Positions 1-64,000 of a DNA stretch of 64,000 nucleotides are shown in pieces. The notes under the pieces were generated by a model. It saw nothing but the letters and a program-made list of their open reading frames with translations. It was not told the DNA's origin and searched no databases. The stretch comes from Pseudoclavibacter sp. RFBB5 (GTDB lineage Bacteria > Actinomycetota > Actinomycetes > Actinomycetales > Microbacteriaceae), in assembly GCF_002931555.1 (NCBI RefSeq), contig NZ_PSTZ01000007.1, forward strand, positions 62,001 through 126,000, given 5' to 3'. Both the position numbers and the translations under genes were made by a program. Numbering within the stretch: the first letter of the stretch is position 1; each line of letters opens with the position of its first letter.

Positions 1-1
1 C

Positions 2-475
2 GTCCCGGCGCTCGCCCGTCAGAGTGGCCTCGCCGTGGACCCGATCGGTCGGCTCCTCGTCGACGAAGAACTGCGCGTGCCCGCCCACCCGGAGATCTTC
101 GGGGCGGGCGACGCGGTGCGCCCACCGGCGTCAGTCGGTGCCCACCTCCGCATGGGATGCGCCGTCGCCATGCCGCTCGGCGCTCACGCAGCCGACAACA
201 TCCTCCGCGCCCTCCGCCGCGAGCCCCTGAAGTGCCTTGATGTGGGCTTCGGCGCCCAGTGCATCAGCATCGGACGGAAGGACGGGTTGATCCAGCTCCT
301 CAGCAAAGCGGACGAACCCCGACCGCTGAGGATCACCGGCAGACCCGGCGCGATCGTGAAGGAGCTCGTCTGCAGCGTCCTCGCCTACGGATCGCCCAGG
401 CGCGAACGACGCCTGCCCGGGTCGTTGATGCTCCCCTCCGGACCGAAGCGCCTGCCCGTCGGCAGGCTCGAGTGA
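2..475 (+). CDS. FAD-dependent NADH dehydrogenase-like oxidoreductase, C-terminal part
   Basis: The 5' part of this gene lies before the window; 157 residues are visible. FGAGDAVR fits the second FAD-binding signature of the pyridine nucleotide-disulfide oxidoreductase family, in which the Asp binds the FAD ribityl chain. Downstream, CISIGRKDGLIQ resembles the (C/V)SLGRRDG segment of type II NADH dehydrogenase-like proteins. Such enzymes pass electrons from NAD(P)H through FAD to quinone or another small acceptor at the inner face of the membrane. The electron acceptor cannot be read from this fragment. The reading frame is open from the first base, so the coding region certainly continues upstream. 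Confidence 0.75.
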   Translation, partial: VPALARQSGLAVDPIGRLLVDEELRVPAHPEIFGAGDAVRPPASVGAHLRMGCAVAMPLGAHAADNILRALRREPLKCLDVGFGAQCISIGRKDGLIQLLSKADEPRPLRITGRPGAIVKELVCSVLAYGSPRRERRLPGSLMLPSGPKRLPVGRLE

Positions 476-503
476 GCACGGCGCCCGAGCGCAGTTTCCC
501 GCT

Positions 504-618
504 TCAGATGACGCCACTCGAGTGCATGAGCAGGTCGGGGGAGCACGAGCCCGAGATGAGGTCGGCGTCGTTCTGGGCGACCAGCTCGGTGAACACCCCC
601 TTCACGATCTCGCCGGTC
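504..618 (-). other. Possible gene remnant or tiny ORF downstream of the cyclase gene
   Basis: After the stop of the cyclase-family gene, another reverse frame reads about 37 codons with almost only G or C in third position, ending LISGSCSPDLLMHSSGVI and a TGA at 504-506. The run looks more protein-like than its alternative frames, but there is no ATG start or ribosome binding site; a GTG could begin a peptide of about 33 residues. I do not recognise the sequence. It may be the tail of a deleted gene. Confidence 0.2.
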
Positions 619-1291
619 AGGCGCGGTGCATCACGACCGCCCGAACCGGGGACCCGTCGAGGCCCGTGAACGGCAGCGGCAGGGCCGAGATCCAGGGGCC
701 ACGCGCTGGGTCGATGGCGGAGAGGTTCGTGAGGTTCTCGATGATGACGCCGCCGGCGCCCAGGAAGACCTCGTGGAACGGCAGCTCGGCAGACTCCGCG
801 GTCGGGTCCGTTCGGTCCGGACTGAGGGTGTCGACACCGACGACCGTCACGCCCGCAGCACGCAGCCGCTCGGCGATCGCGACGTCGAGGTAGGGATGCT
901 CGAGGTAGTCCGGCTGCCCGAACCGCGCTGACCAGTCCGTTCTGAAGACGACGATCGCGCCAGGCTGCACCGCATCGAGCTGCGAGGCGACCTCGGCGAG
1001 CGCGATCCGACGCGAGGGAGCCGCAATTGCCGTCACGTCGACGAGGTGCAGCGGCGCGACGAGCCGAGCGAGGTCGAGGCTGTCGACGGTGTCTCCGCCG
1101 GCGATCGAATGCGAGGGTGCATCCAGGTGCGTGCCCGCGTGCGTGCCGAGCTGAAGACCATGGACGACGACCCCGTGCTCGGCCAGCGAGGTGGCGGGCG
1201 CGATCCGCACCTCCGGGTCGCCGGGGTAGATCTGCATCCCAGAGGCGAGCGGATGCGTGAGGTCGACGAGCTTCCGATGCGGTTGCGACAT
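617..1291 (-). CDS. Cyclase family protein (kynurenine formamidase-like metal hydrolase)
   Basis: This 224-residue protein belongs to the cyclase family, which includes kynurenine formamidase and isatin hydrolase. The metal-binding signature appears as HAGTHLDAPSH near residue 52, preceded by the typical opening LVDLTHPL and followed by the core segment VVFRTDW. Members hydrolyse amide or lactam bonds of small molecules using a divalent metal. No kynurenine-pathway gene lies nearby, so the substrate is unknown. The gene appears leaderless: TAAGGT ends 6 bases before the ATG and there is no Shine-Dalgarno sequence. Confidence 0.8.
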   Translation of the reverse strand: MSQPHRKLVDLTHPLASGMQIYPGDPEVRIAPATSLAEHGVVVHGLQLGTHAGTHLDAPSHSIAGGDTVDSLDLARLVAPLHLVDVTAIAAPSRRIALAEVASQLDAVQPGAIVVFRTDWSARFGQPDYLEHPYLDVAIAERLRAAGVTVVGVDTLSPDRTDPTAESAELPFHEVFLGAGGVIIENLTNLSAIDPARGPWISALPLPFTGLDGSPVRAVVMHRA

Positions 1292-1297
1292 GGGGCC

Positions 1298-1303
1298 ACC
1301 TTA
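1298..1303 (-). promoter_or_regulatory. -10 element of the cyclase gene (leaderless)
   Basis: On the reverse strand TAAGGT lies 6 bases before the ATG at 1291, so transcription should begin at or next to the start codon. No good -35 match was found. Confidence 0.5.
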
Positions 1304-1380
1304 GGCACCGACGGCCGTCCCGCGAGGCGCTGCGCCTTCCGCGGCCGGCACGGGTTGCGTGCGCGTGGAAGGCTTGGCGC

Positions 1381-1803
1381 ATGGACTTGGAGGTGTCGCG
1401 CTCGCTCACGATTCCGGCCGCGGAGCTCGGCTGGCGGTTCTCGCGATCCTCAGGGCCGGGCGGGCAGCATGTCAACACCACCGACAGTCGCGTCGAGCTC
1501 TCCTGGAACATCAGCGAATCCCTGGTGCTGACCGATGACCGGCGCCGGATGCTCCTGGATCGCCTCGGGAAGCGCCTCGTCGACGGCGTGCTCACGGTTG
1601 CCTCCTCCGAACGGCGCTCGCAGCTCCGCAACCGGGAGGCGGCGCTCGAGAAGCTCGCGAACCTCGTGCGCGAAGGCCTCGCCCCGCCCGGACCGAAGCG
1701 TCGGGCGACGAAGCCGACGAAGGGCTCGCAGCGGCGGAGGCTCGAATCGAAGGGCCAGCGCTCCGCGACCAAGGCGCAACGCAGGCGTCCGGCCGCCGAC
1801 TAA
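1381..1803 (+). CDS. arfB: Alternative ribosome-rescue aminoacyl-tRNA hydrolase ArfB
   Basis: The 140-residue product has the release-factor catalytic loop SSGPGGQHVN, with the GGQ that cleaves peptidyl-tRNA, at residues 23-32. It ends in a highly basic tail (KRRATKPTKGSQRRR and beyond). In ArfB (YaeJ) such a tail enters the empty mRNA channel of stalled ribosomes. The length matches the family, and the codon-recognition domain of true release factors is absent. Role: rescue of ribosomes stalled on nonstop mRNA, independent of tmRNA. A GGAAGG ribosome binding site precedes the ATG. It stands alone between the cyclase gene, which is divergent, and the permease operon. Confidence 0.93.
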   Translation: MDLEVSRSLTIPAAELGWRFSRSSGPGGQHVNTTDSRVELSWNISESLVLTDDRRRMLLDRLGKRLVDGVLTVASSERRSQLRNREAALEKLANLVREGLAPPGPKRRATKPTKGSQRRRLESKGQRSATKAQRRRPAAD

Positions 1804-1999
1804 GACGGCGACCGAAGCCCACGGTCGTCCGGGCGAATCGCCCCTCAAGAACCGAAACTTGTTCGATTGTTCCCTGGACGAGACTCGGGCAGCGGGTGTT
1901 TCCTTGGTGTAGAGCGGCGGCCGCAGTGCGGCAGTCGCATGCATCATCGCCGTGCGACACCTGCGCAGCAGGGCACGCCAAGTCCAAGGGAGCACTTGA

Positions 2000-2416
2000 A
2001 TGTCGACCACACCTACACACGACGTGGTGCTCGACGCCGCCGACGCCATCATCGACGCGTTCCGCGCCACGGACACCGAGGCGTACTTCGCCGGGTTCGC
2101 GCCCGACGCGTCGTTCATCTTCCACCCGGAGCCCGCGCGGCTCGACTCGCGCGCCGAGTACGAAGCGCTGTGGGCGGGCTGGATCGCGGGCGGCTGGCGG
2201 GTCACCTCCTGCGCATCCACCGACCGCCTCGTGCAGGTCTTCCCGGGCGGCGCGGTCTTCAGCCACACGGTTGCGACCAGCATCGACTCGGCCGACGGCC
2301 CCGACTCGTACCTCGAGCGGGAGAGCATCGTCTTCACGGTCGGCGACGACGGATCCCTCCTCGCGATCCACGAGCACCTGTCCGCGCCGACGACGGACAC
2401 GGAGGCCACCTCATGA
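2000..2416 (+). CDS. NTF2-like (SnoaL-fold) protein
   Basis: This 138-residue protein has the pattern of the NTF2/SnoaL superfamily: an N-terminal helix (DAADAIIDAFRATDTEAYFAGFAPDASFIFHP) followed by beta strands with aromatic positions. This fold forms a cone-shaped pocket used by small isomerases, dehydratases or ligand-binding proteins. The start follows an AAGGGAG ribosome binding site. The stop overlaps the start of the next gene as ATGA, so it is translationally coupled to an NCS1 permease. It may act on, or bind, the permease substrate. No specific reaction can be assigned. Confidence 0.75.
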   Translation: MSTTPTHDVVLDAADAIIDAFRATDTEAYFAGFAPDASFIFHPEPARLDSRAEYEALWAGWIAGGWRVTSCASTDRLVQVFPGGAVFSHTVATSIDSADGPDSYLERESIVFTVGDDGSLLAIHEHLSAPTTDTEATS

Positions 2417-3837
2417 CCGGGCCGAAGACCATGGCCCTGAACCTCGACGGCCAGGACGACTCGGCCGGCCCCGTCCGCGGCACGCAGTCGCTCATCCGCA
2501 TCGCCCTCATCTGGCTCGCCGCGAACCTCGTCGTCACGACGCTCCTCACGGGCACGCTCTTCGTGCCGGGCGTCTCGTTCGGCACGGCAACCGGCATGAT
2601 CGTGCTCGGCACGCTCCTCGGCGTCATCGTGCTCGTGCTCATCGGCAACATGGGCACCCGCACGGGCCTGCCGACGATGGCCCTCACGCGCGGTGCGTTC
2701 GGCATCCGCGGCAGCCTCGTGCCGGCGGCCTCCAACCTCATCGTGCTCATGGGGTGGAGCTGGGTGCAGGCGATGCTCGCCGGCGTCACCGTCGACTACC
2801 TCGTGTTCGAGGCGACGGGCTTCTCGAACCCGATGCTGTTCTCCGCCATCTGCCAGGGCATCGTCGTCGTGCTCGCGATCTTCGGCCACACGGGCATCTC
2901 GCGCGTCGAACCGTGGCTGGCGCTCGTGATCCTGGTCGTGATGGGCTTCGTGTTCGCAGCGGCGTTCGGCGCGTTCAGCCCCGGAGACTTCGCGGCGATG
3001 ACCGTGGATGCGGAGCTCGGCGGCACCGCGTTCATCACCCTCGACCTGGTCATCGCGACGGCGATCTCGTGGACCGTCCTCTCCGCCGACATGAACCGGC
3101 ACGCGAAGAACAGCGTCGCCGGAGTCATCGGCTCAGGAGTCGGCTACACGCTCTCGACCACGATCGCCATGTTCCTCGGCCTCGTCGCCTTCAGCGTCGT
3201 GCTCCTTCGCGGCGGCGAGGCGATCGCGTTCGACCCGACCGTCATCGTCGCCGAGTTCGGCTGGCCGCTCGGCATCGCCATCTTCCTGTCGGTCATGGCG
3301 ACCAACACCATGGTCGTCTTCGGCATGGTCACCTCGGTCATCAACGCGCAGTCGAAGTGGCACCTGCGCTTCCTGCCGACCGCGATCATCCTCGGCATCA
3401 TCTCGATCATCGGGTCCACGTTCCTCGGCCTGCTGAACCAGTTCACCGACTTCCTGTTCATCATCAGCGCGTTCTTCGTGCCCGTCTTCGCGATCATGAT
3501 CGCCGACTACTACCTGCTGAAGCGCCGCAGCTACTCGCGGCAGATCCTGCAGGAGCGGCGCGAGAGCCGCTACTGGTACATGCGCGGCATCAACTGGGTG
3601 GCCGTGGCCGTATGGATCGTCGGAGCGGCCCTCTCCTACGTGCTCGCGTACGTCGCGCCGAGCCCCATCGGCGCGAACATCCCGGCCTTCGCGGTGAGCT
3701 TCGCCCTCTACCTTGGCCTCACCTGGGCGCTGCGCGGCGTGAAGCCGCTCGCGCTCGCCGATCCGCGCGACGCCATCAAGGCGGGGCACCTGCTCGACGA
3801 GGAGGAAGAGGCGGGGGAGCCGACGCGGGGCCGCTGA
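2413..3837 (+). CDS. NCS1-family permease (purine/cytosine/allantoin-type)
   Basis: A 474-residue integral membrane protein with about twelve hydrophobic segments. The opening GTQSLIRIALIWLAANLVV, the GTRTGLPTMALTRGAFG segment after the second helix, and the cytoplasmic YYLLKRRSY near the C terminus are characteristic of the NCS1 transporter family (cytosine, purine, allantoin, hydantoin and thiamine carriers), which use cation symport. The tail is acidic (DEEEEAGE). The start overlaps the stop of the NTF2-like gene (ATGA). The coupled NTF2-like protein suggests a dedicated substrate, but no nucleobase-degradation gene is adjacent. The substrate is undetermined. Confidence 0.85.
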   Translation: MTGPKTMALNLDGQDDSAGPVRGTQSLIRIALIWLAANLVVTTLLTGTLFVPGVSFGTATGMIVLGTLLGVIVLVLIGNMGTRTGLPTMALTRGAFGIRGSLVPAASNLIVLMGWSWVQAMLAGVTVDYLVFEATGFSNPMLFSAICQGIVVVLAIFGHTGISRVEPWLALVILVVMGFVFAAAFGAFSPGDFAAMTVDAELGGTAFITLDLVIATAISWTVLSADMNRHAKNSVAGVIGSGVGYTLSTTIAMFLGLVAFSVVLLRGGEAIAFDPTVIVAEFGWPLGIAIFLSVMATNTMVVFGMVTSVINAQSKWHLRFLPTAIILGIISIIGSTFLGLLNQFTDFLFIISAFFVPVFAIMIADYYLLKRRSYSRQILQERRESRYWYMRGINWVAVAVWIVGAALSYVLAYVAPSPIGANIPAFAVSFALYLGLTWALRGVKPLALADPRDAIKAGHLLDEEEEAGEPTRGR

Positions 3838-3838
3838 C

Positions 3839-4549
3839 CTACCCGCGCAACCGCGGGTCGTCCGTCGGGTCGGCGTACGGCTCCGCGCATCCGTTCGTGG
3901 ATGCGCCAGCCTGGTACTCGAAGTGCCACGGCTCGTTGAGGTACGTCAGGCACAGCCCGTAGCTGGCGCCGTTGGTGGCGAGCCAGTCGGATGCGCCGTT
4001 GCCTTCCACATCGACGGCGTCGCCCGACACGTGGAGCGACGTCTCGGGCGAGGCGACCCACCGCGACGCCTCGTCCTCTGAGCCGTATTCGGCGACCGCA
4101 TCCTGCAGCAGCTGCTCCTGGAGCTCGACGGAGCGCCAGCCGCTGTTGACCATGACGGACACGCCCGCCGACTGCGCGTCGCGCGTCGCTGCCTGGAGCG
4201 CATCACGCAGCTCGGGAGACAGCTTGCCGATGCCCGCGTACTCGGTGTCAAAGGCGGTCGTGCCGAACTGGAGGCGCCCGTCTGGGTTCTCGGCGTCGTC
4301 TGTCTCCGAGACAGGTGAGTCGCCGGTCTCGACAGGCCCGAGGTCTGAGGGTTCCGCGAGCACCGTGTCCTGCACCGGCAGCTCGGTGTGCGACGCCGTC
4401 GTCTCACCGAGCTGCGCCGAGAACAGCGCGACTCCGAGGCCTGCGAGGGCGACGAGGGATGCACCGCCGAGCAACAGTCGCACGCCTCGCTTGCGAGGTG
4501 GCTGGTCGTCGTCGGTGCGCTGGTGGCGGGTCGGGCTGGTGAGCGTCAT
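3839..4549 (-). CDS. VanY-type D-alanyl-D-alanine carboxypeptidase (peptidase M15B)
   Basis: The 236-residue product has one N-terminal membrane segment at residues 23-44, an acidic extracellular stalk, and an M15B catalytic domain. VNSGWRS, SLHVSGDAVDV (zinc ligands His and Asp in the SxHxxGxAxD motif) and EPWHFE (third ligand His) are all present, so the enzyme should be active. It would remove the terminal D-Ala from peptidoglycan stem peptides outside the cell. The ATG at 4549 was chosen because the domain and membrane segment follow it and a longer start adds only arginine-rich residues. It is divergent from a VanR/VanS-type two-component system, its likely regulator. Confidence 0.88.
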   Translation of the reverse strand: MTLTSPTRHQRTDDDQPPRKRGVRLLLGGASLVALAGLGVALFSAQLGETTASHTELPVQDTVLAEPSDLGPVETGDSPVSETDDAENPDGRLQFGTTAFDTEYAGIGKLSPELRDALQAATRDAQSAGVSVMVNSGWRSVELQEQLLQDAVAEYGSEDEASRWVASPETSLHVSGDAVDVEGNGASDWLATNGASYGLCLTYLNEPWHFEYQAGASTNGCAEPYADPTDDPRLRG

Positions 4550-4603
4550 GCGACAAGTCCACGTGCGCGCACGTTGCCGGGGTGTTGCCTCTTTCGCATA
4601 CGC

Positions 4604-4629
4604 CGGCAATATGCCGCGGCTCGTATCAT
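4604..4629 (+). promoter_or_regulatory. Shared divergent promoter region: dyad and -10 element
   Basis: The 86 bases between the carboxypeptidase and regulator genes hold the dyad CGGCAATATGCCG (4604-4616) and a TATCAT -10 hexamer (4624-4629) that ends 6 bases before the ATG of the response regulator. The regulator mRNA is therefore probably leaderless. The dyad may be the regulator's own binding site; this is inference. Confidence 0.45.
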
Positions 4630-4635
4630 CGGCAC

Positions 4636-5331
4636 ATGCGTGTGCTGCTGGTGGAGGACGAGCCCTACATGGCGGAGGCGATCCGCGACGGGCTGCGCCT
4701 CGAGGCGATCGCCGCCGACATTGCCGGCGACGGGCACGCCGCGCTCGAGCTGCTGAGCGTCAACGACTACGACGTCGCCGTCCTCGACCGTGACATCCCT
4801 GGCCCCTCCGGCGACGAGGTCGCCAAGCGCATCGTCGCGTCGAACAGCGGCGTGCTCATCCTCATGCTCACGGCCGCCGACCGCCTCGATGACAAGGCGT
4901 CCGGCTTCGAGCTCGGCGCCGACGACTACCTCACGAAGCCCTTCGAGCTGCAGGAGCTCGTGCTCCGGCTGCGCGCCCTCAACCGCCGCCGCGCGCACAG
5001 CCGCCCGCCCATCCACGAGATCGCTGGCCTGAAGCTCGACCCGTTCCGCCGCGAGGTGTACCGCGACGGACGCTACGTCGCGCTGACGCGCAAGCAGTTC
5101 GCGGTGCTCGAGGTGCTCATGAGCGCGGGCGGGGGAGTGATCAGCGCCGAGGAGCTGCTCGAGAAGGCGTGGGATGAGAACGCCGACCCGTTCACGAACG
5201 CCGTCCGCATCACCGTCTCCGCCCTGCGCAAGCGCCTCGGCGAGCCCTGGCTCATCATGACCGTGCCCGGTGTCGGCTACCGCATCGACGCCGAAGCGAA
5301 CTCGGTGCTCGACGAGGACGACCAGCGGTGA
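4636..5331 (+). CDS. OmpR-family response regulator (VanR-like)
   Basis: A 231-residue regulator with a receiver domain and a winged-helix DNA-binding domain. Acidic pocket residues lie in LLVEDEP, the phosphoacceptor is Asp51 in VAVLDRDIPG, and the conserved Lys lies in LTKPFE. The C-terminal domain carries LTRKQFAVLEVL and ends in the winged-helix hairpin VPGVGYRI. The N-terminal half resembles actinobacterial VanR-like regulators. The ATG at 4636 sits 6 bases after a -10 element with no ribosome binding site, so translation is probably leaderless. Its stop overlaps the GTG of the kinase gene (GTGA). It probably controls the neighbouring VanY-type carboxypeptidase and VanZ-like genes in response to cell-wall stress. 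Confidence 0.9.
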   Translation: MRVLLVEDEPYMAEAIRDGLRLEAIAADIAGDGHAALELLSVNDYDVAVLDRDIPGPSGDEVAKRIVASNSGVLILMLTAADRLDDKASGFELGADDYLTKPFELQELVLRLRALNRRRAHSRPPIHEIAGLKLDPFRREVYRDGRYVALTRKQFAVLEVLMSAGGGVISAEELLEKAWDENADPFTNAVRITVSALRKRLGEPWLIMTVPGVGYRIDAEANSVLDEDDQR

Positions 5332-6470
5332 CCCGGCAGCGCGGGCTCAGCGTGCGGCTGAAGCTCGCCCTGAGCTACGCCGGCTTCCTCATGATCGCCG
5401 GCGCGCTGCTGCTCGCCGTCGTCTACGCGTTCCTGCTCCGCTACGTGCCCGCCGAGGCGATGGCCAGCGAGTGGACGTTCTTCCCCGGCCGCACCGACCT
5501 CGTGCGCGCGTTCGTTCCCGCCGCGGCGTGGGCACTGCTGTTCCTGCTCGTCTTCGCGCTCGTCGGCGGCTGGTTCCTCGCCGGGCGGATGCTCGCCCCG
5601 CTCACCCGCATCACCTCCGCGACGCGGGCCGCCGCGGCCGGGTCGCTGTCGCACCGCATCCGCCTCTACGGGAAGAGCGACGAGTTCACCGAGCTGGCCG
5701 ACAGCTTCGACGCGATGCTCGCGCAGCTCGAGGCGCACGTCGCCCAGCAGCAGCGGTTCGCCGCGAACGCCTCGCACGGGCTGCGCACGCCGCTCGCCAT
5801 CTCGCAGACGCTCCTCGACGTGGCCCGCAAGGACCCGGACCACGACCACGACGAGGTCCTCGGGCGCCTGCATTCGGTGAACGCCCGCGCCATCGAGCTG
5901 ACCGAGGCGCTGCTGGTGCTGAGCCGCACCGAGCACGGCACCTTCGCGACCGAGCGCGTCGACCTGTCGCTCGTCGCCGAGGAGGCCGCCGAGACGCTGC
6001 TGCCGCTCGCCGAGAAGCGCGGCGTCGCCATCGAGACGGCGGGGGAGGCCGCGACCACGATCGGCTCGCCCGCGCTCATCTCGCTGCTCACCACGAACCT
6101 GCTGCACAACGCGATCGTGCACAACCTGGCGCAGGGCGGCTCGGTCACCCTCACGACGAGTTCGGCGACGGATGCGGTGGTCGCGACGACTGCTGCGGCT
6201 GCGGCTGTTCTCGTCGTCGAGAACTCCGGCAGCTCGATCGGCGACGACCTGCTTGCCACGCTGACGGAGCCGTTCCAGCGAGGCGAGCAGCGTGCGCGCA
6301 GCGACCACGCCGGTGTCGGGCTTGGGCTGGCGATCGTGAAGAGCGTCGTCAAGGCGCACGGCGGGTCCATGCGGCTCGCGGCGCGAGACGGCGGCGGGCT
6401 GCGCGTGACCGTGCGGCTGCCGCTTGCCACCGATGCCGCGACGGGCGCACCGGCGGGCGGCAGCGCCTAG
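5328..6470 (+). CDS. Sensor histidine kinase (VanS-like)
   Basis: A 380-residue membrane kinase starting with GTG. Two membrane segments (about residues 12-38 and 62-85) flank a short extracellular loop. A HAMP linker follows, then a HisKA domain with His150 in ASHGLRTPLA, an N-box HNAIVHN, and a G-box GVGLGLAIV. The residue after the phospho-accepting His is Gly instead of the usual Glu or Asp, which normally assists phosphotransfer and phosphatase activity. An alanine-rich stretch near residue 290 sits in the ATPase domain. The start overlaps the regulator stop. The 3' end overlaps the converging vanZ-like gene by 4 bases. Confidence 0.88.
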   Translation: MTRQRGLSVRLKLALSYAGFLMIAGALLLAVVYAFLLRYVPAEAMASEWTFFPGRTDLVRAFVPAAAWALLFLLVFALVGGWFLAGRMLAPLTRITSATRAAAAGSLSHRIRLYGKSDEFTELADSFDAMLAQLEAHVAQQQRFAANASHGLRTPLAISQTLLDVARKDPDHDHDEVLGRLHSVNARAIELTEALLVLSRTEHGTFATERVDLSLVAEEAAETLLPLAEKRGVAIETAGEAATTIGSPALISLLTTNLLHNAIVHNLAQGGSVTLTTSSATDAVVATTAAAAAVLVVENSGSSIGDDLLATLTEPFQRGEQRARSDHAGVGLGLAIVKSVVKAHGGSMRLAARDGGGLRVTVRLPLATDAATGAPAGGSA

Positions 6471-6970
6471 CTGAACGCCGAGCGCCGCACGCTCGGCGCG
6501 ACGACCGCGGCACCGATCAGCGCGCCGACCGTGTTCGCGATGATGTCGCTCGTGTCGAAGCTGCCGACGGCAAGCGCGAACTGGGTGGTCTCCATGGCGA
6601 GGCTCGCGAACCCGGCCGCGAAGAACGTCTTCGGGCCGGGCGACCGACGCCACAGGTAGCCCGTGCAGAGGCCGAACGGGATGAAGACGGCGACGTTCGC
6701 GAGCACCTCGAGCGGCAGGCTCGCCGCGTACCCCTCACTCGCGACGAACGGGACGAGCTTGAGTGCCCGCATCTCACCCCATCCGACGAACGGGGCCTCG
6801 AGCTTCCACACGATGAGCCACGTGAGCATCACCAGGTACGCGACGAAGAGCACGGCCACGAGGAAGCGCGGCGCGCGCGACGGGCGACGCGTCCGCGGCT
6901 GGCGCTGGGCGCTGACGAACGCCCCGGTCGTCGGGAGTTCGAGGGTCTGGTCTGCGCGGCTGTAGCTCAT
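6467..6970 (-). CDS. VanZ-like family membrane protein
   Basis: A 167-residue protein with about four membrane segments. NVAVFIPFGL, the later TTQF (helix: AMETTQFALAVG), and SDIIANTVGALIG are hallmarks of the VanZ family, whose founder gives low-level teicoplanin resistance through an unknown mechanism. The ATG at 6970 was chosen because a GAGAGG ribosome binding site precedes it; an upstream extension is arginine-rich and has no site. It converges on the VanS-like kinase with overlapping stop codons (CTAG). Together with the VanY-type gene it suggests a cell-wall homeostasis locus. Confidence 0.85.
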   Translation of the reverse strand: MSYSRADQTLELPTTGAFVSAQRQPRTRRPSRAPRFLVAVLFVAYLVMLTWLIVWKLEAPFVGWGEMRALKLVPFVASEGYAASLPLEVLANVAVFIPFGLCTGYLWRRSPGPKTFFAAGFASLAMETTQFALAVGSFDTSDIIANTVGALIGAAVVAPSVRRSAFS

Positions 6971-7080
6971 GGCTACAGCCTCTCGAGGGGCGTGTTGCGG
7001 GAGCGTATGCGGGTTTCGATACGCGGACGATACCCGCCTGGTCGGCGGATTCGACAGGCGACGGGCCGCGCTCGCCATTC

Positions 7081-8619
7081 GTGAGAGACTTCCGGCTTGT
7101 GACTTCCGCAAGCGCATCCGAGAACAGCAACCCGCATGAGGCCGCGCGCGAACCGCAAGCCGTCGCCGGCCAGAAGAGCGACGCGCACCACCTGCAGCGT
7201 TCGCTGACGCCTCGGCAGCTCGCGATGATGGGCCTCGGCGGGGCGATCGGCGCCGGCCTCTTCGTCGGTTCCGGGCAGGCGATCGCGGTCGCCGGACCCG
7301 CCGTCATCGTGTCCTACGCGGTCGCGGGCCTCCTCGTCATCCTCGTGCTGTTCATGCTCGCCGAGATGGCCGCCGCCGACCCGCAGAGCGGTGCCTTCTC
7401 CGTGTACGCGGCGAAGGCCTTCGGCGCGACCGCGGGTGCGACGCTCGGCTGGTTCTACTGGATGCAGCTCGTCATCGTCATCGCCGCCGAGGCCACGGGA
7501 GCCGCCGCCATCGTGGCCGCCTGGACGCCCGGCATCCCGCAGGGCATCTGGGCGCTCGCCTTCATGGTGGCGTTCACCCTCATCAACCTCCTCGGCGTGC
7601 GCCGTTACGGCTCCTTCGAGTTCTGGTTCGCGGTGCTCAAGGTCGCCGCCATCATCGGCTTCCTCGCCCTCGGTGCCGCGCTCCTCGTCGGGCTCATCCC
7701 CGACGTGCCCTCGCCCGGCCTGTCCAACCTCGTCGCGCACGACGGCTTCGCGCCGACCGGCATCCTCGGCATCTCCGCGGCACTCCTCATCGTCATGTTC
7801 AGCTTCGGCGGCACCGAGCTCACCGCGATCGCCGCCGCCGAGACCCGCGACCCCGCCACGAGCATCCGCCGCGCCGTGCGCAGCGTGCTCTGGCGCATCC
7901 TGCTCTTCTACATCGGCTCCGTGTTCGTGATCGTCGCCGCCCTGCCGTGGATGGACCCGGCCGTCGTCGCCGGCCCGTTCGCCGCCGTGCTCGCCCTCAC
8001 GAACATCCCCGGCGTGGACCTCATCATGTCGGCCATCATCGTCATCGCCCTGCTCTCGGCACTCAACGCGAACCTCTACGGCGCCTCCCGCATGGTCTAC
8101 TCGCTGTCCGAGCGCCGCTTCGCGCCCCGCGGAATGCAGCGCCTCGCCCGCAACGGCACGCCGACCGTCGCCGTGCTCGTCTCCGTCGGGGTCGGCTTCC
8201 TCACCGTCATCTTCAACTTCCTCGCGCCCGACGCCGTCCTGCCGACCCTCCTCAACATCGTCGGCTCGACCCTCATCGTGCTGTGGGCGACGGTCACCGC
8301 CTCCCAGCTCGTGCTGCGGCGGCGAGCGGATGCGCGCGGCGAGACCCTCACAGCCCGCATGCCCGGCTTCCCCTGGCTGAGCATCCTGGCGGCCGTGATC
8401 CTCGCAGTCATCGTCGTGCTGACCATGCTGAACGAGGGGTCTCGGGAGCAGCTGCTCGCGACGCTGGGCATGACCGCGGTCATCGCCGTCGCCTGCGCGC
8501 TCACCAACCGGCACCTGCGCAGGCAGGGCGTCGATCCCGTGCAGCTGCTGCGCGGAGAGGTGCATGAAGGGGCTGCAGGAACTGAGGCGCCCGGATCTGG
8601 CAACGCACAGAAGAAGTAA
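7081..8619 (+). CDS. APC-family amino-acid permease
   Basis: A 512-residue carrier with twelve predicted membrane segments of the amino acid-polyamine-organocation superfamily, AAT (GABA/proline/aromatic amino acid) branch. The first helix has the substrate-binding stretch MMGLGGAIGAGLFVGSG, and the sixth has FSFGGTEL. Both unwound-helix motifs are expected in proton-coupled amino-acid importers. The start is GTG at 7081 or GTG at 7099; neither has a convincing ribosome binding site. The gene is monocistronic. The individual amino acid transported cannot be told from sequence. Confidence 0.88.
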   Translation: MRDFRLVTSASASENSNPHEAAREPQAVAGQKSDAHHLQRSLTPRQLAMMGLGGAIGAGLFVGSGQAIAVAGPAVIVSYAVAGLLVILVLFMLAEMAAADPQSGAFSVYAAKAFGATAGATLGWFYWMQLVIVIAAEATGAAAIVAAWTPGIPQGIWALAFMVAFTLINLLGVRRYGSFEFWFAVLKVAAIIGFLALGAALLVGLIPDVPSPGLSNLVAHDGFAPTGILGISAALLIVMFSFGGTELTAIAAAETRDPATSIRRAVRSVLWRILLFYIGSVFVIVAALPWMDPAVVAGPFAAVLALTNIPGVDLIMSAIIVIALLSALNANLYGASRMVYSLSERRFAPRGMQRLARNGTPTVAVLVSVGVGFLTVIFNFLAPDAVLPTLLNIVGSTLIVLWATVTASQLVLRRRADARGETLTARMPGFPWLSILAAVILAVIVVLTMLNEGSREQLLATLGMTAVIAVACALTNRHLRRQGVDPVQLLRGEVHEGAAGTEAPGSGNAQKK

Positions 8620-8787
8620 GTGAACATCGTTTCTGCACTGCCTGACCCGTTGATCCGAAGCTATGTTCGGGAAGTCGGGAATCTAGGTTCCACCCACGTC
8701 TGGGGATAAGTCCAAGGGCGGCCGATTTTCGGTCGCGATCGGTGCGGAAAGTTATCCGCGAAACCGCAGAATGTCGGTGGTTGTCCG

Positions 8788-8793
8788 TAGCGT
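8788..8793 (+). promoter_or_regulatory. -10 element of the DUF222-HNH gene (leaderless)
   Basis: TAGCGT ends exactly 7 bases before the ATG at 8801. This supports 8801 over the in-frame ATG at 8771, which would lie upstream of the transcription start. Confidence 0.5.
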
Positions 8794-8800
8794 TGGGGAC

Positions 8801-10393
8801 ATGCAACAGCACCGCGAGCACGACCTCCCGAACCCGGGGTTTGACCCTTCGGATCCGGCGTCTGTTGCTGCGCGTAGGTCGTACATTCTGGCGTTGGAGG
8901 AGCGGGCGGCCGCGATGATCGCGGCAGGGTCCGCGTTGCAGTTGCGGGCGCATGCGGCGGCGTACGACTTCGGTCACGTGTTGGATGCGGCGGAGGGATG
9001 CGCGGAGTCGGCGATGCATGTGCGGTCGATCGCGAACGAGGTGGCGCTGGTCATGCAGGTGACGTCCGGGGCTGCTCAGGGACAGCTGGCGCTCGCGTCG
9101 ATGACGCAGCAGGATTTCGCGGCGCTGGCGGTCGCGTTGGACGAGAACGTCGTGACGCCCGCGCAGGTGCACAAGCTGGTCGAGGTGGGGTTCAAAGTGA
9201 ACCACGATGATCCGGTCGAGCAGGCGGAGCGGCGTGCGCTGTTCGTGGAGGTGATGCTTGAGCGGGTTCGGCGGGAGCCGTTGCCGCCGCAGGCACTGCG
9301 GAAGGCTGCGGAGCGGGTCGCGGAGGAGCTGACTGGCGAGTCCATCGATCAGCGGCATGCGCGGGCGAGGCTGCAGCGTCGAGCGACGGTCGAAGATCTT
9401 GGCGACGGGATGAGCATCATTCGGGTCACGACGGACACGTTCGTCGCGCACGCGATCCGCGACCGGGTGCGGAAGCAGGCGCTCGCGATCATCAAGGCGC
9501 GCCAGAGGGTCGGTGCAGCACCTCATGCCGAGACACAGATCGCCGCCGACGCCGACGCCGACGCCGCGGCCGCCGACGCCGCCGGGGCAGCGTCCGCAGC
9601 CGGAAGCGCATTCGGGGTAGCCGTCGATGATGCTCGCGCTTCCGCGGAAGCTGGCGAAGAACCGGACGAGCGGAGTCTGAACGAGGTCATGTCCGACGTC
9701 GTCGCCGACATGCTCCTCACCAGCGACCCGATGGGCAACTCCGCGGCCGCCGGTATCCAGGCCAACGTGCAGCTCTCGATCCCGATCACGACGGTACTCG
9801 CCGACAGCGACTCCGCGAGCGACCAGCCGGGCCGGGCGCCCGCGATGCTCGACGGGATGACACCCATGCCGATCGAGGACGCGAAGCGCCTCGCCGCGAC
9901 CGCACCAGCGTTCCTCCGCGTGCTCACGCACCCGATCACCGGGGCCGTGCAGGCCGTCGACTCCTACAAGCCGACCGCGGCGATGCGCGCATTCCTGCAG
10001 GCCCGCGACATCCACTGCCGCTTCATCGGCTGCCGACAACCCGCCGTGAGGTGCGAGCTCGACCACACCGAGGACTACCAGCACGGCGGCAAGACCGCGG
10101 TCTGGAACCTCAGCGACTTCTGCAAGAACCACCACATCGTCAAACACCACACCGCCTGGAAAGTGCGACAACTCGACGGCGGCGTCCTCGAATGGACCAC
10201 ACCAAGCGGGAGGATCTACATCAGCAGACCCGAACCCCACGGCGTGATCTTCACACCAACCGACCAACTCTTCAGACCGACGGAAGAACCCAGGAGAGGC
10301 GAGCCCGTTCACTCGGAGCGACGCGAACGTGCGCGTCCCGTCAGTGAAGCCCTGCCGCCGCGGCCCAACAGCAGCGCGACTCCACCGTTCTAG
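8801..10393 (+). CDS. DUF222 domain protein with C-terminal HNH endonuclease motif (13E12-type family)
   Basis: The 530-residue product has a helical DUF222 domain in its first half and an HNH nuclease motif near the C terminus: CRFIGCRQPAVRCELDH, then NLSDFCKNHH, with four Cys/His metal ligands around the catalytic ELDHTEDY. Such genes are multicopy in actinobacteria and their role is unclear; some resemble mobile or self-splicing-associated nucleases. An Ala/Asp-rich linker encoded by repeated GCCGAC units (about residues 247-266) separates the domains. Codon use in the first 500 bases is less GC-biased than in neighbouring genes, which hints at transfer. The start at 8801 fits a leaderless transcript. 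Confidence 0.82.
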   Translation: MQQHREHDLPNPGFDPSDPASVAARRSYILALEERAAAMIAAGSALQLRAHAAAYDFGHVLDAAEGCAESAMHVRSIANEVALVMQVTSGAAQGQLALASMTQQDFAALAVALDENVVTPAQVHKLVEVGFKVNHDDPVEQAERRALFVEVMLERVRREPLPPQALRKAAERVAEELTGESIDQRHARARLQRRATVEDLGDGMSIIRVTTDTFVAHAIRDRVRKQALAIIKARQRVGAAPHAETQIAADADADAAAADAAGAASAAGSAFGVAVDDARASAEAGEEPDERSLNEVMSDVVADMLLTSDPMGNSAAAGIQANVQLSIPITTVLADSDSASDQPGRAPAMLDGMTPMPIEDAKRLAATAPAFLRVLTHPITGAVQAVDSYKPTAAMRAFLQARDIHCRFIGCRQPAVRCELDHTEDYQHGGKTAVWNLSDFCKNHHIVKHHTAWKVRQLDGGVLEWTTPSGRIYISRPEPHGVIFTPTDQLFRPTEEPRRGEPVHSERRERARPVSEALPPRPNSSATPPF

Positions 10394-10397
10394 TCCC

Positions 10398-10427
10398 GCC
10401 GTGGCCGTGGCCGTGGCCGTTGCCGTG
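10398..10427. repeat. Hexanucleotide tandem repeat GCCGTG x5
   Basis: Five head-to-tail copies of GCCGTG (the fourth is GCCGTT) lie directly after the DUF222-HNH stop, in the gap between converging genes. This is a candidate slippage-prone microsatellite with no coding role. Confidence 0.85.
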
Positions 10428-10498
10428 TTCTTTGCTGCTCCTGACTCCTGCGCGCGGTCATACCTGCACGCAAGGGCCGCCGCGGGGACGAGCGGGGA

Positions 10499-11125
10499 CT
10501 AGCGGAGAACGCCGCGCGTCCTCGCCTCGGAGACCGCCGCCGTGCGCGACGTCACGCCGAGCTTCGTGAAGACGTGCGCGAGGTGCGACTTCACCGTCGT
10601 CTCCGTGACGAACAGGGCCGCAGCGACCTCCGTGTTGGAACGGCCGGCCGCGACGAGCTCGAGCACCTCGATCTCCCGCGGCGAGAGACTCTGCTGCGGC
10701 GCCCGCAGCCGATCCATGAGGCGCGACGCGATCGGCGGGGCCAACGCACTCGCGCCTCCCGCCGCCGCGCGCACCGCCGCGAGCAGCTCGTGCGGGGGCG
10801 CATCCTTCAACAGGTAGCCGCTGGCACCGGCCTCGACGGCGCCGAGGATGTCGCCGTCCGAGTCGTAGTTCGTCACCACGAGCACGTGCGGGGGAGTCGG
10901 CAAGGCGCGGATGCGCTTCGTCGCCGAAGCCCCCGTCTCGTTCTCGCGAGCCCCGAACTGCAGGTCCATGAGCACCAGGTCCGGCCGCGTATCCACCGCG
11001 GCGCGCACCGCCTCCTCCGCGGTCGAAGCCTCAGCGACGACCTCGATGTCGGACTCGCCGCCGAGCAGAGCCCTCAGGCCAGCACGGACCACAGGGTGGT
11101 CGTCGGCGATGACGATGCGGATCAT
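10499..11125 (-). CDS. NarL/LuxR-family response regulator
   Basis: A 208-residue regulator with an N-terminal receiver (IADDHPVVRAGL; phosphoacceptor Asp54 in LVLMDLQFG; Lys in YLLKDAPP) and a C-terminal LuxR helix-turn-helix (LSPREIEVLELVAAGRSN, then VTETTVKSHLAHVFTKLGV). Its start overlaps the stop of the upstream kinase gene (ATGA), so the pair is co-translated. The pair diverges from an ABC transporter operon at 12556, the most likely target. Such DesK/LiaS-type systems often sense envelope stress or drugs in actinobacteria. Confidence 0.93.
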   Translation of the reverse strand: MIRIVIADDHPVVRAGLRALLGGESDIEVVAEASTAEEAVRAAVDTRPDLVLMDLQFGARENETGASATKRIRALPTPPHVLVVTNYDSDGDILGAVEAGASGYLLKDAPPHELLAAVRAAAGGASALAPPIASRLMDRLRAPQQSLSPREIEVLELVAAGRSNTEVAAALFVTETTVKSHLAHVFTKLGVTSRTAAVSEARTRGVLR

Positions 11126-12390
11126 GCGGCGACCTCGCGAGGGAGCGTGACGGTCAGGGTCGTGCCCCGGCCCGCCATGGACGCCAACGCCAGAGTGCCG
11201 CCCAGCTGCTGCACACGGTCGCGGGTCGCGACGAGACCGAACGAGTCGGAGCTCGGACGCGCCGCCCTCGAAGCCGCATCCGCATCGAACCCCTGGCCGT
11301 CGTCGGCGATCGTGAACACCAGTCCGGCATCCGTCTCGTCGAGCGTGATCGTCGCGCGGCGAGCACCCGAATGCTGGGTGACGTTCGCGAGCGCACCCTG
11401 GGCGATGCGCAGCAGCGCAGTCTGCACGGGCATCGGCAGCGGGTGGGCGCTCGCGCGCACGTCGACACGCAGACCGTGCGCCGCGGTCGTCGCCTCCCCC
11501 AGCCGACGGAGCGCCTGCTCCAGGTCAGCACCGTCGAGGTCCGGCGGCGAGAGCTCGCGGATGAAGCGCCGCGTCTCCGCGAGATCAGCCGCAGCCGTCT
11601 CCCGGGCGAGACGGATGTGCCCGACGCCAGGCCCCTCCGGGTCCGCGCGCTCGGCGGCGTGCAAGAGCATCTGGATGCTCGCCAGCCCCTGAGCGACCGT
11701 GTCGTGGATCTCGCGGGCAAGCCGCGCCCGCTCAGCGAGCGTCCCCGCCTCCCGCTCCGTCGCGACCAGATGCGCCTGCGTCTCGAGCAGCTCCCGCATC
11801 AGCGCCTCCCGCTCCCTCGCCTCCTTCGCGAGCGCCGCGTAGCCGAGGCCGATCAGCACGGCGACGCCGGCCCCGATGCACGGGCCGATGACACCAGCCA
11901 CCGACCAGCCCTCGTGCAGGCCGAGCCCGATGACGGCGACGGCGGTCATCGCGGCGACCGCGAGCATCCCGGCACGCCGACCGAGCACGTGCAGGACCAC
12001 GAAGAACAGCGGGAAGACGAGGTACGCGGCCTCTCTGGACAGCCACAGGAGCAGCATCCACTCGAGCGTCAGCGCGGTCAGCCACAGCAGGCGCCGACGC
12101 TCGAAGCGAGCTACAGGCACGAAGCGAGCTACACGCTCGAAGCGAGCGCCCGGCTCGGCGCTGGCTACACGCTCGGCGCGAGCTACAGGCTCGCCGCTGG
12201 CGCGGGTACTCGCGACGATTCCGAGGGCGTACGTCACCCCGAACAGCACAACCGCGCCGAGCACAGCGGGCGTGCTCGGATCCGGCGCCAGGAGTGCCCG
12301 AGCCGCGACGAGCGCGAGCAGGCCAAACAGCAGCACGTGGAGCCCCGTGCGCAACCCCACGAAGACAGGGGTGAGCGCAGAGGGGGACAT
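11122..12390 (-). CDS. HisKA_3-type sensor histidine kinase with an internal hexapeptide repeat
   Basis: A 422-residue kinase of the NarX/DesK type: several membrane helices (residues 12-60 and 100-186), a coiled linker, a dimerisation/phosphoacceptor domain with His229 in REIHDTVAQGL, and an ATPase domain with NVTQHS, ADDGQGF and SFGLVATRDRV. Residues 64-99 are six tandem hexapeptides of the type A(R/S)xExV, an arginine- and glutamate-rich insertion between membrane helices. The ATG at 12390 follows a GGGG-containing region and starts just before the first helix; longer forms add low-complexity sequence. It is coupled to its response regulator and divergent from the ABC transporter genes. 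Confidence 0.88.
   Translation of the reverse strand: MSPSALTPVFVGLRTGLHVLLFGLLALVAARALLAPDPSTPAVLGAVVLFGVTYALGIVASTRASGEPVARAERVASAEPGARFERVARFVPVARFERRRLLWLTALTLEWMLLLWLSREAAYLVFPLFFVVLHVLGRRAGMLAVAAMTAVAVIGLGLHEGWSVAGVIGPCIGAGVAVLIGLGYAALAKEAREREALMRELLETQAHLVATEREAGTLAERARLAREIHDTVAQGLASIQMLLHAAERADPEGPGVGHIRLARETAAADLAETRRFIRELSPPDLDGADLEQALRRLGEATTAAHGLRVDVRASAHPLPMPVQTALLRIAQGALANVTQHSGARRATITLDETDAGLVFTIADDGQGFDADAASRAARPSSDSFGLVATRDRVQQLGGTLALASMAGRGTTLTVTLPREVAA
12102..12209. repeat. 18-bp tandem repeat x6 inside the kinase gene
   Basis: Six consecutive 18-base units (first unit 12102-12119, built around CGAAGCGAGCTACA) encode six hexapeptides on the reverse strand. The unit length is a multiple of three, so copy-number change would keep the frame. 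Units two and three are nearly identical at their starts, suggesting recent expansion. Confidence 0.9.
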
Positions 12391-12523
12391 GCCGCTCAGC
12401 CTAGACACGAGTCGGAGCACCGGCATCCTTCGAAAGTTGGACGGGACGCTCCTCCCTGCGGAACAGGAGGTCCGTGCCCACGGCCGATGCCCGCGCCCCA
12501 CCCGCGGCGAGAAGGTTGCCTGA

Positions 12524-12541
12524 GTCGCCGCAACCGGCGAC
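12524..12541 (+). promoter_or_regulatory. Perfect 7-bp hairpin in the permease leader
   Basis: GTCGCCG and CGGCGAC pair around a CAAC loop, ending just before the GGAAAGGA ribosome binding site of the ABC permease gene at 12556. It could affect translation or be an operator for the divergent response regulator. Confidence 0.35.
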
Positions 12542-12555
12542 GGGAAAGGACCACC

Positions 12556-13740
12556 ATGTTCGTCGCCCTCCGCGACCTCCGCTTCGCACGCGGCCGATTC
12601 CTGCTCATCGGCGCCGTCGTGACACTCATCACCGTGCTCGTCGGATTCCTCAGCGGCCTCACCGGCGGCCTCGCCACCCAGAACATCTCGGGCATCCTCG
12701 CGCTGCCCGCCGACCGGCTCGCGTTCACGGTTCCCACCGGCGAAGACGCTCCGAGCTTCTCGACGTCCTCGCCCACCCGAGACCAGGCCGACACGATCGC
12801 CGCCATGCCGGGGGTGACTCGGGTCGACCCGCTCGGAATCAGCCAGCTCCGCGCAGAGAGCCCGACCACGGGCGCCGCAGTCGCCGTGTTCGGCGTGCCC
12901 GCTGACTTCAGCATCTTCGGGCCCTCGGATGGGACGAGCCCCCTCTCCGTGCCCTCGGAGGGGACGAGCCCCCTCTCCGTGCCCTCGGACGGCACGAACA
13001 CCATCCCCGAGCCAGCACCAGGCACGCACGCCCTTTCCGCACCCGCCGAGAGCACGATCGCCCTCTCCGAGGCGGCCGCAGACGAACTCGACGCGGTCGT
13101 GGGGGACGACGTCACGATCGGCGGCACGTCGTTCAGGGTCGACAGCGTCGGCCCGGACGCCTGGTACAGCCACACGCCCGTCGTCGAGATCAGCATCACC
13201 GACTGGCGCGCACTCGCCGAGGCGACCGGGTCACCCGACGCGTTCGCCACCGTGCTCGCCGTCTCCGGTGCCCCCGACTGGGCCGCAGTGGATGCGGAGG
13301 CCGGCGTCGTCTCGGAGACCCTGGTCGGATCGCTCACCGCTCTCTCCGCGTTCCGTTCCGAAGTGGGGTCGCTGCTGCTCATGGTGGCCATGCTCTTCGG
13401 CATCTCCGGCCTCGTGATCGGCGCGTTCTTCACCGTGTGGACGATGCAGCGCCAGGGTGATGTCGCGGTCCTCAAGGCGCTCGGCGCGAGCACACGATCA
13501 CTGGCTCGGGATGCGCTCGGGCAGGCGCTCCTCGTCCTGCTCGTCGGCATCGGCACCGGCATCGGGCTCGTCGCGATCCTTGGCGCCCTCGCCGGCCAGG
13601 CGCTCCCGTTCCTGCTCAGCCCCCTCACGACCCTCGTTCCCGGCGCGATCATGGTCGCGCTCGGCCTCGCCGGCGCCGCCTTCGCGCTGCGATCCGTCAC
13701 CTCAGCAGACCCGCTCACCGCCCTCGGAGGCAACCGATGA
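12556..13740 (+). CDS. ABC transporter permease (FtsX/MacB type) with decapeptide repeats
   Basis: A 394-residue permease. The N-terminal membrane segment (residues 14-40) is followed by a large extracellular domain, and three membrane segments lie in the last 130 residues (SLLLMVAMLFGISGLVIGAF and on), the FtsX topology. The coupling-helix region has VLKALGAS. Residues 123-172 are five degenerate decapeptides of the type PSDGTSPLSV, a Ser/Pro/Thr-rich insertion in the extracellular domain. The ATG follows GGAAAGGA. It is coupled by ATGA to the ATPase gene. Likely function: export of, or response to, a membrane-active compound, controlled by the divergent two-component system. Confidence 0.85.
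   Translation: MFVALRDLRFARGRFLLIGAVVTLITVLVGFLSGLTGGLATQNISGILALPADRLAFTVPTGEDAPSFSTSSPTRDQADTIAAMPGVTRVDPLGISQLRAESPTTGAAVAVFGVPADFSIFGPSDGTSPLSVPSEGTSPLSVPSDGTNTIPEPAPGTHALSAPAESTIALSEAAADELDAVVGDDVTIGGTSFRVDSVGPDAWYSHTPVVEISITDWRALAEATGSPDAFATVLAVSGAPDWAAVDAEAGVVSETLVGSLTALSAFRSEVGSLLLMVAMLFGISGLVIGAFFTVWTMQRQGDVAVLKALGASTRSLARDALGQALLVLLVGIGTGIGLVAILGALAGQALPFLLSPLTTLVPGAIMVALGLAGAAFALRSVTSADPLTALGGNR
12922..13071. repeat. 30-bp tandem repeat x5 inside the permease gene
   Basis: Units begin at 12922, 12952, 12982, 13012 and 13042. The first two differ at two bases (a GAT/GAG codon and a neighbouring base) over 30, while the last three have diverged. The repeat keeps the frame and encodes Ser/Pro/Thr-rich decapeptides in the extracellular domain. 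Confidence 0.9.
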
Positions 13741-14423
13741 TCACCCTCGACAACGTCACGCTCACCTTCCCAGACGGCGCCGGCCGCCTCACGGCGCTCG
13801 AGAGCGTCAGCCTCACGGCCGCGCCCGGCACCGTCACGGGCATCACAGGGCCGAGCGGCTCCGGCAAGTCGAGCCTGCTCGCCGTCGCGGCCACCCTCAT
13901 CCGCCCCGACTCAGGCGGCGTGCGCATCGGCGACGTCGATGCCAGCGCGCTGAGCCGCTCCGAGTCGGCCGCCCTGCGCCGCTCTTCCATCGGCATCGTC
14001 TTCCAGCAGCCGAACCTCCTTCCCTCGCTGACGGCGCGCGAGCAGCTCCTCGTCATGAACGAGCTCGGTGAGCCGGGCAGTCGCGAGCGCCGGCGGGACG
14101 TGTCCGCCCGCGCTGACGAGCTGCTCGACGCGGTCGGCCTCGCCGAGCACCGGGCGAAGCGCCCGCACCAGCTCTCCGGTGGCCAGCGGCAGCGCGTCAA
14201 CATCGCGCGAGCCCTCATGAACGGTCCGAGCGCGCTGCTCGTCGACGAGCCGACCAGCGCGCTCGACCAGGAGCGGGGAGCGGCCATCATCGAGCTCGTC
14301 CTGCGCCTCAGCAGGGAGCTCGACACCGCCACCCTGCTCGTCACCCACGACCTGACGCACCTCCCCAGCCTGCATTCGTCGGTGCAGCTCGTCGACGGGG
14401 GCCTCGCGCAGCTCCAGAGCTGA
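13737..14423 (+). CDS. ABC transporter ATP-binding protein (LolD/MacB-type)
   Basis: A 228-residue ATPase with Walker A GPSGSGKSS, Q-loop FQQPNL, signature LSGGQRQR, Walker B LLVDEPTSALD and H-loop VTHD, so it is catalytically complete. It belongs to the group that energises FtsX-type permeases. The ATG overlaps the permease stop (ATGA), so the two form one transporter. It is probably induced by the divergent NarL-type system. Confidence 0.93.
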   Translation: MITLDNVTLTFPDGAGRLTALESVSLTAAPGTVTGITGPSGSGKSSLLAVAATLIRPDSGGVRIGDVDASALSRSESAALRRSSIGIVFQQPNLLPSLTAREQLLVMNELGEPGSRERRRDVSARADELLDAVGLAEHRAKRPHQLSGGQRQRVNIARALMNGPSALLVDEPTSALDQERGAAIIELVLRLSRELDTATLLVTHDLTHLPSLHSSVQLVDGGLAQLQS

Positions 14424-14559
14424 CGGATGCGGCTCCGCCAGACGGCTTCGACGCAGCCAGGCGAGCTCGGTTCCGCCAAGCTGGCACGAACGCGGTCGAG
14501 CTGCGCGAGAATCGGGAGGCGACCGAACTCCGGCCGCTGAGGAAGGTGGCCGAAAACGC

Positions 14560-15804
14560 ATGCGCATCATCGTCGTCGGAGCCGGCCTGGCCGGCCTCAC
14601 GTCCGCGTGGGAACTGCACAAGCTCGGCCACGAGGTCACCGTGCTCGAGGCGCGGGACCGCGTCGGCGGCCGCACCTGGTCGCAGCGACTCGGCAACGGG
14701 CAGCTGACCGAGCGCGGCGGCGAGTACGTGTTCCCCACCGAGTTCGCGATCCGCCGCCTCGCCGCCGAGGTTGGGGTGCCCATCCTCAGCCACAATGTCC
14801 GCTACGCCAGGCGGACCCTCGACGGCCGGCACGTGTCGTTCGCCGAGCTCGAGGCCACGACCGCGCGCGTCACCGAGACGCTGCGACGGATGCTCGCGGA
14901 CGGGGCCACGCGAGTCTCCGTCGACGAGGCGCACAGGGAGGCGCTCGGCCGCGGCTACCAACACGACCCGGTGTACCGGCGCGTGGTCACGTCGCTCGCG
15001 AACAACCCGAGGCTCGTCAGCGCCGAATCGGCCCTCCTCCACGACCCCGACGCCGGCCAGCCGTTCATCGACGACGGCGGGCGGTTCGTCGCCGGCAACC
15101 AGTCACTGGCGATCGAGCTCGCGCGCCGGCTGGGGGCGGCCGTGCGGCTCGAGCATCCCATCACGGCCGTCGACCAGTCCGCGGCCGGGGTCGAGGTGAC
15201 CCTGTCCGACGGCTCCGCGCTGCACGGCGACGCGGCCGTCATCGCGGTGCCGCTCCCGATCCTGCGCGGACTGCGGATCGGGTTCGAGCTGCCGGATGCG
15301 CAGCAGGCGGCACTCGACCACCGCATCATGGGCACGGCTGCGAAGCTCGGCGTGCCGCTCACCGCGGTCGACGACGACGTTGCACTGCAGAGCGCCGACC
15401 TGAGCTGGTGGTCGTGGCGGTCCCTGTCTGCGGATGGGGAGCACCGCATCCCTGCCCTCTCGTGCTTCGCGGGCAGCCGCACGACGCTCGACGCGCTGCG
15501 CACGGCCGACGGGCCAGACACCTGGGCCGGCCAGCTGCGCACCCTGCGCCCCGAGCTGGTCATCGACGGCGACGTGCTGCTCACCGACTGGAGCGCCGAC
15601 CCGTGGACTCACGGCTCCTACTCGGCGGCGTCCCTCGACTGGACCCCCACCGACCTCGACGCGTTCGACGCCCCAGCCGGACGCGTCGCGTTCGCCGGCG
15701 AGCACACGGGCCTCGAGCAGACCCTCAACGGCGCCGTCGTCTCCGGGCTGCGCGCGGCTCGAGCACTCGAACCCGTGGGCGCGACTGCGCGCGGCGCGCG
15801 ATGA
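14560..15804 (+). CDS. FAD-dependent amine oxidase-like oxidoreductase
   Basis: A 414-residue flavoprotein. The N terminus has the FAD dinucleotide fold GAGLAGLTSAWEL, then VLEARDRVGGRTWS, the second signature of flavin monoamine oxidases. The C terminus has FAGEHTG and LNGAVVSGLRAARAL, which close the FAD site. Such enzymes oxidise amines or act as phytoene-desaturase-like dehydrogenases, using oxygen. The length is normal. The gene is coupled by ATGA to a DUF2809 gene. The substrate is unknown; no obvious amine pathway is adjacent. Confidence 0.85.
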   Translation: MRIIVVGAGLAGLTSAWELHKLGHEVTVLEARDRVGGRTWSQRLGNGQLTERGGEYVFPTEFAIRRLAAEVGVPILSHNVRYARRTLDGRHVSFAELEATTARVTETLRRMLADGATRVSVDEAHREALGRGYQHDPVYRRVVTSLANNPRLVSAESALLHDPDAGQPFIDDGGRFVAGNQSLAIELARRLGAAVRLEHPITAVDQSAAGVEVTLSDGSALHGDAAVIAVPLPILRGLRIGFELPDAQQAALDHRIMGTAAKLGVPLTAVDDDVALQSADLSWWSWRSLSADGEHRIPALSCFAGSRTTLDALRTADGPDTWAGQLRTLRPELVIDGDVLLTDWSADPWTHGSYSAASLDWTPTDLDAFDAPAGRVAFAGEHTGLEQTLNGAVVSGLRAARALEPVGATARGAR

Positions 15805-16271
15805 AGACCCGCGCCCAACAGCCCGACAGCGCCGGACGGGTCAAGCCAGCTGGCCGCCGTCGCGCCACCGCCGCAGTGCTGCTCGCTGTGACGGTCGCCC
15901 TCGGCCTCGCGACCCACTTCCTGCTTCCGGAGGGGGCCGTCTCCGACATCGCCGGCGACGCCCTGTACACGGTCGCGGTCTACCTCGGCGTGATGCTGCT
16001 CGCACCTCGGGCTCGACCATGGCTGCTCGCCGCGCTCGCGGTCGGCTGGTCCTTCGCGGTCGAGTTCCTCCAGCTCACGGAGCTGCCGCATCGCGCCGCC
16101 GAGGCGTTCGCGCCAACCCGACTGGTGCTCGGGGCGGGGTTCGACCCGCGCGACCTCCTCGTCTACGCGCTCGCCGGCGTGCTCGCCTGCGCGGCCGACC
16201 TCGCTGTCCATCGCATCCGTGCTCGACGCCTTGAGGCCCCTCGACGAAGCTCGACACCGCTGGTACGGTGA
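15801..16271 (+). CDS. DUF2809 family membrane protein
   Basis: A 156-residue protein with four predicted membrane helices and a basic N-terminal tail. The pattern VGWSFAVEFLQL near the middle and GFDPRDLLVYALAG near the end are characteristic of DUF2809 proteins, which resemble VanZ-like folds and have no known function. The start overlaps the stop of the oxidoreductase gene (ATGA). The promoter of the following ABC-F leader lies within its 3' end. Confidence 0.78.
   Translation: MKTRAQQPDSAGRVKPAGRRRATAAVLLAVTVALGLATHFLLPEGAVSDIAGDALYTVAVYLGVMLLAPRARPWLLAALAVGWSFAVEFLQLTELPHRAAEAFAPTRLVLGAGFDPRDLLVYALAGVLACAADLAVHRIRARRLEAPRRSSTPLVR
16241..16269 (+). promoter_or_regulatory. Putative promoter of the ABC-F leader transcript
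   Basis: TCGACG (16241-16246), a 17-base spacer and TACGGT (16264-16269) give a reasonable sigma-70-type promoter inside the 3' end of the DUF2809 gene. The predicted start is near 16276, exactly where a short open frame begins with GTG. Confidence 0.45.
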
Positions 16272-16275
16272 ACGC

Positions 16276-16299
16276 GTGTTCCTCTTGCTTTTCTCCTAA
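16276..16299 (+). CDS. Putative leader peptide upstream of the ABC-F gene
   Basis: GTG at 16276 opens a seven-codon frame, MFLLLFS and TAA, located 7 bases after the TACGGT hexamer, so it could be translated from a leaderless mRNA. A second overlapping candidate, GTG at 16268 to TGA at 16306, reads [12 protein letters not shown] but would need an earlier transcription start. Short hydrophobic leaders upstream of ABC-F and erm genes are known to stall ribosomes in the presence of antibiotics and release the main gene from attenuation. Which frame is used, if any, cannot be settled from sequence. Confidence 0.4.
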   Translation: MFLLLFS

Positions 16300-16407
16300 C
16301 GGCTGAGCTGGCCCTCCGCGCTCGTTGAGCTCGGTCTCCTCGAGACCCTCCGAGCAGGCGGCGGCCGAAAGCTCTGCCCCCCCCGGGTCGCCGTTCTGTG
16401 CACCCTG

Positions 16408-16437
16408 CTGCAGGCCAGCTACCGCCTGGCCTGGCAG
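16408..16437 (+). promoter_or_regulatory. Strong hairpin before the ABC-F start
   Basis: CAGGCCA (16411-16417) pairs with TGGCCTG (16427-16433) around a 9-base loop, and the stem extends by three pairs after a one-base bulge. It lies 30 bases before the ATG. A second hairpin, GGTCTC-CTC-GAGACC, lies upstream near 16333-16347. The set is consistent with alternative structures of an attenuator. Confidence 0.45.
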
Positions 16438-16467
16438 CGCTGTGTGCGCCTGCTCGAAGGAACCACC

Positions 16468-18165
16468 ATGCACGCCGCCTCCATCGCTCTTCCAGCGCGC
16501 CACCGCGCGCAGCTCACCCTCTCGGACGTCTCGCTGATGCGGGGCGCAACACAGGTCCTCACCTCTGTCGATCTCACGGTCACGCCGGCGTCGCGGACCG
16601 CGATCGTCGGCGAGAACGGGCGAGGCAAGTCATCGCTCCTCCACGTGCTCGCGGGCACACTCGCCCCTGACAGCGGCACCGTGCATCGGGTCGGAACGCT
16701 CGGCATCGCCGAGCAGGAGATGAGCGCCGACGACGACCGGACCGTGGGGCAGGCCATCGCAGACGCCATCGCCCAACCCATCGCCGCGCTCGCCGCGCTC
16801 GACCTGGCCGGAGCCGCACTCGCCGAGGGCGGACCCGGTGCCGACGACCGCTACGCGGCGGCCCTCGAATCCGCCGAAGCGCTCGACGCGTGGGACGCCG
16901 AACGTCGAGTCCTGATCGCCCTGGAAGCGCTCGACGCGGAGACCGATCAGACTCGACGGCTCGCGGAGCTCTCGGTCGGCCAGCGCTACCGGGTCCGCCT
17001 CGCCTGCCTGCTGGGCGCCGACCTCGACTTCCTGCTCCTCGACGAGCCCACCAACCACCTCGACCGCTCCGGCCTCGACTTCCTCACCGAGCAGCTCCGA
17101 TCCCGCAAAGGAGGGGTGGTCATCGTGAGCCACGACAGGGCCCTCCTCGCAGACGTCGCCGAGACGATCGTCGACCTCGACCCGACACCGGATGGGCTTC
17201 CCCGCGTGTACGGGAACGGGTTCGACGGCTACCGCGAGGGGCGGCTCGCGGAGCGCGAGCGCTGGGAGCAGACGTACGAACGGCAGCAGCTCGAACACGC
17301 GAGGCTGCAGGACAGCTTGAGCGCCGCACAGAACCGGCTCGTCACGGGGTGGCGGCCCGAGAAGGGAGCGAACAAGCACGGGCGCGCGACCCGAGCCGCC
17401 GGCCTGACGCAGAGCGTGCATCGCCGGCAGGAAGCGCTGGAGGCGCATGCCGTGACGGTGCCAGTGCCGCCGCAGCGCTTCCGATTCCCGGAACTCCAGG
17501 CGAGGGCGGGCGCCGAGCTCCTGACGGCGGTGGGCGTCTCCGTCGCCGGGCGTCTCGCCGAGCGCGTATCCGTGGCGCTCTCACGGGAGGGGAGGCTGGC
17601 GATCACGGGTCCGAACGGTGCCGGCAAGTCGACGCTGCTGAGTCTGCTCGCCGGCAAGCTGCCCCCGGACTCCGGGGTGGTGCGGGTCCAGCCTGGCACC
17701 AGGGTCGGGGTTCTGTCGCAGGAGTCGTCACTCCCCGCCGAGCGCCGCGCCGCCGAGCTGTTCGAGGCGCATCTCGGACAACTCGAGGCATCCGGCATGC
17801 TCGCCGCGAGCGAGACCGTCGGTCTCTCGCACCTCGGGCTGCTGCGCTCCAGGGAGGCCGGGAAACGGGTCGGCGAGCTCTCGATGGGGCAGCAGCGAAG
17901 ACTGGATCTCGCGATGGTCCTCGCTTCGCGGCCTCACGTGCTGTTGCTTGACGAGCCGACCAACCACCTCTCGATCGCGCTCGTCGACGAGCTCACGGAG
18001 GCGCTCGGCGCGACGCAGGCCGCCGTCCTGCTGTCGACGCACGACCGCCAGCTGCTTCGGGACACCGAGCAGTGGCCGCAGCTGCGGTTGGAAGGCCCGG
18101 GCGACCTCGACCGCGACCTCGGGCCCGCGCCGATGTCGGTGGCTGATGCGAGGATGATCAGATGA
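16468..18165 (+). CDS. ABC-F family ATPase (ribosomal protection type)
   Basis: A 565-residue protein with two ABC domains and no membrane segment. Domain 1 has Walker [10 protein letters not shown], signature LSVGQ and Walker [12 protein letters not shown]; domain 2 has [14 protein letters not shown] and [11 protein letters not shown]. Between them (about residues 230-320) lies the charged interdomain linker typical of ABC-F proteins, which in antibiotic-resistance members reaches the peptidyl transferase centre. GAAGGA precedes the ATG at 16468. The 200-base leader with hairpins and a tiny open frame supports antibiotic-inducible control. Possible drugs are macrolides, lincosamides, streptogramins or pleuromutilins; sequence alone does not choose. 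Confidence 0.9.
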
Positions 18166-19100
18166 GAAGCCCCGGCAGAGGAACCATCATCGGAGTCGTC
18201 GCCGGGGTCCTCGGACTGGCGCCCTGGCTCGCCACCGGCGCGAACCTGCCCGGGCAGAACCTCTGGTCGTCCGACACGCTGCCCGCTGACATGCCGATAG
18301 TGCTGCTCCCGATCCACCAGTACTTCGCCATCGACCTGGTCGCCCTGCTCGTCCTCGGTGGGGCCCTGGCCGGCCTCGCCGTCCGGCTGCTCCGCGAGCG
18401 CGCATCAGAGGTTCGGCGGGCGGCGGCGCTCGCGCTCGTCGCAGTCCAGCTCCTCGCCGTCTTCCAGAGCTTCTTCGCGCTCACGGGCGGCCTCGGCCTG
18501 GGGCTCGCCTTCGGTCTCGGCATGGGCACGCGGGCGCTCGCCTACACGGGCGGGATGCTCCTCGGCACGCTCGCCGTCGTCGGTGCGTCCCAGGCGATCT
18601 ACTGGCTGGTGAGCTCGCGTCGGGCGCCCGTCTCGGCGCTCGGCCTCTGCCTCGGCGTGATCCCCATCGGGACGTGGCTCGGCCTCTGGTACATGCTCTC
18701 TGTCGGCCCGGCCGGAGGCGGGGTGGCTTCGTACGAGCTCGTTCGCTGGGCGCCCGGCCTGGCCGTCGGCGTCGTGCTCGGGATGCTCGGCGTCTCGTCG
18801 TGGGCACGCGTCGGCGTCTGGGCGGGGTCGCTTGCCGCCGTCTGGCTGCTTCCCGTCGTCTTCGGCTCGGTGCAGTACGCGCTTGGCACTCGGAACGCCT
18901 TCGGAGACGTGTACCTCATGTCGGATCTGGCGAGGACGCTGTTCGTTCCGCTCGCGGGGGAGCTCGCGCCCCCTGCCCTCGGAGCCGCGGTGCTCGCGGG
19001 GCTCCTCGCGCTCGTCCTGCACATTGTGCGAGCACGCAGACAGGCCTCGCCGCTGCGACAGCGTCAGCGCGAGGTGCCATCGGTCCTCGCCCCTCAGTGA
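18162..19100 (+). CDS. Multi-pass membrane protein of unknown function
   Basis: A 312-residue protein, unrecognised. It has about eight hydrophobic segments, starting with [18 protein letters not shown], and a basic C-terminal tail ([18 protein letters not shown]). No catalytic motif is visible. Its ATG overlaps the stop of the ABC-F gene (ATGA), so it is co-translated and may share induction by antibiotic. It could help with drug efflux or membrane adaptation, but this is only suggested by position. Confidence 0.7.
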
Positions 19101-19140
19101 ACGGCACAGGAGCTGGTCAACGCGCAACGAGAGCGCCCTC

Positions 19141-19183
19141 GGGACGCTGGGGTGCTGGGACGCTGGGACGTGGGGTGCTGGGG
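19141..19183 (+). repeat. G-run tandem repeat with G-quadruplex potential
   Basis: Six runs of three or four G are spaced by ACGCT, TGCT or ACGT at a period of about eight bases, in the gap between converging genes. The pattern meets the usual G-quadruplex rule (four or more G3 runs with loops up to seven). It could act in termination for the preceding operon. Confidence 0.6.
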
Positions 19184-19186
19184 TGT

Positions 19187-19981
19187 TCAGGCGAGGAAGG
19201 TCAAGAGGGCTTCTGAGGTCGCTTCCGGCGCATCCATCGTGACGACGTGCCCCGCGTCGGGAATCACGACCTCCGTGAGTCGGTCGGCGGCCGCCCAGGC
19301 CGGCATGGCGCGTGCGATGTTGCCGGTTGTGTCGCGTTCGCCCCGCACCAGCAGGGTCGGCACCGGGGTGCGGTAGCTGGCGTCCGGACGCACGAACTCG
19401 GTCGTCGCGCGCCAGACGGCGATGAACTCGCCCTTCGACATGGACGCGAACGTCCGAGTCAGGGCACCTCGCGCGGACGCCGTGGTCGCCGAGGCATCTG
19501 CCATGAGCTGCGGGAGTCGGGCTGACGGGATGAGCCGCAGCATCGGCCCCGCGAGCCGGAGCGCGGCGCGCTCGCCGACAGTCAGCGGCCCCGCGTTCCA
19601 GGTCGCGTCGAGCACCGCGAGCCTCCCGTAGCGCTCCGGCGCGCGACGGACGAGTTCCTGCGCGAGGTTGCCGCCGAGCGAGTGCCCCACCAGCGACACC
19701 TCGCCGAGGTCGAGGTGGGCGATGAGTCGCTCGATGTCGCTCGCCAGCAGCTCCGGGGAGATCGCGATCGTGGTCGGGCGTGACCGGCCATGCCCCCGCA
19801 GATCGACGAGCACAACACGGTGACCGGCGCGACGGAGCGCGGCGGCCTGGCGCTCGAACATCGTATGGTCCGCGCCGGCGCCGTGCAGGAAGACGACGGA
19901 GCCCGGCACCGCACCGGGGCCGGTATCCGAGAACCAGATCGTGCATCCGCCGAGGCCGAGATGTCCGTCGAAGTTGGCCAT
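19187..19981 (-). CDS. Alpha/beta hydrolase
   Basis: A 264-residue alpha/beta-hydrolase fold enzyme. The oxyanion region is LHGAGADH, the nucleophile elbow GHSLGG, the acid probably lies in LLVRGERDTTGN, and the catalytic His in DAGHVV. The cap domain is small, as in C-C or ester hydrolases and haloperoxidase-like enzymes. Substrate unknown. The gene is monocistronic. TAGCGT lies 7 bases before the ATG with no Shine-Dalgarno sequence, so it is probably leaderless. Confidence 0.85.
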   Translation of the reverse strand: MANFDGHLGLGGCTIWFSDTGPGAVPGSVVFLHGAGADHTMFERQAAALRRAGHRVVLVDLRGHGRSRPTTIAISPELLASDIERLIAHLDLGEVSLVGHSLGGNLAQELVRRAPERYGRLAVLDATWNAGPLTVGERAALRLAGPMLRLIPSARLPQLMADASATTASARGALTRTFASMSKGEFIAVWRATTEFVRPDASYRTPVPTLLVRGERDTTGNIARAMPAWAAADRLTEVVIPDAGHVVTMDAPEATSEALLTFLA

Positions 19982-19988
19982 GCCAGCA

Positions 19989-19994
19989 ACGCTA
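19989..19994 (-). promoter_or_regulatory. -10 element of the alpha/beta hydrolase gene (leaderless)
   Basis: TAGCGT on the reverse strand ends 7 bases before the ATG at 19981. Confidence 0.45.
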
Positions 19995-20115
19995 CCTCTG
20001 CTTCGGTGTGTCCGGATCCGCGTGAATCTGCACGCAAAACGGCGTTTCGTCCAGAAATCACCCTACGATTCACCCTGGGGGGACCACCGCTCGATCACAC
20101 AACCCGGATGTGACC

Positions 20116-22266
20116 ATGAAAAAGGCGCTCTCCCTCCTCGCCGCGCTCCTGCTCTCGGCCTCGGCCCTCACGTTCCTCGGAACCACGCCCGCGCAGGCCG
20201 CGTCCTTCGGGGTCGTGAACCAGGACGTCATGTCGCCCGCGAACTACGTCGCCAAGGGCAGCTACGCGACCACCACACCCCAGGGCGCGCCGGTCTCGTC
20301 GCTCTCCGCGCAGACCGCGGCGATGGTCGACACCCTCCCCGACCGGTACCTCAACGACTTCTGGAAGGGGCGCCTGAAGACCTCGACCAACCGGGAGAAC
20401 TTCACCATCCCCATCTACACGGTCGACAGCTCGAGGGCCGACGCCAACTGGGTGACCGTCAAGATGCAGAGCTACGCGCTCTACCCGGACATCCATCCCG
20501 TCATGGAGGGCAAGGCGACGGCCTCGGCCACCGGTGGCACCTACGGCTTCCAGATCACCCCGTTCCAGTCGAACGCCAAGAACTACGGGAAAGTCGTCAT
20601 CCCGGCGCATGCCGAACCAGGCGGGCCGTTGCCCGGAGGGGACAAGTCGATGACCGTCGTCGACATCGCCACGGGCATCGTGCGCGGCTACTACGTCGCC
20701 GACAAGCAGGCCGACGGGTCCTGGCTCATGGGCGGCGGCTACCTCACCACGCTGAACTCGCCGAAGTCGACGAACTGGTTCGATCAGAACGAGTGGCTCA
20801 AGACGGAGCGCGGCACGAGCTCAGTGGGTGGCGTCATGAACGAGTTCCTCATGGCGGGCGCCGAGGAGATCGCTGCCGGGTCGATCAACCACATCACCAG
20901 CTGGACCTTCCCATCGACCCGCTCGGGGGCCGCGATGTGGCCCGCCTATCAGACGGATGGCAAGCTGAGCGAGGTGCATGCGCCGAAGATGGGGCAGCGG
21001 TTCTGGATCCCGAACGACGCCGCGACCAACGCAAAGATCGCGGCCCTCGGCCTCTCCAGCTTCGAGAAGGTCGTCGTCAAGAATCTGCAGGAGTACGGGG
21101 GCATCGTCACCGACCAGAACTACTGGACCATGGCGCTCAATCTGCAGCATCCCGTGACCTTCACCGCCCAGGGCAAGCCCAACCCGTACCTGCCTGGCGG
21201 CATCGTGCACAACAAGCACGGCAACGTCGACCTGATCAACAAGATCCCGTGGACCCTCACCAAGTGGGGCGAGATCACCTCGAGCACGAAGCTGCCGCAG
21301 TTCGGCGCGCCCACCTCCACCCCGAAACCCACCGCCACCCCGACCGCGACGGCCACGCCGACGCCGACGGTGCAGCGCGGGGTCGCCGAGCGCATCGGCT
21401 CGGCCGACACGTACGCGAACGCCGTCACGGCATCCGGGAAGTTCAACACGGTCGGCGGCAAGCTCGTCATCGCCAGCGGAGACGGGGGAGTGGATGCGCT
21501 GCTCGCGGCCCCGGTCGCCGCGAAGATCGGCGGCAGCATGCTGCTCACCAAACCCAGCGCGCTGCCGACGAACGTCTCCGCGGAGCTGACGAGACTGAAA
21601 CCCTCGGCGATCTTCGTGATCGGGCAGATCTCAGAAGCGCAGAAGACGGCGCTCGGGAAGCTCACTCCCAGGCTCGAGGTCGTCGCGGCGGCCGACAAGT
21701 CCGAGACCGCGCTGGCGGTGGCGAAGCGGTTCTTCCCGAACGACCCCGCCGTGTACATCGCCAACAGCGGCATGGCGACGGACATCGCCAACGCCGCCGG
21801 GCGGGCCGCACTCGCCAAGGCGCCCCTGCTCCTGACCGGCCCGACGCAGACCAGCGCCAACTTCAAGGCCTACTTCGCGACCGGGAAGGTCACCTCGGCC
21901 CGCGTCATCGGCACAGGAACATCGATCTCGGCGGCGGTCTTCAACGAGGTGAAGGCCAAGGTCGCGGCGACGACTCGGGTCAATTCCTCGGAGGCCTTCA
22001 GCGTCAACGCGGCCCTGCTCAAGGACTTCGATGCCGGCAGCGTCCGCCCGAAGGGCTTCGCGATCGCGAACTCCGGGAGTGCCGCTGACATCGCCGTGGC
22101 CCTCCTCGTCACAGCGCGCACCGGGAATCCACTGGTGCTCGCCCAGCAATCGTGCGTCCCTGCGGGGGCCAGTGAGGTCACCGCGAAGTACCCGGGTGCC
22201 AACTACAGCATCGTCGGGACGACCACCGACCTCGTCTCTGACATCCACACGAAGCGCTGCACGTAG
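20116..22266 (+). CDS. Secreted protein with cell-wall-binding repeats (CWB2)
   Basis: A 716-residue exported protein. A signal peptide (MKKALSLLAALLLSASALTF) ends at AQA-AS near residue 29. Residues 30-395 form a domain I do not recognise, rich in Asn, Trp and Gly. A Thr/Pro linker (TPKPTATPTATATPTP) follows, then about 300 residues holding three cell-wall-binding repeat 2 units, the first starting RGVAERIGSADTYANAV. CWB2 triplets bind anionic wall polymers in Gram-positive bacteria. The protein should therefore sit in the wall and display the N-terminal domain. The ATG at 20116 starts the signal peptide; an in-frame GTG is six bases upstream. A TACGAT hexamer at 20064 may be its -10 element. 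Confidence 0.85.
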   Translation: MKKALSLLAALLLSASALTFLGTTPAQAASFGVVNQDVMSPANYVAKGSYATTTPQGAPVSSLSAQTAAMVDTLPDRYLNDFWKGRLKTSTNRENFTIPIYTVDSSRADANWVTVKMQSYALYPDIHPVMEGKATASATGGTYGFQITPFQSNAKNYGKVVIPAHAEPGGPLPGGDKSMTVVDIATGIVRGYYVADKQADGSWLMGGGYLTTLNSPKSTNWFDQNEWLKTERGTSSVGGVMNEFLMAGAEEIAAGSINHITSWTFPSTRSGAAMWPAYQTDGKLSEVHAPKMGQRFWIPNDAATNAKIAALGLSSFEKVVVKNLQEYGGIVTDQNYWTMALNLQHPVTFTAQGKPNPYLPGGIVHNKHGNVDLINKIPWTLTKWGEITSSTKLPQFGAPTSTPKPTATPTATATPTPTVQRGVAERIGSADTYANAVTASGKFNTVGGKLVIASGDGGVDALLAAPVAAKIGGSMLLTKPSALPTNVSAELTRLKPSAIFVIGQISEAQKTALGKLTPRLEVVAAADKSETALAVAKRFFPNDPAVYIANSGMATDIANAAGRAALAKAPLLLTGPTQTSANFKAYFATGKVTSARVIGTGTSISAAVFNEVKAKVAATTRVNSSEAFSVNAALLKDFDAGSVRPKGFAIANSGSAADIAVALLVTARTGNPLVLAQQSCVPAGASEVTAKYPGANYSIVGTTTDLVSDIHTKRCT

Positions 22267-22298
22267 GAGTCGCGCAACGCGGTGCCCGCGACCGCCGA

Positions 22299-23081
22299 TC
22301 AGCGTTCGGGGGAAGGAGACAACCGGTAGAGCACCTGCGGCCGCCCGCGCTTGCCGTACCGATGCGCGAGGTCGATCACCCCTGTGACCACGAGGTGGTC
22401 GAGGTAGCGTCTGGCCGTCGCACGGGAGATCTCGCATGCCTCGGCCACGTCGAGCACCGTCGCGGGGATCACCGGGTCGAGCGCAGCAACGACCCGCTCG
22501 AGCGTCACCTGGGCCAGCCCTTTGGGAAGCTCGGTGGACGGTGATGCCCCGCTTCGGGCCGCGCTCGAGGGGCCTCGCGGCGCTGCGGGCTGGCGGATGC
22601 TGCCAGTGGCCAGCAGGCGGTCGATCTCGCCTTGGCCGAGGGGCCGCTCTCGGTCGTTCGCCGAGCTCGCCCGACGCTCTGCGATGTAGAGGTCGAGGCG
22701 CTCCTGCAGGGCCGCCTGCGTGAACGGCTTGATGAGATAGCCGACGACGTGCGCCGCGAGGGCCTGTCTCACCGTGGTCTGGTCTCGGGAGGAGCTGATC
22801 ACCAGCACATCCGGCACCTTCGCGCCGAGCGTTCTGAGCCGGTGCAGCACCTCCACCCCACTGATGTCGGGAAGCCGCATGTCGAGGAGGATGAGGTCGA
22901 CGCCGCTCATGCTCTGCGCGAGCGCGGATTCACCCGTGCTGGCGGTCCCGGCGAGGGCGAACCCGGGGATGTCGGCGACGAACCCGCTGTGCAGCGCCCG
23001 AGCCCCGCGATCGTCGTCGACGACGAGCACCCTGATCGGGTTCGCAGTCGCCTGCGGGCTGCCGTCTCCTCGATCGCTCAT
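22299..23081 (-). CDS. CitB/DcuR-type response regulator
   Basis: A 260-residue regulator. The receiver has VLVVDDDRGAR, phosphoacceptor Asp67 in LILLDMRLPDISG, and Lys in YLIKPF. A variable linker follows, and the C-terminal helix-turn-helix reads VLDVAEACEISRATARRYLDHLV, the layout of CitB/DcuR/DctR regulators. GAGGAG precedes the ATG. It is downstream of the CitA-type kinase gene, and the pair diverges from tctCBA, the most likely target for carboxylate-induced activation. Confidence 0.9.
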   Translation of the reverse strand: MSDRGDGSPQATANPIRVLVVDDDRGARALHSGFVADIPGFALAGTASTGESALAQSMSGVDLILLDMRLPDISGVEVLHRLRTLGAKVPDVLVISSSRDQTTVRQALAAHVVGYLIKPFTQAALQERLDLYIAERRASSANDRERPLGQGEIDRLLATGSIRQPAAPRGPSSAARSGASPSTELPKGLAQVTLERVVAALDPVIPATVLDVAEACEISRATARRYLDHLVVTGVIDLAHRYGKRGRPQVLYRLSPSPER

Positions 23082-23115
23082 CTGGCTCCTCTCATCCCTT
23101 TCGGCGCTGATGTTG

Positions 23116-23191
23116 CTCCTGCTGCTGCTGCTGCTGCCGCCGCCGCTTCTGCGCCTGCGTTGGCGTCGGCGTCGGCGTCTGCGCCTGCGTT
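23116..23191. repeat. Triplet microsatellite between kinase and regulator genes
   Basis: The gap contains five or more CTG triplets running into CCG triplets, then TCTGCGCCTGCGTT twice (23148-23161 and 23178-23191) separated by repeated GGCGTC. It is non-coding on the operon strand and lies in the 127-base spacer of the citA-citB-type pair. Confidence 0.75.
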
Positions 23192-23208
23192 TGCCTCCGC
23201 GATCGCGT

Positions 23209-24501
23209 TCACCTCAGACGCTCGATCTCGAAGGCGAAGCGCGATCCGCCGAGTCTGGACGCCCCGACTTCGATGGTGCCGCCGCGCGACGTGACCGTCC
23301 GGCGGACAAGCTCGAGGCCGATGCCCCGTCCGAGCCCAGTGGGGTCCGCCTTGGACGAGAACCCTGGAGTGAAGATGCGGCCGCTCGCCTCGGCATCCAG
23401 ACCTGGACCGTCGTCGTCGACGAGCCCGATGATGCGGTTGTCGCTCTCGCGAAGCGTGCAGCGCACCCGAGATGCGCCTGCCTCGCCGGCGTTGCGGCAG
23501 AGGTTCGCGATGACGGTCACGACTCCGTCGTCGATGTCGTCGTCGAGCTCCAGGTCGAAGCTCGCCTGCGTTCCCAGCTCGTGCAGCTCAGCCCGCACCG
23601 CCTGTGTCGTGGCGTCAAGCAGGGGAAGATGGATGCTCGAGTCGGTGCTGTCGGGGGCACCGACCCCTGCCGTGCGCACCGGCACGACCTCGTCGATGTA
23701 CTCGAGGGCGTCCTGGGCGTCGCCTCTCGAGACGAGGCCGTGGACCACGTGCATGCGGGTGCTGAACTCGTGCGACTGCTCCCGCAGGGCGGTTGTCGTC
23801 CGCTGCATCTGCGCGTGCTCGGCGGAGAGCGCGTCGAGTCTGCGGAAGCGGCGCTCGACCGCGAACGCGAGGGCCGAGCTGGCGAGCGTGCCGAGGACGA
23901 GCGCGCCGATCGTCCAGGGGAGGAGCTCCCCGAGGGCCTCGGCGCCCTCCGCGGAGATGCTTGACTCGAGCACGCCGACGGCGACCATTCCGACGATGGC
24001 GCCGTCGTCCCCGAACACCGGGACTTTCGCGCGCAGCGAGGGGCCGGATGCGCCTTCCTCCGTCCCGAGGTACGGCTCACCGGCGAGCACGGACGCATTG
24101 GCCGTCGAGACCTGCACCCCGCGTTCGGCGGGGTCCGGATGCGTGATGCGCACGCCCTCGTCGTCGGTCACCACGACGTAGTAGACGCCCGTCGCGTTCT
24201 CGACGAGGCTTGCGAGCGGCTGCAGGTCATCGGTGGCCACTGCGAGGTCATCCGCGTCAGCGAGCGCCGACGCGGTTCCCGCGTTCGCGACGCCCTCGAG
24301 CGCGCCGCGCACCTCATCCAGCTCCGCGAGGCTCGACGCGACTTCCTGCACGCGCTCGGCGGTCGTGTCGCGCAGCTCCCGCTCCTGCGCCGAGAACGCG
24401 ATCGCGGCCGTGATCGAGACGGAACCGAGCGTGATGAGACTCGGCACCACGAGCATCCCGAGGCGCACGGCCCGCTGGCTGAGCTTGAACGGCAACGTCA
24501 T
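23209..24501 (-). CDS. CitA/DcuS-type sensor histidine kinase
   Basis: A 430-residue membrane kinase. Membrane helices at about residues 14-37 and 178-200 enclose an extracellular sensor domain of the single-Cache/CitA fold, with GVYYVVVTDDEGVRITHPDP as the ligand-binding strand region. The cytoplasmic part has the SPOB-type His in QSHEFSTRMHVVHGL, an N-box NLCRNAGEAG, and DDGPGLD plus GRGIGLELV. Such kinases sense citrate or C4-dicarboxylates directly. The ATG at 24501 was chosen because GGGAGGTGAGG lies at the right distance; a GTG at 24507 would sit inside that site. The neighbouring tctCBA operon is the probable target. Confidence 0.88.
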   Translation of the reverse strand: MTLPFKLSQRAVRLGMLVVPSLITLGSVSITAAIAFSAQERELRDTTAERVQEVASSLAELDEVRGALEGVANAGTASALADADDLAVATDDLQPLASLVENATGVYYVVVTDDEGVRITHPDPAERGVQVSTANASVLAGEPYLGTEEGASGPSLRAKVPVFGDDGAIVGMVAVGVLESSISAEGAEALGELLPWTIGALVLGTLASSALAFAVERRFRRLDALSAEHAQMQRTTTALREQSHEFSTRMHVVHGLVSRGDAQDALEYIDEVVPVRTAGVGAPDSTDSSIHLPLLDATTQAVRAELHELGTQASFDLELDDDIDDGVVTVIANLCRNAGEAGASRVRCTLRESDNRIIGLVDDDGPGLDAEASGRIFTPGFSSKADPTGLGRGIGLELVRRTVTSRGGTIEVGASRLGGSRFAFEIERLR

Positions 24502-24564
24502 CCTCACCTCCCGCGCTCTCGCCTCCGGCCCGCTGCCGCCACGCGATGCCTCTTCGCACCGGGC

Positions 24565-24584
24565 TTACGAGCACTTATGAGCAC
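24565..24584. promoter_or_regulatory. Tandem 10-bp direct repeat upstream of tctC
   Basis: TTACGAGCAC is followed directly by TTATGAGCAC, a head-to-tail repeat with a period of one helical turn, in the intergenic region between the CitA-type kinase and tctC. An inverted repeat GCAAT-N11-ATTGC follows at 24620-24640. These are candidate sites for the CitB-type regulator. Confidence 0.45.
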
Positions 24585-24670
24585 AACTCCTCGTGGAGCT
24601 CCCCACGTTCGAACGCGATGCAATCCTAGGGCGATATTGCGGAGACAACGATGTCCGCGCGAATGGAGCA

Positions 24671-25726
24671 ATGATGATCCGAGCAACGAGAGAGCCGGTG
24701 GTACCGGACGAACCTGGCCGGCGGGCCAAGTCCGGTGGCGGGCGCGTCATCGGCCGCGTCATCGGCCGCGTCATCGGCGGGGTCGTGGCCGCCGCATCGA
24801 TCGCCGTCGCGAGCTTCGGCTCGATCACGTCCGCCGCGGCGGGTCAGGACATCAACGCGTCCATGACGATCATCGCCCCGGCAGCTGCCGGTGGCGGCTG
24901 GGACACCGTCGCCCGCGAACTGCAGCAGGCGCAGAAAGCCAACGGGCTCGTCAACAACGTGCAGGTGGTCAACATGCCCGGGGCCGGCGGAACGATCGCG
25001 CTCGGCAACGTGAGCGTGCTCGATGGTGAACCCAACAACCTCCTCGTCGGAGGAACCGGCCTGCTGGCCGCCACCATCCAGTACGACTCCGCGGCGAAGC
25101 TCGAGGACGTCACGCCGCTCGCGGTGATGGTCGAGGAGTACGACGTCATCGTCGTCCCCGCCGACTCGCCGTACGAGACCCTCGAGGACCTCGCCACGGC
25201 ATGGAAGGCCGACCCGAAGTCCATTCCATGGACGGGCGGTGGCTCGTTCGACCAGCTCGTGGTGACCGACCTCGCGCTGAGCGCAGGCATCGAGCCCGTC
25301 AACACCACCTACATCTCATCTGATGGCGGTGGCGAGGCCATTCAGGCGCTCCTCAACGGAACGGCGCAGGCCGCGGCCGGAGGCTACGCGGACAACATCG
25401 ACCAGATCGAGGCCGGCAGGCTGCGGGCGCTCGCGGTCGTGGCGAAGGAGCCCATCGAAGGCGTCGACATTCCGACAGCCGCCGAGCAGGGCTACGACAT
25501 CTCGCTCACGAACTGGCGATCGATTCACGCTCCCTCCGGCTTGACCGAGGAGCAGACGGACGCGCTCGCCGAACTCGTGGTGCAGACGACGGAGACGCCC
25601 GAGTGGCAGGACGCCATCGACAGGTACCACTGGAACGAGCGCCTCATCACGGGCGACGAGCTCGACACCTTCCTCGCTGAAGAGGAACTGCGCATCAAGG
25701 AGCTCTACGAGGAGATGGGACAATGA
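24671..25726 (+). CDS. tctC: Tripartite tricarboxylate transporter substrate-binding protein
   Basis: A 351-residue periplasm-type binding protein of the Bug/TctC family: IIAPAAAGGGWDTVAREL at the start of the mature part and MPGAGGTIALGNV after it, the two loops that bind carboxylate ligands. It begins ATGATG; the second ATG (24674) has the better spacing to GGAG. The signal region includes three copies of GRVI (residues about 25-36), coded by a 12-base tandem repeat, followed by a hydrophobic stretch ending near SAAAG. No lipobox Cys is seen. First gene of tctC-tctB-tctA; its stop overlaps tctB (ATGA). Confidence 0.93.
   Translation: MMIRATREPVVPDEPGRRAKSGGGRVIGRVIGRVIGGVVAAASIAVASFGSITSAAAGQDINASMTIIAPAAAGGGWDTVARELQQAQKANGLVNNVQVVNMPGAGGTIALGNVSVLDGEPNNLLVGGTGLLAATIQYDSAAKLEDVTPLAVMVEEYDVIVVPADSPYETLEDLATAWKADPKSIPWTGGGSFDQLVVTDLALSAGIEPVNTTYISSDGGGEAIQALLNGTAQAAAGGYADNIDQIEAGRLRALAVVAKEPIEGVDIPTAAEQGYDISLTNWRSIHAPSGLTEEQTDALAELVVQTTETPEWQDAIDRYHWNERLITGDELDTFLAEEELRIKELYEEMGQ
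24743..24778. repeat. 12-bp tandem repeat x3 in the tctC signal region
   Basis: CGCGTCATCGGC occurs three times without a break and encodes repeated Arg-Val-Ile-Gly at the basic-to-hydrophobic boundary of the signal peptide. A copy change would add or remove four residues of the export signal without a frameshift. Confidence 0.9.
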
Positions 25727-26358
25727 CGCACCACGCGAACCCGACGGCCGCGTCAGCGGTCATCGGCGGAGACCTGACCTTCGCCGCCGGCCCGAGCAAG
25801 ACGGCCACCCTCCTCAAGGGACTGACGATGCCGCTGGTCATCGCAGCCTTCGCCACCTACCTCGTCTTCGGCATCGTCACGATGAAGGTGCCAGAGGGCG
25901 CCGACTTCCCTGGACCGCAGTTCTTCCCCGGCCTCATCGCCGCCGGCCTCTACCTCTTCGCGGCTCTGCTCGCCGTCGGTGCTGTCCGGGAGATGCGCGC
26001 GACCGCGGCCGCGGCCTCCGCGTCGACTATGACCGAGGAGGAGCTTCTCGCCCGTGCACTGGCCGACGACGAGGCGCTCGCCGCGGCGGGTGCAGCAGAC
26101 GCCCCGCGCAAGGTGCGCGTCGACGTGAAATCGTTCGCCTGGGTCGTCGGCTCGTTCCTGGTGTTCTCGCTGACGCTCGACCTGCTCGGCTGGGTCATCG
26201 CAGCCGCCCTCCTCTTCTGGTGCGTGGCCCGCGGCTTCGGTTCCACGAAGCCGGTGGCGAGCCTCGTCGTGGGCTTCACGCTGAGCTCGCTCGCCTACAT
26301 CGCCTTCGACATGGCACTCGGCATGTCGCTCCCGTCCGGCATCCTCGGAGGTATCTGA
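25723..26358 (+). CDS. tctB: Tripartite tricarboxylate transporter small membrane subunit
   Basis: A 211-residue protein with four predicted membrane helices, including GADFPGPQFFPGLIAAGLYL, the conserved Phe-Pro segment of TctB, and FAWVVGSFLVFSLTLDLLGWV. A hydrophilic, Ala/Glu-rich loop separates helices two and three. It pairs with TctA in the membrane. The start overlaps the tctC stop; one base separates its stop from tctA. Confidence 0.9.
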   Translation: MTHHANPTAASAVIGGDLTFAAGPSKTATLLKGLTMPLVIAAFATYLVFGIVTMKVPEGADFPGPQFFPGLIAAGLYLFAALLAVGAVREMRATAAAASASTMTEEELLARALADDEALAAAGAADAPRKVRVDVKSFAWVVGSFLVFSLTLDLLGWVIAAALLFWCVARGFGSTKPVASLVVGFTLSSLAYIAFDMALGMSLPSGILGGI

Positions 26359-26359
26359 C

Positions 26360-27898
26360 ATGGAAACGCTCCAACTCCTCATGGAGGGGTTCGCCGGTGC
26401 CCTCACCTGGCAGAACCTCATGTGGGTCTTCGTCGGCTGCCTCCTCGGCACCGCCGTCGGCGTGCTGCCGGGCCTCGGCTCCTCGATGGCGGTCGCCCTC
26501 CTGCTGCCCGTCACGTTCTCCCTCGAGCCGACGGCCGCGTTCATCATGTTCGCCGGCGTCTACTTCGGCGGCCTCTTCGGCGACTCGACCATGGGCATCC
26601 TGATGAACACGCCCGGCCAGGCGTCAGCCATCGCCTCCACGTTCGAGGGCCACAAGATGGCGCTGAACGGGCGGGCCGCTCAGGCGCTCGCGACTGCTGC
26701 CATCGGCGCCTTCATCGGCGGCTTCATCGCCTCGATCGTGGTGGTCTTCCTGGCCCCCGCGCTTGCCGACTTCTCCAGCAGCTTCGGGCCGGCGGAGTTC
26801 TTCGCCCTCGCAGTGTTCGCGTTCGCGGCGACCTCCACCGTGGTCACTGACAACGTCGTCAAGGGGCTCACGGCCCTGTTCATCGGCCTCGGCATCGCCG
26901 TCATCGGCATCGACGGCGTCTCCGGCGCCCCGCGCTTCACGATGGACTCCCCGCAGCTGTTCGACGGCATATCGCTGGTGACCGTGACGGTCGCGGTCCT
27001 CGCGCTCGGCGAGGTCATCTACGTCGCTTGCCTCGAGCGGCACGTCAACGACAAGGGTCTGATCCGTCCGAAGGGGCGCCCGTGGCTGAGCCGCAAGGAG
27101 TTCAAGGAGGCCATGCCGGCCTGGCTGCGTGGCACCGTCATCGGTCTCCCGTTCGGCGTGGTGCCGGCCGGTGGCTCCGAGATCCCCACGTTCCTCGCCT
27201 TCGGCTTGGAGAAGCGACTGGATGCGCGCCGCACGAACCCGCAGTTCGGCAAGGGCGCGATCAGGGGCCTCGCAGCCCCGGAGGCCGCTGGCAACGCGAC
27301 GACGGGCATGGCGATGGGTGCGCTCCTGGCGCTCGGCCTCCCCATCTCGGCGACGGCAGCGATCATGCTCGCCGCGTTCCGTCAGTACGGCCTGCAGCCG
27401 GGCCCGCTGCTCTTCGACCGCGCCCCTGAGCTGGTCTGGGCGCTGCTCGCGAGCTTCTTCATCGCCATGGTGGTGCTGCTCGTCCTGAACCTGCCGTTCG
27501 CGATGCTGTGGGCGAAGCTGCTCCTCATCCCGCGCCCCTACCTGTACGCGGGCATCACGATCTTCTGCGCGCTCGGCATCTACGCCACGTCGGGTTCGAC
27601 CTTCGATCTGCTCATGCTGCTCGGGGTCGGCCTGCTCGGCTTCCTGATGCGGGCTCTCGACTTCCCGATCGCACCGCTCATCATCGGCATGGTCCTCGGC
27701 CCACTGGCCGAGACGAGCCTGCGGGATGCGGCGATGAGCGCCAATGGCGACTTCTCCGTGCTCGTGCAGGGGCCGATCGCGATCGCGCTCTACACCCTCC
27801 TGGCGCTGGTGCTTGCCTTCACCGTGCGCGGCCGCCTCGTGGCTCGCAAGCGTGCGAAGCAGGAGGAGAAGGAGCTCGTGAGCTCCGACGCACGATAA
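26360..27898 (+). CDS. tctA: Tripartite tricarboxylate transporter large permease subunit
   Basis: A 512-residue permease with eleven or twelve membrane helices. GTAVGVLPGLGSSMAVALLLP and FAGVYFGGLFGDSTMGILMNTPG near the N terminus, and the repeat-related ALGLPISATAAIML in the second half, are the family signatures. It is the ion-driven channel of the tctCBA system for citrate or similar carboxylates. The C terminus is charged. The 3' end faces the LysR gene 20 bases away, with no clear terminator. Confidence 0.93.
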   Translation: METLQLLMEGFAGALTWQNLMWVFVGCLLGTAVGVLPGLGSSMAVALLLPVTFSLEPTAAFIMFAGVYFGGLFGDSTMGILMNTPGQASAIASTFEGHKMALNGRAAQALATAAIGAFIGGFIASIVVVFLAPALADFSSSFGPAEFFALAVFAFAATSTVVTDNVVKGLTALFIGLGIAVIGIDGVSGAPRFTMDSPQLFDGISLVTVTVAVLALGEVIYVACLERHVNDKGLIRPKGRPWLSRKEFKEAMPAWLRGTVIGLPFGVVPAGGSEIPTFLAFGLEKRLDARRTNPQFGKGAIRGLAAPEAAGNATTGMAMGALLALGLPISATAAIMLAAFRQYGLQPGPLLFDRAPELVWALLASFFIAMVVLLVLNLPFAMLWAKLLLIPRPYLYAGITIFCALGIYATSGSTFDLLMLLGVGLLGFLMRALDFPIAPLIIGMVLGPLAETSLRDAAMSANGDFSVLVQGPIAIALYTLLALVLAFTVRGRLVARKRAKQEEKELVSSDAR

Positions 27899-27917
27899 CC
27901 CTCGGGGACGTGTTGGG

Positions 27918-28844
27918 TCAGACGCTGCTGGTTCCCGGCGTCTGGCCGACCATGGCGGCGGCGATCGATTCGATCGTCGCCGCCATGGCGCGTGCGGCGC
28001 GGGAGAGGGGCACGTCGCTGCGGTGCGCAAGGCTCACGGTGCGCTGCAGGCTCGAGTCGGTGAGGCGGGCCGAGCGGAAGCCCTGCCGTCCGCGGAGCAC
28101 CATGGCCGGCACGACCGCCACGCCCAGGCCCAGCTCCACGAACCGGAGCACCGCATCCATCTCCGGCCCCTCGACGACGACGTTCGGGTTCAGACCCGCC
28201 TCGAGGTAGGCGGCCTCCGTCGTCGCGCGGAGGTCGTAGCCACGGTGGAAGACGACCTGTGGCCTGGCCGCAAGATCGGCGAGGGTGAGCGTCTGGGCGT
28301 CGAGCGCCCGGTCGCCCGTCAGGGAGGAGACGACGAGCAGCTCCTCGTTGAGCAGCGGGATCCGGCTCAGCGTCGCGCGCGGAGACTGCCGCGACTCGGG
28401 GGTCGTGATGAGCGCCAGGTCGAGTGCGCCTTCCGCGAGCTGCTCGATGAGCCCCTGCGAGCCGCTCTCCGAGACGTGCAGCTCGATGCCGGGATGCGAT
28501 GCGTGGAACGACTGCAGCGCATCCGCCACGAGGCTCACGCAGAGCGACGGGGTCGCGCCGAGGCGCACCGTGCCTCGCTGCAGGTCGGCGAGCTCCGCCA
28601 TCTCCCGGCGCACCGAGTCGGCGTCGGCGAGCATTCGCCTCGCGAGGGGGAGCAGGGATTCGCCGGCATCGGTGAGCGCGACCCGGCCGGGCGTGCGGTT
28701 GAACAGCGGCGCCCCGAGATCCTGCTCGAGGGTCGAGATCTGTCGGCTCAGCGAGGGCTGCGCGAGATGCAGCGCCTCCGCCGCCCGCGTGAAGTGCCCT
28801 TGCGAGGCGACCTCGACAAAGCTCCGCAACTGGTCTAAATTCAT
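27918..28844 (-). CDS. LysR-family transcriptional regulator
   Basis: A 308-residue regulator beginning MNLDQLRSFVEVA, with helix-turn-helix HFTRAAEALHLAQPSLSRQISTLE and an effector-binding domain (LGATPSLCVSLVADALQSFHASHPGIEL). The family binds small-molecule inducers, usually of a divergent gene. ATG 28844 is preferred over the in-frame ATG at 28850, because TAGGCT ends 6 bases before 28844 and abuts 28850. The divergent gene at 28922 encodes a fumarate-reductase-type flavoprotein, the likely target; tctCBA on the other side could be another. Confidence 0.9.
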   Translation of the reverse strand: MNLDQLRSFVEVASQGHFTRAAEALHLAQPSLSRQISTLEQDLGAPLFNRTPGRVALTDAGESLLPLARRMLADADSVRREMAELADLQRGTVRLGATPSLCVSLVADALQSFHASHPGIELHVSESGSQGLIEQLAEGALDLALITTPESRQSPRATLSRIPLLNEELLVVSSLTGDRALDAQTLTLADLAARPQVVFHRGYDLRATTEAAYLEAGLNPNVVVEGPEMDAVLRFVELGLGVAVVPAMVLRGRQGFRSARLTDSSLQRTVSLAHRSDVPLSRAARAMAATIESIAAAMVGQTPGTSSV

Positions 28845-28850
28845 GGCCAT

Positions 28851-28914
28851 AGCCTACGCGCATCACCACGAGCAGGACTATGCATTGGAGTAATCACACG
28901 AAGCTCTCTAGCGT
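28851..28914. promoter_or_regulatory. Divergent promoter region of lysR-type gene and flavoprotein gene
   Basis: Reverse strand: TAGGCT (28851-28856) ends 6 bases before ATG 28844. Forward strand: TTGGAG (28885-28890), an 18-base spacer and TAGCGT (28909-28914), which ends 7 bases before ATG 28922. Both transcripts therefore look leaderless. A LysR site should lie between, but no clear T-N11-A dyad stands out. Confidence 0.5.
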
Positions 28915-28921
28915 TGCTGTC

Positions 28922-30661
28922 ATGACCGCGACAACGTCCATCGAACGCCAGATCTCCACCACCGTGCTCGTCATCGGAACCGGCGGTTCCGGGCTGCGCG
29001 CCGCCATCGAAGTAGCCGAGCAGGGCGTGGATGTGCTCGCCGTCGGCAAGCGACCCAAGCACGACGCCCACACCTCCCTCGCCGCCGGCGGCATCAACGC
29101 CGCCCTCGGAACCATGGACGAGGAGGACAGCTGGCAGCAGCACGCCGCCGACACCATCAAGGAGAGCTACTGGCTCGCCAACCCGCACACCGTCGAGATC
29201 GTGACCCGCGGAGCCGAGCAGGGCATCCGCGACCTTGAGCGCTACGGCATGGGCTTCCAGCGCGAAGGCGACGGCCGCATCTCACAGCGCTTCTTCGGCG
29301 CCCACAAGTTCCGCCGCACCGCCTTCGCCGGCGACTACACCGGCCTCGAGATCCAGCGCTCCCTCGTCGCACGCAGCGAGCAGCTCGACATCCCGATCCT
29401 CGACACCGTCTACATCACGCGCATCCTCGTGAGCGACAACGTCGTCTTCGGCGCGTACGGCTTCGACATCAACGACGGAACCCGGTACCTCATCCACGCC
29501 GACTCCGTGATCCTCGCGGCCGGCGGCCACAACCGCATCTGGCGGCGCACGTCCTCACGCCGCGACGAGAACACGGGCGACTCGTTCCGCCTCGCCGTCG
29601 AGGCCGGCGGGCGACTCCGCGACCCGGAGCTCGTGCAGTTCCACCCGTCCGGCATCATCGAGCCCGAGAACGCGGCCGGAACGCTCGTCTCCGAGGCCGC
29701 CCGCGGCGAAGGCGGCATCCTCACCAACGGCCTCGGTGAGCGCTTCATGGAACGCTACGACCCGGAGCGCATGGAGCTCTCGACGCGCGACCGCGTCGCC
29801 CTCGCCGCCTACACGGAGATCAAGGAGGGGCGGGGCACCGCGAACGGCGGCGTCTGGCTCGACGTGTCGCACCTGCCCCGCGAGACGATCATGAACCGCC
29901 TGCCGCGCATCTACCAGCAGATGCTCGAGCTGCAGATGCTGGACATCACCGAGAAGCCGATCGAGATCGCGCCAACCGCGCACTACTCGATGGGTGGCGT
30001 GTGGGTTCGCCCCGACGACCACAGCACCGACGTCGACGGCCTCTACGCCATCGGTGAGGCATCCAGCGGCCTGCACGGCGCGAACCGCCTCGGCGGCAAC
30101 TCGCTCATCGAGCTGCTCGTGTTCGGCCGCATCGTCGGCCAGGCAGCCGTCGCCCACTCCGGGGGACTGGATGCGCAGCGCCGCTCAGCATCGGCCGTCG
30201 CGCAGGCACGCGGCGAGATCAACGACCTCCTCTCGGCCGACGGACGCGAGAACGTGCGCGCCCTGCAGCGCGCGATCCGCGACACGATGACCGAGTACGC
30301 GGGCGTCGTTCGCGACGAAGAAGGGCTGAAGGCGGGCATCGCAGCGCTGGATGTCATCGAGTCGCGCATGGAGGACGTCGGCATCCACCCCGACATCGCC
30401 GGATTCCAGGACCTCGCGCACGCCTTCGACCTCAAGTCGTCCGCCCTCGCCGCTCGGGCGACGCTTGAGGCGGCCCTCGAGCGTCGCGAGACGCGCGGCT
30501 GCCACAACCGCAGCGACTTCCCCGAGCTCGACCCGGCCATGCAGGTGAACCTCGTGTGGTCGCCGAAGGGCGGCATCACGCGTGAGGAGATCCCGCCGGT
30601 GCCTGCCGAGATCGCCGAGCTCATCGGAGAGGTCTCCGTCGAAGGCAAGCTCGTCGAATAA
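28922..30661 (+). CDS. Fumarate reductase/succinate dehydrogenase-type flavoprotein
   Basis: A 579-residue flavoprotein of the FrdA/SdhA family. FAD fold VLVIGTGGSGLRAAIE, substrate loop LVQFHPSG, catalytic region PTAHYSMGGVWV, and GANRLGGNSLIELLVFGR are all present. The C-terminal helical domain is complete. No iron-sulfur or membrane subunit is next to it, so it may be a soluble fumarate reductase, a dehydrogenase of another dicarboxylate, or use a distant partner. L-aspartate oxidase is less likely because the GGNSL form is SdhA-like. The LysR-type gene diverges from it. The start at 28922 fits a leaderless transcript. Confidence 0.85.
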   Translation: MTATTSIERQISTTVLVIGTGGSGLRAAIEVAEQGVDVLAVGKRPKHDAHTSLAAGGINAALGTMDEEDSWQQHAADTIKESYWLANPHTVEIVTRGAEQGIRDLERYGMGFQREGDGRISQRFFGAHKFRRTAFAGDYTGLEIQRSLVARSEQLDIPILDTVYITRILVSDNVVFGAYGFDINDGTRYLIHADSVILAAGGHNRIWRRTSSRRDENTGDSFRLAVEAGGRLRDPELVQFHPSGIIEPENAAGTLVSEAARGEGGILTNGLGERFMERYDPERMELSTRDRVALAAYTEIKEGRGTANGGVWLDVSHLPRETIMNRLPRIYQQMLELQMLDITEKPIEIAPTAHYSMGGVWVRPDDHSTDVDGLYAIGEASSGLHGANRLGGNSLIELLVFGRIVGQAAVAHSGGLDAQRRSASAVAQARGEINDLLSADGRENVRALQRAIRDTMTEYAGVVRDEEGLKAGIAALDVIESRMEDVGIHPDIAGFQDLAHAFDLKSSALAARATLEAALERRETRGCHNRSDFPELDPAMQVNLVWSPKGGITREEIPPVPAEIAELIGEVSVEGKLVE

Positions 30662-30872
30662 CGCGCTGGGGCCCGGACGGACCACGCACCGGTGGCGGCG
30701 GTGTGGTCGTCAAGACGCAGCTGACGTGACCACAGGTCCGCTCCCAGCGCCGGCTCCAGGAGCCACACCTCGTTCTTCGGGAACTGAACGGCGATTCAGC
30801 CCGGTCCTTGTCGACTGCACGCTCGCGGTCTGCCAGGATCGGGCTGTTCGTCATCGTAGAACTGGAGCGCAC

Positions 30873-31364
30873 ATGACAGCTGAAGCACTCGACCCCGAGC
30901 TCGACCTCACCCTGAGTCGAGTCATCCGCGCACCACGCGACGTGGTCTGGCGCGCCTGGACCACCCCGGAGCTGTTCGCGAGCTGGTGGACGCCCGCCCC
31001 GACGATGACCCGCGTCGAGCAGCTCGATGTCCGGCCCGGTGGCGCGTTGACGACGCAGATGAGCGACGACGGCGAGATGTTCGTCCCGCACACCGACGGC
31101 ATCTTCCTGATCGTGGAGGAGGGGGAACGCCTCGTCTTCACGAACGCGGTCACGTCGGCGCTGCGCCCAGCCGAGCCTGCCCCAGTCTCGATCGTGGCAT
31201 CGTTCTTGTTCCTCGAGCACCCAGAGGGCACCGAATACGTTGCTCTCGCCCGTCACGTGGATGGGGCAGCACGTGCGCTGCACGCGGAGCTCGGCTTCTT
31301 CGACGGCTGGGGCGCAGTCACCGAAGCGCTGGCGGAGCTGTCCGAGAAACTGGCTTCGGAGTAG
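30873..31364 (+). CDS. SRPBCC (AHSA1/START-like) domain protein
   Basis: A 163-residue protein of the SRPBCC superfamily, AHSA1-like branch: LDLTLSRVIRAPRDVVWRAWTTPELFASWW at the N terminus and a C-terminal helix with GFFDGWGAVTEALAEL. The fold makes a deep hydrophobic pocket, used to bind lipids or aromatic ligands. Function unknown. TGGAGC precedes the ATG. It is monocistronic, followed by a long hairpin. The 211 bases before it hold nothing else recognisable. Confidence 0.8.
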   Translation: MTAEALDPELDLTLSRVIRAPRDVVWRAWTTPELFASWWTPAPTMTRVEQLDVRPGGALTTQMSDDGEMFVPHTDGIFLIVEEGERLVFTNAVTSALRPAEPAPVSIVASFLFLEHPEGTEYVALARHVDGAARALHAELGFFDGWGAVTEALAELSEKLASE

Positions 31365-31390
31365 CGAAAGCGGGTTCGGGGCGAGACGCC

Positions 31391-31450
31391 GGGGGATGGG
31401 GATGGGGATGGGCGTGGATCTTCTTCCTCGCCATCCCCATCCCCATTCCC
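31391..31450. terminator. Long G/C-rich inverted repeat between converging genes
   Basis: ATGGGGATGGGGATGG (31396-31411) pairs with its exact complement at 31431-31446, and the stem extends outward by four more pairs (one G-U), making about 20 base pairs around a 19-base loop. It lies 27 bases after the SRPBCC stop and 12 bases before the BCCT stop, so it can serve both. There is no T-run. Each arm is itself a tandem repeat of GGGGAT. Confidence 0.7.
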
Positions 31451-31461
31451 GCGATCGTCGT

Positions 31462-33210
31462 CTACGGCGTCGGAGGCAGGAGCGGCCGTTGACCCGCCGA
31501 GGCCGGTGGCTCAGGCGCTGAATCTGACTCCGTTTTCCGCGCGGGGCCGTGGAAGGGCAGTCGAAGGACCCCGGTGCGGAGGTCCTCCCGACGCACGTCC
31601 CGCGTGTAGTCGAAGTGCGGGTCCTTCTTCAACTGCATGACCAGTGAGACGGCGAGCAGCGCGACGATGACCGTGAACGGCAGCGCGGAGAGCATCGCCG
31701 CCTGCTGCAGCGCCTGCAACCCGCCGGTGAGGAGCAGCAGGGCCGCGCAGAGGCCGGTCAGCGCACCCCAGATCGCCAGCACCAGCTTCGTCGGCTCGAG
31801 CGCGCCGCGGGACGACATCATGCTGAGGACGAACGTGTTCGCGTCAGCGCCGGAGACGAAGAACAGCACGACCAGGATGATCGCGACCACCGAGGTGATG
31901 CCCACCAGCGGCAGGTTGGAGAGCATCTCGAAGAACGCCGTATTGACGTCGGCACTGGCGGCCTCGCCGATGCTGCCCACGCCGTCCATGTCGAACTTGA
32001 TCGCCGACCCACCGAAGATGGTGAACCAGGCGAAGAAGACGAGGCTCGGGACGACCATCACCCCGATCACGAACTGGCGAATCGTGCGGCCGCGCGAGAT
32101 CTTCGCGAGGAAGACGCCCACGAACGCACCCCAGCTGAGCCACCAGGCCATCATGAAGTACGTCCACCACTGCATCCACTGCCCGTCCTCTGCCGTGAGC
32201 GGCGTCGTGAGGCTCATCGAGAAGAAGTCGGCGAAGTACGCACCCGTCGACCGGAAGAACAGGTTCGTGATGAAGTTCGTCGGGCCGGCGAAGAAGACGT
32301 AGATGGCGAGGAGGATCGAGGCGAGCATCGTGAACTGGCTGATGTACTTGATGCCGCGGTTCACACCCGACAGTGCGGAGAGCGTGAAGATGACCGTGAT
32401 GACGGCGATGACGAGGATCTGCGTGAAGGTCTCTGCGGGCAGGCCGAAGACCCGGTTCAGGCCCTCGGTGATCTGCGAGGCTCCGAGGCCGAGCGAGGTC
32501 GTCGTGCCGAACAGCGTCGCCATGATGGCGAAGACGTCGATGACGTTGCCGAGCCACCCGTCGACGCGCTTGCCGAGAATGGGTCGAAGCATGGGGGAGA
32601 CGAGACCGGTGTTGCCCTTGCGGTGCGTCGAGTAGGCGATCGCGACGCCGAAGACGCCGAACACGGCCCAGGCGTGGGGGCCCCAGTCGAGGTACGAGTA
32701 CTGCATGGCGACGACCGCGGCCTCAGCGGTGCCCGGGTCGGCGAGTGCGTGCGGCGGCAGCACGAAGTGCGAGATCGGCTCGGCGACACCGTAGCTGATG
32801 AGCCCGACGCCCATCACGGTCGAGACGATCATGGCGAGCCAGGCCCACGTGCTGAACTCGGGGCGGTCCTCGTCGGCCCCGAGCCGGACCCGTCCGAACC
32901 TGCTGCACGCGAGGTAGATGAGCAGGCCGATGCAGCCGGTCGTGACAAGCAGGTACGACCAGCCGACGGTTGCCGAGGCCCAGTTGATGGCTCCCGTCAT
33001 CGACGCGTTGAGCGTCTCGGGCGACAGCGCAGCCCACGACACGAACGCGAGGATGAGGGCGATCGACACCCAGAAGACGACGCCGGGGCGGTGACGCAGC
33101 GCGTCGGCCGCCGCCTGAGCTCGACTCGGGCCGGACGTCGGCTCGAGCCCGTGACCATCGAGTGCGTCGTCATCATGCAGCTCGGGCTTCGGGGGATGGT
33201 GAAGAGTCAT
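31462..33210 (-). CDS. BCCT-family transporter (betaine/choline/carnitine-type)
   Basis: A 582-residue carrier with twelve predicted membrane helices. The glycine-rich MGVGLISYGVAEP (residues 132-144) and the family signature WWTYFMMAWWLSW-GAFVGVFLAKISRGRTIRQ (residues 348-378) are both present; their Trp residues form the trimethylammonium cage. Substrates are quaternary ammonium or similar cationic compounds. The N and C termini are long and charged. It lies 69 bases downstream of the NTF2-flavin reductase gene on the same strand, so it probably belongs to the catabolic cluster and imports its substrate. There are no CBS or osmosensor domains. Confidence 0.92.
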   Translation of the reverse strand: MTLHHPPKPELHDDDALDGHGLEPTSGPSRAQAAADALRHRPGVVFWVSIALILAFVSWAALSPETLNASMTGAINWASATVGWSYLLVTTGCIGLLIYLACSRFGRVRLGADEDRPEFSTWAWLAMIVSTVMGVGLISYGVAEPISHFVLPPHALADPGTAEAAVVAMQYSYLDWGPHAWAVFGVFGVAIAYSTHRKGNTGLVSPMLRPILGKRVDGWLGNVIDVFAIMATLFGTTTSLGLGASQITEGLNRVFGLPAETFTQILVIAVITVIFTLSALSGVNRGIKYISQFTMLASILLAIYVFFAGPTNFITNLFFRSTGAYFADFFSMSLTTPLTAEDGQWMQWWTYFMMAWWLSWGAFVGVFLAKISRGRTIRQFVIGVMVVPSLVFFAWFTIFGGSAIKFDMDGVGSIGEAASADVNTAFFEMLSNLPLVGITSVVAIILVVLFFVSGADANTFVLSMMSSRGALEPTKLVLAIWGALTGLCAALLLLTGGLQALQQAAMLSALPFTVIVALLAVSLVMQLKKDPHFDYTRDVRREDLRTGVLRLPFHGPARKTESDSAPEPPASAGQRPLLPPTP

Positions 33211-33279
33211 GGTGTTGCTCCACTTCGGAGGAGGCAGGCCCGGGAGGGCGGAACGGTCATCGCGGTTGTGATGACCTGG

Positions 33280-34224
33280 TCAGAGCTCTGAGAGCCCTCG
33301 TCCATCGAAGAACTTGCCGGCCTTGTAGAGGATGGGCGCGTCGTCGGTGGTCGTCGCGTGGTGCACGCGGCCGATGAAGATGGTGTGGGTGAGGGCCTGG
33401 AAGCGTTCCTTGATCTCGACCTCGATCGACGCGGACGAGCCGTCGATGAGGGGGCTGCCATCCGGCCCTTCGTGCCACGTGATGTCGGCGAACTTGTCTG
33501 GACTCTTCGAGGCGAAGGTGGCGAGCACATCCTGCTGCTCGCTCGACAGGATGTTGATGCCGAGGTTCGTCGACCGGAAGAGCGACGGGTAGGTCGAGGA
33601 TGACTTCTGCACGCAGACGAGCACGAGGGGCGGGTCGAGCGACACCGAGGAGTAGGCGCTCACGGCGAGACCGCGCGGCTTGCCTTCCTCATCCTTCGTG
33701 GTCACGACCGTGACGCCGGAGATGAACTGCTTGTTGAACGCCTTGAGCATCTCGCGCGGGGGCGCCGCAGACTCGTCAGCGTAGTCATCCTCAGCGTCCT
33801 CGAACGCCGAGCGCAGCGAGGGCAGGCCGAGGTTGGCGAGGAGCTCCGCGGAGTCCCAGGTCACACGCTCGGAGGAGACGAGCCCGTCCCGAAGGGTGCC
33901 GTAGTTGGATCCGTTCGTGACGACGCGCTTGCCCGTCGGGGGGACCGTGCCGAGCGGCTGGCTGAACGTGCCGTCGGAGGTCCAGAAGACGGCGAGGGCG
34001 TCATCCTCGACCAGGACTCGATCGATGCGCGTGACGAGATCCGGGAACGCGGCGCGCACCTCGGTGACCTCCTGCTTGAACTCGTCGAGCGCGGAGACTC
34101 GACCTGACCGTGTGCTCTCGCGCTGATAGTCCTCCGTCACGAGAGCTTCGAACGCACCGAAGTCACCCCGATCCCACGCGTCGGACCATGCAGCTGCGAC
34201 AGCATCTTTGATGTTTGCTTGCAT
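33280..34224 (-). CDS. NTF2/SnoaL-like domain fused to a flavin reductase domain
   Basis: A 314-residue two-domain protein. Residues 1-140 have a SnoaL/NTF2-like fold (AAWSDAWDRGDFGAFEALV; FPDLVTRIDRVLVEDDALAVFWTSDG). Residues 155-314 are a FMN-binding flavin reductase (FNKQFISGVTVVTTKDEEGKPRGLAVSAYSSVSLDPPLVLVCV), the type that feeds reduced flavin to two-component monooxygenases. The likely partner is the luciferase-like monooxygenase at 38799. Stand-alone reductases of this type are about 165 residues, so the extra domain is notable; it may process a pathway intermediate. The ATG has no ribosome binding site and lies 7 bases after TACGCT, hence leaderless. It diverges from the GntR gene. 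Confidence 0.85.
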   Translation of the reverse strand: MQANIKDAVAAAWSDAWDRGDFGAFEALVTEDYQRESTRSGRVSALDEFKQEVTEVRAAFPDLVTRIDRVLVEDDALAVFWTSDGTFSQPLGTVPPTGKRVVTNGSNYGTLRDGLVSSERVTWDSAELLANLGLPSLRSAFEDAEDDYADESAAPPREMLKAFNKQFISGVTVVTTKDEEGKPRGLAVSAYSSVSLDPPLVLVCVQKSSSTYPSLFRSTNLGINILSSEQQDVLATFASKSPDKFADITWHEGPDGSPLIDGSSASIEVEIKERFQALTHTIFIGRVHHATTTDDAPILYKAGKFFDGRGLSEL

Positions 34225-34347
34225 GCAACGGAGCGTAACCCCGGGTTCATGTATGCGTCAACGGTTCGTTGTAAACGTTGGGTTTCCTGGGAAAGATGGG
34301 GCCCGTTGACAATCCTGTGACATGCCAGCTAGCTTTCTTGTATGCAA
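34219..34347. promoter_or_regulatory. Mirror-image leaderless promoters with TTG(C/T)ATGCAA operators
   Basis: Reverse promoter: TTGACG (complement of 34256-34261), 18-base spacer, TACGCT (complement of 34232-34237), 7 bases, ATG 34224. Forward promoter: TTGACA (34306-34311), 18-base spacer, TAGCTT (34330-34335), 6 bases, ATG 34342. The palindromes TTGCATGCAA (34219-34228) and TTGTATGCAA (34338-34347) cover the two start codons, and a third related box ATGTATGCGT lies at 34249-34258 beside the reverse -35. These fit operators of the GntR regulator encoded at 34342. Confidence 0.65.
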
Positions 34348-35049
34348 CAGATCACGCCCCTGGGTCTCGGTGATGAGGCCTACGCAGACCTCCCGCTCCT
34401 CGAGCGGCTCCGGCGCCTCGTGACGAGCGGGACGTACCCTCCGGGCGATCCGATGCCGGAGCTCGTGCTCGCGCAGGAGTTCGGCGTGAGCCGCACGCCC
34501 ATCCGCGAGGCGCTCAAGCAGCTCGAGAACGAGGGCCTCGTCGAGATCCGCCCCCGCGTCGGGACGTTCGTGCGGACACCGACTCGGCGCGAGATCGTGG
34601 AGCTCTTCCAACTCAAGGAGTCGCTGGAAGGCCTCGCCGCGAACCTGCTCGCCCGGCGCGGGCCGACCTCAGAGCTCGCGGCCCTCACACGCAACCTCGA
34701 CGAGAGCGATGCCGCCGTCCGCGCGAACGACACGGCCGAGTACGCACGCCTCGTGCACGAGTTCCACTGGACGATCGTGCTCGGAGCCGACAACGCGAAG
34801 CTCGCCGAGCACTACGAGCGCCTCATGAACCAGCTTGCGTACCACCGCATCGTGCTCCGCACCATCGAGCGCCCCGGCCGTCTGCTCGCATCCGACCATG
34901 AGCACCATGCCATCGTGCGGTCGATCGTGGAGAAGGACGCCATCGGCGCCGAGTTCGCGATGCGCACCCACGTCGAGGCCTCGAGCCGGGCAGCGCTCGC
35001 ACCGGAAGACCACGGCAACCCCGCCGAAAGCGAGTCGGCGCACGCCTGA
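34342..35049 (+). CDS. GntR-family transcriptional regulator (FCD subfamily)
   Basis: A 235-residue regulator: winged helix-turn-helix (PLLERLRRLVTSGTYPPGDPMPE; EFGVSRTPIREALKQLENEGLVEIRPRVGTFV) and an all-helical FCD effector domain with the metal/ligand-binding His/Asp pattern (EYARLVHEFHWTIV; HHAIVRSIVEKD). FCD regulators bind carboxylates or catabolic intermediates, and most repress their cluster. The start codon coincides with the predicted transcription start and sits inside a palindromic box, so it should repress itself. It heads the DUF1185-monooxygenase operon, 45 bases before the next gene. Confidence 0.92.
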   Translation: MQQITPLGLGDEAYADLPLLERLRRLVTSGTYPPGDPMPELVLAQEFGVSRTPIREALKQLENEGLVEIRPRVGTFVRTPTRREIVELFQLKESLEGLAANLLARRGPTSELAALTRNLDESDAAVRANDTAEYARLVHEFHWTIVLGADNAKLAEHYERLMNQLAYHRIVLRTIERPGRLLASDHEHHAIVRSIVEKDAIGAEFAMRTHVEASSRAALAPEDHGNPAESESAHA

Positions 35050-35094
35050 CCCGCTGGCGCTCGCTCGCGAACGATAGGAAGACCAGGAGCCACC

Positions 35095-35751
35095 ATGACC
35101 ACCACCGTCACTGCAACAGAGCAGCACGGCGATGCCCTGCTCGAACGGGCCGTCGCGCTCGGGGTTCGGAAGATCTTCACCGCGTACGAGGACGTCATCT
35201 CCGACGGCGGCGTCGACGCGCCCGCGGCGATCCGGCAGGCAAGCGCCGTTGCGGTCGTCCGCAACCCGTGGATCGGGCAGGGCAAGCTCGCCGACCTCAC
35301 CGAAGCGACCGCCGAGGTCGCGCCGGTCGTCGCAAAGCTCCTCAGCGACCGACTCCTCGCTGCCCTCGGGGGTGCCGGCAAGGTCGAGGCCTTCGGCAAG
35401 GCGGCGGTTGTCGGGCTCGAGGGCGAGATCGAGCACGCTGGTGCCCTCATCCACACCCCGTACTTCGGGAACCTGCTGCGCGAGTTCCTCGAGGGCACCT
35501 CGATCATCTGCTTCTCCGACACCAGGGCTGATGCCGGCGGCGACCTCCGTGTGCCGCTCTGGCACAAGACTGCGGCCGCGACGCGCAGCCACTACCAATC
35601 GCTCGACGTGCACCTCGCGGATGCGCCGCACCGCGACGAGATCGCGGTCATCGCGGTCGCCTCCTCTGGACCCCGCCCACATCCCCGCATCGGCGACCGC
35701 ACGACTGACGTGCCGGTCACCTCGGACATCCTGAAAGGAATCACCGCATGA
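35095..35751 (+). CDS. DUF1185 (amino acid synthesis) family protein, first copy
   Basis: A 218-residue member of the DUF1185 family, annotated amino acid synthesis without established chemistry. Conserved stretches are VVRNPWIGQGKLADL, FGKAAVVGLEGEIEHAGALIHTPYFG and RSHYQSLDVHLADAPHRDE. It has extra N- and C-terminal residues relative to the second copy. A strong AGGAG-like site (CAGGAG) precedes the ATG. Its stop overlaps the start of the second copy (ATGA), so the two may form a complex. In this setting a hydrolytic or deaminating step on a ring-opened intermediate is a reasonable guess, not shown. Confidence 0.82.
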   Translation: MTTTVTATEQHGDALLERAVALGVRKIFTAYEDVISDGGVDAPAAIRQASAVAVVRNPWIGQGKLADLTEATAEVAPVVAKLLSDRLLAALGGAGKVEAFGKAAVVGLEGEIEHAGALIHTPYFGNLLREFLEGTSIICFSDTRADAGGDLRVPLWHKTAAATRSHYQSLDVHLADAPHRDEIAVIAVASSGPRPHPRIGDRTTDVPVTSDILKGITA

Positions 35752-36299
35752 AGGTTCGCAGAGTCATCACCATCGTCGACGAGACGCTCATCGAGGGAGG
35801 CCGCGAGGTCTCACCGGCGGCACGCACAGCGGTCGTCGCGGCGATCATCGACAACCCGTGGGCTGGCCAGGGCTTCGTCGAGGACCTGACCGCGGGCATC
35901 GACGCGGTCGCCTCCGAGCTCGGGGAGCTGCTCGCGCCCCGCGTCATCGAGGCGCTCGGCGCTCCGCTCGAGGCCTACGGCAAGGCGGCGATCATCGGCC
36001 TGAACGGCGAGGTCGAGCACGGGTCGGCGCTGATCCACACGCTCAAGTTCGGCGATCACTTCCGCAAGGCGGCGAACGCGAGCACGCTGCTCCCCGCCGT
36101 CGAGAAGCGCGGGCCGGCCGGAGTGGCCTTCGACATCCCCCTCAAGCACTTCACCGACGCGACCATCCGCTCGCACCACCAGTCGTTCGAGGTGCGCATC
36201 GCGGATGCGCCGCACCCGGACGAGATCCTCATCGCGCTGGCAGGCGCGGCGCAGGGACGCCCGCAGCAGCGGCTCGCGGCGCTCTCCACCGAGCTCTAG
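35748..36299 (+). CDS. DUF1185 (amino acid synthesis) family protein, second copy
   Basis: A 183-residue paralogue of the preceding protein: IIDNPWAGQGFVEDL, YGKAAIIGLNGEVEHGSALIHTLKFG and RSHHQSFEVRIADAPHPDE align with the first copy, including the Gly-Glu-x-Glu-His-(A/G) core that could bind a metal or substrate. It is the standard family length. Translationally coupled to the first copy (ATGA), it is followed after 10 bases by the hydrolase gene. Adjacent, diverged copies suggest a heteromeric enzyme or two successive reactions. Confidence 0.85.
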   Translation: MKVRRVITIVDETLIEGGREVSPAARTAVVAAIIDNPWAGQGFVEDLTAGIDAVASELGELLAPRVIEALGAPLEAYGKAAIIGLNGEVEHGSALIHTLKFGDHFRKAANASTLLPAVEKRGPAGVAFDIPLKHFTDATIRSHHQSFEVRIADAPHPDEILIALAGAAQGRPQQRLAALSTEL

Positions 36300-36309
36300 G
36301 GGAGCGACC

Positions 36310-37086
36310 GTGAGCTCGACCCAGGCGCAGCAGACCCCCATCGTGCTGCTGCACGGTGTGGGGCTCGACCGCACGATGTGGGCCCCGGTCGAGGCCCTGC
36401 TCGGCGAGCGGGCCGTCGCTCTCGATCTTCCCGGCCACGGAGCCCAGCCCCCGCTGCGCGCACCAACCTCGCTCGCCGACTTCGCGGCCGACATCGAAGG
36501 GCGACTGCCTGACGGGCCGATCCACCTCGTCGGCTTCTCGCTCGGCGCGCTCGCCGCGCAGCACATCGCGAGCCGCGCACCGGAGCGCGTCGCGACGCTC
36601 ACCTGCGTGAGCTCGGTCTGCCGACGCACACCGGATGAACGTGCCGCGGTGCTCGAGCGTCTCGCGTCGGCGCGCACCGACTTCGGCGCGACCGTCGAGC
36701 GGTCGCTCGAACGCTGGTACTCGGGCAGCGGCGTGAGCGCTTCGACGATCGCCGAGACGAGGCGAGTGCTCGAAGCCAACGACGTCGAGTCGTTCGGGCA
36801 CGCGTACGAGATCTTCGCGACCGGCGACCAGCAGGTGTCGGACGCGCTCGGCGCGATCACGGCGCCGGCCCTCGCCATCACGGGGGAGCTCGACCCAGGA
36901 TCGACCCCGGACATGACCCGCAGGCTGGCCGACGCCATCCCCGGCACGCGAACCCAAGTCGTCCCCGGCGTGCGGCACATGCTCCCGGTCGAAGCACCTT
37001 CCACGCTCGTCGACGAGCTCGAAGCGCTCATCGGCGACGCAGAACTCTCCATCCAACGGCATCACGAAGGAGCACACCATGACTGA
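36310..37086 (+). CDS. Alpha/beta hydrolase (enol-lactonase-like)
   Basis: A 258-residue alpha/beta hydrolase resembling 3-oxoadipate enol-lactonase: LLHGVGLDRTMW, nucleophile Ser in GFSLGA, acid in ITGELDPGST, and catalytic His in VRHMLP. GTG at 36310 is chosen since GGGGAGC lies just upstream; longer forms extend into the preceding gene. Its 3' end overlaps the aldehyde dehydrogenase start by 8 bases. In the cluster it may hydrolyse a lactone, ester or N-formyl bond formed after ring opening. Confidence 0.85.
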   Translation: MSSTQAQQTPIVLLHGVGLDRTMWAPVEALLGERAVALDLPGHGAQPPLRAPTSLADFAADIEGRLPDGPIHLVGFSLGALAAQHIASRAPERVATLTCVSSVCRRTPDERAAVLERLASARTDFGATVERSLERWYSGSGVSASTIAETRRVLEANDVESFGHAYEIFATGDQQVSDALGAITAPALAITGELDPGSTPDMTRRLADAIPGTRTQVVPGVRHMLPVEAPSTLVDELEALIGDAELSIQRHHEGAHHD

Positions 37087-38560
37087 CCGCTACGGACACT
37101 TCATCGATGGGTCCTGGCGCGACCCCGCAGGCGGCGCCTACTTCGAGAGCATCAACCCGGCGACCCTCGAGGTGCTCTACGAGGCGGCCCGCGGCGATGC
37201 GGCCGACGTCGAGCTGGCCGTCGCCGCCGCGCGCCGCGCGTTCGAGGCGCCCAGCTGGAGCGGCCTCACCGCGACGCAGCGAGGGAAGCTCCTCCGGCGT
37301 CTCGGCGACCTCGTCGCCCAGAACGCCGACGAGCTCGCCCGCCTCGAGAGCCTCGACAACGGCAAGCTCCTCCGCGAGATGCGCGGCCAGCTCGCCTCAC
37401 TGCCCGAGTACCTCTACTACTACGGCGGTCTCGCCGACAAGATCCAGGGCTCGCAGATCCCGACCAGCAACCTGCAGATCCTCAACTACACGCAGCACGA
37501 GCCGCTCGGCGTCGTCGGCGCGATCACGCCCTGGAACTCCCCGCTCACGCTCACGACCTCCAAGCTCGCCCCGGCGCTCGCCGCAGGGAACACCGTGGTC
37601 ATCAAGCCGAGCGAGTACACGTCGCGCACCGTGCTCCGCTTCGCGCAGCTCGCGAGCGAGGCAGGCTTCCCCGACGGCGTCGTCAACGTCGTCACGGGCT
37701 TCGGGGCAGAGGCGGGCGCCGCGCTCGTCGAGAACCCCACCATCGCGAAGATCTCCTTCACCGGGTCGACTCGCACGGGCTCCGCGATCGCGGCGAGCGC
37801 CGCGGCCCGGTTCATCGGGTGCACGCTGGAGCTCGGCGGCAAGAGCCCGAACATCGTCTTCGACGACGCGAACATCGAGAACGCGGCGATGGGCGTCATC
37901 GCCGGCATCTACGCGGCCGCGGGGCAGACGTGCATCGCCGGGAGCCGCGTCTTCGCCCACAGGTCCGTCTACGATGAGCTGCTCGAGCGCGTCTCGACGC
38001 GGGCGAAGTCGATCGTCATCGGCGACCCCCTCGACGACGCGACCGAGCTGGGGCCCCTCGCGTTCGGCGACCAGCTCGAGAAGGTCCGCTCCTACGTCGG
38101 CATCGGCGTCGACGAGGGTGCAACCCTCTACGCGGGCGGCGGCAGACCCGACGTGGCCCTCCCCGGCTACTACTTCGAGCCGACCGTGCTCACCGACGTG
38201 ACCAACAGCATGCGCGTCGTCCGCGAGGAGATCTTCGGACCGGTCGCCGCGATCATGCCCTTCGACACCGAGGATGAGGTCGTCGGCCTCGCCAACGACA
38301 CCGAGTTCGGCCTCGCCGCCGGCGTCTGGACGCAGAACCTCGCCAGGGCGCACCGCATGTCTCGCCGACTCGAGGCGGGAACGATCTGGGTCAACACCTA
38401 CCGCGCCATGTCGCCCATGTCACCGAGGCAGGGCTTCAAGAGCTCCGGCGTCGGCATCGAGCACGGCATCGAGTCGATGCACGAGTACACGCGCCTCAAG
38501 AGCGTGTGGATCAACACCGACGAGTCACCCGTCGCCGACCCCTTCGTGATGCGGGGGTAG
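37079..38560 (+). CDS. Aldehyde dehydrogenase
   Basis: A 493-residue NAD(P)-dependent aldehyde dehydrogenase of normal length. NAD-binding ITPWNSPLTLT and VVIKPSEYTSRT, catalytic Glu in LELGGKSPN, catalytic Cys in GQTCIAGSRV, and EEIFGPVAAIMPFD. It should oxidise an aldehyde made by the monooxygenase-dependent ring cleavage to the acid. ATG at 37079 follows AAGGAG. The overlap with the hydrolase gene shows tight co-expression. Confidence 0.93.
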   Translation: MTDRYGHFIDGSWRDPAGGAYFESINPATLEVLYEAARGDAADVELAVAAARRAFEAPSWSGLTATQRGKLLRRLGDLVAQNADELARLESLDNGKLLREMRGQLASLPEYLYYYGGLADKIQGSQIPTSNLQILNYTQHEPLGVVGAITPWNSPLTLTTSKLAPALAAGNTVVIKPSEYTSRTVLRFAQLASEAGFPDGVVNVVTGFGAEAGAALVENPTIAKISFTGSTRTGSAIAASAAARFIGCTLELGGKSPNIVFDDANIENAAMGVIAGIYAAAGQTCIAGSRVFAHRSVYDELLERVSTRAKSIVIGDPLDDATELGPLAFGDQLEKVRSYVGIGVDEGATLYAGGGRPDVALPGYYFEPTVLTDVTNSMRVVREEIFGPVAAIMPFDTEDEVVGLANDTEFGLAAGVWTQNLARAHRMSRRLEAGTIWVNTYRAMSPMSPRQGFKSSGVGIEHGIESMHEYTRLKSVWINTDESPVADPFVMRG

Positions 38561-38565
38561 GGGCC

Positions 38566-38763
38566 ATGCCACTCATCGACATCTCGATCGCCAAGGGGCG
38601 CACACCCGAGCAGCTCCGCGCCCTCATCGACGGCGTCCACCGCGTCGCCGAAGAGACCGTCGGGGCCGCACCCGAGAACATCACGGTCGTCGTCCGCGAG
38701 ATCGAGCACGAGCACTGGTCGCGCGGCAACACGACGATCGCAGAACGAGCCCGCCGCAGCTGA
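38566..38763 (+). CDS. 4-oxalocrotonate tautomerase family protein
   Basis: A 65-residue tautomerase. Pro2 after the initiator Met is the expected catalytic base (MPLIDISIAKGRTPEQ), and the family segment ENITVVVREI is present. Typical members are 60-70 residues and form hexamers that interconvert enol and keto isomers of ring-cleavage products. The ATG is 5 bases after the aldehyde dehydrogenase stop. The Arg that usually follows position 11 (KGRT) is present. Confidence 0.88.
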   Translation: MPLIDISIAKGRTPEQLRALIDGVHRVAEETVGAAPENITVVVREIEHEHWSRGNTTIAERARRS

Positions 38764-38798
38764 CCGCGGAGCACATCCACTCTCGAAAGGACACGACA

Positions 38799-39842
38799 AT
38801 GCGTTTCTCTCTGTTCATCCACATGGAGCGCTGGGACGACTCCGTCAGCACCGAGCAGCTGTTCGCGGAGCTCGTCGAGCTGACGCTCCTCGCGGAGGAA
38901 GCCGGCTTCAGCACGGTGTGGATCGGCGAGCACCACTCCATGGAGTACACGATCTCGCCGAGCCCCATGCCGCAGCTCGCATACCTCGCAGCGGTCACGA
39001 CGAGGATCCGGCTCGGCGCCGGCACGATCATCGCCCCGTTCTGGAACCCGCTGCGCGTGGCCGGCGAGACGGCGCTGCTCGACGTCATCAGCGGCGGCCG
39101 CGCAGAGGTGGGGCTCGCCCGAGGTGCGTACCAGTTCGAGTTCGACCGCCTGGCCGGTGGCATGCCGGGCAAGGAAGGCGGGCAGCACCTGCGCGAGCTC
39201 ATCCCCGCCGTCCGCGAGCTGTGGCAGGGCGACTACGCGCACGACGGCGAGATCTGGCAGTTCCCCGTCTCGACGAGCGTGCCCAAACCCGTTCAGCGGC
39301 CGACGCCGCCCATGTGGGTGGCGGCCCGCGACCCCGACACGCACGACTTCGCCGTCGCCAACGGCTGCAACGTCATGGTGACGCCGCTCATGAAGGGCGA
39401 CGAGGAGGTCGCCGACCTCGTGAGCAAGTTCGAGACGGCCGTCGCCAACCATCCGGAGGTTGCACGCCCCGACATCATGGTGCTGCGCCACACCTACGTG
39501 CACGACGACGCCGACCCGGAGGGGTGGCGTCCGGCAGCCGAGGGCGTCAACAAGTTCTACCGCACGTTCGATGCCTGGTTCGGCAACAAGACCGACCCCG
39601 TCGACGGGTTCCTCGAGCCGAGCCCAGCGGCGAAGTTCGCCGAACGGCCCGAGTTCACGCCCGAGGCGCTCCACAAGACCGCGATGATCGGCACGGCGGA
39701 TGAGGTCATCGCTCGGCTGCGCGAGTACGAGGCGCTCGGCGTCGACGAGTTCAGCTTCTGGAGCGACAACTCGCTCTCGCACGAGCAGAAGAAGCGCTCG
39801 CTCGAGCTGTTCATCGAGAAGGTCGTCCCGGAGTTCTCGTAG
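38799..39842 (+). CDS. Luciferase-like (LLM class) flavin-dependent monooxygenase
   Basis: A 347-residue TIM-barrel monooxygenase of the bacterial luciferase family: FSLFIHMERWDDSV at strand one, TVWIGEHHSMEY, RIRLGAGTIIAPFWNPLRVAGE, and DVISGGRAEVGLARGAYQFEF. These enzymes use reduced FMN from a separate reductase to insert oxygen. The reductase is probably the fusion protein at 33280. AAAGGA precedes the ATG. It is the last gene of the operon, followed by a strong terminator. In this context it is the best candidate for the ring-opening step. Confidence 0.92.
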   Translation: MRFSLFIHMERWDDSVSTEQLFAELVELTLLAEEAGFSTVWIGEHHSMEYTISPSPMPQLAYLAAVTTRIRLGAGTIIAPFWNPLRVAGETALLDVISGGRAEVGLARGAYQFEFDRLAGGMPGKEGGQHLRELIPAVRELWQGDYAHDGEIWQFPVSTSVPKPVQRPTPPMWVAARDPDTHDFAVANGCNVMVTPLMKGDEEVADLVSKFETAVANHPEVARPDIMVLRHTYVHDDADPEGWRPAAEGVNKFYRTFDAWFGNKTDPVDGFLEPSPAAKFAERPEFTPEALHKTAMIGTADEVIARLREYEALGVDEFSFWSDNSLSHEQKKRSLELFIEKVVPEFS

Positions 39843-39853
39843 GACCTCCGCGA

Positions 39854-39910
39854 GACGGTGGACAGGCGGGCGGGTGCGGACACGCATCCGCCCGCAGGTG
39901 CGCCACCGTC
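39854..39910 (+). terminator. Terminator of the DUF1185-monooxygenase operon
   Basis: GCGGGCGGGTGCG (39866-39878) pairs with CGCATCCGCCCGC (39883-39895) around a GACA tetraloop: 13 pairs with one G-U. Outer arms GACGGTGG (39854-39861) and CCACCGTC (39903-39910) add eight more pairs. It begins 11 bases after the monooxygenase stop. Confidence 0.8.
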
Positions 39911-40030
39911 CTCCGCTGTGGTGAGTCGCATCTCCGGCACCAGGGGGAGGGATGTCAGCCGCCGGGGGGAAGCACGGCCCGCGTCGGCTCCGTAGCGTTG
40001 AGCGCAACGGAAACGACGATGGGAGATGAC

Positions 40031-40291
40031 ATGGACAGCACGCAGCAGGACGGCACTCGAGGTGGCGGCACCAACGGGTCGACCCAGATGGGGACCGGCA
40101 TCGCTGTCGGACTCGCGATCGGCGTCGCCCTCGCCCTCATCCTCGACAGCTGGGCGATCGGCCTCGCCCTCGGGCTCGTCCTCGGCATCGTGACGGGTGC
40201 GATCCTCGCCCGCCTGGCCAAGCGCGGCGGGCGTCCGGGAGACCCTCGTCCTGAGGACCCCCGTCCGGGCGCTACGCCTTCGGGCTCGTGA
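40031..40291 (+). CDS. Small glycine-zipper-type membrane protein
   Basis: An 86-residue protein with a polar Gly/Thr-rich N terminus, two adjacent hydrophobic segments (GIAVGLAIGVALALILDSWAIGLALGLVLGIVTGAILARL) with Gly/Ala every fourth residue, and a Pro/Arg-rich tail. The spacing suggests a glycine zipper able to pack helices in the membrane. Function unknown. The ATG at 40031 is supported by GGGAG five bases upstream; ATG 40019 overlaps that site. Its 3' end overlaps the converging DUF1295 gene by 20 bases. Confidence 0.65.
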   Translation: MDSTQQDGTRGGGTNGSTQMGTGIAVGLAIGVALALILDSWAIGLALGLVLGIVTGAILARLAKRGGRPGDPRPEDPRPGATPSGS

Positions 40292-41192
40292 GCCGCGGCA
40301 GCAGCACCGGCGTCTCGCGCTTGTACGCCTCGTAGTCGGCGTCGCCGCCCCACTTCTTGTCGGCCTTCGCCTCAAGCAGCGGGACGCCGCTGACGCGCAG
40401 GAGCAGGAGTGCGACGAAGATGGGGGAGATGAGCGCAACCCACTGCCAGCCCACCAGGACCGGCGCGGCGACGATGGCGACGCCCACCCAGAGCAGGATC
40501 TCGCCGAAGTAGTTGGGGTGGCGCGAACGCGACCAGAGGCCCGAGCGGATGAAGCGGCCCTTGTTCGCGGGATCCGCCTTGAAGGCGTTCTTCTGCAGGT
40601 CGGCGGCGACCTCGATGATGAACCCGGCCGCCCACACGACGATGCCGACGACGCCCAGCCAGCCGAACGGCTCGCGGTCGTCGGTGCCGCCCGCGATGGC
40701 GATCCAGGCCGCGGCCGCAGTGAGGCTCACCCACAGCCCCTGCATGATCCAGACGCGAAGGAAGCGCAGCTTGTCGCCCTTGATGTCGTCGAAGCGGTCG
40801 TCGGAGCCGGAGCGGTGGATGCGCGCGAAGAGGAACGACCCGAGGCGGAGCGCCCACAGGATGACCATGGCGCCGAGGACCCAGGCGCGCGCATCCGGTT
40901 CGGGGGCCGCGACGAGGAGGCCGATCGTGACGACGATGAACGTCGCGCTTCCCGTGAGGTCGAAGAAGCGCTCGGTCTTCGCTGCCGCGGACGGCAGGTA
41001 CACGAGGACCTGGATGAGGAAGGCCGCCGCGACCGCCCACGCGTAGAGGGGGATGCCGGCGAGCTGCGCTCCGCCCTGGCTCCCGGCGAGGGCGACGAGC
41101 GCCCCGATGAGGAGGGCGATGAGGATCGTGACGATCGTCGCCCTGTTCTTCTTGCCGGCGGTGCTGCTGCTCGCGGTGGTCTCGCTGCTCAT
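40272..41192 (-). CDS. DUF1295 membrane protein (steroid 5-alpha reductase-like)
   Basis: A 306-residue membrane protein with about seven helices. LWSRSRHPNYFGEILLWVG and the preceding FKADPANKGRFIRSG are the family signature of DUF1295, related to steroid 5-alpha reductases and isoprenylcysteine methyltransferases; the Arg-His-Pro-Asn segment contributes to NADPH or cofactor binding. The substrate, probably a lipid, is unknown. GAGAGG precedes the ATG. The next upstream gene on this strand is a fatty-acyl-CoA ligase, so a lipid role is plausible. Confidence 0.85.
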   Translation of the reverse strand: MSSETTASSSTAGKKNRATIVTILIALLIGALVALAGSQGGAQLAGIPLYAWAVAAAFLIQVLVYLPSAAAKTERFFDLTGSATFIVVTIGLLVAAPEPDARAWVLGAMVILWALRLGSFLFARIHRSGSDDRFDDIKGDKLRFLRVWIMQGLWVSLTAAAAWIAIAGGTDDREPFGWLGVVGIVVWAAGFIIEVAADLQKNAFKADPANKGRFIRSGLWSRSRHPNYFGEILLWVGVAIVAAPVLVGWQWVALISPIFVALLLLRVSGVPLLEAKADKKWGGDADYEAYKRETPVLLPRLTSPKA

Positions 41193-41265
41193 GCTGGTGC
41201 CTCTCGAGGCGTCGGGCGCCTGGAACTGGCGCCGGGTGAACGGGAAAAGTCGGTGGGGCCGTGCG

Positions 41266-43128
41266 TCAGGCGTACAGGGCCGCGACGGCGTCGGTGCTGC
41301 GCTGCAGGACGGCGGCGCGCTTGAGCTTCAGCGTCGGCGTGATGAAGGTGGGGTCTTCGAGGTCGGTCGCGATGAGCGTGAAGCGTCGAACCTGCTCGCT
41401 TCGGGCGACGAGCGCGTTGGCCCGGTCGACGGCCGCCTGCACGTGGTCGCGCGCACGGGCGTCCACGACGGTGAGCAGCTCGTGGTGCGCGGGGTCCGGG
41501 TGGGTGGCGGCGGCGATCTCCGCCGAGAACTCGGCGAGCGCCTCCGGGTCGAGGATGATGAGCGCGGACAGGTAGTTGCGTCCCTCGCCGATCATGACGG
41601 CGTGCGAGACGAGCGGGTCGGACTCGACCGACGACTCCCACCTCATGGGCACGATCGTCTTGCCGTTCGAGGTGACGATGACGTCCTTGAGGCGGCCCTC
41701 CAGGACGACCCGCCCCTGCTCGTCGAGGCGGCCGAGGTCGCCGGTGCGGAAGAACCCGTCGACGAAGGCGTCGCGGTTGTGTTCCGGGTTGCGGTAGCCG
41801 CTGAAGACGCCGATGCCGCGGGCGAGGATCTCGCCGTCGTCGCTGATGCGGACCGTGGACCCGGGGAGCGGCCGGCCGACGGTGCCGGAGCGGATGTCGT
41901 TCGGCAGGTTGCCGGTGAGCGGCGCCGTGGTCTCGGTGAGACCGTAGCCCTCGATGACGGGCACGCCGATGCCGCCGAAGAACAGGGACAGCTCGGCATC
42001 GAGCGTGGCGCCGCCGGAGAGGACGTGGGTGACGCGGCCGCCCATGACCTCGCGGAGGCGGCTGAAGAAGAGCCGGTCGAAGGCGCCGTGGCGGAGGCGC
42101 AGACCCATCGGTGCACGCGTCGTCGGGCTGGCGGTCTCGCGGAACGCGCCCCACTGCACCGCCGTGCGCTGCGCCGAAGCCCAGACCTTGCCGAGGCCCT
42201 TGGCCGCGGCCTTGGCCCCCGCGGCGGCCTGGATCTTCTGCAGCACTCGAGGCACGACGACAAGGAATGTCGGCGTGAGCTGCCCGAGCGTTCCCACGAC
42301 AGCGGCCGGGTCGGCGAGATGGGCGATGCGCATGCCGCTGGCGAGGCAGATGAGCTGCAGGCCTCGCGCGAGCACGTGGGCGAGGGGCAGGAAGATGATC
42401 GTGTTGCCGGCAGGGTGCACGACCTCGCCGTAGGCGGCCGCGATGTTGAGCACCTGTCCGAGGAAGTTCTCATGCGTGAGGACGGCGCCCTTGGGCTCGC
42501 CGGTGGTCCCGGAGGTGTAGACGATCGTCGCGGGAGAGTCGGGCGTCGCGAGCAGTCGGCGCTCCTCGAGCGCCTCATCCGCCACACCGGCCCCGAGCGC
42601 GGCGAGGCGGTCGAGGTCGCGTCCCTCGTTCCGGCCAGAGGTCGCATCCATCGACCAGACGCCGAGGGCGTCCCTGCCGCGCTCGGTGAGCGGTTCCTCG
42701 AGGAGACGCACGTGCTGCGCGCTGCCGCCGAACGCGAGGACGACGCGGGCGTCGTGGATGATCGCGGAGACCTGCGTGGGCGCCGACGTCTCGTAGATGG
42801 GCACGACGACGGCCCCGGCGAACCAGACCGCCAGATCGGCGACGGCCCACTCGTACCGGGTGGGCGCCATGATCGCGATCGAATCACCGGGGCGCACGCC
42901 AAGGGCGATGAGGCCCTTCGCGACAGCCCGGACCGCGTCGGTGTACTCGCGCGTGGAGACCTGACGCCAGGGAGCGGAGCGGTCAGCGGAGTCGCTCGGC
43001 ACGTCGAATGCGGCGTGATCTGGCGCGACTTCCAGGCGTCGGACGAGCAGGTCGGTCACATTTCGGTACGTGCCCGCGGATCCGATGGTCTCGGGGCCCA
43101 CAAGGAGAGGGGTTGTCGATTCCAGCAC
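41266..43128 (-). CDS. Long-chain acyl-CoA synthetase (AMP-binding enzyme)
   Basis: A 620-residue adenylate-forming enzyme of the FadD15-like group. AMP motif IVYTSGTTGEPKGAVLTHEN, YGLTET, the Asp in FRTGDLGRLDEQG and the hinge region GRLKDVIV are present; the catalytic C-terminal Lys should lie in FITPTLKLKR. It activates fatty acids with ATP and CoA. The start is GTG at 43128 with an AAAGG site about nine bases upstream. The gene lies alone, 73 bases upstream of the DUF1295 gene on the same strand. Confidence 0.92.
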   Translation of the reverse strand: MLESTTPLLVGPETIGSAGTYRNVTDLLVRRLEVAPDHAAFDVPSDSADRSAPWRQVSTREYTDAVRAVAKGLIALGVRPGDSIAIMAPTRYEWAVADLAVWFAGAVVVPIYETSAPTQVSAIIHDARVVLAFGGSAQHVRLLEEPLTERGRDALGVWSMDATSGRNEGRDLDRLAALGAGVADEALEERRLLATPDSPATIVYTSGTTGEPKGAVLTHENFLGQVLNIAAAYGEVVHPAGNTIIFLPLAHVLARGLQLICLASGMRIAHLADPAAVVGTLGQLTPTFLVVVPRVLQKIQAAAGAKAAAKGLGKVWASAQRTAVQWGAFRETASPTTRAPMGLRLRHGAFDRLFFSRLREVMGGRVTHVLSGGATLDAELSLFFGGIGVPVIEGYGLTETTAPLTGNLPNDIRSGTVGRPLPGSTVRISDDGEILARGIGVFSGYRNPEHNRDAFVDGFFRTGDLGRLDEQGRVVLEGRLKDVIVTSNGKTIVPMRWESSVESDPLVSHAVMIGEGRNYLSALIILDPEALAEFSAEIAAATHPDPAHHELLTVVDARARDHVQAAVDRANALVARSEQVRRFTLIATDLEDPTFITPTLKLKRAAVLQRSTDAVAALYA

Positions 43129-43266
43129 TGCAGCCGCCTTTCGCGCGCCGGGTCACTTCACCCGTGTGCGAGGAAATTCGGAGCAGGGGGGCCGGTGGAT
43201 TGGACCGTATCGCAAACCTCGGCCACTCGGGCGCGACTCGCCGCAAGTAGCTAGGCGGACTAGGTA

Positions 43267-43731
43267 TCAGGCCACCTGAGCTGCAGACCGACGCTCGGAG
43301 TGGCTCTCGGGGTGGCTCTCGCGGTTGCTCCGAGGCCGACGGATGAGCGCATCCGCCGCCCAGCGGCCCCCACCGGTCAGCACGAGCGCGATGCCGACGA
43401 GCGCCAGCACGAGCACGAACTCGTACCCGCCGTCCTGGGCGAAGAAGCCAGCAGTGAAGTGCACGGTGAACATGGCCCCCAGGGAGACGACCGCGAGCAG
43501 CGCGGCGGCGACTCGCGTGAACAGCCCGACGATGAGCAGGGCGCCGGCGACGATCTCGACGAAGGGGAGCGCAGCCCCGGCGACGTCCGCGAGGGGGATG
43601 CCGAGGCCGCCGAGCATCTCCTGCACGCCGCCGATCCCGGTCGTCGTGAGCTTCTGGATGCCGTGCAGCAGCATGGTGGCGCCGAGGGCGAGTCGGAGGA
43701 TGAGCAGTGCGGCGTTCGCTGAAGATGACAT
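43267..43731 (-). CDS. DoxX family membrane protein
   Basis: A 154-residue protein with four helices. RLALGATMLLHGIQKL and LPFVEIVAGALLIVGLFTRVAAALLAV are the DoxX signatures. Family members take part in membrane redox homeostasis, for example with superoxide dismutase and thiol systems in mycobacteria. The polar C-terminal tail is Ser/Arg-rich. TACCGT lies 7 bases before the ATG with no ribosome binding site, so it is probably leaderless. Confidence 0.88.
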   Translation of the reverse strand: MSSSANAALLILRLALGATMLLHGIQKLTTTGIGGVQEMLGGLGIPLADVAGAALPFVEIVAGALLIVGLFTRVAAALLAVVSLGAMFTVHFTAGFFAQDGGYEFVLVLALVGIALVLTGGGRWAADALIRRPRSNRESHPESHSERRSAAQVA

Positions 43732-43738
43732 GCGCTCG

Positions 43739-43770
43739 ACGGTAGGAAGGCCCCTCAGCTGAATGCTGAG
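43739..43770 (-). promoter_or_regulatory. DoxX promoter with upstream palindrome
   Basis: TACCGT (complement of 43739-43744) is 7 bases from the ATG. CTCAGC-TGAAT-GCTGAG (43754-43770), a perfect 6-bp dyad, lies where the -35 region should be and may be an operator. Confidence 0.4.
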
Positions 43771-43981
43771 AGGGCGGCCGACTGTGCCACCACGAAACCC
43801 GGGGAACGACCCGGGTCATGAGTTCGGCATGAGAAACGCCGTTCACGGAACCAGTCACGCGCCGTTGAACGCAGTGCCTGCGCGTGGAAGGCTCGAGCAC
43901 GGCCCCGTTCAGTACGTACCAGCGCGTATGAGGTTGCTATGACTCTCTCAGCCCGCGCGCTCCCGGGTGTGGCGGGCCACG

Positions 43982-44617
43982 TCAGCCAGCCAGCGGTTCG
44001 ATCTTCGTGCCCGTCTCGCTCGCCTTGCCGAACTTCGGGGACGCGCCAACGAACGTGCAGCCGCGGAACGTGGTGGCCGCATTGAACTTCGCGCCGGTGA
44101 AGCTGCAGTCGATGAAGCGCGTGTTGGTGAACTCCGCCCCCGACAGCTCCGCGCCGTCGAAGCTGCAGTTCGAGAAGACGGTTCCTGGCACAGCGCGGAG
44201 GCGTCGCAGCTTCGAGTCGGCGAACGAGCAGTTCGACACCTCGGGTCCGATGGACGCCTGCGGGATGTTCGCCCCCGTGAAGGTGCAGGCCCGCAGAGCA
44301 CCCTCGAGTCGTGCGTGCGCCGCGACCTTCGCGTGCTCGAAGCGGACGTGCGTGAGCGTGCTGTCCCGGATGGTGAGGCCGCCCGTGAAACCGCTCGCGT
44401 CGACCTCGGAGACCTCGAGGTGGGTAATGCTCACGCCGAGGCTGCCGGCCTGCAGCCCTCGGAGGTCGGTCACCGAGGATGCCGGATCGTGCCAGCTGGG
44501 CGTGATGCGATGCGGCCCTGGAACCACCCCGGAGAGCCGCGCGAGCTGGGTCCGCAGCGACGAGAGCTCCGAGGAGGTCCAGCGGTCGCGCAGGGTCTTG
44601 CTGTCGGCGGCACTCAT
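43982..44617 (-). CDS. Pentapeptide-repeat-type protein
   Basis: A 211-residue protein. From residue 65 onward the sequence follows a five-residue periodicity of the form A(D/N)(L/F)xx, for example CTFTGANIPQASI, CSFADSKLRR, CSFDGAELSGAEFTNTRF and CSFTGAKF. Such repeats form a right-handed quadrilateral beta-helix. Some members mimic DNA and protect gyrase (Qnr, MfpA); others are effectors or scaffolds. Cys residues at the start of several coils are notable. The start at 44617 is chosen because TACGCT lies 7 bases upstream. It diverges from the hemerythrin gene with a 53-base gap. Confidence 0.8.
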   Translation of the reverse strand: MSAADSKTLRDRWTSSELSSLRTQLARLSGVVPGPHRITPSWHDPASSVTDLRGLQAGSLGVSITHLEVSEVDASGFTGGLTIRDSTLTHVRFEHAKVAAHARLEGALRACTFTGANIPQASIGPEVSNCSFADSKLRRLRAVPGTVFSNCSFDGAELSGAEFTNTRFIDCSFTGAKFNAATTFRGCTFVGASPKFGKASETGTKIEPLAG

Positions 44618-44624
44618 GCCGTCG

Positions 44625-44630
44625 AGCGTA
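44625..44630 (-). promoter_or_regulatory. -10 element of the pentapeptide-repeat gene (leaderless)
   Basis: TACGCT on the reverse strand ends 7 bases before the ATG at 44617. Confidence 0.45.
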
Positions 44631-44670
44631 CTTGCCACGCGATGACTATCTTGGTGAGCGAGGCGATCAG

Positions 44671-45141
44671 ATGAGTGCACAGGAGAAGGACCGGCTGGCC
44701 GCGTGGAGCAGCGAGCTGAGGGCCGTCCACGCGCGGCTGCGCAAGGCCCTGGCCGTCACGCGTGAGGCAGTGAAGCGCGGAGACCCGGCTGAGCCCGCCA
44801 CCCGCGACCTGCTGCTGTACTGCCACGGCTTCTGCACCGCGCTCGACGGTCACCATCGGGGCGAGGACCGCGAGCTGTTCCCCGCGATCGCTGCAGCGCA
44901 TCCCGAGCTGCGCGACACGCTCGCCCGCCTGCAGCAGGACCACTCGATGATCGGCCACCTCATCTCCGGGCTGCAGGCGTCCGTGGATGCGGGGGAGTCG
45001 CCGAGCGAGCTGGACCGGCACCTGGAGGGCATCGCGGCGATCATGGAGTCGCACTTCCGCTACGAGGAGCGCCAGCTGCTCGGGGTGCTGGAGACGCTGG
45101 CTCTCGACGCAGACCCGGCGGCAGTGCTCGGACCCCTGTAG
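44671..45141 (+). CDS. Hemerythrin domain protein
   Basis: A 156-residue four-helix protein. Likely iron ligands are in CHGFCTALDGHHRGEDRELFP (His-x4... HHxxED), QDHSMIGHLI and SHFRYEERQLL, the H-HxxxE-HxxxD pattern of bacterial hemerythrin-like proteins. These bind oxygen or nitric oxide at a di-iron centre. The ATG was chosen at 44671, with GAGCGAGG upstream and TATCTT at 44647 as a possible -10. It is divergent from the pentapeptide-repeat gene. Confidence 0.85.
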   Translation: MSAQEKDRLAAWSSELRAVHARLRKALAVTREAVKRGDPAEPATRDLLLYCHGFCTALDGHHRGEDRELFPAIAAAHPELRDTLARLQQDHSMIGHLISGLQASVDAGESPSELDRHLEGIAAIMESHFRYEERQLLGVLETLALDADPAAVLGPL

Positions 45142-45216
45142 CGAGGTGGCGGGGCGACAGGCCACTCCGAGCGGGCCGGGTAGTGCTCAGCGCTGACCCT
45201 CACCGCCGCCCTCCGC

Positions 45217-47103
45217 CTACGCGCGGTGCGAGGTCCAGGCAGCCCAGAGTTCGCGGTACGGTCCCTCGATCTCGAGCAGCTCGTCGTGCGTTCCATCTTC
45301 GACGACCCGGCCGTGCTCCATGACGAGCACCCGCTCGGCGCTGCTCGCCTGCGACAGGTGGTGGGCGATGGTCACGACCGTCCTCCCGGCGAGCGCCCGC
45401 CCCGCGGCGGCCTCCAGGTCGCGAGCGTCGGCGGTGTCGGCATCCGCCGTCGCCTCGTCGAGGATCACGATCGGCGCCCGCGTCACGAGCGCACGCGCGA
45501 GGGCTAGGCGGTGCGCATCCGTTGCGCTCACCTCTGCGTTGCCCTCGCCGATCATCGTGTCGAGTCCGTCGGTGAAGGTGTGCCGCCAGCGGGGGCCCGC
45601 CACCGACTCGAGCGCATCCCGCAGCTCGTCGTCGCTCGCCGACTCCCTCGCGATGAGCAGGTTGTGGCGGAGGGTGCCGGAGAAGACGTGCACGTCCTGG
45701 CTCACCATGACGATGCGACTCGCGCGTTCGAGCTCGCTCATCTCTGCCGGATCGAGGCCACCGACGTCAACGTGCCCATCGCGCACCTCGAGGAGGCCCA
45801 TGAGCACGCGGGCGAGCGTGCTCTTGCCGGCGCCGGACGAACCGACCACGGCAACCCGCTGGCCGGCGGGGATGCGCAGCTCGTCGATCCAGAGCACGAC
45901 CGGGCGCCCGGGGTAGGCGGCCTCCACGGACTCGAGGGCGATCTCGGGGGCCGGCGGTTCGCCGGCGGCGGCGCTGGCGATCGCCGCGCCCGCGTTCGCG
46001 AGGCTCTCCCCGAGGGCAACGCGCACACGCGGCTGCTCGTCCGGTGGGACCGGCGCCAGCTGGATGACACCCGCGACGCGAGCGAGCGAGGCGCCAGCCG
46101 ACTGCAGGTCGTCGACGAGCATGAGCAGCGAGATGAAGGGGCCGAACAAGGCCTGGAAGAGCAGCGCCGCCGTCGTGACCTCGCCGATCGTCGCGGCACC
46201 GGTGAACGCGAGCCACGCCCCGACCAGGAGCACGGAGGTCAGGCCCACCGCCTCCGCCATGTTCATGCGGAACCCGAACCGGCTCTGCACGATGCGGGTG
46301 CGCAGCGCCCACCTGAGCACGTTCCAGGAGCGGGTGCGGATGCGCTCCGTGACAGCCCCGCCCCACCCGTAGGCGTGCACGGTCGGGAGGGCCTGGATGG
46401 CGGACACCATCTCGCGGGACCGCGAGGCGATGGCGACGCGTTCCGCGGCGTAGAGGCGCGGCGCCTTCCGCAGGTAGCGCCAGAGCGCGAACGCGTGCAC
46501 CGGAACGACCGTGAGCATGGCGAGCAGGAACAGCGGGTTCAGCACGGCGAGCCCGACGCCCGTCGCGACGACCGCCAGGCCGGCGGACACGACCGCGGGA
46601 ACGGCGCCCGTCGTGACCTCGCCGACCGTGTCGACGTCGTCGGTTGCCCTCGAGACGAGCTCGCCGTCGGCGACCTCGTCCACCAGCACGGCGGGGAGGG
46701 CGAGCGACGCCGCCACGAAGTCCTCCCGGAGCCGTGCCAGCGCCGTCTCCAGGACCGCGGCGAGCGCCATCGACCCGAGCGCTCCGAGCGCCGCGCTGCC
46801 AGCAACACCGGCGAGCAGCATGAGGGCGACCTCGACGAGGCTCCGGTCGACACCCGTGACGGCGTCGACGAGGCGCCCGAGCCCCGCTGGGACCAGCAGG
46901 GCGGCCGCGGCGGCCGCGCCGAGCAGCACGATCGCGAGCACGAGCATCCACGGGCGCAGCGTCAGGAGGTGCCAGGCGAGGCGCGCGGAGCGCTTCCCCG
47001 TTGCGATGGGGAGCCCTGCTGCGATTGGCCGCTCCGAAACCGTGGACTGATCCGGAACGGTCGGGCGGGCCTCGGCCTGCGAGCCCGGGGTGGTGGCGCT
47101 CAC
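45217..47103 (-). CDS. ABC exporter subunit with intact Walker A but degenerate signature motif
   Basis: A 628-residue half-transporter: six membrane helices (residues 45-330) and a C-terminal ATPase. Walker A GSSGAGKST, Walker B VILDEATADAD and H-loop IAHHLS are canonical, but the ABC signature LSGGQ is replaced by VSATD in EVSATDAHRLALARAL. It is the partner of the upstream protein, whose defects are complementary, so one composite ATP site is expected. The start is GTG at 47103, overlapping the partner's stop (GTGA). The substrate is unknown. Layout resembles CydDC and other heterodimeric exporters; no cytochrome bd genes are nearby. Confidence 0.88.
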   Translation of the reverse strand: MSATTPGSQAEARPTVPDQSTVSERPIAAGLPIATGKRSARLAWHLLTLRPWMLVLAIVLLGAAAAAALLVPAGLGRLVDAVTGVDRSLVEVALMLLAGVAGSAALGALGSMALAAVLETALARLREDFVAASLALPAVLVDEVADGELVSRATDDVDTVGEVTTGAVPAVVSAGLAVVATGVGLAVLNPLFLLAMLTVVPVHAFALWRYLRKAPRLYAAERVAIASRSREMVSAIQALPTVHAYGWGGAVTERIRTRSWNVLRWALRTRIVQSRFGFRMNMAEAVGLTSVLLVGAWLAFTGAATIGEVTTAALLFQALFGPFISLLMLVDDLQSAGASLARVAGVIQLAPVPPDEQPRVRVALGESLANAGAAIASAAAGEPPAPEIALESVEAAYPGRPVVLWIDELRIPAGQRVAVVGSSGAGKSTLARVLMGLLEVRDGHVDVGGLDPAEMSELERASRIVMVSQDVHVFSGTLRHNLLIARESASDDELRDALESVAGPRWRHTFTDGLDTMIGEGNAEVSATDAHRLALARALVTRAPIVILDEATADADTADARDLEAAAGRALAGRTVVTIAHHLSQASSAERVLVMEHGRVVEDGTHDELLEIEGPYRELWAAWTSHRA

Positions 47104-48839
47104 GCGATCGCCTCCGCGTAGTCGGCGTTGCTCGCGAGCAGCTCATCGTGGGTGCCTTCGGCGGCGAGGGCGCCGTCGCGGACCACCAGCACGCGGTGCG
47201 CGCGCACAAGCAGCTGCGGGTTCGAGCACACGACGACCGTGGCCCGGCTCGCGGTGGCGGCGCGCATCCGCTCGCCGATTCGCTGCTCGGTGACGGCGTC
47301 GACGGAACCGGTCGGCTCGTGGAGGACGAGCACGGGAGCTGGTGCCGCGAGGGCCCTCGCGAGGGCGAGGCGCTGGCGTTGGCCGCCGGAGAGGGTTCTG
47401 CCCGCGCCGCCGAGCGGAGTGCGGATGCCATGGGGGAGCTGGTCGAGGACATCCGTGAACGACGCCGCGTCGAGCGCCTCATGCGCCTCATGGAGCGAAC
47501 GGGAGGCTGCGCCGATGCCGACGACGTTGGCCGCGACGGTGCCGGGCAGCGTGTGCGCGGCGTGCGGAGGCGCGGTCACCAGCTCGTGGAGGCTGGCGGC
47601 GTCGACCTCGGCGAGGGGCAGGCCGTCGACGGTGACGGATCCCTGCGTCGGGTGGATGCGACCGCCGAGCAGCTGCACGAGCTCGGCCGCCTCGTGGGCC
47701 TCGGCGACGATGCCGACGGTCTCACCTCGCTCGACGGTGAAGCTCAGGTCGCGCAGGTGCTCGCCGCCGAGCCGGGCGACGGCGAGGGCCGGCTCCGTGC
47801 CCTTCGCGCGGCGATCGTCGACGTGCTGCTCGCCGACCCTCTTCGTGTCGACGAGCGCCTCCCTCGCGTACGGGGCCTCCAGCAGCGAGAGCACGCGCTT
47901 CGCGGAGGCCCCCGCGCGGGCCCACACCGCTCCGACGTTGACGGCGAGCGCTTCCATCGGGCCCATGACGACCTGCACGACACCCACGACGGTGATCAGC
48001 TGGCCGACCGTGATGGCGCCCTGGAACGCGAGGGCCGCGGCGATGACGCCGATCGCGACGACGAAGATGCCGGTCGCCGTGCTCGAGACGGCGACGAACC
48101 ACGCCTCTGCGCGGCGCGTCGCGATCGCCGCGACGCGGGCGCGTTCGCTGGCCTCGGCATAGCTGCGCGAGGCGCGCCCCGTGGCTCCGAGGGCGGTGAG
48201 CGTGCGGAAGCCGGCGATGGCATTCGCCGCCAGCGAGGCGGAGTCTGCGGTGAGCCGCTGCTGGTCTTCGGCCCTCGCACGGAGGTGCCGCCCGAAGCGG
48301 TCGAGCAGGAGCAGGAACACGGGGCCGCCGAGGATGACGGCGAGGCCGAGCGGCCAGGCGATGCTGATGAGGACGGCTCCGGCCGCCGCGACCGCCGCCA
48401 GTTCGGCGACCGGGTGCACGAAGAGGAGGCCGCCGAACGCAACTCGCTGCACATCCGAGCCGCCGATGCCGAGCAGCTCGCCGGTGGGCCGCTGTCGGTC
48501 GCCGAAGCCGCGCGGGTCGAGGGAGCGTTCGCTGACGCGCATGCGCAACTCGTGATGGGCGCGCTGGATGCCGTTGACGAGGAAGTACACGCCGGCCCGG
48601 TACGACCAGGCGAGGAGCACGAACACACCGACGAGCACTGCGGCCCAGACCGCGAGCTGCGGGAGGTCGCGGTCGACGATGCCGCGGTCGATGACGAGCC
48701 CGACCACGACCGGCACTGCCACCTCGCACAGCTGGTGCGAGACGAACAGGGTGGTCGCGGGCGCCAGCCAGCGCTTCACGCTGAGCGCGGTCTGCACGAT
48801 GAGACGACGCGGCCCCGTCGTCTGAGCTGCTGCTGGCAC
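47100..48839 (-). CDS. ABC exporter subunit with intact signature but no Walker A lysine
   Basis: A 579-residue half-transporter with six membrane helices and an ATPase domain. The signature LSGGQRQRLALARAL is perfect, but the P-loop reads VGIVAEAHEAAELVQ without GxxGxGK(S/T), Walker B has His for the Asp (LVLHEPTG), and the H-loop His is absent (VVVCSNPQ). It should not bind ATP productively at its own P-loop, but can complete the site of its partner. GTG at 48839 is the start: AGGAGG lies seven bases upstream, while the further upstream TTG has no site. First gene of a two-gene operon. Confidence 0.88.
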   Translation of the reverse strand: MPAAAQTTGPRRLIVQTALSVKRWLAPATTLFVSHQLCEVAVPVVVGLVIDRGIVDRDLPQLAVWAAVLVGVFVLLAWSYRAGVYFLVNGIQRAHHELRMRVSERSLDPRGFGDRQRPTGELLGIGGSDVQRVAFGGLLFVHPVAELAAVAAAGAVLISIAWPLGLAVILGGPVFLLLLDRFGRHLRARAEDQQRLTADSASLAANAIAGFRTLTALGATGRASRSYAEASERARVAAIATRRAEAWFVAVSSTATGIFVVAIGVIAAALAFQGAITVGQLITVVGVVQVVMGPMEALAVNVGAVWARAGASAKRVLSLLEAPYAREALVDTKRVGEQHVDDRRAKGTEPALAVARLGGEHLRDLSFTVERGETVGIVAEAHEAAELVQLLGGRIHPTQGSVTVDGLPLAEVDAASLHELVTAPPHAAHTLPGTVAANVVGIGAASRSLHEAHEALDAASFTDVLDQLPHGIRTPLGGAGRTLSGGQRQRLALARALAAPAPVLVLHEPTGSVDAVTEQRIGERMRAATASRATVVVCSNPQLLVRAHRVLVVRDGALAAEGTHDELLASNADYAEAIA

Positions 48840-48934
48840 GCGGCGGCCTCCTGGCGGCTTCGGTCGGGGCGCTCCGGATGCGCGAAGCCGCAACGAGCGA
48901 CGCCCGTGGTGAGGGCGACCTTCCTATTTTTCCC

Positions 48935-48940
48935 TACAAT
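48935..48940 (+). promoter_or_regulatory. TACAAT, possible -10 element of the small gene at 48997
   Basis: TACAAT stands out in a short AT-rich patch between divergent genes. The -35 position is weak. It would give a leader of about 50 bases. Confidence 0.35.
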
Positions 48941-48996
48941 CGCGATTTCCGCCCACTCCCCATGGATGTGTGGGGAAGTCGCGTCAGAATGAGCGC

Positions 48997-49341
48997 ATGA
49001 ATCCTAGGGATTTCGTGGTGGCGCGGCTCGACGAAGGCGGACTGCCCGACGGTGTGGAGCGCACGTATCGGCGGCTGCTCGCTCTCGCGGGCGAGGCCGT
49101 CACCGGCGGGGAGGATGACGACATCGTCGACTGGCTGCTCGGGGCCGATGAAGAAGAGAAGGCCCTCGAGTATCTCTTCGGCGCGGATCCTGCCAGCGAG
49201 GGCGAGCGGCTGAGCCTGCAGCTGCTCGTGACGCTCGCGGCGACGTGGGACGAGCATCCGGACTTCGAGGCCAGCTGGCGGAGCAGGCTGCCGGGCGGTG
49301 GCGCTGACCGAAGGCAGGGGCCTGGTGCGTTCAGCCCTTGA
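48997..49341 (+). CDS. Small acidic protein of unknown function
   Basis: A 114-residue protein, not recognised. It begins MNPRDFVVARLDEGGLPDGVERTY and is rich in Asp and Glu in the middle (GGEDDDIVDWLLGADEEEKALEYLF), predicted helical and soluble, with no membrane segment or Cys motif. It diverges from the ABC exporter operon, and its 3' end overlaps the converging quinone oxidoreductase gene by 11 bases. The start lies in a stretch with two ATGs; the earlier one hits a stop after three codons. Confidence 0.6.
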   Translation: MNPRDFVVARLDEGGLPDGVERTYRRLLALAGEAVTGGEDDDIVDWLLGADEEEKALEYLFGADPASEGERLSLQLLVTLAATWDEHPDFEASWRSRLPGGGADRRQGPGAFSP

Positions 49342-50293
49342 GGACAAACGCGAGCTTCCCGGTGGTCTCTCCTCTGAGCAGCGGCGCGAGCAGGGCCTCG
49401 TGCTCGTCTAAGGACCCCGTTCGCGACAGGTCCACGTGGATGGCACCCCTGGTAACTGCCTCAAGCGCCCAGCGAAGCGACTGGGTGCCGTGGTCCGGGT
49501 GCTCGCCCAGCCAGGCGCCGACGTTGAATCCAGCTGTCGTCTTGTTCTGCAGCCAGTGGTCCATCCCGCTCAGGCTCACATCGTCGGCCTGTGACGCGTT
49601 GCCGACCCGCACCAGGCGCCCGCCGCTGCGCAGGAGACGGAACGCGGATTCGGTCGCAGCGCCACCCACGGGGTCGATCACGACGTCGTAGGTGGAATCG
49701 GGAATTGTGGACACTTCGTCGCGGAGATGAGCATTGTCGTAGCCGAGTGTGCCAGCGACCTGCCGCTTGGCCGCGCTCCCGACCACGGCATCCACGCGGG
49801 AAGCGCCCAGCTCACGCGCGATCTGCGCGAACTGCGATCCCAGCCCACCGGCTCCGGCATGGACCAGCACTGACTCGCCGCCTTCGAGCCGGGCGACCTT
49901 CGTGAGGGCGAGATGAGCGGTCACCGTGTTGACGGGAACGACAGCGGCGTGCGTGGTCGTCAGCCCGTCGGGTATCGGCGTGACCAGAGCCGGGGTCGCT
50001 CGGACGACGTCGGCGAAGCCTCCCGCCCCGGTCAGGAGGGCGGCGACGCGCTGCCCGACCCGGAAGCCAGCCACGCTCTGCCCGAGTTCACGGATCGTGC
50101 CGGCGACCTCGAGGCCAGGCACGAATCCTGCTTGCTGAGGCATGTAGCCAGAGGCCCAGAACGCGTCGATGAGGCCGATCCCAGCGGCCTCGACGTCGAT
50201 GGTGACCTCGTCTGCCTGCGGGTTGGGCACGGGCCTTTCGGTCAGTCGCAAACTGTGGTCGTGGCCAGTTGTCGTGGTGGTGAGGGCTCGCAT
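49331..50293 (-). CDS. Zinc-independent quinone oxidoreductase (MDR superfamily)
   Basis: A 320-residue medium-chain dehydrogenase/reductase. The NADPH-binding motif is HAGAGGLGSQFAQIAREL; AGTIRELGQSVAGFRVGQRVAALL precedes it. The zinc ligands of alcohol dehydrogenases are missing, so it is a quinone or enone reductase. ATG 50293 was chosen because AAGGAGAAG lies seven bases upstream. The promoter has a 19-base spacer with a dyad typical of MerR activation, and the divergent gene encodes a MerR regulator. It therefore probably defends against electrophiles or quinones. Confidence 0.9.
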   Translation of the reverse strand: MRALTTTTTGHDHSLRLTERPVPNPQADEVTIDVEAAGIGLIDAFWASGYMPQQAGFVPGLEVAGTIRELGQSVAGFRVGQRVAALLTGAGGFADVVRATPALVTPIPDGLTTTHAAVVPVNTVTAHLALTKVARLEGGESVLVHAGAGGLGSQFAQIARELGASRVDAVVGSAAKRQVAGTLGYDNAHLRDEVSTIPDSTYDVVIDPVGGAATESAFRLLRSGGRLVRVGNASQADDVSLSGMDHWLQNKTTAGFNVGAWLGEHPDHGTQSLRWALEAVTRGAIHVDLSRTGSLDEHEALLAPLLRGETTGKLAFVLKG

Positions 50294-50336
50294 GGCTTCT
50301 CCTTGCTGTCGGGACTGCGCGGTCTGCGCAGTGGCG

Positions 50337-50367
50337 ACCTTAGGAACTGGAGTGCGCTCCAAGGCAA
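50337..50367 (-). promoter_or_regulatory. MerR-type promoter: 19-bp spacer with central dyad
   Basis: Reverse strand: TTGCCT (complement of 50362-50367), a spacer of exactly 19 bases and TAAGGT (complement of 50337-50342). The spacer holds TGGAG-N4-CTCCA (50348-50361). An overlong spacer with an operator inside it is the defining feature of MerR-activated promoters. It drives the quinone oxidoreductase gene. Confidence 0.75.
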
Positions 50368-50444
50368 GTCGAGTCGGGGCCATGCTCAGGGCGGCTCTCG
50401 CCGGAGCTGCAGCCGAGGTCGCTCGTCGCCGGATCGTGCCGGGT

Positions 50445-50450
50445 TAGCAT
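50445..50450 (+). promoter_or_regulatory. -10 element of the merR-type gene (leaderless)
   Basis: TAGCAT ends 6 bases before the ATG at 50457, and no Shine-Dalgarno sequence is present. Confidence 0.5.
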
Positions 50451-50456
50451 CGGCGG

Positions 50457-50894
50457 ATGGACACGGAAGCTCACCTGACGATCACGCAGATGGCGAGCGC
50501 AACTGGTTTGAGCGCGGACACGCTCCGGTGGTACGAGCGTGAGGGGATACTGCCGCGCGTCGCCCGCACGGGTGCCGGCCACCGGAGATACGGTCCGCGC
50601 GAGCAGGGGTTGGTGCACCTTCTCATCGCACTCCGCGACACCGGTATGAGCACGGCCGGGATGAAGCACTTCGTGGAGCTCCTCGCTGAGGGGGCTGCGA
50701 GCCACGGGCGCAGGATCACGTTGCTGCAGGAGGGGCAGGCCCTCTTGGCGGCGCGACGAGCGGAACTTGAGCTGGCGGCATCGGCGTTGGAGAACAAGAT
50801 CAGTCACTATGAGGGACTGATCGCACGGGGTCTGGACTGCGACGGTGGGCCAGTGAGCGGTGAGGTGCAGAGGTGTCAGGCTGTCCGAGTCTGA
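50457..50894 (+). CDS. MerR-family transcriptional regulator
   Basis: A 145-residue regulator with the MerR winged helix (LTITQMASATGLSADTLRWYEREGILPRVARTGAGHRRYGPRE) and a long dimerisation coiled coil (about residues 80-120). The short C-terminal tail has one Cys (GLDCDGG). It lacks the paired Cys of metal sensors, so the signal is more likely an organic electrophile or drug. It diverges from the quinone oxidoreductase gene, whose promoter has a MerR architecture, so control of that gene is likely. Confidence 0.9.
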   Translation: MDTEAHLTITQMASATGLSADTLRWYEREGILPRVARTGAGHRRYGPREQGLVHLLIALRDTGMSTAGMKHFVELLAEGAASHGRRITLLQEGQALLAARRAELELAASALENKISHYEGLIARGLDCDGGPVSGEVQRCQAVRV

Positions 50895-50930
50895 CGTCTG
50901 GGCTGACACCGATGTCTTCCGATTCCTTGC

Positions 50931-52316
50931 TCAGTCGAGCGAGAGCCACCCGCCGAGGTGGGCGGCCACACTGACGTCGGCGGGAAGCGGGCGAACAGTG
51001 TCGTCGGTGACGAGCTCGGTGCGCCAGCCCGCTGACTCGCCCCAGCGTTCCTCGCGTCGCAGCGCGCGTTCGGACCGCACGGTGACGTGCTCGCCGATGC
51101 GCACGGCGCCGAGGTCGGAGCTGCCGACTCGGGCGGCAGCGTCCTGAAGGGCGGTCGACCCGACCGCGGGGGACTCCGTTCCTGTCGCAGCCCCGGTCTC
51201 TTGGACAGACCGAACAGGGCTGCCGAAGCGCACGGCGGCGTCGACGTCGATGCGCACGCGGCCCCGCGGGATCGGCCCCGAAGCGGACAGGACTCTCGGG
51301 TCTGCCGCGAACAAGGGATGCATCTCAGCCGGGACGACGACACTCGCGTGCGGCAGCTGCTCGAGCAGGCTGTCGACGCAGATGAAGGCCGCGCCGTCGC
51401 TCGGCGCGGACGCCAGCACCGCGACGACGTCGGCGGCGACCGTGCGGAGGGCGCGCGGACGTGAGCCGACGACGCCGATCTTCTGCGCGAGCAGCAACGT
51501 CTCCCCGTTCTTCTGCTCCTGCCGCTTCGCGTCGCCTGAGCTCCGTCCCGCCCAGTCCGGACCGTCGTGCCAGGCCACGGCGAGAGGCTCGTGCGCCAGC
51601 ACGGCGCCGGCCAGCCAGGCGCGGCTGGCCCAGTCCCAGTCCTCACCGCCGTAGCCCAGGAAGTCCTCGTCGAATCCGCCGGTCTCGTCGAAGAACCACC
51701 TCGTGCAGGAGAAGACGGCCCCGATGACGAACCGGTAGGAGCGGTCGTCCGCGTCGAGCAGGTCCCTCGACGCGCGGTAGGCGGAAGCCAGCCAGCTGGG
51801 TTCGGTGAGCTCGCGCGCCGGCCCGGCAGTCTCGACGGGAGCATCCACGTCCACCCCGGTGAAGTCGGCGTGCTTGCGGTGGCCCGCGACGACCGCCTCC
51901 GGCAGCGACGACGGAAGCGCAGCCATGCGCGCCACGTAGTCGGGCTCGGGGGAGGTGTCGGCGTCCAGGAAGCACAGGATGTCTCCCGTCGCAGCCCGCG
52001 CTCCGAGGTTGCGGGCGGAGCCGGCCCGGAACCCGAGGTTCTCCTGCGCCAGCACTCGAACGTCGGCCGGGACCGTCGGGGGCACGCGGGAGCCGTCGTC
52101 GACGACGATGACCTCCATGAGCTGCGTCGGATGCGTCTGCCTGGCGAGCGCGGCGATCGTGCGGTCGAGCTCGGCCTGCTGCTCGAAGTGCGCGACGATG
52201 ACCGACACCGACCTGGCGGATGCGCCGCCGTCAGCGCCGTCCGCATCCGCCAGGTCCCAGCGGTTGCCCGGAACCGTGCGTCCGAACGGCGGGCGGCTCG
52301 GGGTGCTGATGGTCAC
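50931..52316 (-). CDS. Glycosyltransferase family 2 protein
   Basis: A 461-residue GT-A glycosyltransferase. SVSVIVAHFEQQAELDRTI opens the nucleotide-binding fold, FLDADTSPE holds the DxD metal site, and GYGGEDWDWASRAWLAG is the C-terminal ED-containing motif of galactosyltransferase-like members. The C-terminal 180 residues contain no recognised domain. The start is GTG 52316, overlapping the stop of the upstream gene (GTGA). Third gene of a coupled set with another glycosyltransferase and a WcbI protein, so a surface polysaccharide or glycan decoration role is likely. Confidence 0.88.
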   Translation of the reverse strand: MTISTPSRPPFGRTVPGNRWDLADADGADGGASARSVSVIVAHFEQQAELDRTIAALARQTHPTQLMEVIVVDDGSRVPPTVPADVRVLAQENLGFRAGSARNLGARAATGDILCFLDADTSPEPDYVARMAALPSSLPEAVVAGHRKHADFTGVDVDAPVETAGPARELTEPSWLASAYRASRDLLDADDRSYRFVIGAVFSCTRWFFDETGGFDEDFLGYGGEDWDWASRAWLAGAVLAHEPLAVAWHDGPDWAGRSSGDAKRQEQKNGETLLLAQKIGVVGSRPRALRTVAADVVAVLASAPSDGAAFICVDSLLEQLPHASVVVPAEMHPLFAADPRVLSASGPIPRGRVRIDVDAAVRFGSPVRSVQETGAATGTESPAVGSTALQDAAARVGSSDLGAVRIGEHVTVRSERALRREERWGESAGWRTELVTDDTVRPLPADVSVAAHLGGWLSLD

Positions 52317-53290
52317 AGCGCCGCCCACCAGCTGAGGTAGGCGCGGGCGATCTCGTCGATGCTCGGGGAGGTCGACGTCCCGTCGTCGAGCCACGTCGAC
52401 TCGGGCTGCAGGAGCGCGAGCTGCAGCGCCCTTGCGAGCTCGCCAGACCGAACGAGGTGCATGGTCTCTGGCCGGATGGCATCCATCTCGCGGAAGTAGG
52501 CGGAGTCCACGGTCAGGGGCCTGCGGCCTGCGGAGAGCCAGTCGGTGAGGGAGCCGGAGGCGGAGACGTGCTGGTGGGCGATGATCGGAACGGCCACGCT
52601 GCGGCTGCGTTCGAGGCGCTCCTCGGGCGAGAGGAAGCCGGTGCTCGAGAACTCCACGCCAAGCCCGCCCGCGTACCGCTCCAGGTCCGCGAGCTCCTGC
52701 TCGTGTCCGGCCGACGCGCATCCCAGCGCGACGACGCGCGGCCGCCGCTCGCTCGGAATGGCGGCGACCGCGTTGACGACCTCGAGGTGCCCCTTGCCTG
52801 GGTAGTAGAAGCCGAGCACGGCGACCTCGTCGGTCGGGAGCCACCCGTCGGGTCGCGGCTGGGGTGGCTGCGCGGGGAGCGGCACGACGTGCACCTGCAC
52901 GCGGCTCCCGAGAGCGACCTCGAGCAGGCGCTGCTCGTGCGTGCTGTTGACGACGGTACCGGCGGCTGCCGCGACGACTCGGCGATAGCACTCGGTGCGG
53001 CGCGGAAAGCCATTCGCTCCGTCAGAGGCCTGCGGCACATCGTGGAGCGTGACGCTGACGGGGCCGCGCGCGGCGAGACGCTCGAACCGCTCAGCCGCCC
53101 GCTCGGGCGTGCTACCCCACAGGCGGTCGGTGAAGTGGACGTGCGCGAGCTGCGACGAGACGAGCCCGTGCGCGCTGCGGTAGGTCACGGCGGAGTCGAG
53201 CTTCGCGACGGCCGTCGCGACGGCGCGGGCGTACTGGTCGACACCGTGGGTCTCGTCGTCGCGGTGCAGGAGCAGCGGAGGGGCGTTCAC
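52313..53290 (-). CDS. Glycosyltransferase (GT-B, family 4-like)
   Basis: A 325-residue enzyme. Its C-terminal Rossmann half contains EVAVLGFYYPGKGHLEVVNAV, a variant of the family 4 donor-binding region, and VSASGSLTDWLSAGRRPL in the place of the usual ExxxxGxPP motif. The N-terminal half has VSVTLHDVPQ and GTVVNSTHEQR, as in GT-B transferases. The start is GTG 53290, overlapping the WcbI-type gene stop (GTGA); extension upstream yields arginine-rich non-protein sequence. Sugar and acceptor unknown. Confidence 0.8.
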   Translation of the reverse strand: MNAPPLLLHRDDETHGVDQYARAVATAVAKLDSAVTYRSAHGLVSSQLAHVHFTDRLWGSTPERAAERFERLAARGPVSVTLHDVPQASDGANGFPRRTECYRRVVAAAAGTVVNSTHEQRLLEVALGSRVQVHVVPLPAQPPQPRPDGWLPTDEVAVLGFYYPGKGHLEVVNAVAAIPSERRPRVVALGCASAGHEQELADLERYAGGLGVEFSSTGFLSPEERLERSRSVAVPIIAHQHVSASGSLTDWLSAGRRPLTVDSAYFREMDAIRPETMHLVRSGELARALQLALLQPESTWLDDGTSTSPSIDEIARAYLSWWAAL

Positions 53291-54204
53291 GCGGCCCTCA
53301 ACGTCTCGATCGTCGCGCCGTGTCTCGCGAATCCGGCCGCAACGGCGTCGGGATGCTCGGCGTACCACTCGAGGTGAGCGGCACGGATGCGTTCGCTGTC
53401 GATCGGCTCGCCGTCGCGTGTCCACGACTCGGTCGCCTCCGCGTCGAGGCCCCAGGCGTCGATGACCGCCTGCTCGCGCGGCGCGTGGATCGAGTTCAGG
53501 ATTTCCCGGTCGAGCGTGAGCTCCCGCTCCGGGAGGTCGAGGCGCTCGCGGATGCGCTCCGCGGTCGCGAGCCAGATGGGGTTTCCCGGGTGGTTGATCG
53601 TACGAGCCTGCGCAAAGGAGGGGCGGGCGAAGAGCTCGGAGACGCGCACGGTGCCGTGGCGGTCCTCGCGGGCCCGCAGCTGTGCGATCGACTCGGCGCC
53701 GACCGCCCTGATCGCATCGCGCGACGGCGACTGGGGCAGCGCATCCAGGCCCGCGGTCTCTGCCAGGATTCGGAGGTCGTGGTAGGGGACCAGGGGAGGC
53801 ACAAGCGAGGTGTCGGATGGTGGCCGGACGATCGCCTGGAACGGGTACAGCCCCGCGAACCTGATGACGGGGAACAGGGCGGTGCGTGCACCGGCGCGCA
53901 GCCTGGTGCTGAGCTGCTTCGTGCCGACGGGCAGCCCCCGGTAGTCGTCGCGCACGGGCTGCGCGACGAGGAAGCTGGCGCGTGCGAGCCACGACTCCAG
54001 GTGCGGGAGGTCGGCTGGCTCGAGCTCGTGCACGGGCGGCGTGCGCACGAAGCGCACGTCGTCGCCGAGAGCGAGACGCAGGGACTCAGCCTGGCAGTTG
54101 CCGATCGTGAGGCCGATGGGCCGGTCGTCCCCGGCAGGAGACGGGTCGCTTCCGGAGGCGAAGAAGTCTGCGTAGTGCGCGAGGCGTGCGGTGGCGTGCG
54201 TCAT
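53287..54204 (-). CDS. WcbI-like polysaccharide biosynthesis protein
   Basis: A 305-residue protein. GLTIGNCQAESLRLAL near residue 33 is the signature of WcbI-like proteins of capsule gene clusters, which have been proposed to be acetyltransferases or to bind CoA; its function here is not certain. The rest has PFQAIVRPPSDTSLVPPLVPYHDL, also conserved in the family. First gene of a coupled cluster with two glycosyltransferases, so it may decorate or build a wall polymer. Confidence 0.78.
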   Translation of the reverse strand: MTHATARLAHYADFFASGSDPSPAGDDRPIGLTIGNCQAESLRLALGDDVRFVRTPPVHELEPADLPHLESWLARASFLVAQPVRDDYRGLPVGTKQLSTRLRAGARTALFPVIRFAGLYPFQAIVRPPSDTSLVPPLVPYHDLRILAETAGLDALPQSPSRDAIRAVGAESIAQLRAREDRHGTVRVSELFARPSFAQARTINHPGNPIWLATAERIRERLDLPERELTLDREILNSIHAPREQAVIDAWGLDAEATESWTRDGEPIDSERIRAAHLEWYAEHPDAVAAGFARHGATIETLRAA

Positions 54205-54249
54205 CGAGGGGAGAGGTCTCCGAACCTGCCGAGGTGGGTGGGGGGCGAG

Positions 54250-55266
54250 TTATCTTAGCTCCCGCGCGACCTGGCGCAGCGCGGGGTTGAGTTCCGGGTG
54301 CACGAAGTGGTAGCCGGCATTCGTGAGCCGCTGCGGTGTCACCCACCTGCTCTTCAGGATGAGCTCGGGCTCGGTGCGCAGCACGGCCATCGCGGGCTCG
54401 AGCATCCACCGCCAGGATGGCAGCCCCAACGGGGCGCGCACGACGCGGCGGATGCTCGCCATGAGCGTTCGGTTGTCGCTCGGGTTGGGGCTGCTCACGT
54501 TGATGACACCGTCGAGGTCGTCGCGGTCGATGAGGAACCTGACGGCGCCGATGACGTCGTCGACGTGCACCCAGCTGAACTTCTGCCGACCCCGCGTCCG
54601 GTACTGCGGGGCACTCCCGTCGCCGCTCGGTGCGGGACCGATGCCTCGGTAGCGCCGGTGGTTCGGGGCCCAGCCGTCGATGTTCGGGCCGCCGAGGCCC
54701 AGGCGGGCCAGGGTGAAGAGGGTGCTCGCGGCGGGTCCGTCGCCGAGCACGATGGCCATGCGCAGCGCGACGCGACGCGTCTTCGGGAGGGTGCCCTCGA
54801 AGAATGCACGTTCCCAGTTGCGGGCGACGTCGACGGAGAAGCCCTGCCCGAGCTCGCCCTCGGACTCCGTGTTCGGCCGGTCGGTCGCATGGCGGTAGAT
54901 GGTGGCAGTGGAGGCGTTGAACCACACCCGCGGCGGGTTCGGCACTGCTGCGACCGCGGCCCGCAGCTCGGCCGTCGTCTCCACGCGGGAGCGCAGGATC
55001 TCGGCGCGGTTCGCGTCGTTGTAGCGGCAGTTGACGGACTTGCCGGCGAGGTTGATGAGCACCTCGGCACCGTCGATGGCGCGCTGGATGGCGTCTGCGT
55101 CGCCCCAGCGCACGGCCTCGCGCCTGCCGATGCGGACGACCTCCCAGCCGCGGCTCTCGAAGTCGTCCTCCAGCGCTCGGCCGACAAATCCGCTCGCTCC
55201 CGCGATGACGACGCGGAGCGCGTCGGGGCGCTCTGCCCCGTGACTGGCGTGGTTGTGCTGTTCCAT
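54250..55266 (-). CDS. TIGR01777-family NAD-dependent epimerase-like protein
   Basis: A 338-residue atypical short-chain dehydrogenase/epimerase of the TIGR01777 (YfcH/SulA-homologue) family. NAD motif VVIAGASGFVGRALEDD, INLAGKSVNCRYNDANRAEI, and WFNASTATIYRH precede the catalytic-type KTRRVALRMAIVLG segment; the DUF1731 C-terminal domain ends YHFVHPELNPALRQ. Substrate unknown. The ATG lies 7 bases after TACACT, so leaderless. It diverges from a TetR gene 26 bases away. Confidence 0.9.
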   Translation of the reverse strand: MEQHNHASHGAERPDALRVVIAGASGFVGRALEDDFESRGWEVVRIGRREAVRWGDADAIQRAIDGAEVLINLAGKSVNCRYNDANRAEILRSRVETTAELRAAVAAVPNPPRVWFNASTATIYRHATDRPNTESEGELGQGFSVDVARNWERAFFEGTLPKTRRVALRMAIVLGDGPAASTLFTLARLGLGGPNIDGWAPNHRRYRGIGPAPSGDGSAPQYRTRGRQKFSWVHVDDVIGAVRFLIDRDDLDGVINVSSPNPSDNRTLMASIRRVVRAPLGLPSWRWMLEPAMAVLRTEPELILKSRWVTPQRLTNAGYHFVHPELNPALRQVARELR

Positions 55267-55273
55267 GAGGCCG

Positions 55274-55300
55274 AGTGTAGTACTTTCTGAACATGTTCAG
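55274..55300. promoter_or_regulatory. Shared operator: perfect 14-bp palindrome between TIGR01777 and TetR genes
   Basis: CTGAACATGTTCAG (55287-55300) is a perfect palindrome that covers the TetR start codon. Reverse -10 TACACT (complement of 55274-55279) is 7 bases before ATG 55266; forward -10 TACTTT (55281-55286) is 6 bases before ATG 55293. The palindrome thus lies at the forward transcription start and about -20 to -35 of the reverse promoter, suitable for autorepression and repression of both genes. Confidence 0.65.
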
Positions 55301-56033
55301 TTTTGAATCCGGTGGCAGCGCCGACTCGGGCGGTTCCGTCGACAAGGCACCCCGAGAAGAGCGAGGACCAGCGGTGCCGTCCACCAAGAGAGAGCGCACC
55401 CGGGCGCTCATCCGCGACGTCGCCCTCCGCTCCTTCCGCGAGCGCGGCTACGACGCGACGACGATCCGTCGCATCGCAGAAGAGGCCGGGGTGTCAGTCG
55501 GCACCACCAACTACCACTTCGCGACCAAGAACCACCTCGTGCAGGAGCTGTACCTGGACGTGCAGGAATCGCACGCAGACGCCGCGATCCCGCAGCTGGA
55601 GGGCGTCCGCGAGCTCACCGAGCGCCTCGCCATCGTCTACCGCACCGGCCTGGAGCAGCTCGAGCCCTACCACCCGCACGCGCCGGAGTTCCTCGCTGCC
55701 GCAGTGTCGCCGAGGTCGCCCATCAACCCGCTCTCCGAGGAGTCCGCGCCCGCGCTCGCGGTGATCCGCGGCCTCTTCGAGCGCGCCGTCGACGACGCGA
55801 AGTCCCCGCTGCCCGACGAGTTCAAGACCGGCCTCCCGCAGGTTCTGGTGCTGAGCCACCTGCTGCTGGCGCTCCTCTGGGTCTACGACTCATCGCCGGG
55901 GCGGGAGCGCACGCACCGCATCCTCGACCGCGCCCTCAACCTGCTGCGCATGACGCTGCCGCTCACGCGCATCCCCGTCGTTCGGGCGCCGCTGCGGGAG
56001 CTGCTCGCGCTCGCTGGGGAGGTGCGCGCCTGA
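55293..56033 (+). CDS. TetR-family transcriptional regulator
   Basis: A 246-residue regulator. An unusual Gly/Ser-rich 30-residue N-terminal extension precedes the helix-turn-helix (TRALIRDVALRSFRERGYDATTIRRIAEEAGVSVGTTNYHFATKNHLVQELY). The ligand domain is helical with no identified ligand. The ATG 55293 is 6 bases from a -10 element and within a perfect palindrome, probably its own operator. The stop overlaps the start of a DUF4166 gene (TGATG). Confidence 0.9.
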   Translation: MFSFESGGSADSGGSVDKAPREERGPAVPSTKRERTRALIRDVALRSFRERGYDATTIRRIAEEAGVSVGTTNYHFATKNHLVQELYLDVQESHADAAIPQLEGVRELTERLAIVYRTGLEQLEPYHPHAPEFLAAAVSPRSPINPLSEESAPALAVIRGLFERAVDDAKSPLPDEFKTGLPQVLVLSHLLLALLWVYDSSPGRERTHRILDRALNLLRMTLPLTRIPVVRAPLRELLALAGEVRA

Positions 56034-56749
56034 TGGCGCGCTCCGTGTTCGGACCCGGAGCGGCCTCGTGCGGACGCAACGCGGTCGACGAGCGCTGCAC
56101 CCAGCCGCTGCAGTCGGTCTACGAGCAGGCCCTCGGGTCGCAGATCGAACTCCTCCACCCGCAGCTCCGCCGCTACTTCGGCCTCATACCCGCCGGGCAC
56201 GAGGGCCGGGGTCGTGGGGTCTACTCGTGGGCGGGCCCCCGCCACACGGTGCTGCGGCCGGTGTTCGCCTGGCTCGCCTGGCGGCACGTCCTGTTCCCGG
56301 AGCGCGGGCGCAGCGTTCCCTTCACGATCCGCAACCGACCGGAGGACGATGGTGCCCTCTCCGCCAGGCGTGAGTTCGCGTTCCCGCTCGTCACGCGCGT
56401 CATGGAGGACACGATGAGGGCCATCCCAGTGCCGGGCGGGAGGCCGCGGCTCGTCGACCGGCTCGGTCGCCGACGCGGCCTCGAGGTCGAGCTCGAGGTC
56501 CGAGTGCACGAGGGCGGTGTGCGGATGCGCTCGACGCGCCTGTGGCTCCGGATGCGGGTCCCGGGCGCAGTCGCGGTCCTTCGCGTGCCACTGCCTCGCG
56601 TCGTCACCATGACGCTCGACGAGCGGGCGCATCCTGACGGCGACGGTCGCCAATGCGTTGACGTGCGCCTGCGGTCGCCGATCATCGGCGACGTGTTCCG
56701 CTACGTCGGCGAATTCGCGTACGACGTCGTGACCGTCAGCGAGCCCTGA
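56033..56749 (+). CDS. DUF4166 domain protein
   Basis: A 238-residue protein. QPLQSVYEQALGSQIELLHPQLRRYFG at the start and FPLVTRVMEDTMRAIPVPGG, RLVDRLGRRRGLEVELEVRV in the middle match the DUF4166 pattern; the family has no known biochemical function and often lies beside SDR/TIGR01777-like genes. The ATG overlaps the TetR stop. Thus the TetR probably controls both this gene and the divergent epimerase-like gene, which may act together. Confidence 0.8.
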   Translation: MARSVFGPGAASCGRNAVDERCTQPLQSVYEQALGSQIELLHPQLRRYFGLIPAGHEGRGRGVYSWAGPRHTVLRPVFAWLAWRHVLFPERGRSVPFTIRNRPEDDGALSARREFAFPLVTRVMEDTMRAIPVPGGRPRLVDRLGRRRGLEVELEVRVHEGGVRMRSTRLWLRMRVPGAVAVLRVPLPRVVTMTLDERAHPDGDGRQCVDVRLRSPIIGDVFRYVGEFAYDVVTVSEP

Positions 56750-56831
56750 CATGACCGGCGGATTCTCGGGCACGAGCGCGTAGTCTCGCGCCGGAACAGC
56801 CCAGCCGAGGAAGCCAGCACCCGGAGGTCAC

Positions 56832-58154
56832 ATGCAGACGAGCACCGAGATTCCAGAGGTCGCCACCGGCGGCAAGGTCAGGCGGACGATCGCGATCCTC
56901 GGCGCGGGTGGCGACCTGACGGAGCGCCTCCTGCTGCCGGGGATCGCGAGGGTCGCCGACGCGAGCCCGGACGTCGAGCTGCACATCATCGGCGCCGCCC
57001 GCACCCCGCAGTCGCGCGACGAGTGGCGTGACGTCGTCCGGCAGAGCCTCGAGGGCATAGGCGTCTCGGAGGACACGATCGACGCGCTCGTGTCCCGCTC
57101 GGACTTCGTGCCGACCGACGCGTCCTCCGCCGACGAGCTGCGGGAGCTGCTCGAAGCGTGCCCGAGCTCGCCGCTGCTCTACGTCGCGCTGCCGCCGGTC
57201 ATGGGCGAGAAGGTCGCGGCGGCGCTCGCCGAACTGGATCTCCCCGACGACCTCAGGATCGCGATCGAGAAGCCGTTCGGCGAGAGTGAGGAAAGCGCGC
57301 GGGCGCTCAACGAGGCGCTCGCCGCCGTCGTGCCGGAGGACCGCCTGTGGCGCATCGATCACTTCCTCGGGACCCCGGCGGCGGTGGAGCTCATCCGGTC
57401 GCGGGACCGCATCGAGGCGAGCGGCGTGCCGGTTGCCGACGCTGGGTCGAAGACGGAGGACACGGAGGACACTCGGGACGCGGAGTCACCCGGCCGCGTC
57501 GAGATCATCTTCGAGGAAGGCCTCGGCATCGAGGGGCGAGGCGCCTTCTACGACGAGACCGGCGCGCTGCGGGACATGCTGCAGAGCCACCTCATGCTCA
57601 TGCTCGCGCTGACGGCCATGGAGCAGCCGGACGGGGAGCCCGGTGGGCTCGACGACGCCCTCGCGGAGGTCCTGCGGGCCGTGCGCCTGTGGGACGAGCA
57701 TCCAGTGTCCGCCCGCCGCGCCCGCTACGCGGCCGGGGAGGTCGACGGGAAGCCGCTCGGGGCGTACGTCGACGAGGACGACGTGGATGCCGACCGCGGG
57801 ACGGAGACGCTCGCCGAGATCACACTGCAGGTCGACACCCCCAGGTGGCGCGGCGTGCCGTTCGTGCTGCGCTCCGCGAAGGCCATCGGTGAGGCGCGGC
57901 AGGAGATCGTCCTGACCCCTGGCGACGGGTCGGCGCCCACGCGCATCCCGCTCCGCGCCCCTGCGGGCGACAGCAGCGCCGATCCGTACGCGCGCGTCAT
58001 CGCGGGCCTGCTGACCGGGAACACGCTGCTCTCGGTGCGCGGCGACGTCGCCGAGGAGCTGTGGCGCATCGTGACGCCCGTGCTCGAAGCGTGGGAAGGC
58101 GACGCAAGAGAGCTGCCGGAGTACGCGGCCGGCACCGTCGGCGCTGACGCCTGA
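56832..58154 (+). CDS. Glucose-6-phosphate dehydrogenase-like protein
   Basis: A 440-residue protein related to G6PD. The NADP motif is GAGGDLTERLL instead of GASGDLTxRK, EKPFG is intact, and the substrate site RIDHFLGTP has lost the Lys of the canonical RIDHYLGKE. It is also 50-70 residues shorter than typical G6PD. The Asp/Glu-rich insertion (TEDTEDTRDAESP, residues about 207-220) is unusual. It may act on another sugar, be weakly active or be regulatory. No tkt, tal, pgl or opcA gene is adjacent, so it is not the usual pentose-phosphate operon copy. GGAGG precedes the ATG. Confidence 0.82.
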   Translation: MQTSTEIPEVATGGKVRRTIAILGAGGDLTERLLLPGIARVADASPDVELHIIGAARTPQSRDEWRDVVRQSLEGIGVSEDTIDALVSRSDFVPTDASSADELRELLEACPSSPLLYVALPPVMGEKVAAALAELDLPDDLRIAIEKPFGESEESARALNEALAAVVPEDRLWRIDHFLGTPAAVELIRSRDRIEASGVPVADAGSKTEDTEDTRDAESPGRVEIIFEEGLGIEGRGAFYDETGALRDMLQSHLMLMLALTAMEQPDGEPGGLDDALAEVLRAVRLWDEHPVSARRARYAAGEVDGKPLGAYVDEDDVDADRGTETLAEITLQVDTPRWRGVPFVLRSAKAIGEARQEIVLTPGDGSAPTRIPLRAPAGDSSADPYARVIAGLLTGNTLLSVRGDVAEELWRIVTPVLEAWEGDARELPEYAAGTVGADA

Positions 58155-58171
58155 CGCCTGACGCCTGACGC
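58144..58171 (+). repeat. CTGACGC x4 heptamer repeat across the stop codon
   Basis: Four tandem CTGACGC units span the 3' end and the TGA of the G6PD-like gene and continue after it. Because the period is seven, the repeats present a TGA in three frames, so a change in copy number alters the C terminus only slightly. Confidence 0.85.
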
Positions 58172-58192
58172 TGGCAGCGCGAGCGGACCACA

Positions 58193-58228
58193 GCGGGGCG
58201 GCACCAGCAGGAACTGGTGCCGCCCCGC
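58193..58228. terminator. Terminator hairpin between the G6PD-like and aquaporin genes
   Basis: A perfect 15-bp stem (GCGGGGCGGCACCAG, 58193-58207, pairing with 58214-58228) with the loop CAGGAA. It lies between converging genes and can serve both. No T-run follows. Confidence 0.8.
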
Positions 58229-58270
58229 GGCGGTTTCGCTCGAGGCGAGCGGTGGTCCGAATGGAGGGCC

Positions 58271-59035
58271 CTACCTGCGAAGCCCCTCGAAGAGCGGCTT
58301 GTAGGTGAAGCCAGCGATGAGGGCGCCCGCGACGGGGGCGAGGATGAACACCCACAGCTGCGCGAGCGGCTCGGAGCCGCCGAACACGGCCGTCGCGATG
58401 GAGCGGGCCGGGTTGAGCGACGCGTTGGACACGGGGATCGTCATGAGGTGGAAGAGCGTCAGCGCGAGGCCGATCGAGAGGGGAGCGAAGCCGCTCGGCG
58501 CGCGGCGGTCGGTGACGCCGAGGATGACGTAGAGGAAGAGCGCCGTCGCGACGATCTCGGTCACGATGACGGCGACGAGGCCGAACCCGCCTGGCGACGC
58601 CTCGCCGTAGCCGTTCGACGCGAAGCCGCCCGCCTGCGCCGCGGCCAGGAAGCCGTCCGGGCCGTTCGAGGCGATGAGGACGACGATGGTCGTGGCGAGG
58701 ATGCCGCCGAGGATCTGCGCGACGACGTACAGGGGCACGTCCTTCCACGCGAAGCGGCCGGCGGCAGCGGCACCGACGGTGACGGCCGGGTTGAAGTGGC
58801 CGCCCGAGATGTGGCCGACCGCGTAGGCGCCTGCGATCACGGTGATGCCGACGGCGAGCGAGACGCCGACCCAGCCGATTCCGGTCTCGGCGACGCCGTT
58901 GGCGGCGGCGAAGATCGCGGCGCTGATGACGCCGAAGACGAGCAGGAAGGTGCCGAAGAACTCGGCGGCGAGGCGGCTGGTCGTCGAGGGGTCGCGTTCG
59001 ATGGCGACGTCGGCGATTGCAACATCGGTGGTCAT
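58271..59035 (-). CDS. Aquaporin (MIP family)
   Basis: A 254-residue channel with six membrane helices and both half-helix NPA motifs, GGHFNPAVTVG and NASLNPARSI. The selectivity-filter region has the Arg after the second NPA, and the small Gly/Ala at the expected site suggests a water-selective AqpZ-like pore rather than a glycerol facilitator (no Asp in NPARD). ATG 59035 is preceded by TAGGAG; the longer form starts without a site. The 5' leader has hairpins GGGGGA-TCGT-TCCCCC and TCACCGCGCGGTGA. Confidence 0.93.
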   Translation of the reverse strand: MTTDVAIADVAIERDPSTTSRLAAEFFGTFLLVFGVISAAIFAAANGVAETGIGWVGVSLAVGITVIAGAYAVGHISGGHFNPAVTVGAAAAGRFAWKDVPLYVVAQILGGILATTIVVLIASNGPDGFLAAAQAGGFASNGYGEASPGGFGLVAVIVTEIVATALFLYVILGVTDRRAPSGFAPLSIGLALTLFHLMTIPVSNASLNPARSIATAVFGGSEPLAQLWVFILAPVAGALIAGFTYKPLFEGLRR

Positions 59036-59388
59036 GGATGCTCCTAGGAGGTGGGCGGGTGGAATGAGGATTCTCACCGCGCGGTGATCTCGGGAACGAG
59101 GGTGCTCGTCCCACGACCCAGGGCTCGCCTGGGGGATCGTTCCCCCTGAATCGACTCTGAAGTGTACGACAAAACCCACCGGTCGGTCGCTCGGGGCGGT
59201 TCCCGGCCCCGTGTCGCTTCGCTCGGGGTCGACACCGATGCCGACGCCGGGAGCATGTCGAAACTGCATCGGGTCATGCCGAATCTGAAGCGCCAGTGTC
59301 GGCGGACGGCCATAGCCTCGAAGAAGGACTCAGTACCGCACGAGGCTCGTCGCCGCACGAGGCTCCAACGCACGACGAAAGGCACGCA
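59036..59388. other. 353-base divergent intergenic region
   Basis: Between the aquaporin and aldehyde dehydrogenase genes. It holds the palindrome TCACCGCGCGGTGA (59074-59087), the hairpin GGGGGA-TCGT-TCCCCC (59131-59146), and TACACT on the reverse strand (complement of 59161-59166), a plausible aquaporin -10. TAGCCT near 59312 may be a -10 for the dehydrogenase. No open frame looks coding. Confidence 0.6.
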
Positions 59389-60969
59389 ATGACGCTGGCA
59401 CCACATTCGCTCATCGCCGGAAGCAGCGAGCTCGGGGGAGGCGACGAGCTCATCGCCCGTCGCGCCGCAGACGGGGCGGTGCTCGCGCCGGCCTTCCGCA
59501 GCAACACCGCGGAGGAGCTCGAGCTGGCCGTGCAGGCCGCGCACGACGCGTTCGACGTCTACCGCGCGACGTCACCGGCCGACCGGGCGGCGTTCCTGGA
59601 GCGCATCGCGACGGAGATCGAGGCCGACAAGGACGAGATCATCGCCCGAGCGCACGAGGAGACCGGGCTTCCCGTCGCGCGCCTCACCGGTGAGGTCGGC
59701 CGCACCACGGGCCAGCTCCGGTTGTTCGCGAAGGTCGTCGCCGAAGGCGGCTGGCAGGGCGCCCGCATCGACGAGGCACTGCCGGATCGGACCCCGCTGC
59801 CCCGCGCCGACATCCGCCAGCGGAAGATCCCCCTCGGCCCCGTCGCCGTCTTCGGAGCGAGCAACTTCCCGCTGGCCTTCTCGACCGCAGGTGGAGACAC
59901 GGCGTCGGCGCTCGCCTCCGGGAGCCCCGTCATCGTGAAGGCGCACAGCGGCCACCTCGGCACCGCATCGCTCGTCGGCCACGCCATCGCCCGCGCCGTC
60001 GAGGCATCCGGGCTGCCCAGCGGCGTGTTCTCGCAACTGTTCGGGTCTGGCCGGGTGATCGGGCAGGGCCTCGTCGCCGACCCGCGCATCAAGGCGGTGG
60101 GCTTCACCGGCTCGCGCTCGGGTGGGCTCGCGCTCGTGCGCATCGCCCAGCAGCGGGCCGAGCCCATTCCCGTGTACGCCGAGATGAGCAGCGTCAACCC
60201 GGTCTTCGTGCTCCCGGCCGCCCTCGCGGCCGACCCCGAGAAGGTCGCGGCCGACTACGTCGGCTCCCTCACGCTCGGCTCCGGACAGTTCTGCACGAAC
60301 CCCGGCATCGTGCTCGTGCCGGGCGGCGACGCGGGTGACACGTTCCTGCGCGAAGTCGGCGAGCGCATCGCCCAGGCGAACGGGCAGACGATGCTCACGC
60401 ACGGCATCGGCGACGCCTACCGGGAAGGCGTCGCGGAACGCGAGGCGTCCGGGGCGACGGTCGTCGCGAGGGGGCAGGGCGACTCGACCCTGAACGCACC
60501 GGCTCCCATCGTCTTCAGTGAAGCCGTCGAGGCGTTCGGCGAGGCGCTCGAGGGCGAGATCTTCGGTGCTGCCGGGCTCGTGCTGCGCTACGACGACGCC
60601 GACCAGCTCCGCGAGTTCGCCGAGCAGCTCGAAGGCCAGCTCACCGCGACGGTCCTCGCGACCGACGACGACACCGACGCGGCCCGCGCGCTCCTGCCGG
60701 TGCTCGAGCGCAAGGTCGGGCGCATCCTGTTCAACGGCTGGCCGACGGGTGTCGAGGTCGGGTACTCGATGGTGCACGGCGGGCCGTACCCGGCGACGTC
60801 GGATACGCGCTCCACGTCGGTCGGGGCGCTCGCCATCGAACGGTTCCTGCGCCCCGTCGCCTACCAGGACGTGCCGGACGCGCTGCTGCCCGAGGCGCTG
60901 CGCGACGCGAACGAGTGGGGCGTGCCGCGCCTCGTCGAGGGACGCATCCAGCTGCCGAGCGGGTACTGA
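59389..60969 (+). CDS. Aldehyde dehydrogenase (NADP-dependent, ketoglutarate-semialdehyde type)
   Basis: A 526-residue dehydrogenase, longer than the standard 480-495. Catalytic Cys in SGQFCTNPG, catalytic Glu in VYAEMSSVNPV, and cofactor loop FGASNFPLAFSTAGGDTASALASGSPV match the 2,5-dioxovalerate (alpha-ketoglutarate semialdehyde) dehydrogenase group. Such enzymes end pentose, aldarate or hydroxyproline catabolism. No partner sugar gene is next to it, so the substrate is uncertain. AAAGG precedes ATG 59389. Two strong hairpins follow the stop. Confidence 0.9.
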   Translation: MTLAPHSLIAGSSELGGGDELIARRAADGAVLAPAFRSNTAEELELAVQAAHDAFDVYRATSPADRAAFLERIATEIEADKDEIIARAHEETGLPVARLTGEVGRTTGQLRLFAKVVAEGGWQGARIDEALPDRTPLPRADIRQRKIPLGPVAVFGASNFPLAFSTAGGDTASALASGSPVIVKAHSGHLGTASLVGHAIARAVEASGLPSGVFSQLFGSGRVIGQGLVADPRIKAVGFTGSRSGGLALVRIAQQRAEPIPVYAEMSSVNPVFVLPAALAADPEKVAADYVGSLTLGSGQFCTNPGIVLVPGGDAGDTFLREVGERIAQANGQTMLTHGIGDAYREGVAEREASGATVVARGQGDSTLNAPAPIVFSEAVEAFGEALEGEIFGAAGLVLRYDDADQLREFAEQLEGQLTATVLATDDDTDAARALLPVLERKVGRILFNGWPTGVEVGYSMVHGGPYPATSDTRSTSVGALAIERFLRPVAYQDVPDALLPEALRDANEWGVPRLVEGRIQLPSGY

Positions 60970-60978
60970 GCCCCAGCT

Positions 60979-61008
60979 CCCAACGAAGTGCTGATGCGCT
61001 TCGTTGGG
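60979..61008 (+). terminator. Terminator of the aldehyde dehydrogenase gene
   Basis: CCCAACGAAG (60979-60988) and CTTCGTTGGG (60999-61008) form a perfect 10-bp stem with a 10-base loop, starting 10 bases after the stop codon. Confidence 0.75.
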
Positions 61009-61065
61009 CGTGAACCCCGAGGCACGAACCCCGAGGCGCCGGTCGCAGCGCGTCGAACGCGGAAG

Positions 61066-61091
61066 GAGCTCACCCGGTCGGGTGAGCTCCC
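61066..61091. terminator. Second hairpin in the converging gap
   Basis: GGAGCTCACCC (61066-61076) and GGGTGAGCTCC (61081-61091) form a perfect 11-bp stem with the tetraloop GGTC. It lies 52 bases beyond the 2-hydroxyacid dehydrogenase stop and can terminate it, and back up the other terminator. Confidence 0.75.
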
Positions 61092-61143
61092 TCCGTGCGG
61101 CGTCCGAGCGAGGCCTGCTCGGCGCGACCCGCTTGCCGCGCTG

Positions 61144-62172
61144 CTAGAGCTTGACCGGGGTGACGAGCGTGCCGTTCGCGAGCCACGACCTGAGGTTGTC
61201 GACGACCAGCTGCCGCATGTCGTCGCGAGTCTCCCGCGTGCCGCTGCCGAGGTGGGGGAGCAGCACGACGTTCTCGAGACCGATGAGCGCCTCGGGGACG
61301 TTCGGCTCGTCCGCGAACACGTCGAGACCCGCGCCCCGGATCGTGCCAGCCTGCAGTGCCGCGACGAGCGCATCCTCGTCGACGACGGAGCCGCGGGAGA
61401 TGTTCACGAGGACGCCGTCCGGCCCCAGCGCCTCGAGGACCTCGGCCGAGATGAGCTTCTGCGAGTCAGCGCCCCCAGCGGTTGCCACGACCAGCGCGTC
61501 ACTGCTCCGTGCGAGCTCCACAAGCGAGTCGACGTACCGGAAGGGGGAGCCGGGGACTTCACGCCGATTGTGGTAGCTGATGGGGCAGTCGAAGCCCGAG
61601 AGGCGCTTGGCGATCGCGCTTCCGATGCGCCCGAGCCCGACGATGCCGACGCGGGTGCCGGTGAATCTCGTCGTGAGCGGGAAGTTGCCGGACCTCGCCC
61701 ACGAGCCGGCCCGCACGTAGCGGTCGGAGGCGCTGATGCCGCGGTAGACGTCGAGGAGCAGGGACAGGGCGGTGTCGGCGACGCAGTCGTTGAGCACGTC
61801 AGGGGTGTTGCTGAGGGCGATGCCCCGATCACGAGCTGCGCTCGTGTCGGTGGTGTCGTATCCGACGCCGAAGTTCACGATCGCCTCGAGCGAGGGGAGC
61901 CGCTCCATGAGTGCGCGTGAGACCCCGAACCGGCCGCCCGTCACGACGACGCGCACGTCGGCGAGTTCCGCCTCCTGCTCGGCGGTGAGCTCGCTCGCGA
62001 CGGCGGAGATGATCGGCGCATCGAACTCGGCGATGAGCTCCCGCTCGAGCTGCGGCATAAGGGGACCGACGCGCAGCACGGTGGGGGTCGCGGTGGTCGC
62101 CGCTGGGGTGGCGGTGGCCGCGGCAGTGCTGGCGGGGGCGGCGTCTGGCGTCGTTGCGAGAGGGGATTCCAT
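61144..62172 (-). CDS. D-2-hydroxyacid dehydrogenase
   Basis: A 342-residue NAD-dependent dehydrogenase. NAD motif GLGRIGSAIAKRL; catalytic Arg in NISRGSVVDE, Glu in ADEPNVP, and His in LLPHLGSGTRE are all present. The N-terminal 30 residues are Ala/Thr-rich (ASTAAATATPAATTATPT), encoded by GCGGTGGTCGCC-like repeats, and are atypical. It may reduce glyoxylate, hydroxypyruvate or another 2-oxoacid. Start ATG 62172 is 6 bases after TACGAT, with TTGGAC as a -35. It diverges from an ABC substrate-binding protein gene. Confidence 0.9.
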   Translation of the reverse strand: MESPLATTPDAAPASTAAATATPAATTATPTVLRVGPLMPQLERELIAEFDAPIISAVASELTAEQEAELADVRVVVTGGRFGVSRALMERLPSLEAIVNFGVGYDTTDTSAARDRGIALSNTPDVLNDCVADTALSLLLDVYRGISASDRYVRAGSWARSGNFPLTTRFTGTRVGIVGLGRIGSAIAKRLSGFDCPISYHNRREVPGSPFRYVDSLVELARSSDALVVATAGGADSQKLISAEVLEALGPDGVLVNISRGSVVDEDALVAALQAGTIRGAGLDVFADEPNVPEALIGLENVVLLPHLGSGTRETRDDMRQLVVDNLRSWLANGTLVTPVKL

Positions 62173-62178
62173 GTCTGG

Positions 62179-62209
62179 ATCGTAGGTCGCAGGACCGATG
62201 CTGGTCCAA
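62179..62209 (-). promoter_or_regulatory. Leaderless promoter of the 2-hydroxyacid dehydrogenase gene
   Basis: Reverse strand: TTGGAC (complement of 62204-62209), a 19-base spacer, TACGAT (complement of 62179-62184), then 6 bases to ATG 62172. Confidence 0.5.
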
Positions 62210-62448
62210 GATGCACTTTGCATTGATTGATCCACTCGGCGCATGGATGCGAGTCTTGCCAGTAATCACTAGGGCACGCGGGTCGCTAGGGTTGACTCCG
62301 GCCCCGCGCCTCCCGCCGTCCCCCGCGGCTCCCTCGCCCAGTCGTGTTGACGCAGTCGAATCGACGCGCCCAAGCTGAAGGCGTCTCAACGAGGAGAACC
62401 ACTGACTCAGGGCTCGGCCCTCGAGTTCACAACACCGGAGGAACAACG

Positions 62449-64000
62449 ATGTCTTCTTCACACGAACCATCCCCGACACTCGGGCGCACCGCATCCAACA
62501 AGCCGTCCCCAGCGCGCCGCCCCCTCGCATCCGTCAGCAAGGCGGTGGCCGTCGGTGCCGCCGCGCTGCTCCTCAGCAGCTGCGCCGTCGCGAACTCCGA
62601 CGGCGCGGCCGGAGGCGGTGGCGGAGGTGCGGCCAGCGCCCTCCGTGTTGTCCTGCAGCAGGAGCCGCCGACACTCGAGCCCTGCGAGGCGAACCTCACG
62701 TCGACCGGTGTCGTCGTGCGCTCCAACATCACCGAGCCGCTCATCGAGCGCAACCCCACGACGGGTGACCTCGACCCGCTGCTCGCCACCGAGTGGGAGC
62801 AGACGAGCGACAACGAGTGGACCTTCACCCTCCGCGACGACGTGACCTTCCAGGACGGCACCCCCTTCGACGCGGAAGCGGCCGCCTTCTCGATCGACCG
62901 GGCCGTGAACAGCGACCTCGGCTGCAACGTCGAGGGCTACGTGTTCGGCGAGTCCGACCTCGAGGTCAACGCGGTCGACGCGACCACCCTCACGGTCACG
63001 ACGCCCGAACCAGACCCCATCCTCCCCTTGAAGCTCTCGTTCATCGAGATCGTCCCCACGTCGACGAGCACCACCGACAAGGTGCGCGAGCCCGTCGGCA
63101 CCGGCCCCTACCAGATCGACCAGTGGGAGGTCGGCACGAAGCTCACCCTCGGCGCCTACGACGGCTACTGGGGCGAGGCTCCCGCCTACCCATCAGTCGA
63201 GTACCAGTGGCGCGGTGAGGGCACCGTCCGCGCGGCGATGATCACCGGCGGCGAAGCCGACATCGCCATGGGCCTCAGCCCGGACGACGGCATCGGCGAG
63301 AACGGCGTCAGCTACCCGAACAACGAGACGATCGCGCTCCGCTTCTCCGGCGACATCGCCCCGCTCGACGACATCCGGGTGCGCCAGGCGATCAACTTCG
63401 CCATCGACAAGGACGGCATCATCGCCTCCCTCTACCCGAACGGCGACGTCGTCGCGTCCCAGCTGATCCCCGAGGGTGTCGTCGGCCACAACGACTCGCT
63501 CGAGCCGTGGGAGTTCGACCTCGACCAGGCGAAGGCGCTCGTCGCCGAGGCCAAGGCCGACGGGGTCCCCGTCGACACCAAGATCACCCTCGTGACCCGC
63601 ACGGCGCAGTTCCCCAAGGTCAACGAGCTGTCGCAGGTGCTGCAGGAGCAGCTCAGCCAGGCCGGCCTCAACGTGGAACTCCGCATGGTCGACACGACGC
63701 AGCACCTCCAGTACCAGCTGCGCCCGTTCGTCACCAACGAGGGCCCCATCGCGCTGCTCGTGCAGCACGGCAACCAGGCCGGTGACGCCCAGTTCACGGT
63801 CGACCAGTACATGAGCTCCACGGGCGCGCAGTCGACGTTCGGCACCCCCGAGTTCGACCAGAAGCTCGACGCCGCGGCCAAGACCTCCGGCGACGAGCGG
63901 CAGACCGCCTACGAGCAGATCTTCGCCGACCAGAACGAGGAGATCGTGCAGTTCGCGCACATCGCGCACCAGACTGGCCTCCTGGGCATCGCGTCTGGCA
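62449..64000 (+). CDS. ABC transporter substrate-binding lipoprotein, peptide/nickel (family 5), 3' end outside the window
   Basis: 517 residues are visible and the frame is open to the window end. A basic N terminus and a hydrophobic stretch end in the lipobox LLLSSC, so it is a lipoprotein; GGAGGAAC precedes the ATG. Mature features are RVVLQQEPPTLEP, VVRSNITEPLIERNPTTGDLDPLLATEW, WTFTLRDDVTFQDGTPFDAE and VRQAINFAIDKDGI, all typical of the family 5 (DppA/OppA/NikA) fold. A Gly run (SDGAAGGGGGGAAS) links lipid anchor and domain. Transporter subunits probably follow beyond the window. Ligand unknown: peptides, opines or sugars are possible. Confidence 0.92.
   Translation, partial: MSSSHEPSPTLGRTASNKPSPARRPLASVSKAVAVGAAALLLSSCAVANSDGAAGGGGGGAASALRVVLQQEPPTLEPCEANLTSTGVVVRSNITEPLIERNPTTGDLDPLLATEWEQTSDNEWTFTLRDDVTFQDGTPFDAEAAAFSIDRAVNSDLGCNVEGYVFGESDLEVNAVDATTLTVTTPEPDPILPLKLSFIEIVPTSTSTTDKVREPVGTGPYQIDQWEVGTKLTLGAYDGYWGEAPAYPSVEYQWRGEGTVRAAMITGGEADIAMGLSPDDGIGENGVSYPNNETIALRFSGDIAPLDDIRVRQAINFAIDKDGIIASLYPNGDVVASQLIPEGVVGHNDSLEPWEFDLDQAKALVAEAKADGVPVDTKITLVTRTAQFPKVNELSQVLQEQLSQAGLNVELRMVDTTQHLQYQLRPFVTNEGPIALLVQHGNQAGDAQFTVDQYMSSTGAQSTFGTPEFDQKLDAAAKTSGDERQTAYEQIFADQNEEIVQFAHIAHQTGLLGIASG

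Follow-up and report, generated by a model that had tools for sequence, protein, structure and literature searches.

The gene pair described here raises the question of whether an ABC exporter can run on a single ATP site. The pair is located in a 64,000-nucleotide stretch of the Pseudoclavibacter sp. RFBB5 genome (hereinafter the window, the coordinates of which are used below) and consists of two half-transporters encoded on the minus strand, A followed by B:

47100..48839, minus strand: subunit A, ABC exporter half-transporter (TMD and NBD), identified from the ORF and matches to PF00664 and PF00005
45217..47103, minus strand: subunit B, ABC exporter half-transporter (TMD and NBD), 628 aa, identified from the ORF and matches to PF00664 and PF00005
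47100..47103, minus strand: GTGA overlap between the stop codon of A and the start codon of B, read from the sequence

In each of these proteins, the ABC_membrane TMD (PF00664) is followed by the ABC_tran NBD (PF00005), with both domains scoring above the cut-off, and this domain order, together with full-length matches to TM287/288, MsbA and TmrAB, identifies A and B as ABCB-like (type IV fold) half-transporters. The GTG codon at 48839, from which A would be 579 aa long, is the likelier start of this subunit because it is preceded by AGGAGG; the longest reading (47100-48893) begins with the first TTG, at 48893, and yields 597 aa. Translational coupling of A and B via the GTGA overlap would be expected. 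Directly downstream of the pair, there are genes for a hemerythrin-like protein (44632-45141) and a pentapeptide-repeat protein (43982-44680), and the neighbors also include an acyl-CoA synthetase, which was read from the sequence. A gene of approximately the hemerythrin size is found at the same position in two congeners (L021 and L022), the likeness being one of size and position only. No match was detected in plasmid records.

The NBDs of the two subunits have lost complementary sets of motifs. The assignments below come from motif alignment, combined with the AlphaFold model in the case of the Walker A position of A:

47682..47720, minus strand: A, Walker A position, TVGIVAEAHEAAE, no glycine loop and no Lys
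47562..47564, minus strand: A, Q-loop position, His (APPH) for Gln
47379..47393, minus strand: A, LSGGQ signature intact (LSGGQRQR)
47316..47333, minus strand: A, Walker B, VLVLHE, His for Asp
47298..47300, minus strand: A, D-loop Asp intact
47223..47225, minus strand: A, H-loop position, Ser (CSNP) for His
45913..45915, minus strand: B, A-loop Tyr intact
45817..45843, minus strand: B, Walker A intact (GSSGAGKST)
45697..45699, minus strand: B, Q-loop Gln intact (VSQD)
45517..45531, minus strand: B, signature position, VSATD for LSGGQ
45454..45471, minus strand: B, Walker B intact (IVILDE, within ILDEAT)
45361..45363, minus strand: B, H-loop His intact (IAHH)

A sequence-only reading of this locus had described one subunit with intact Walker A, Walker B and H-loop but VSATD in place of LSGGQ, and another that has LSGGQ but lacks the P-loop Lys and the H-loop His and contains a His in Walker B; both descriptions were confirmed, for B and A, respectively. 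The A-loop aromatic residue and the Q-loop Gln, which that reading did not mention, are also missing from A. The P-loop position of A is occupied by VAEAHEAAE. A scan of 91 homologous A proteins detected no GxxxxGK[ST] motif at any position, and none is seen on inspection of the window A.

The same pattern extends across a large family of pairs in Actinomycetota. The first rounds of the search yielded 91 loci with A, to which 15 were added from weaker matches and from additional classes within the phylum. Apart from a canonical fused exporter (L242), those of the weaker matches that are complete follow the pattern. For 88 A/B pairs, 13 motif positions were scored in each composite site, where site 1 is formed by the Walker side of A and the signature of B, and site 2 by the Walker side of B and the signature of A. 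All 13 positions of site 2 are kept in 88/88 pairs and only 1-4 of the 13 positions of site 1, so that the earlier proposal of exactly one complete composite site holds not only for the window pair but for the whole family, and the companion proposal, that the second site has lost both halves, agrees with the alignment, in which the Walker side of A and the signature of B are both gone. Among the 92 A subunits of the first rounds (the window one included), the Walker A Lys, the Q-loop Gln and the H-loop His are never found (0 each), and SGGQ and the D-loop Asp are invariant (92/92 each). Conversely, the A-loop aromatic residue, Walker A, the Q-loop, the Walker B Asp and Glu, and the H-loop His are each present in 88/88 B subunits, and the second Gly of the signature is retained in a single one of the 88. 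The D-loop Asp is replaced by Gly in 60/88 B subunits of the family; the window B is not among these. Many of the replacements in A are themselves conserved: there is a His at the Q-loop position in 66/92 proteins, a Pro at the second P-loop Gly in 66/92, and an S/T-x-S-P-like motif in place of the H-loop His in many A subunits (e.g., 47214-47230 in the window). The conserved replacements at the H-loop and Q-loop of A suggest that the dead site may have acquired a new structural role.

Matches to the A-subunit profile were detected in 219 of the 395 sampled genomes of the class (E 1e-60 or better), but the true count for the family is lower because a match at ~1e-76 had already proved to be a canonical exporter. 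The A search profile was built from degenerate A subunits and thus favors more of such proteins; the status of B was not selected in this manner. A scan of genome contigs produced 101 relatives, mostly canonical exporters, that could be used as controls; loss of Walker A among these was observed only in family members, a truncated ORF (L169) and another ORF (L221), the latter a G-to-D variant that keeps the Lys. A potential intermediate, L163, with a neighbor containing SAGQ, was rejected because it turned out to be partnered with an ordinary family B. In almost every locus examined, A and B occur as a pair: the two genes are either adjacent or 11 kb apart, the latter in the case of three Streptomyces A genes that lack an adjacent B but have one ~11 kb away on the same strand. 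In one locus (L097, G417:C1:57110-58869), the B gene is split into two frames beside an intact A, due to a genome frameshift or an assembly error. The RFBB5 genome itself encodes a second, diverged one-site A/B pair on contig 19 (L031, G000:C19:63907-67514), beside FecCD permeases and an AraC regulator.

Trivial explanations of this pattern do not hold. A sequencing error or frameshift in the P-loop was ruled out by the presence of the same sequence in three congeners, which possess orthologs 85-90% identical to the window proteins, with the same motif pattern; a P-loop shifted elsewhere in A was ruled out by the scan of the 91 homologous A proteins. Accordingly, chance, sequencing error and shifted motifs are all excluded.

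A phylogenetic tree of 196 proteins separates all A subunits from all B subunits, with each set forming a single group (support 100 in both cases) that splits into the same subgroups, I and II. The same A/B grouping, with either set on one side of a single branch and again with support of 100, is obtained in a tree of the TMDs only, in which the motifs in question are left out. Because all A belong to one clade and all B to another, the complementary loss probably had a single origin and was then inherited jointly from one ancestor; considering that FastTree may join long branches, the single-origin result is strong but not final. The window pair, with its A in the A clade, its B in the B clade and complementary motifs, is a member of this one-site A/B family, within subgroup I. 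Thus, the pattern first perceived as one odd pair is real but is an inherited family trait rather than a local oddity. Subgroup II (L120-L122 and L124-L141; e.g., L122) is represented in several families of the class. No earlier description of the one-site A/B family, or of bacterial exporters without Walker A, was found in the open-access literature.

The AlphaFold models (mean pLDDT 88.9 for A and 87.2 for B) are confident for the NBDs of both subunits, with values of ~94-96 in the blocks of A that span the P-loop position. At this position, the model of A contains a strand (392-396), a two-residue turn (397-398) and a helix (399-409), whereas in the model of B, the same strand and helix are joined by a five-residue loop (422-426). 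Thus, the NBD of A is predicted to be well folded without a P-loop. The best PDB matches include MsbA, ABCB8, TM287/288, TmrAB and MsRv1273c/72c. IrtAB and YbtPQ also appear among the Foldseek matches of A.

Degenerate sites are common among ABC transporters, and in human proteins, the deviations are concentrated in the signature and the Walker B Glu (PMC7756269). The A/B pairs, with one canonical and one deviating composite site, belong to the general class of degenerate-site heterodimeric exporters, and share with TM287/288, BmrCD, PatAB, TmrAB and MsRv1273c/72c the heterodimeric organization, the ABCB-like fold and a degenerate site that combines the Walker side of one subunit with the signature of the other. 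Walker A in both subunits and ATP at the degenerate site are usual although not strictly defining features of this class, given that Pdr5 departs from this pattern, and in the A/B family, Walker A is absent from 92/92 A subunits. PatAB is described as deviating only at the Walker B Glu, the H-loop and one signature residue (SAGQ) (PMC9541285) and, unlike the predicted A/B pair, as binding ATP in both NBDs; MsRv1273c/72c contains ATP plus ADP-vanadate according to the PDB titles. A further candidate, the thiol/heme exporter CydDC, was rejected: the TIGR02857/TIGR02868 scores are 179.6/217.4 bits for B and 140.5/169.3 bits for A, compared to cut-offs of 435/329.

The closest precedent is Pdr5, in which all main motifs of one site deviate (PMC7756269) and which belongs to the PDR subfamily, referred to as the most extreme case of asymmetry (PMC8421411). 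As in the A/B family, in these ABCG-type drug transporters of fungi and plants, one site is degenerate in Walker A, Walker B, the H-loop and the opposite signature, and the other is canonical. However, Pdr5 is a single, full-length polypeptide with the reversed domain order (NBD-TMD-NBD-TMD) and a different TMD fold, as opposed to two ABCB-like half-transporters with the TMD-NBD order, so that the A/B pairs are not members of the PDR subfamily. Furthermore, the A/B pairs have lost the A-loop, the Q-loop and the whole P-loop and, in most B subunits, the D-loop Asp. By these sequence features, the family goes further than Pdr5 in the erasure of the site. The earlier assertion that the asymmetry is stronger than in known heterodimeric exporters fits the description of PatAB (PMC9541285) but overlooked Pdr5.

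Because the erasure is common to a large actinobacterial family, it is probable that one ATP site powers all of these transporters; we estimate the probability that the pair is an obligate heterodimeric ABCB-like exporter with a single functional ATP site at about 0.75. Under this scheme, ATP would be held by Walker A, Walker B and the A-, Q- and H-loops of B, and clamped by the LSGGQ and D-loop of A. The mirror-image site, having lost contacts from both subunits, would be expected to contain no nucleotide. The NBD of A would then function as a catalytic clamp and a permanent structural contact, and one event of ATP binding and hydrolysis would drive each cycle. With somewhat less confidence, it seems probable that the natural mode of operation of the family involves a single nucleotide per dimer, the second site being a fixed protein contact only, devoid of ATP.

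A challenge to the latter prediction comes from Pdr5 itself, where ATP is resolved at the deviant site notwithstanding the Cys that replaces the P-loop Lys (PMC8421411), along with Glu-to-Asn and His-to-Tyr changes and LNVEQ in place of the signature. Hence loss of binding, which the sequence-only reading expected, does not follow automatically from these substitutions, and the degenerate site of the A/B pairs might permanently bind ATP in a non-canonical manner, with two nucleotides present and one hydrolyzed. This appears unlikely: Pdr5 is described as retaining the D-loop and evidently has a P-loop capable of holding ATP, whereas A also lacks the three P-loop glycines, the A-loop aromatic residue and the Q-loop Gln, the D-loop Asp is a Gly in 60/88 B subunits, and no P-loop is seen in the AlphaFold model of A. 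With the glycine loop, A-loop and Q-loop gone, ATP binding at site 1 is likely lost.

The direction of transport and the substrate have to be considered in the light of the genomic context. Siderophore genes, namely those for NRPS, FecCD permease, binding lipoprotein, siderophore-interacting protein, MbtH and ornithine/lysine monooxygenase, were counted within ~7 kb of the pairs. At least one such gene is present in 42/70 subgroup-I loci vs 0/21 subgroup-II loci (Fisher p 3e-7, a value in which independence is overstated because the loci are related). In the cluster L249/L243/L114, the genes are arranged in the order monooxygenase, FecCD, ABC ATPase, binding protein, B, trimodular NRPS, A and, in L114, an esterase, which we take to be the order expected for the cch (coelichelin) locus of S. 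coelicolor. The NRPS between B and A in this coelichelin-type cluster, one of the three Streptomyces loci with A and B ~11 kb apart, is a trimodular protein of 3648 aa; the A encoded here has the motif pattern of the family, and the B is scored as a family member. By gene order alone, this pair corresponds to CchG/CchI, which are presumed to export coelichelin in Streptomyces coelicolor (PMC12161575).

At the window locus, no siderophore genes (~7 kb scanned) and no NRPS were found beside the pair, which in this respect differs from CchG/CchI; the nearest non-congeneric relatives of the window pair include members of siderophore clusters (e.g., L065 and L089/L091). Elsewhere in the genome, there is an NRPS gene of ~3,500 aa (G000:C12:~217170-227645, L245; also in G001 and G006, L247 and L248), followed by a two-gene ABC system, apparently of the ABC-2 type by sequence. 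The presence of this NRPS tracks that of the window pair (4/4 congeners with the pair, 0/5 without it), but the link is weak because the NRPS is accompanied by an ABC system of its own and the distribution could simply reflect the four genomes forming one clade. Identity of the pair with the SapB exporter RamAB was also considered; nothing useful was found in the literature. For the family as such, export of a siderophore-like compound would be a sensible guess; for the window pair, it is extrapolated from the relatives.

The siderophore context is shared with IrtAB and YbtPQ, which have the same heterodimeric ABCB-like fold, contain two canonical sites and act as importers. The A/B pair could, by analogy, be an exporter-fold importer of a ferric siderophore, as the Foldseek matches of A to these proteins and the separate siderophore-interacting FAD protein encoded near 9 family loci might indicate. 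This appears doubtful given that in the same clusters, uptake is often already provided for by FecCD permeases and binding lipoproteins, and that CchG/CchI, matched by a family pair in gene order, are presumed to export coelichelin. For the window pair, we infer outward transport of a siderophore-like or other small secreted substrate, with no nucleotide at site 1 and one ATP per cycle.

Among the four congeners, dN/dS values are 0.06-0.11 for the TMD and 0.14-0.22 for the NBD of A, and 0.05-0.12 for the TMD and 0.08-0.17 for the NBD of B. The NBD of A is somewhat freer to change, yet clearly under purifying selection and therefore not decaying freely. That A is non-functional and decaying, with B forming a homodimer or employing another partner, is hardly credible: the higher dN/dS of the NBD compared to the TMD of A would fit such decay, but the values for A are far below 1, all 92 A subunits retain LSGGQ and the D-loop Asp, both sites of a B homodimer would lack a signature, and A and B stay paired, directly or at a distance of 11 kb, in nearly all loci examined.

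In the one-site A/B family, the erasure of the site has persisted while Actinomycetota diversified. Members of the family can be recognized by an A subunit with no P-loop, an intact SGGQ and usually S/T-x-SP at the H-loop, combined with a B subunit with an intact P-loop and no SGGQ. The findings also suggest a one-site organization for presumed siderophore exporters, for example CchG/CchI. The functional advantages of a degenerate site have been called unclear in one review (PMC7756269). This family offers bacterial proteins that are probably easier to express than Pdr5 and in which the site is more completely erased, so that a direct test becomes possible of whether an ABC exporter cycles with one ATP. 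If the proposed mechanism is true, two bound ATPs would not be needed for the exporter cycle.

What the first reader, a model, noticed from the sequence alone, without database searches (positions are those of the whole stretch)
56832..58154. G6PD-like protein lacking the substrate-binding lysine
RIDHFLGTP replaces RIDHYLGKE, the NADP loop is altered, the protein is short, and an acidic insertion (TEDTEDTRD) follows the site. It is away from pentose-phosphate genes. It may be a paralogue with a new substrate or a regulatory role.
Basis: partly seen in the sequence, partly recalled or inferred. Interest (0 to 1): 0.5.

Follow-up and report, generated by a model that had tools for sequence, protein, structure and literature searches.

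The report
Eroded, diverged second G6PD-like gene
Some Pseudoclavibacter bacteria keep, beside their normal glucose-6-phosphate dehydrogenase, a faster-evolving cousin that has lost a phosphate-gripping residue and two pieces of its scaffold yet keeps its catalytic residues, so it is probably still an enzyme, perhaps with a different sugar substrate.

Summary
The observation mostly holds. Window 56832-58154 encodes a 440-aa G6PD-superfamily protein with RIDHFLGTP for RIDHYLGKE, and the genome has a separate canonical zwf followed by opcA. Two details fail: the NADP loop fits the family pattern and keeps the 2'-phosphate Arg, and the acidic stretch is a species-variable loop, not a conserved insertion. 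Loss of the Lys is not unique: in 74 aligned paralogue rows that position is Lys in 14, Arg in 19, and the adjacent Tyr is Phe in all 74. Special to Pseudoclavibacter (5 of 10 genomes searched) is further erosion: the RFxN segment is gone and about 37 C-terminal residues are deleted. The catalytic residues are invariant and dN/dS is 0.15-0.28, like upstream neighbours, so the gene is maintained. Best reading: a neofunctionalised NADP-dependent aldose dehydrogenase, substrate unknown (0.5); a non-catalytic protein or weak G6PD isozyme remain open. In 3 of 5 species it adjoins a glucarate-degradation-like block, which suggests a uronate or other sugar substrate, but one species keeps the gene without any of the three marker genes searched. 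No assay was possible.

The parts
56832..58154 (+). G6PD-like paralogue (called zwf-C here), 440 aa, ATG start directly after GGAGGTCAC
56886..57008 (+). Start of the Rossmann domain: GAGGDLT loop and AART with Arg57, equivalent to the NADP 2'-phosphate Arg
   Evidence: role of the Arg from PMC4807051 passages
57261..57281 (+). AIEKPFG with Lys147, equivalent to the EKPxG Lys
57351..57377 (+). RIDHFLGTP: Asp176 and His177 kept, Tyr->Phe178, Lys->Thr181
57405..57494 (+). Species-variable loop (acidic in this copy) where other members have the RFxN segment
57516..57590 (+). Glu229 to RDMLQSH: Asp248 and general-base His253 kept
57864..57899 (+). VLRSAKAIGEAR with conserved Lys350 and Arg356
57915..57986 (+). 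Stretch in which about 37 residues of the C-terminal sheet are missing relative to the Herbiconiux relatives
56033..56749 (+). Context: DUF4166 protein, 82 bases upstream, same strand; same place in 5 of 5 species
55293..56033 (+). Context: TetR-family regulator overlapping the DUF4166 gene; same place in 5 of 5 species
59296..60969 (+). Context: aldehyde dehydrogenase (NADP+ type, nearest PDB 1eyy, 3v4c), first gene of a glucarate-degradation-like block, shared with 2 of 4 other species
61144..62244 (-). Context: D-2-hydroxyacid dehydrogenase of the same block

Best explanation
It is a maintained, neofunctionalised paralogue of the G6PD superfamily, not a decayed zwf. Shown: it descends from an actinobacterial paralogue lineage (zwf-B here, whose tested members pass NCBIfam NF009492) through a narrower Microbacteriaceae clade (zwf-C) in which the Lys is Asn, and in Pseudoclavibacter Thr, with further loss of the RFxN segment and about 37 C-terminal residues. 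Inferred: it binds NADP+ in the Rossmann domain (Arg57), uses Asp176-His253 and Lys147 to take a proton from C1-OH and pass hydride from C1 of an aldose to NADP+, and, with the phosphate cradle weakened (Tyr->Phe, Lys->Thr) and the substrate side cut back, prefers a substrate other than glucose 6-phosphate.
For: A separate canonical zwf frees this copy to diverge. Asp and His of the motif, the general-base His, the Asp of RDxxQxH, the EKP Lys, the RSGK Lys and the Glu are kept in 83 of 83 rows, the NADP Arg in 20 of 20 zwf-C rows (five near-duplicate pairs among the rows). dN/dS is 0.15-0.28 in ten species pairs, like the upstream SDR, TetR and DUF4166 genes (0.12-0.32). The Pseudoclavibacter rows form one clade with a long stem (100/100, 0.56). 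The model superposes on solved G6PDs, best on 8i37 (Z 26.6, 365 residues, 3.6 A), itself a short 428-residue enzyme; the H. pylori enzyme is active (PMC9323780 passages), so a short C-terminal domain does not rule out catalysis. Beside it in 3 of 5 species is a glucarate-degradation-like block, i.e. sugar-acid oxidation genes.
Against: No activity was measured. The cited human work calls Lys205 essential for catalysis (title only), which favours an inactive protein. RFxN is kept in 75 of 76 other rows, so its loss may harm fold or oligomer. Downstream genes are under tighter constraint (AqpZ 0.08-0.18, aldehyde dehydrogenase 0.06, hydroxyacid dehydrogenase 0.12) and canonical zwf far tighter (0-0.024). 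The model is poor in the C-terminal half (mean pLDDT 66.5). P. helvolus keeps the gene with no match to the three block genes searched, and outside the genus no neighbour is common to all zwf-C stretches laid out. A shared fold shows no function.
Confidence: 0.5

Rival explanations
1. A catalytically dead or nearly dead protein (pseudoenzyme) that acts as a binding partner, NADP(H) sensor or regulator.
For: Lys lost, with human Lys205 called essential for catalysis in a cited title. RFxN and about 37 residues lost in this genus only among the rows aligned. dN/dS about ten times or more that of canonical zwf.
Against: All catalytic residues tested are invariant in the 5 species; a dead enzyme would be expected to lose some. 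Upstream neighbours evolve at a like rate. Related paralogues vary freely at the Lys.
Confidence: 0.27
2. A G6PD isozyme with weak or altered kinetics, used under particular conditions, as in other bacteria with several zwf genes.
For: Nearly half of actinobacterial species have several zwf genes (PMC8546961, section 10 read). Lys or Arg is kept at the site in 33 of 54 zwf-B rows, and 8 of 8 zwf-B proteins scored pass the NF009492 'glucose-6-phosphate dehydrogenase' cut-off. His177, Lys350 and Arg356 could still hold a phosphate (kept; the role of the last two is recalled).
Against: Both Tyr and Lys of the phosphate site are changed in 20 of 20 zwf-C rows. The protein is below both equivalog cut-offs (NF009492 418.8 of 428, TIGR00871 255.6 of 400.6).
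Confidence: 0.2
3. A decaying pseudogene, or a sequencing or assembly artefact.
For: Two losses in conserved regions; only 5 of 10 genomes of the genus carry it.
Against: Open frame, conserved core and the same two losses in five genomes; dN/dS well under 1.
Confidence: 0.03

Closest known systems
NCBIfam NF009492 (PRK12853) 'glucose-6-phosphate dehydrogenase'
   Same: Best family match (418.8 bits, E 3.1e-125). Eight of 8 zwf-B proteins (549-682 bits) and 3 of 3 full-length zwf-C proteins (525-538) pass it. Tyr->Phe and a variable Lys are shared.
   Different: This protein (418.8) and its P. terrae orthologue (424.4) fall below the cut-off of 428; RFxN segment and about 37 residues are missing.
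Canonical Zwf (TIGR00871), e.g. the zwf of the same genome
   Same: Same two Pfam domains, fold and catalytic residues.
   Different: 28% identity; RIDHYLGKE changed; 255.6 bits against 639.6 for the own zwf, cut-off 400.6; none of six neighbours scanned is opcA, which follows the own zwf.
Short G6PD of Helicobacter pylori (PDB 8i37, 428 residues)
   Same: Top structure match of both models (Z 26.6 and 30.4); short.
   Different: H. pylori G6PD keeps RIDHYLGKE (PMC9323780 passage); 22% identity over superposed residues.
Mycobacterium avium G6PD, PDB 4lgv
   Same: Second-best PDB sequence match (1.3e-46); also Phe in place of Tyr (RVDHFLGK).
   Different: Keeps the Lys; 490 residues.

Membership tests
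G6PD superfamily (Pfam PF00479 + PF02781) | Both domain models above gathering score | tested here: met
   101 bits against 22.1 and 158.7 against 27
Canonical G6PD, TIGR00871 equivalog | Score at or above 400.6 bits | tested here: not met
   255.6 bits
Canonical G6PD, TIGR00871 equivalog | Substrate motif RIDHYLGKE | tested here: not met
   RIDHFLGTP
Canonical G6PD, TIGR00871 equivalog | Catalytic Asp-His dyad and EKPxG Lys | tested here: met
   Kept in 83 of 83 aligned rows including this one
Canonical G6PD, TIGR00871 equivalog | Oxidation of glucose 6-phosphate with NAD(P)+ | not testable with these tools
   Needs an assay
NF009492 (PRK12853) equivalog | Score at or above 428 bits | tested here: not met
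   418.8 bits; P. terrae orthologue 424.4
NF009492 (PRK12853) equivalog | Descent from within that lineage | tested here: met
   zwf-C is nested among zwf-B rows, and 8 of 8 zwf-B and 3 of 3 full-length zwf-C proteins scored pass the model; the tree tool warned of long branches meeting and rooted at the midpoint
NADP-preferring G6PD | Arg in the beta2-alpha2 loop (E. coli R50) | tested here: met
   Arg57; kept in 20 of 20 zwf-C rows against 24 of 54 zwf-B rows; role from PMC4807051 passages

The most novel reading that the evidence does not exclude
A G6PD-fold enzyme that has abandoned glucose 6-phosphate: with the C6-phosphate cradle lost and the substrate wall cut away, it oxidises C1 of another aldose with NADP+. 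The sharpest version: a uronate 1-dehydrogenase, taking a sugar with a C6 carboxylate to the lactone and feeding the glucarate-degradation-like block beside it in three species. I know of no uronate dehydrogenase of this fold (recalled; one paper search, listed none, 10 of 19 papers shown).
Probability: 0.3. Interest if true: 0.6.

Novelty: new variant of a known kind. Interest (0 to 1): 0.32.

Why it matters
G6PD is a very conserved enzyme, and the NCBI family models name these relatives 'glucose-6-phosphate dehydrogenase'. Here an actinobacterial paralogue lineage varies freely at the textbook substrate lysine, and one genus has deleted conserved scaffold while keeping the catalytic residues. 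If the substrate differs, annotations and flux models that count such genes as extra zwf copies, or infer cofactor preference of G6PD isozymes from them, are wrong for these organisms. It also offers a natural test of what the lysine and the C-terminal sheet are for.

Tried and rejected
Lysine loss as a unique feature: rejected, it varies across the lineage. Altered NADP loop: rejected. Conserved acidic insertion: rejected.

Downstream block. The aldehyde dehydrogenase, hydroxyacid dehydrogenase and solute-binding protein genes also lie beside the gene in AY1H1, the deepest branch, where no aquaporin gene lies between; in own and AY1H1 the block runs on to two GudD-like genes and a KdgD-like gene. 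Genus matches: GudD-like 3 of 10 genomes at 1e-50, KdgD 4 of 10 at 1e-40 (three at 94% or more, AY1F1 40%), aldehyde dehydrogenase 4 of 10 at 1e-100 (three at 90% or more). AY1F1 instead has a KdgD-like/aldehyde dehydrogenase pair about 8 kb from the gene, and P. helvolus has an NADH:flavin-oxidoreductase-like gene there (the latter name is recalled from sequence) and no match for the three. So the link is suggestive, not required. I left the odds of the main readings unchanged: the shared context and the helvolus case pull opposite ways.

Trehalose link: a GH15 gene lies in 12 of 26 zwf-B stretches and OtsA in 6 of 26, but in 0 of 14 zwf-C stretches, so it bears on zwf-B only; the 40 stretches are a chosen subset of the matches. 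Sugar importer neighbours of some zwf-C genes (L042, L043, L047, L052) and a rhamnosidase gene (L051) are not shared by the rest.

Structure: both models are weak in the C-terminal half; no active-site geometry was read from them. The Foldseek-based list is a second look, not a full search. Promoter and terminator scan: one promoter-like match inside the DUF4166 gene, no terminator. Papers: ten searches, of which 38, 42, 65 and 81 showed only part of their lists, showed none on this protein or on NF009492 by name.

Full report
What is there. Window 56832-58154 (+) is a 440-codon ORF with both G6PD domains (PF00479 101 bits, PF02781 158.7 bits). Its best NCBIfam match is NF009492 (PRK12853) at 418.8 bits, cut-off 428; TIGR00871 (zwf) gives 255.6, cut-off 400.6. 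The genome has two G6PD_N matches. The other is a canonical zwf about 307 kb away with RIDHYLGKE, 639.6 bits to TIGR00871, followed by opcA. The nearest named relatives are Pseudoclavibacter terrae (90%), P. helvolus (77%), Pseudoclavibacter sp. AY1F1 (75%) and AY1H1 (73%), then two Herbiconiux (51%).

How common. In 199 Microbacteriaceae genomes 190 have some match at E <= 1e-20; 14 of the 199, own genome included, have one at or below 1e-90, the zwf-C tier. In the genus 5 of 10 genomes carry the 440-aa type; four have only a canonical-type match and one has a zwf-B type besides its canonical one. In a class-wide draw of 394 genomes, with about 4 candidates scored in each of those listed, 18 passed 1e-60 and only the own genome was in the zwf-C tier.

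Residues. I aligned 83 rows (9 canonical, 54 zwf-B, 13 zwf-C of other genera, 7 Pseudoclavibacter rows from 5 genomes; five near-duplicate pairs remain). At the substrate Lys: canonical K 9/9; zwf-B K 14, R 19, M 7, N 4, L 4, T 3, H 1, Q 1, V 1; zwf-C of other genera N 13/13; Pseudoclavibacter T 7/7. The Tyr is Phe in 74 of 74 non-canonical rows. Asp and His of the motif, the general-base His, the Asp of RDxxQxH, the EKP Lys, the RSGK Lys and the Glu are kept in 83 of 83. The NADP Arg is kept in 20 of 20 zwf-C rows and 24 of 54 zwf-B rows. The Arg's role, and its lack of conservation in actinobacterial G6PDs, are from PMC4807051 (passages); the roles of human His201, Tyr202, Lys205 and the His263-Asp200 dyad from PMC11448927 (passages).

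What is peculiar to Pseudoclavibacter. RFxN after the site is absent in 7 of 7 rows; of the other 76 rows only L058 fails the pattern, with RFAG in place of RFxN. The spacing from the RSGK Lys to the LSVR-type mark is 48-49 residues in 7 of 7; in the other 76 rows the marks were found in 70, of which 69 give 84-93 and one (L074) gives 240, a slip of the pattern; the median is 86. The loop in place of RFxN differs between species in length and charge. AlphaFold2 models from 7 sequences (mean pLDDT 66.5 and 65.1) show three strands at 365-399 in the Herbiconiux protein where the window protein has one short strand. Both superpose best on the H. pylori G6PD 8i37 (Z 26.6, 365 residues, 3.6 A; Z 30.4, 400 residues, 3.1 A).

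Is it maintained. dN/dS is 0.15-0.28 over ten species pairs, against 0-0.024 for canonical zwf in the same pairs. Upstream SDR, TetR and DUF4166 genes give 0.12-0.32; downstream AqpZ 0.08-0.18, aldehyde dehydrogenase 0.06 and hydroxyacid dehydrogenase 0.12, these in one or two pairs only, leaving out a 42%-identity aldehyde dehydrogenase pairing with AY1F1 that is not an orthologue. So selection is purifying, at the level of the upstream accessory genes. The tree puts zwf-C (100/100, stem 0.66) inside zwf-B and the Pseudoclavibacter rows in one clade (100/100, stem 0.56); the tool warned that long branches meet. Eight of 8 zwf-B proteins scored pass NF009492.

Context. The order SDR(-), TetR, DUF4166, G6PD-like is the same in 5 of 5 Pseudoclavibacter loci. 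The start lies 82 bases after the DUF4166 gene, behind GGAGGTCAC. On the other side, own, P. terrae and AY1H1 share an aldehyde dehydrogenase (nearest PDB 1eyy and 3v4c), a hydroxyacid dehydrogenase and a family 5 solute-binding protein; in own and AY1H1 the block runs on to a second hydroxyacid dehydrogenase, two GudD-like genes (TIGR03247 265 and 720 bits, cut-off 828.7) and a KdgD-like gene (NF002958 400 bits, cut-off 278). This looks like the D-glucarate to 2-oxoglutarate route (inference). In AY1H1 the aldehyde dehydrogenase follows directly on the same strand; in own and P. terrae an aquaporin gene on the other strand lies between. The GudD-like gene is in 3 of 10 genus genomes, each of which has the G6PD-like gene, but 2 of the 5 carriers lack it.

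Reading. Shown: a paralogue, a variable Lys across the lineage, extra erosion in one genus, kept catalytic and cofactor residues, purifying selection. Inferred: NADP-linked aldose 1-dehydrogenase with a changed substrate (0.5), against a non-catalytic protein (0.27) and a weak G6PD isozyme (0.2). If human Lys205 is essential for catalysis, as the title seen says, the loss argues for low activity as much as for a new substrate, so confidence stays moderate. Paralogous zwf genes in Actinobacteria are known (PMC8546961, section 10) and ordinary; the erosion with kept catalysis, and the possible uronate link, are what deserve an assay.

Noticed in passing
L054, L055, L057, L059, L060, L063, L064, L065, L072, L075, L077, L079: zwf-B paralogues lie within a stretch that holds a GH15 trehalase-like gene in 12 of 26 cases and OtsA in 6 of 26; suggests a trehalose or glucose link for that lineage.
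   Followed up: partly
window 59296-62244 and on through L040:12345-19598 and L121:240-5180: Glucarate-degradation-like block: aldehyde dehydrogenase, two hydroxyacid dehydrogenases, ABC transporter genes, two GudD-like genes, KdgD-like gene, LysR-like regulator (the LysR name is recalled from sequence). In 3 of 10 genus genomes by its GudD-like gene.
   Followed up: partly
L124:11386-13967 (AY1F1): A different aldehyde dehydrogenase/KdgD-like pair (44% and 40% to the own block) about 8 kb from the G6PD-like gene; the region next to the gene seems to swap sugar-acid modules.
   Followed up: no
   Followed up: no
L045:10560-11411, L050:7053-8009: A polyphosphate kinase 2 gene near the zwf-C gene and on its strand in two genomes.
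   Followed up: no
window 56033-56749: The DUF4166 gene has the highest dN/dS of the seven genes compared (0.26-0.32, leaving out a non-orthologous aldehyde dehydrogenase pair).
   Followed up: no
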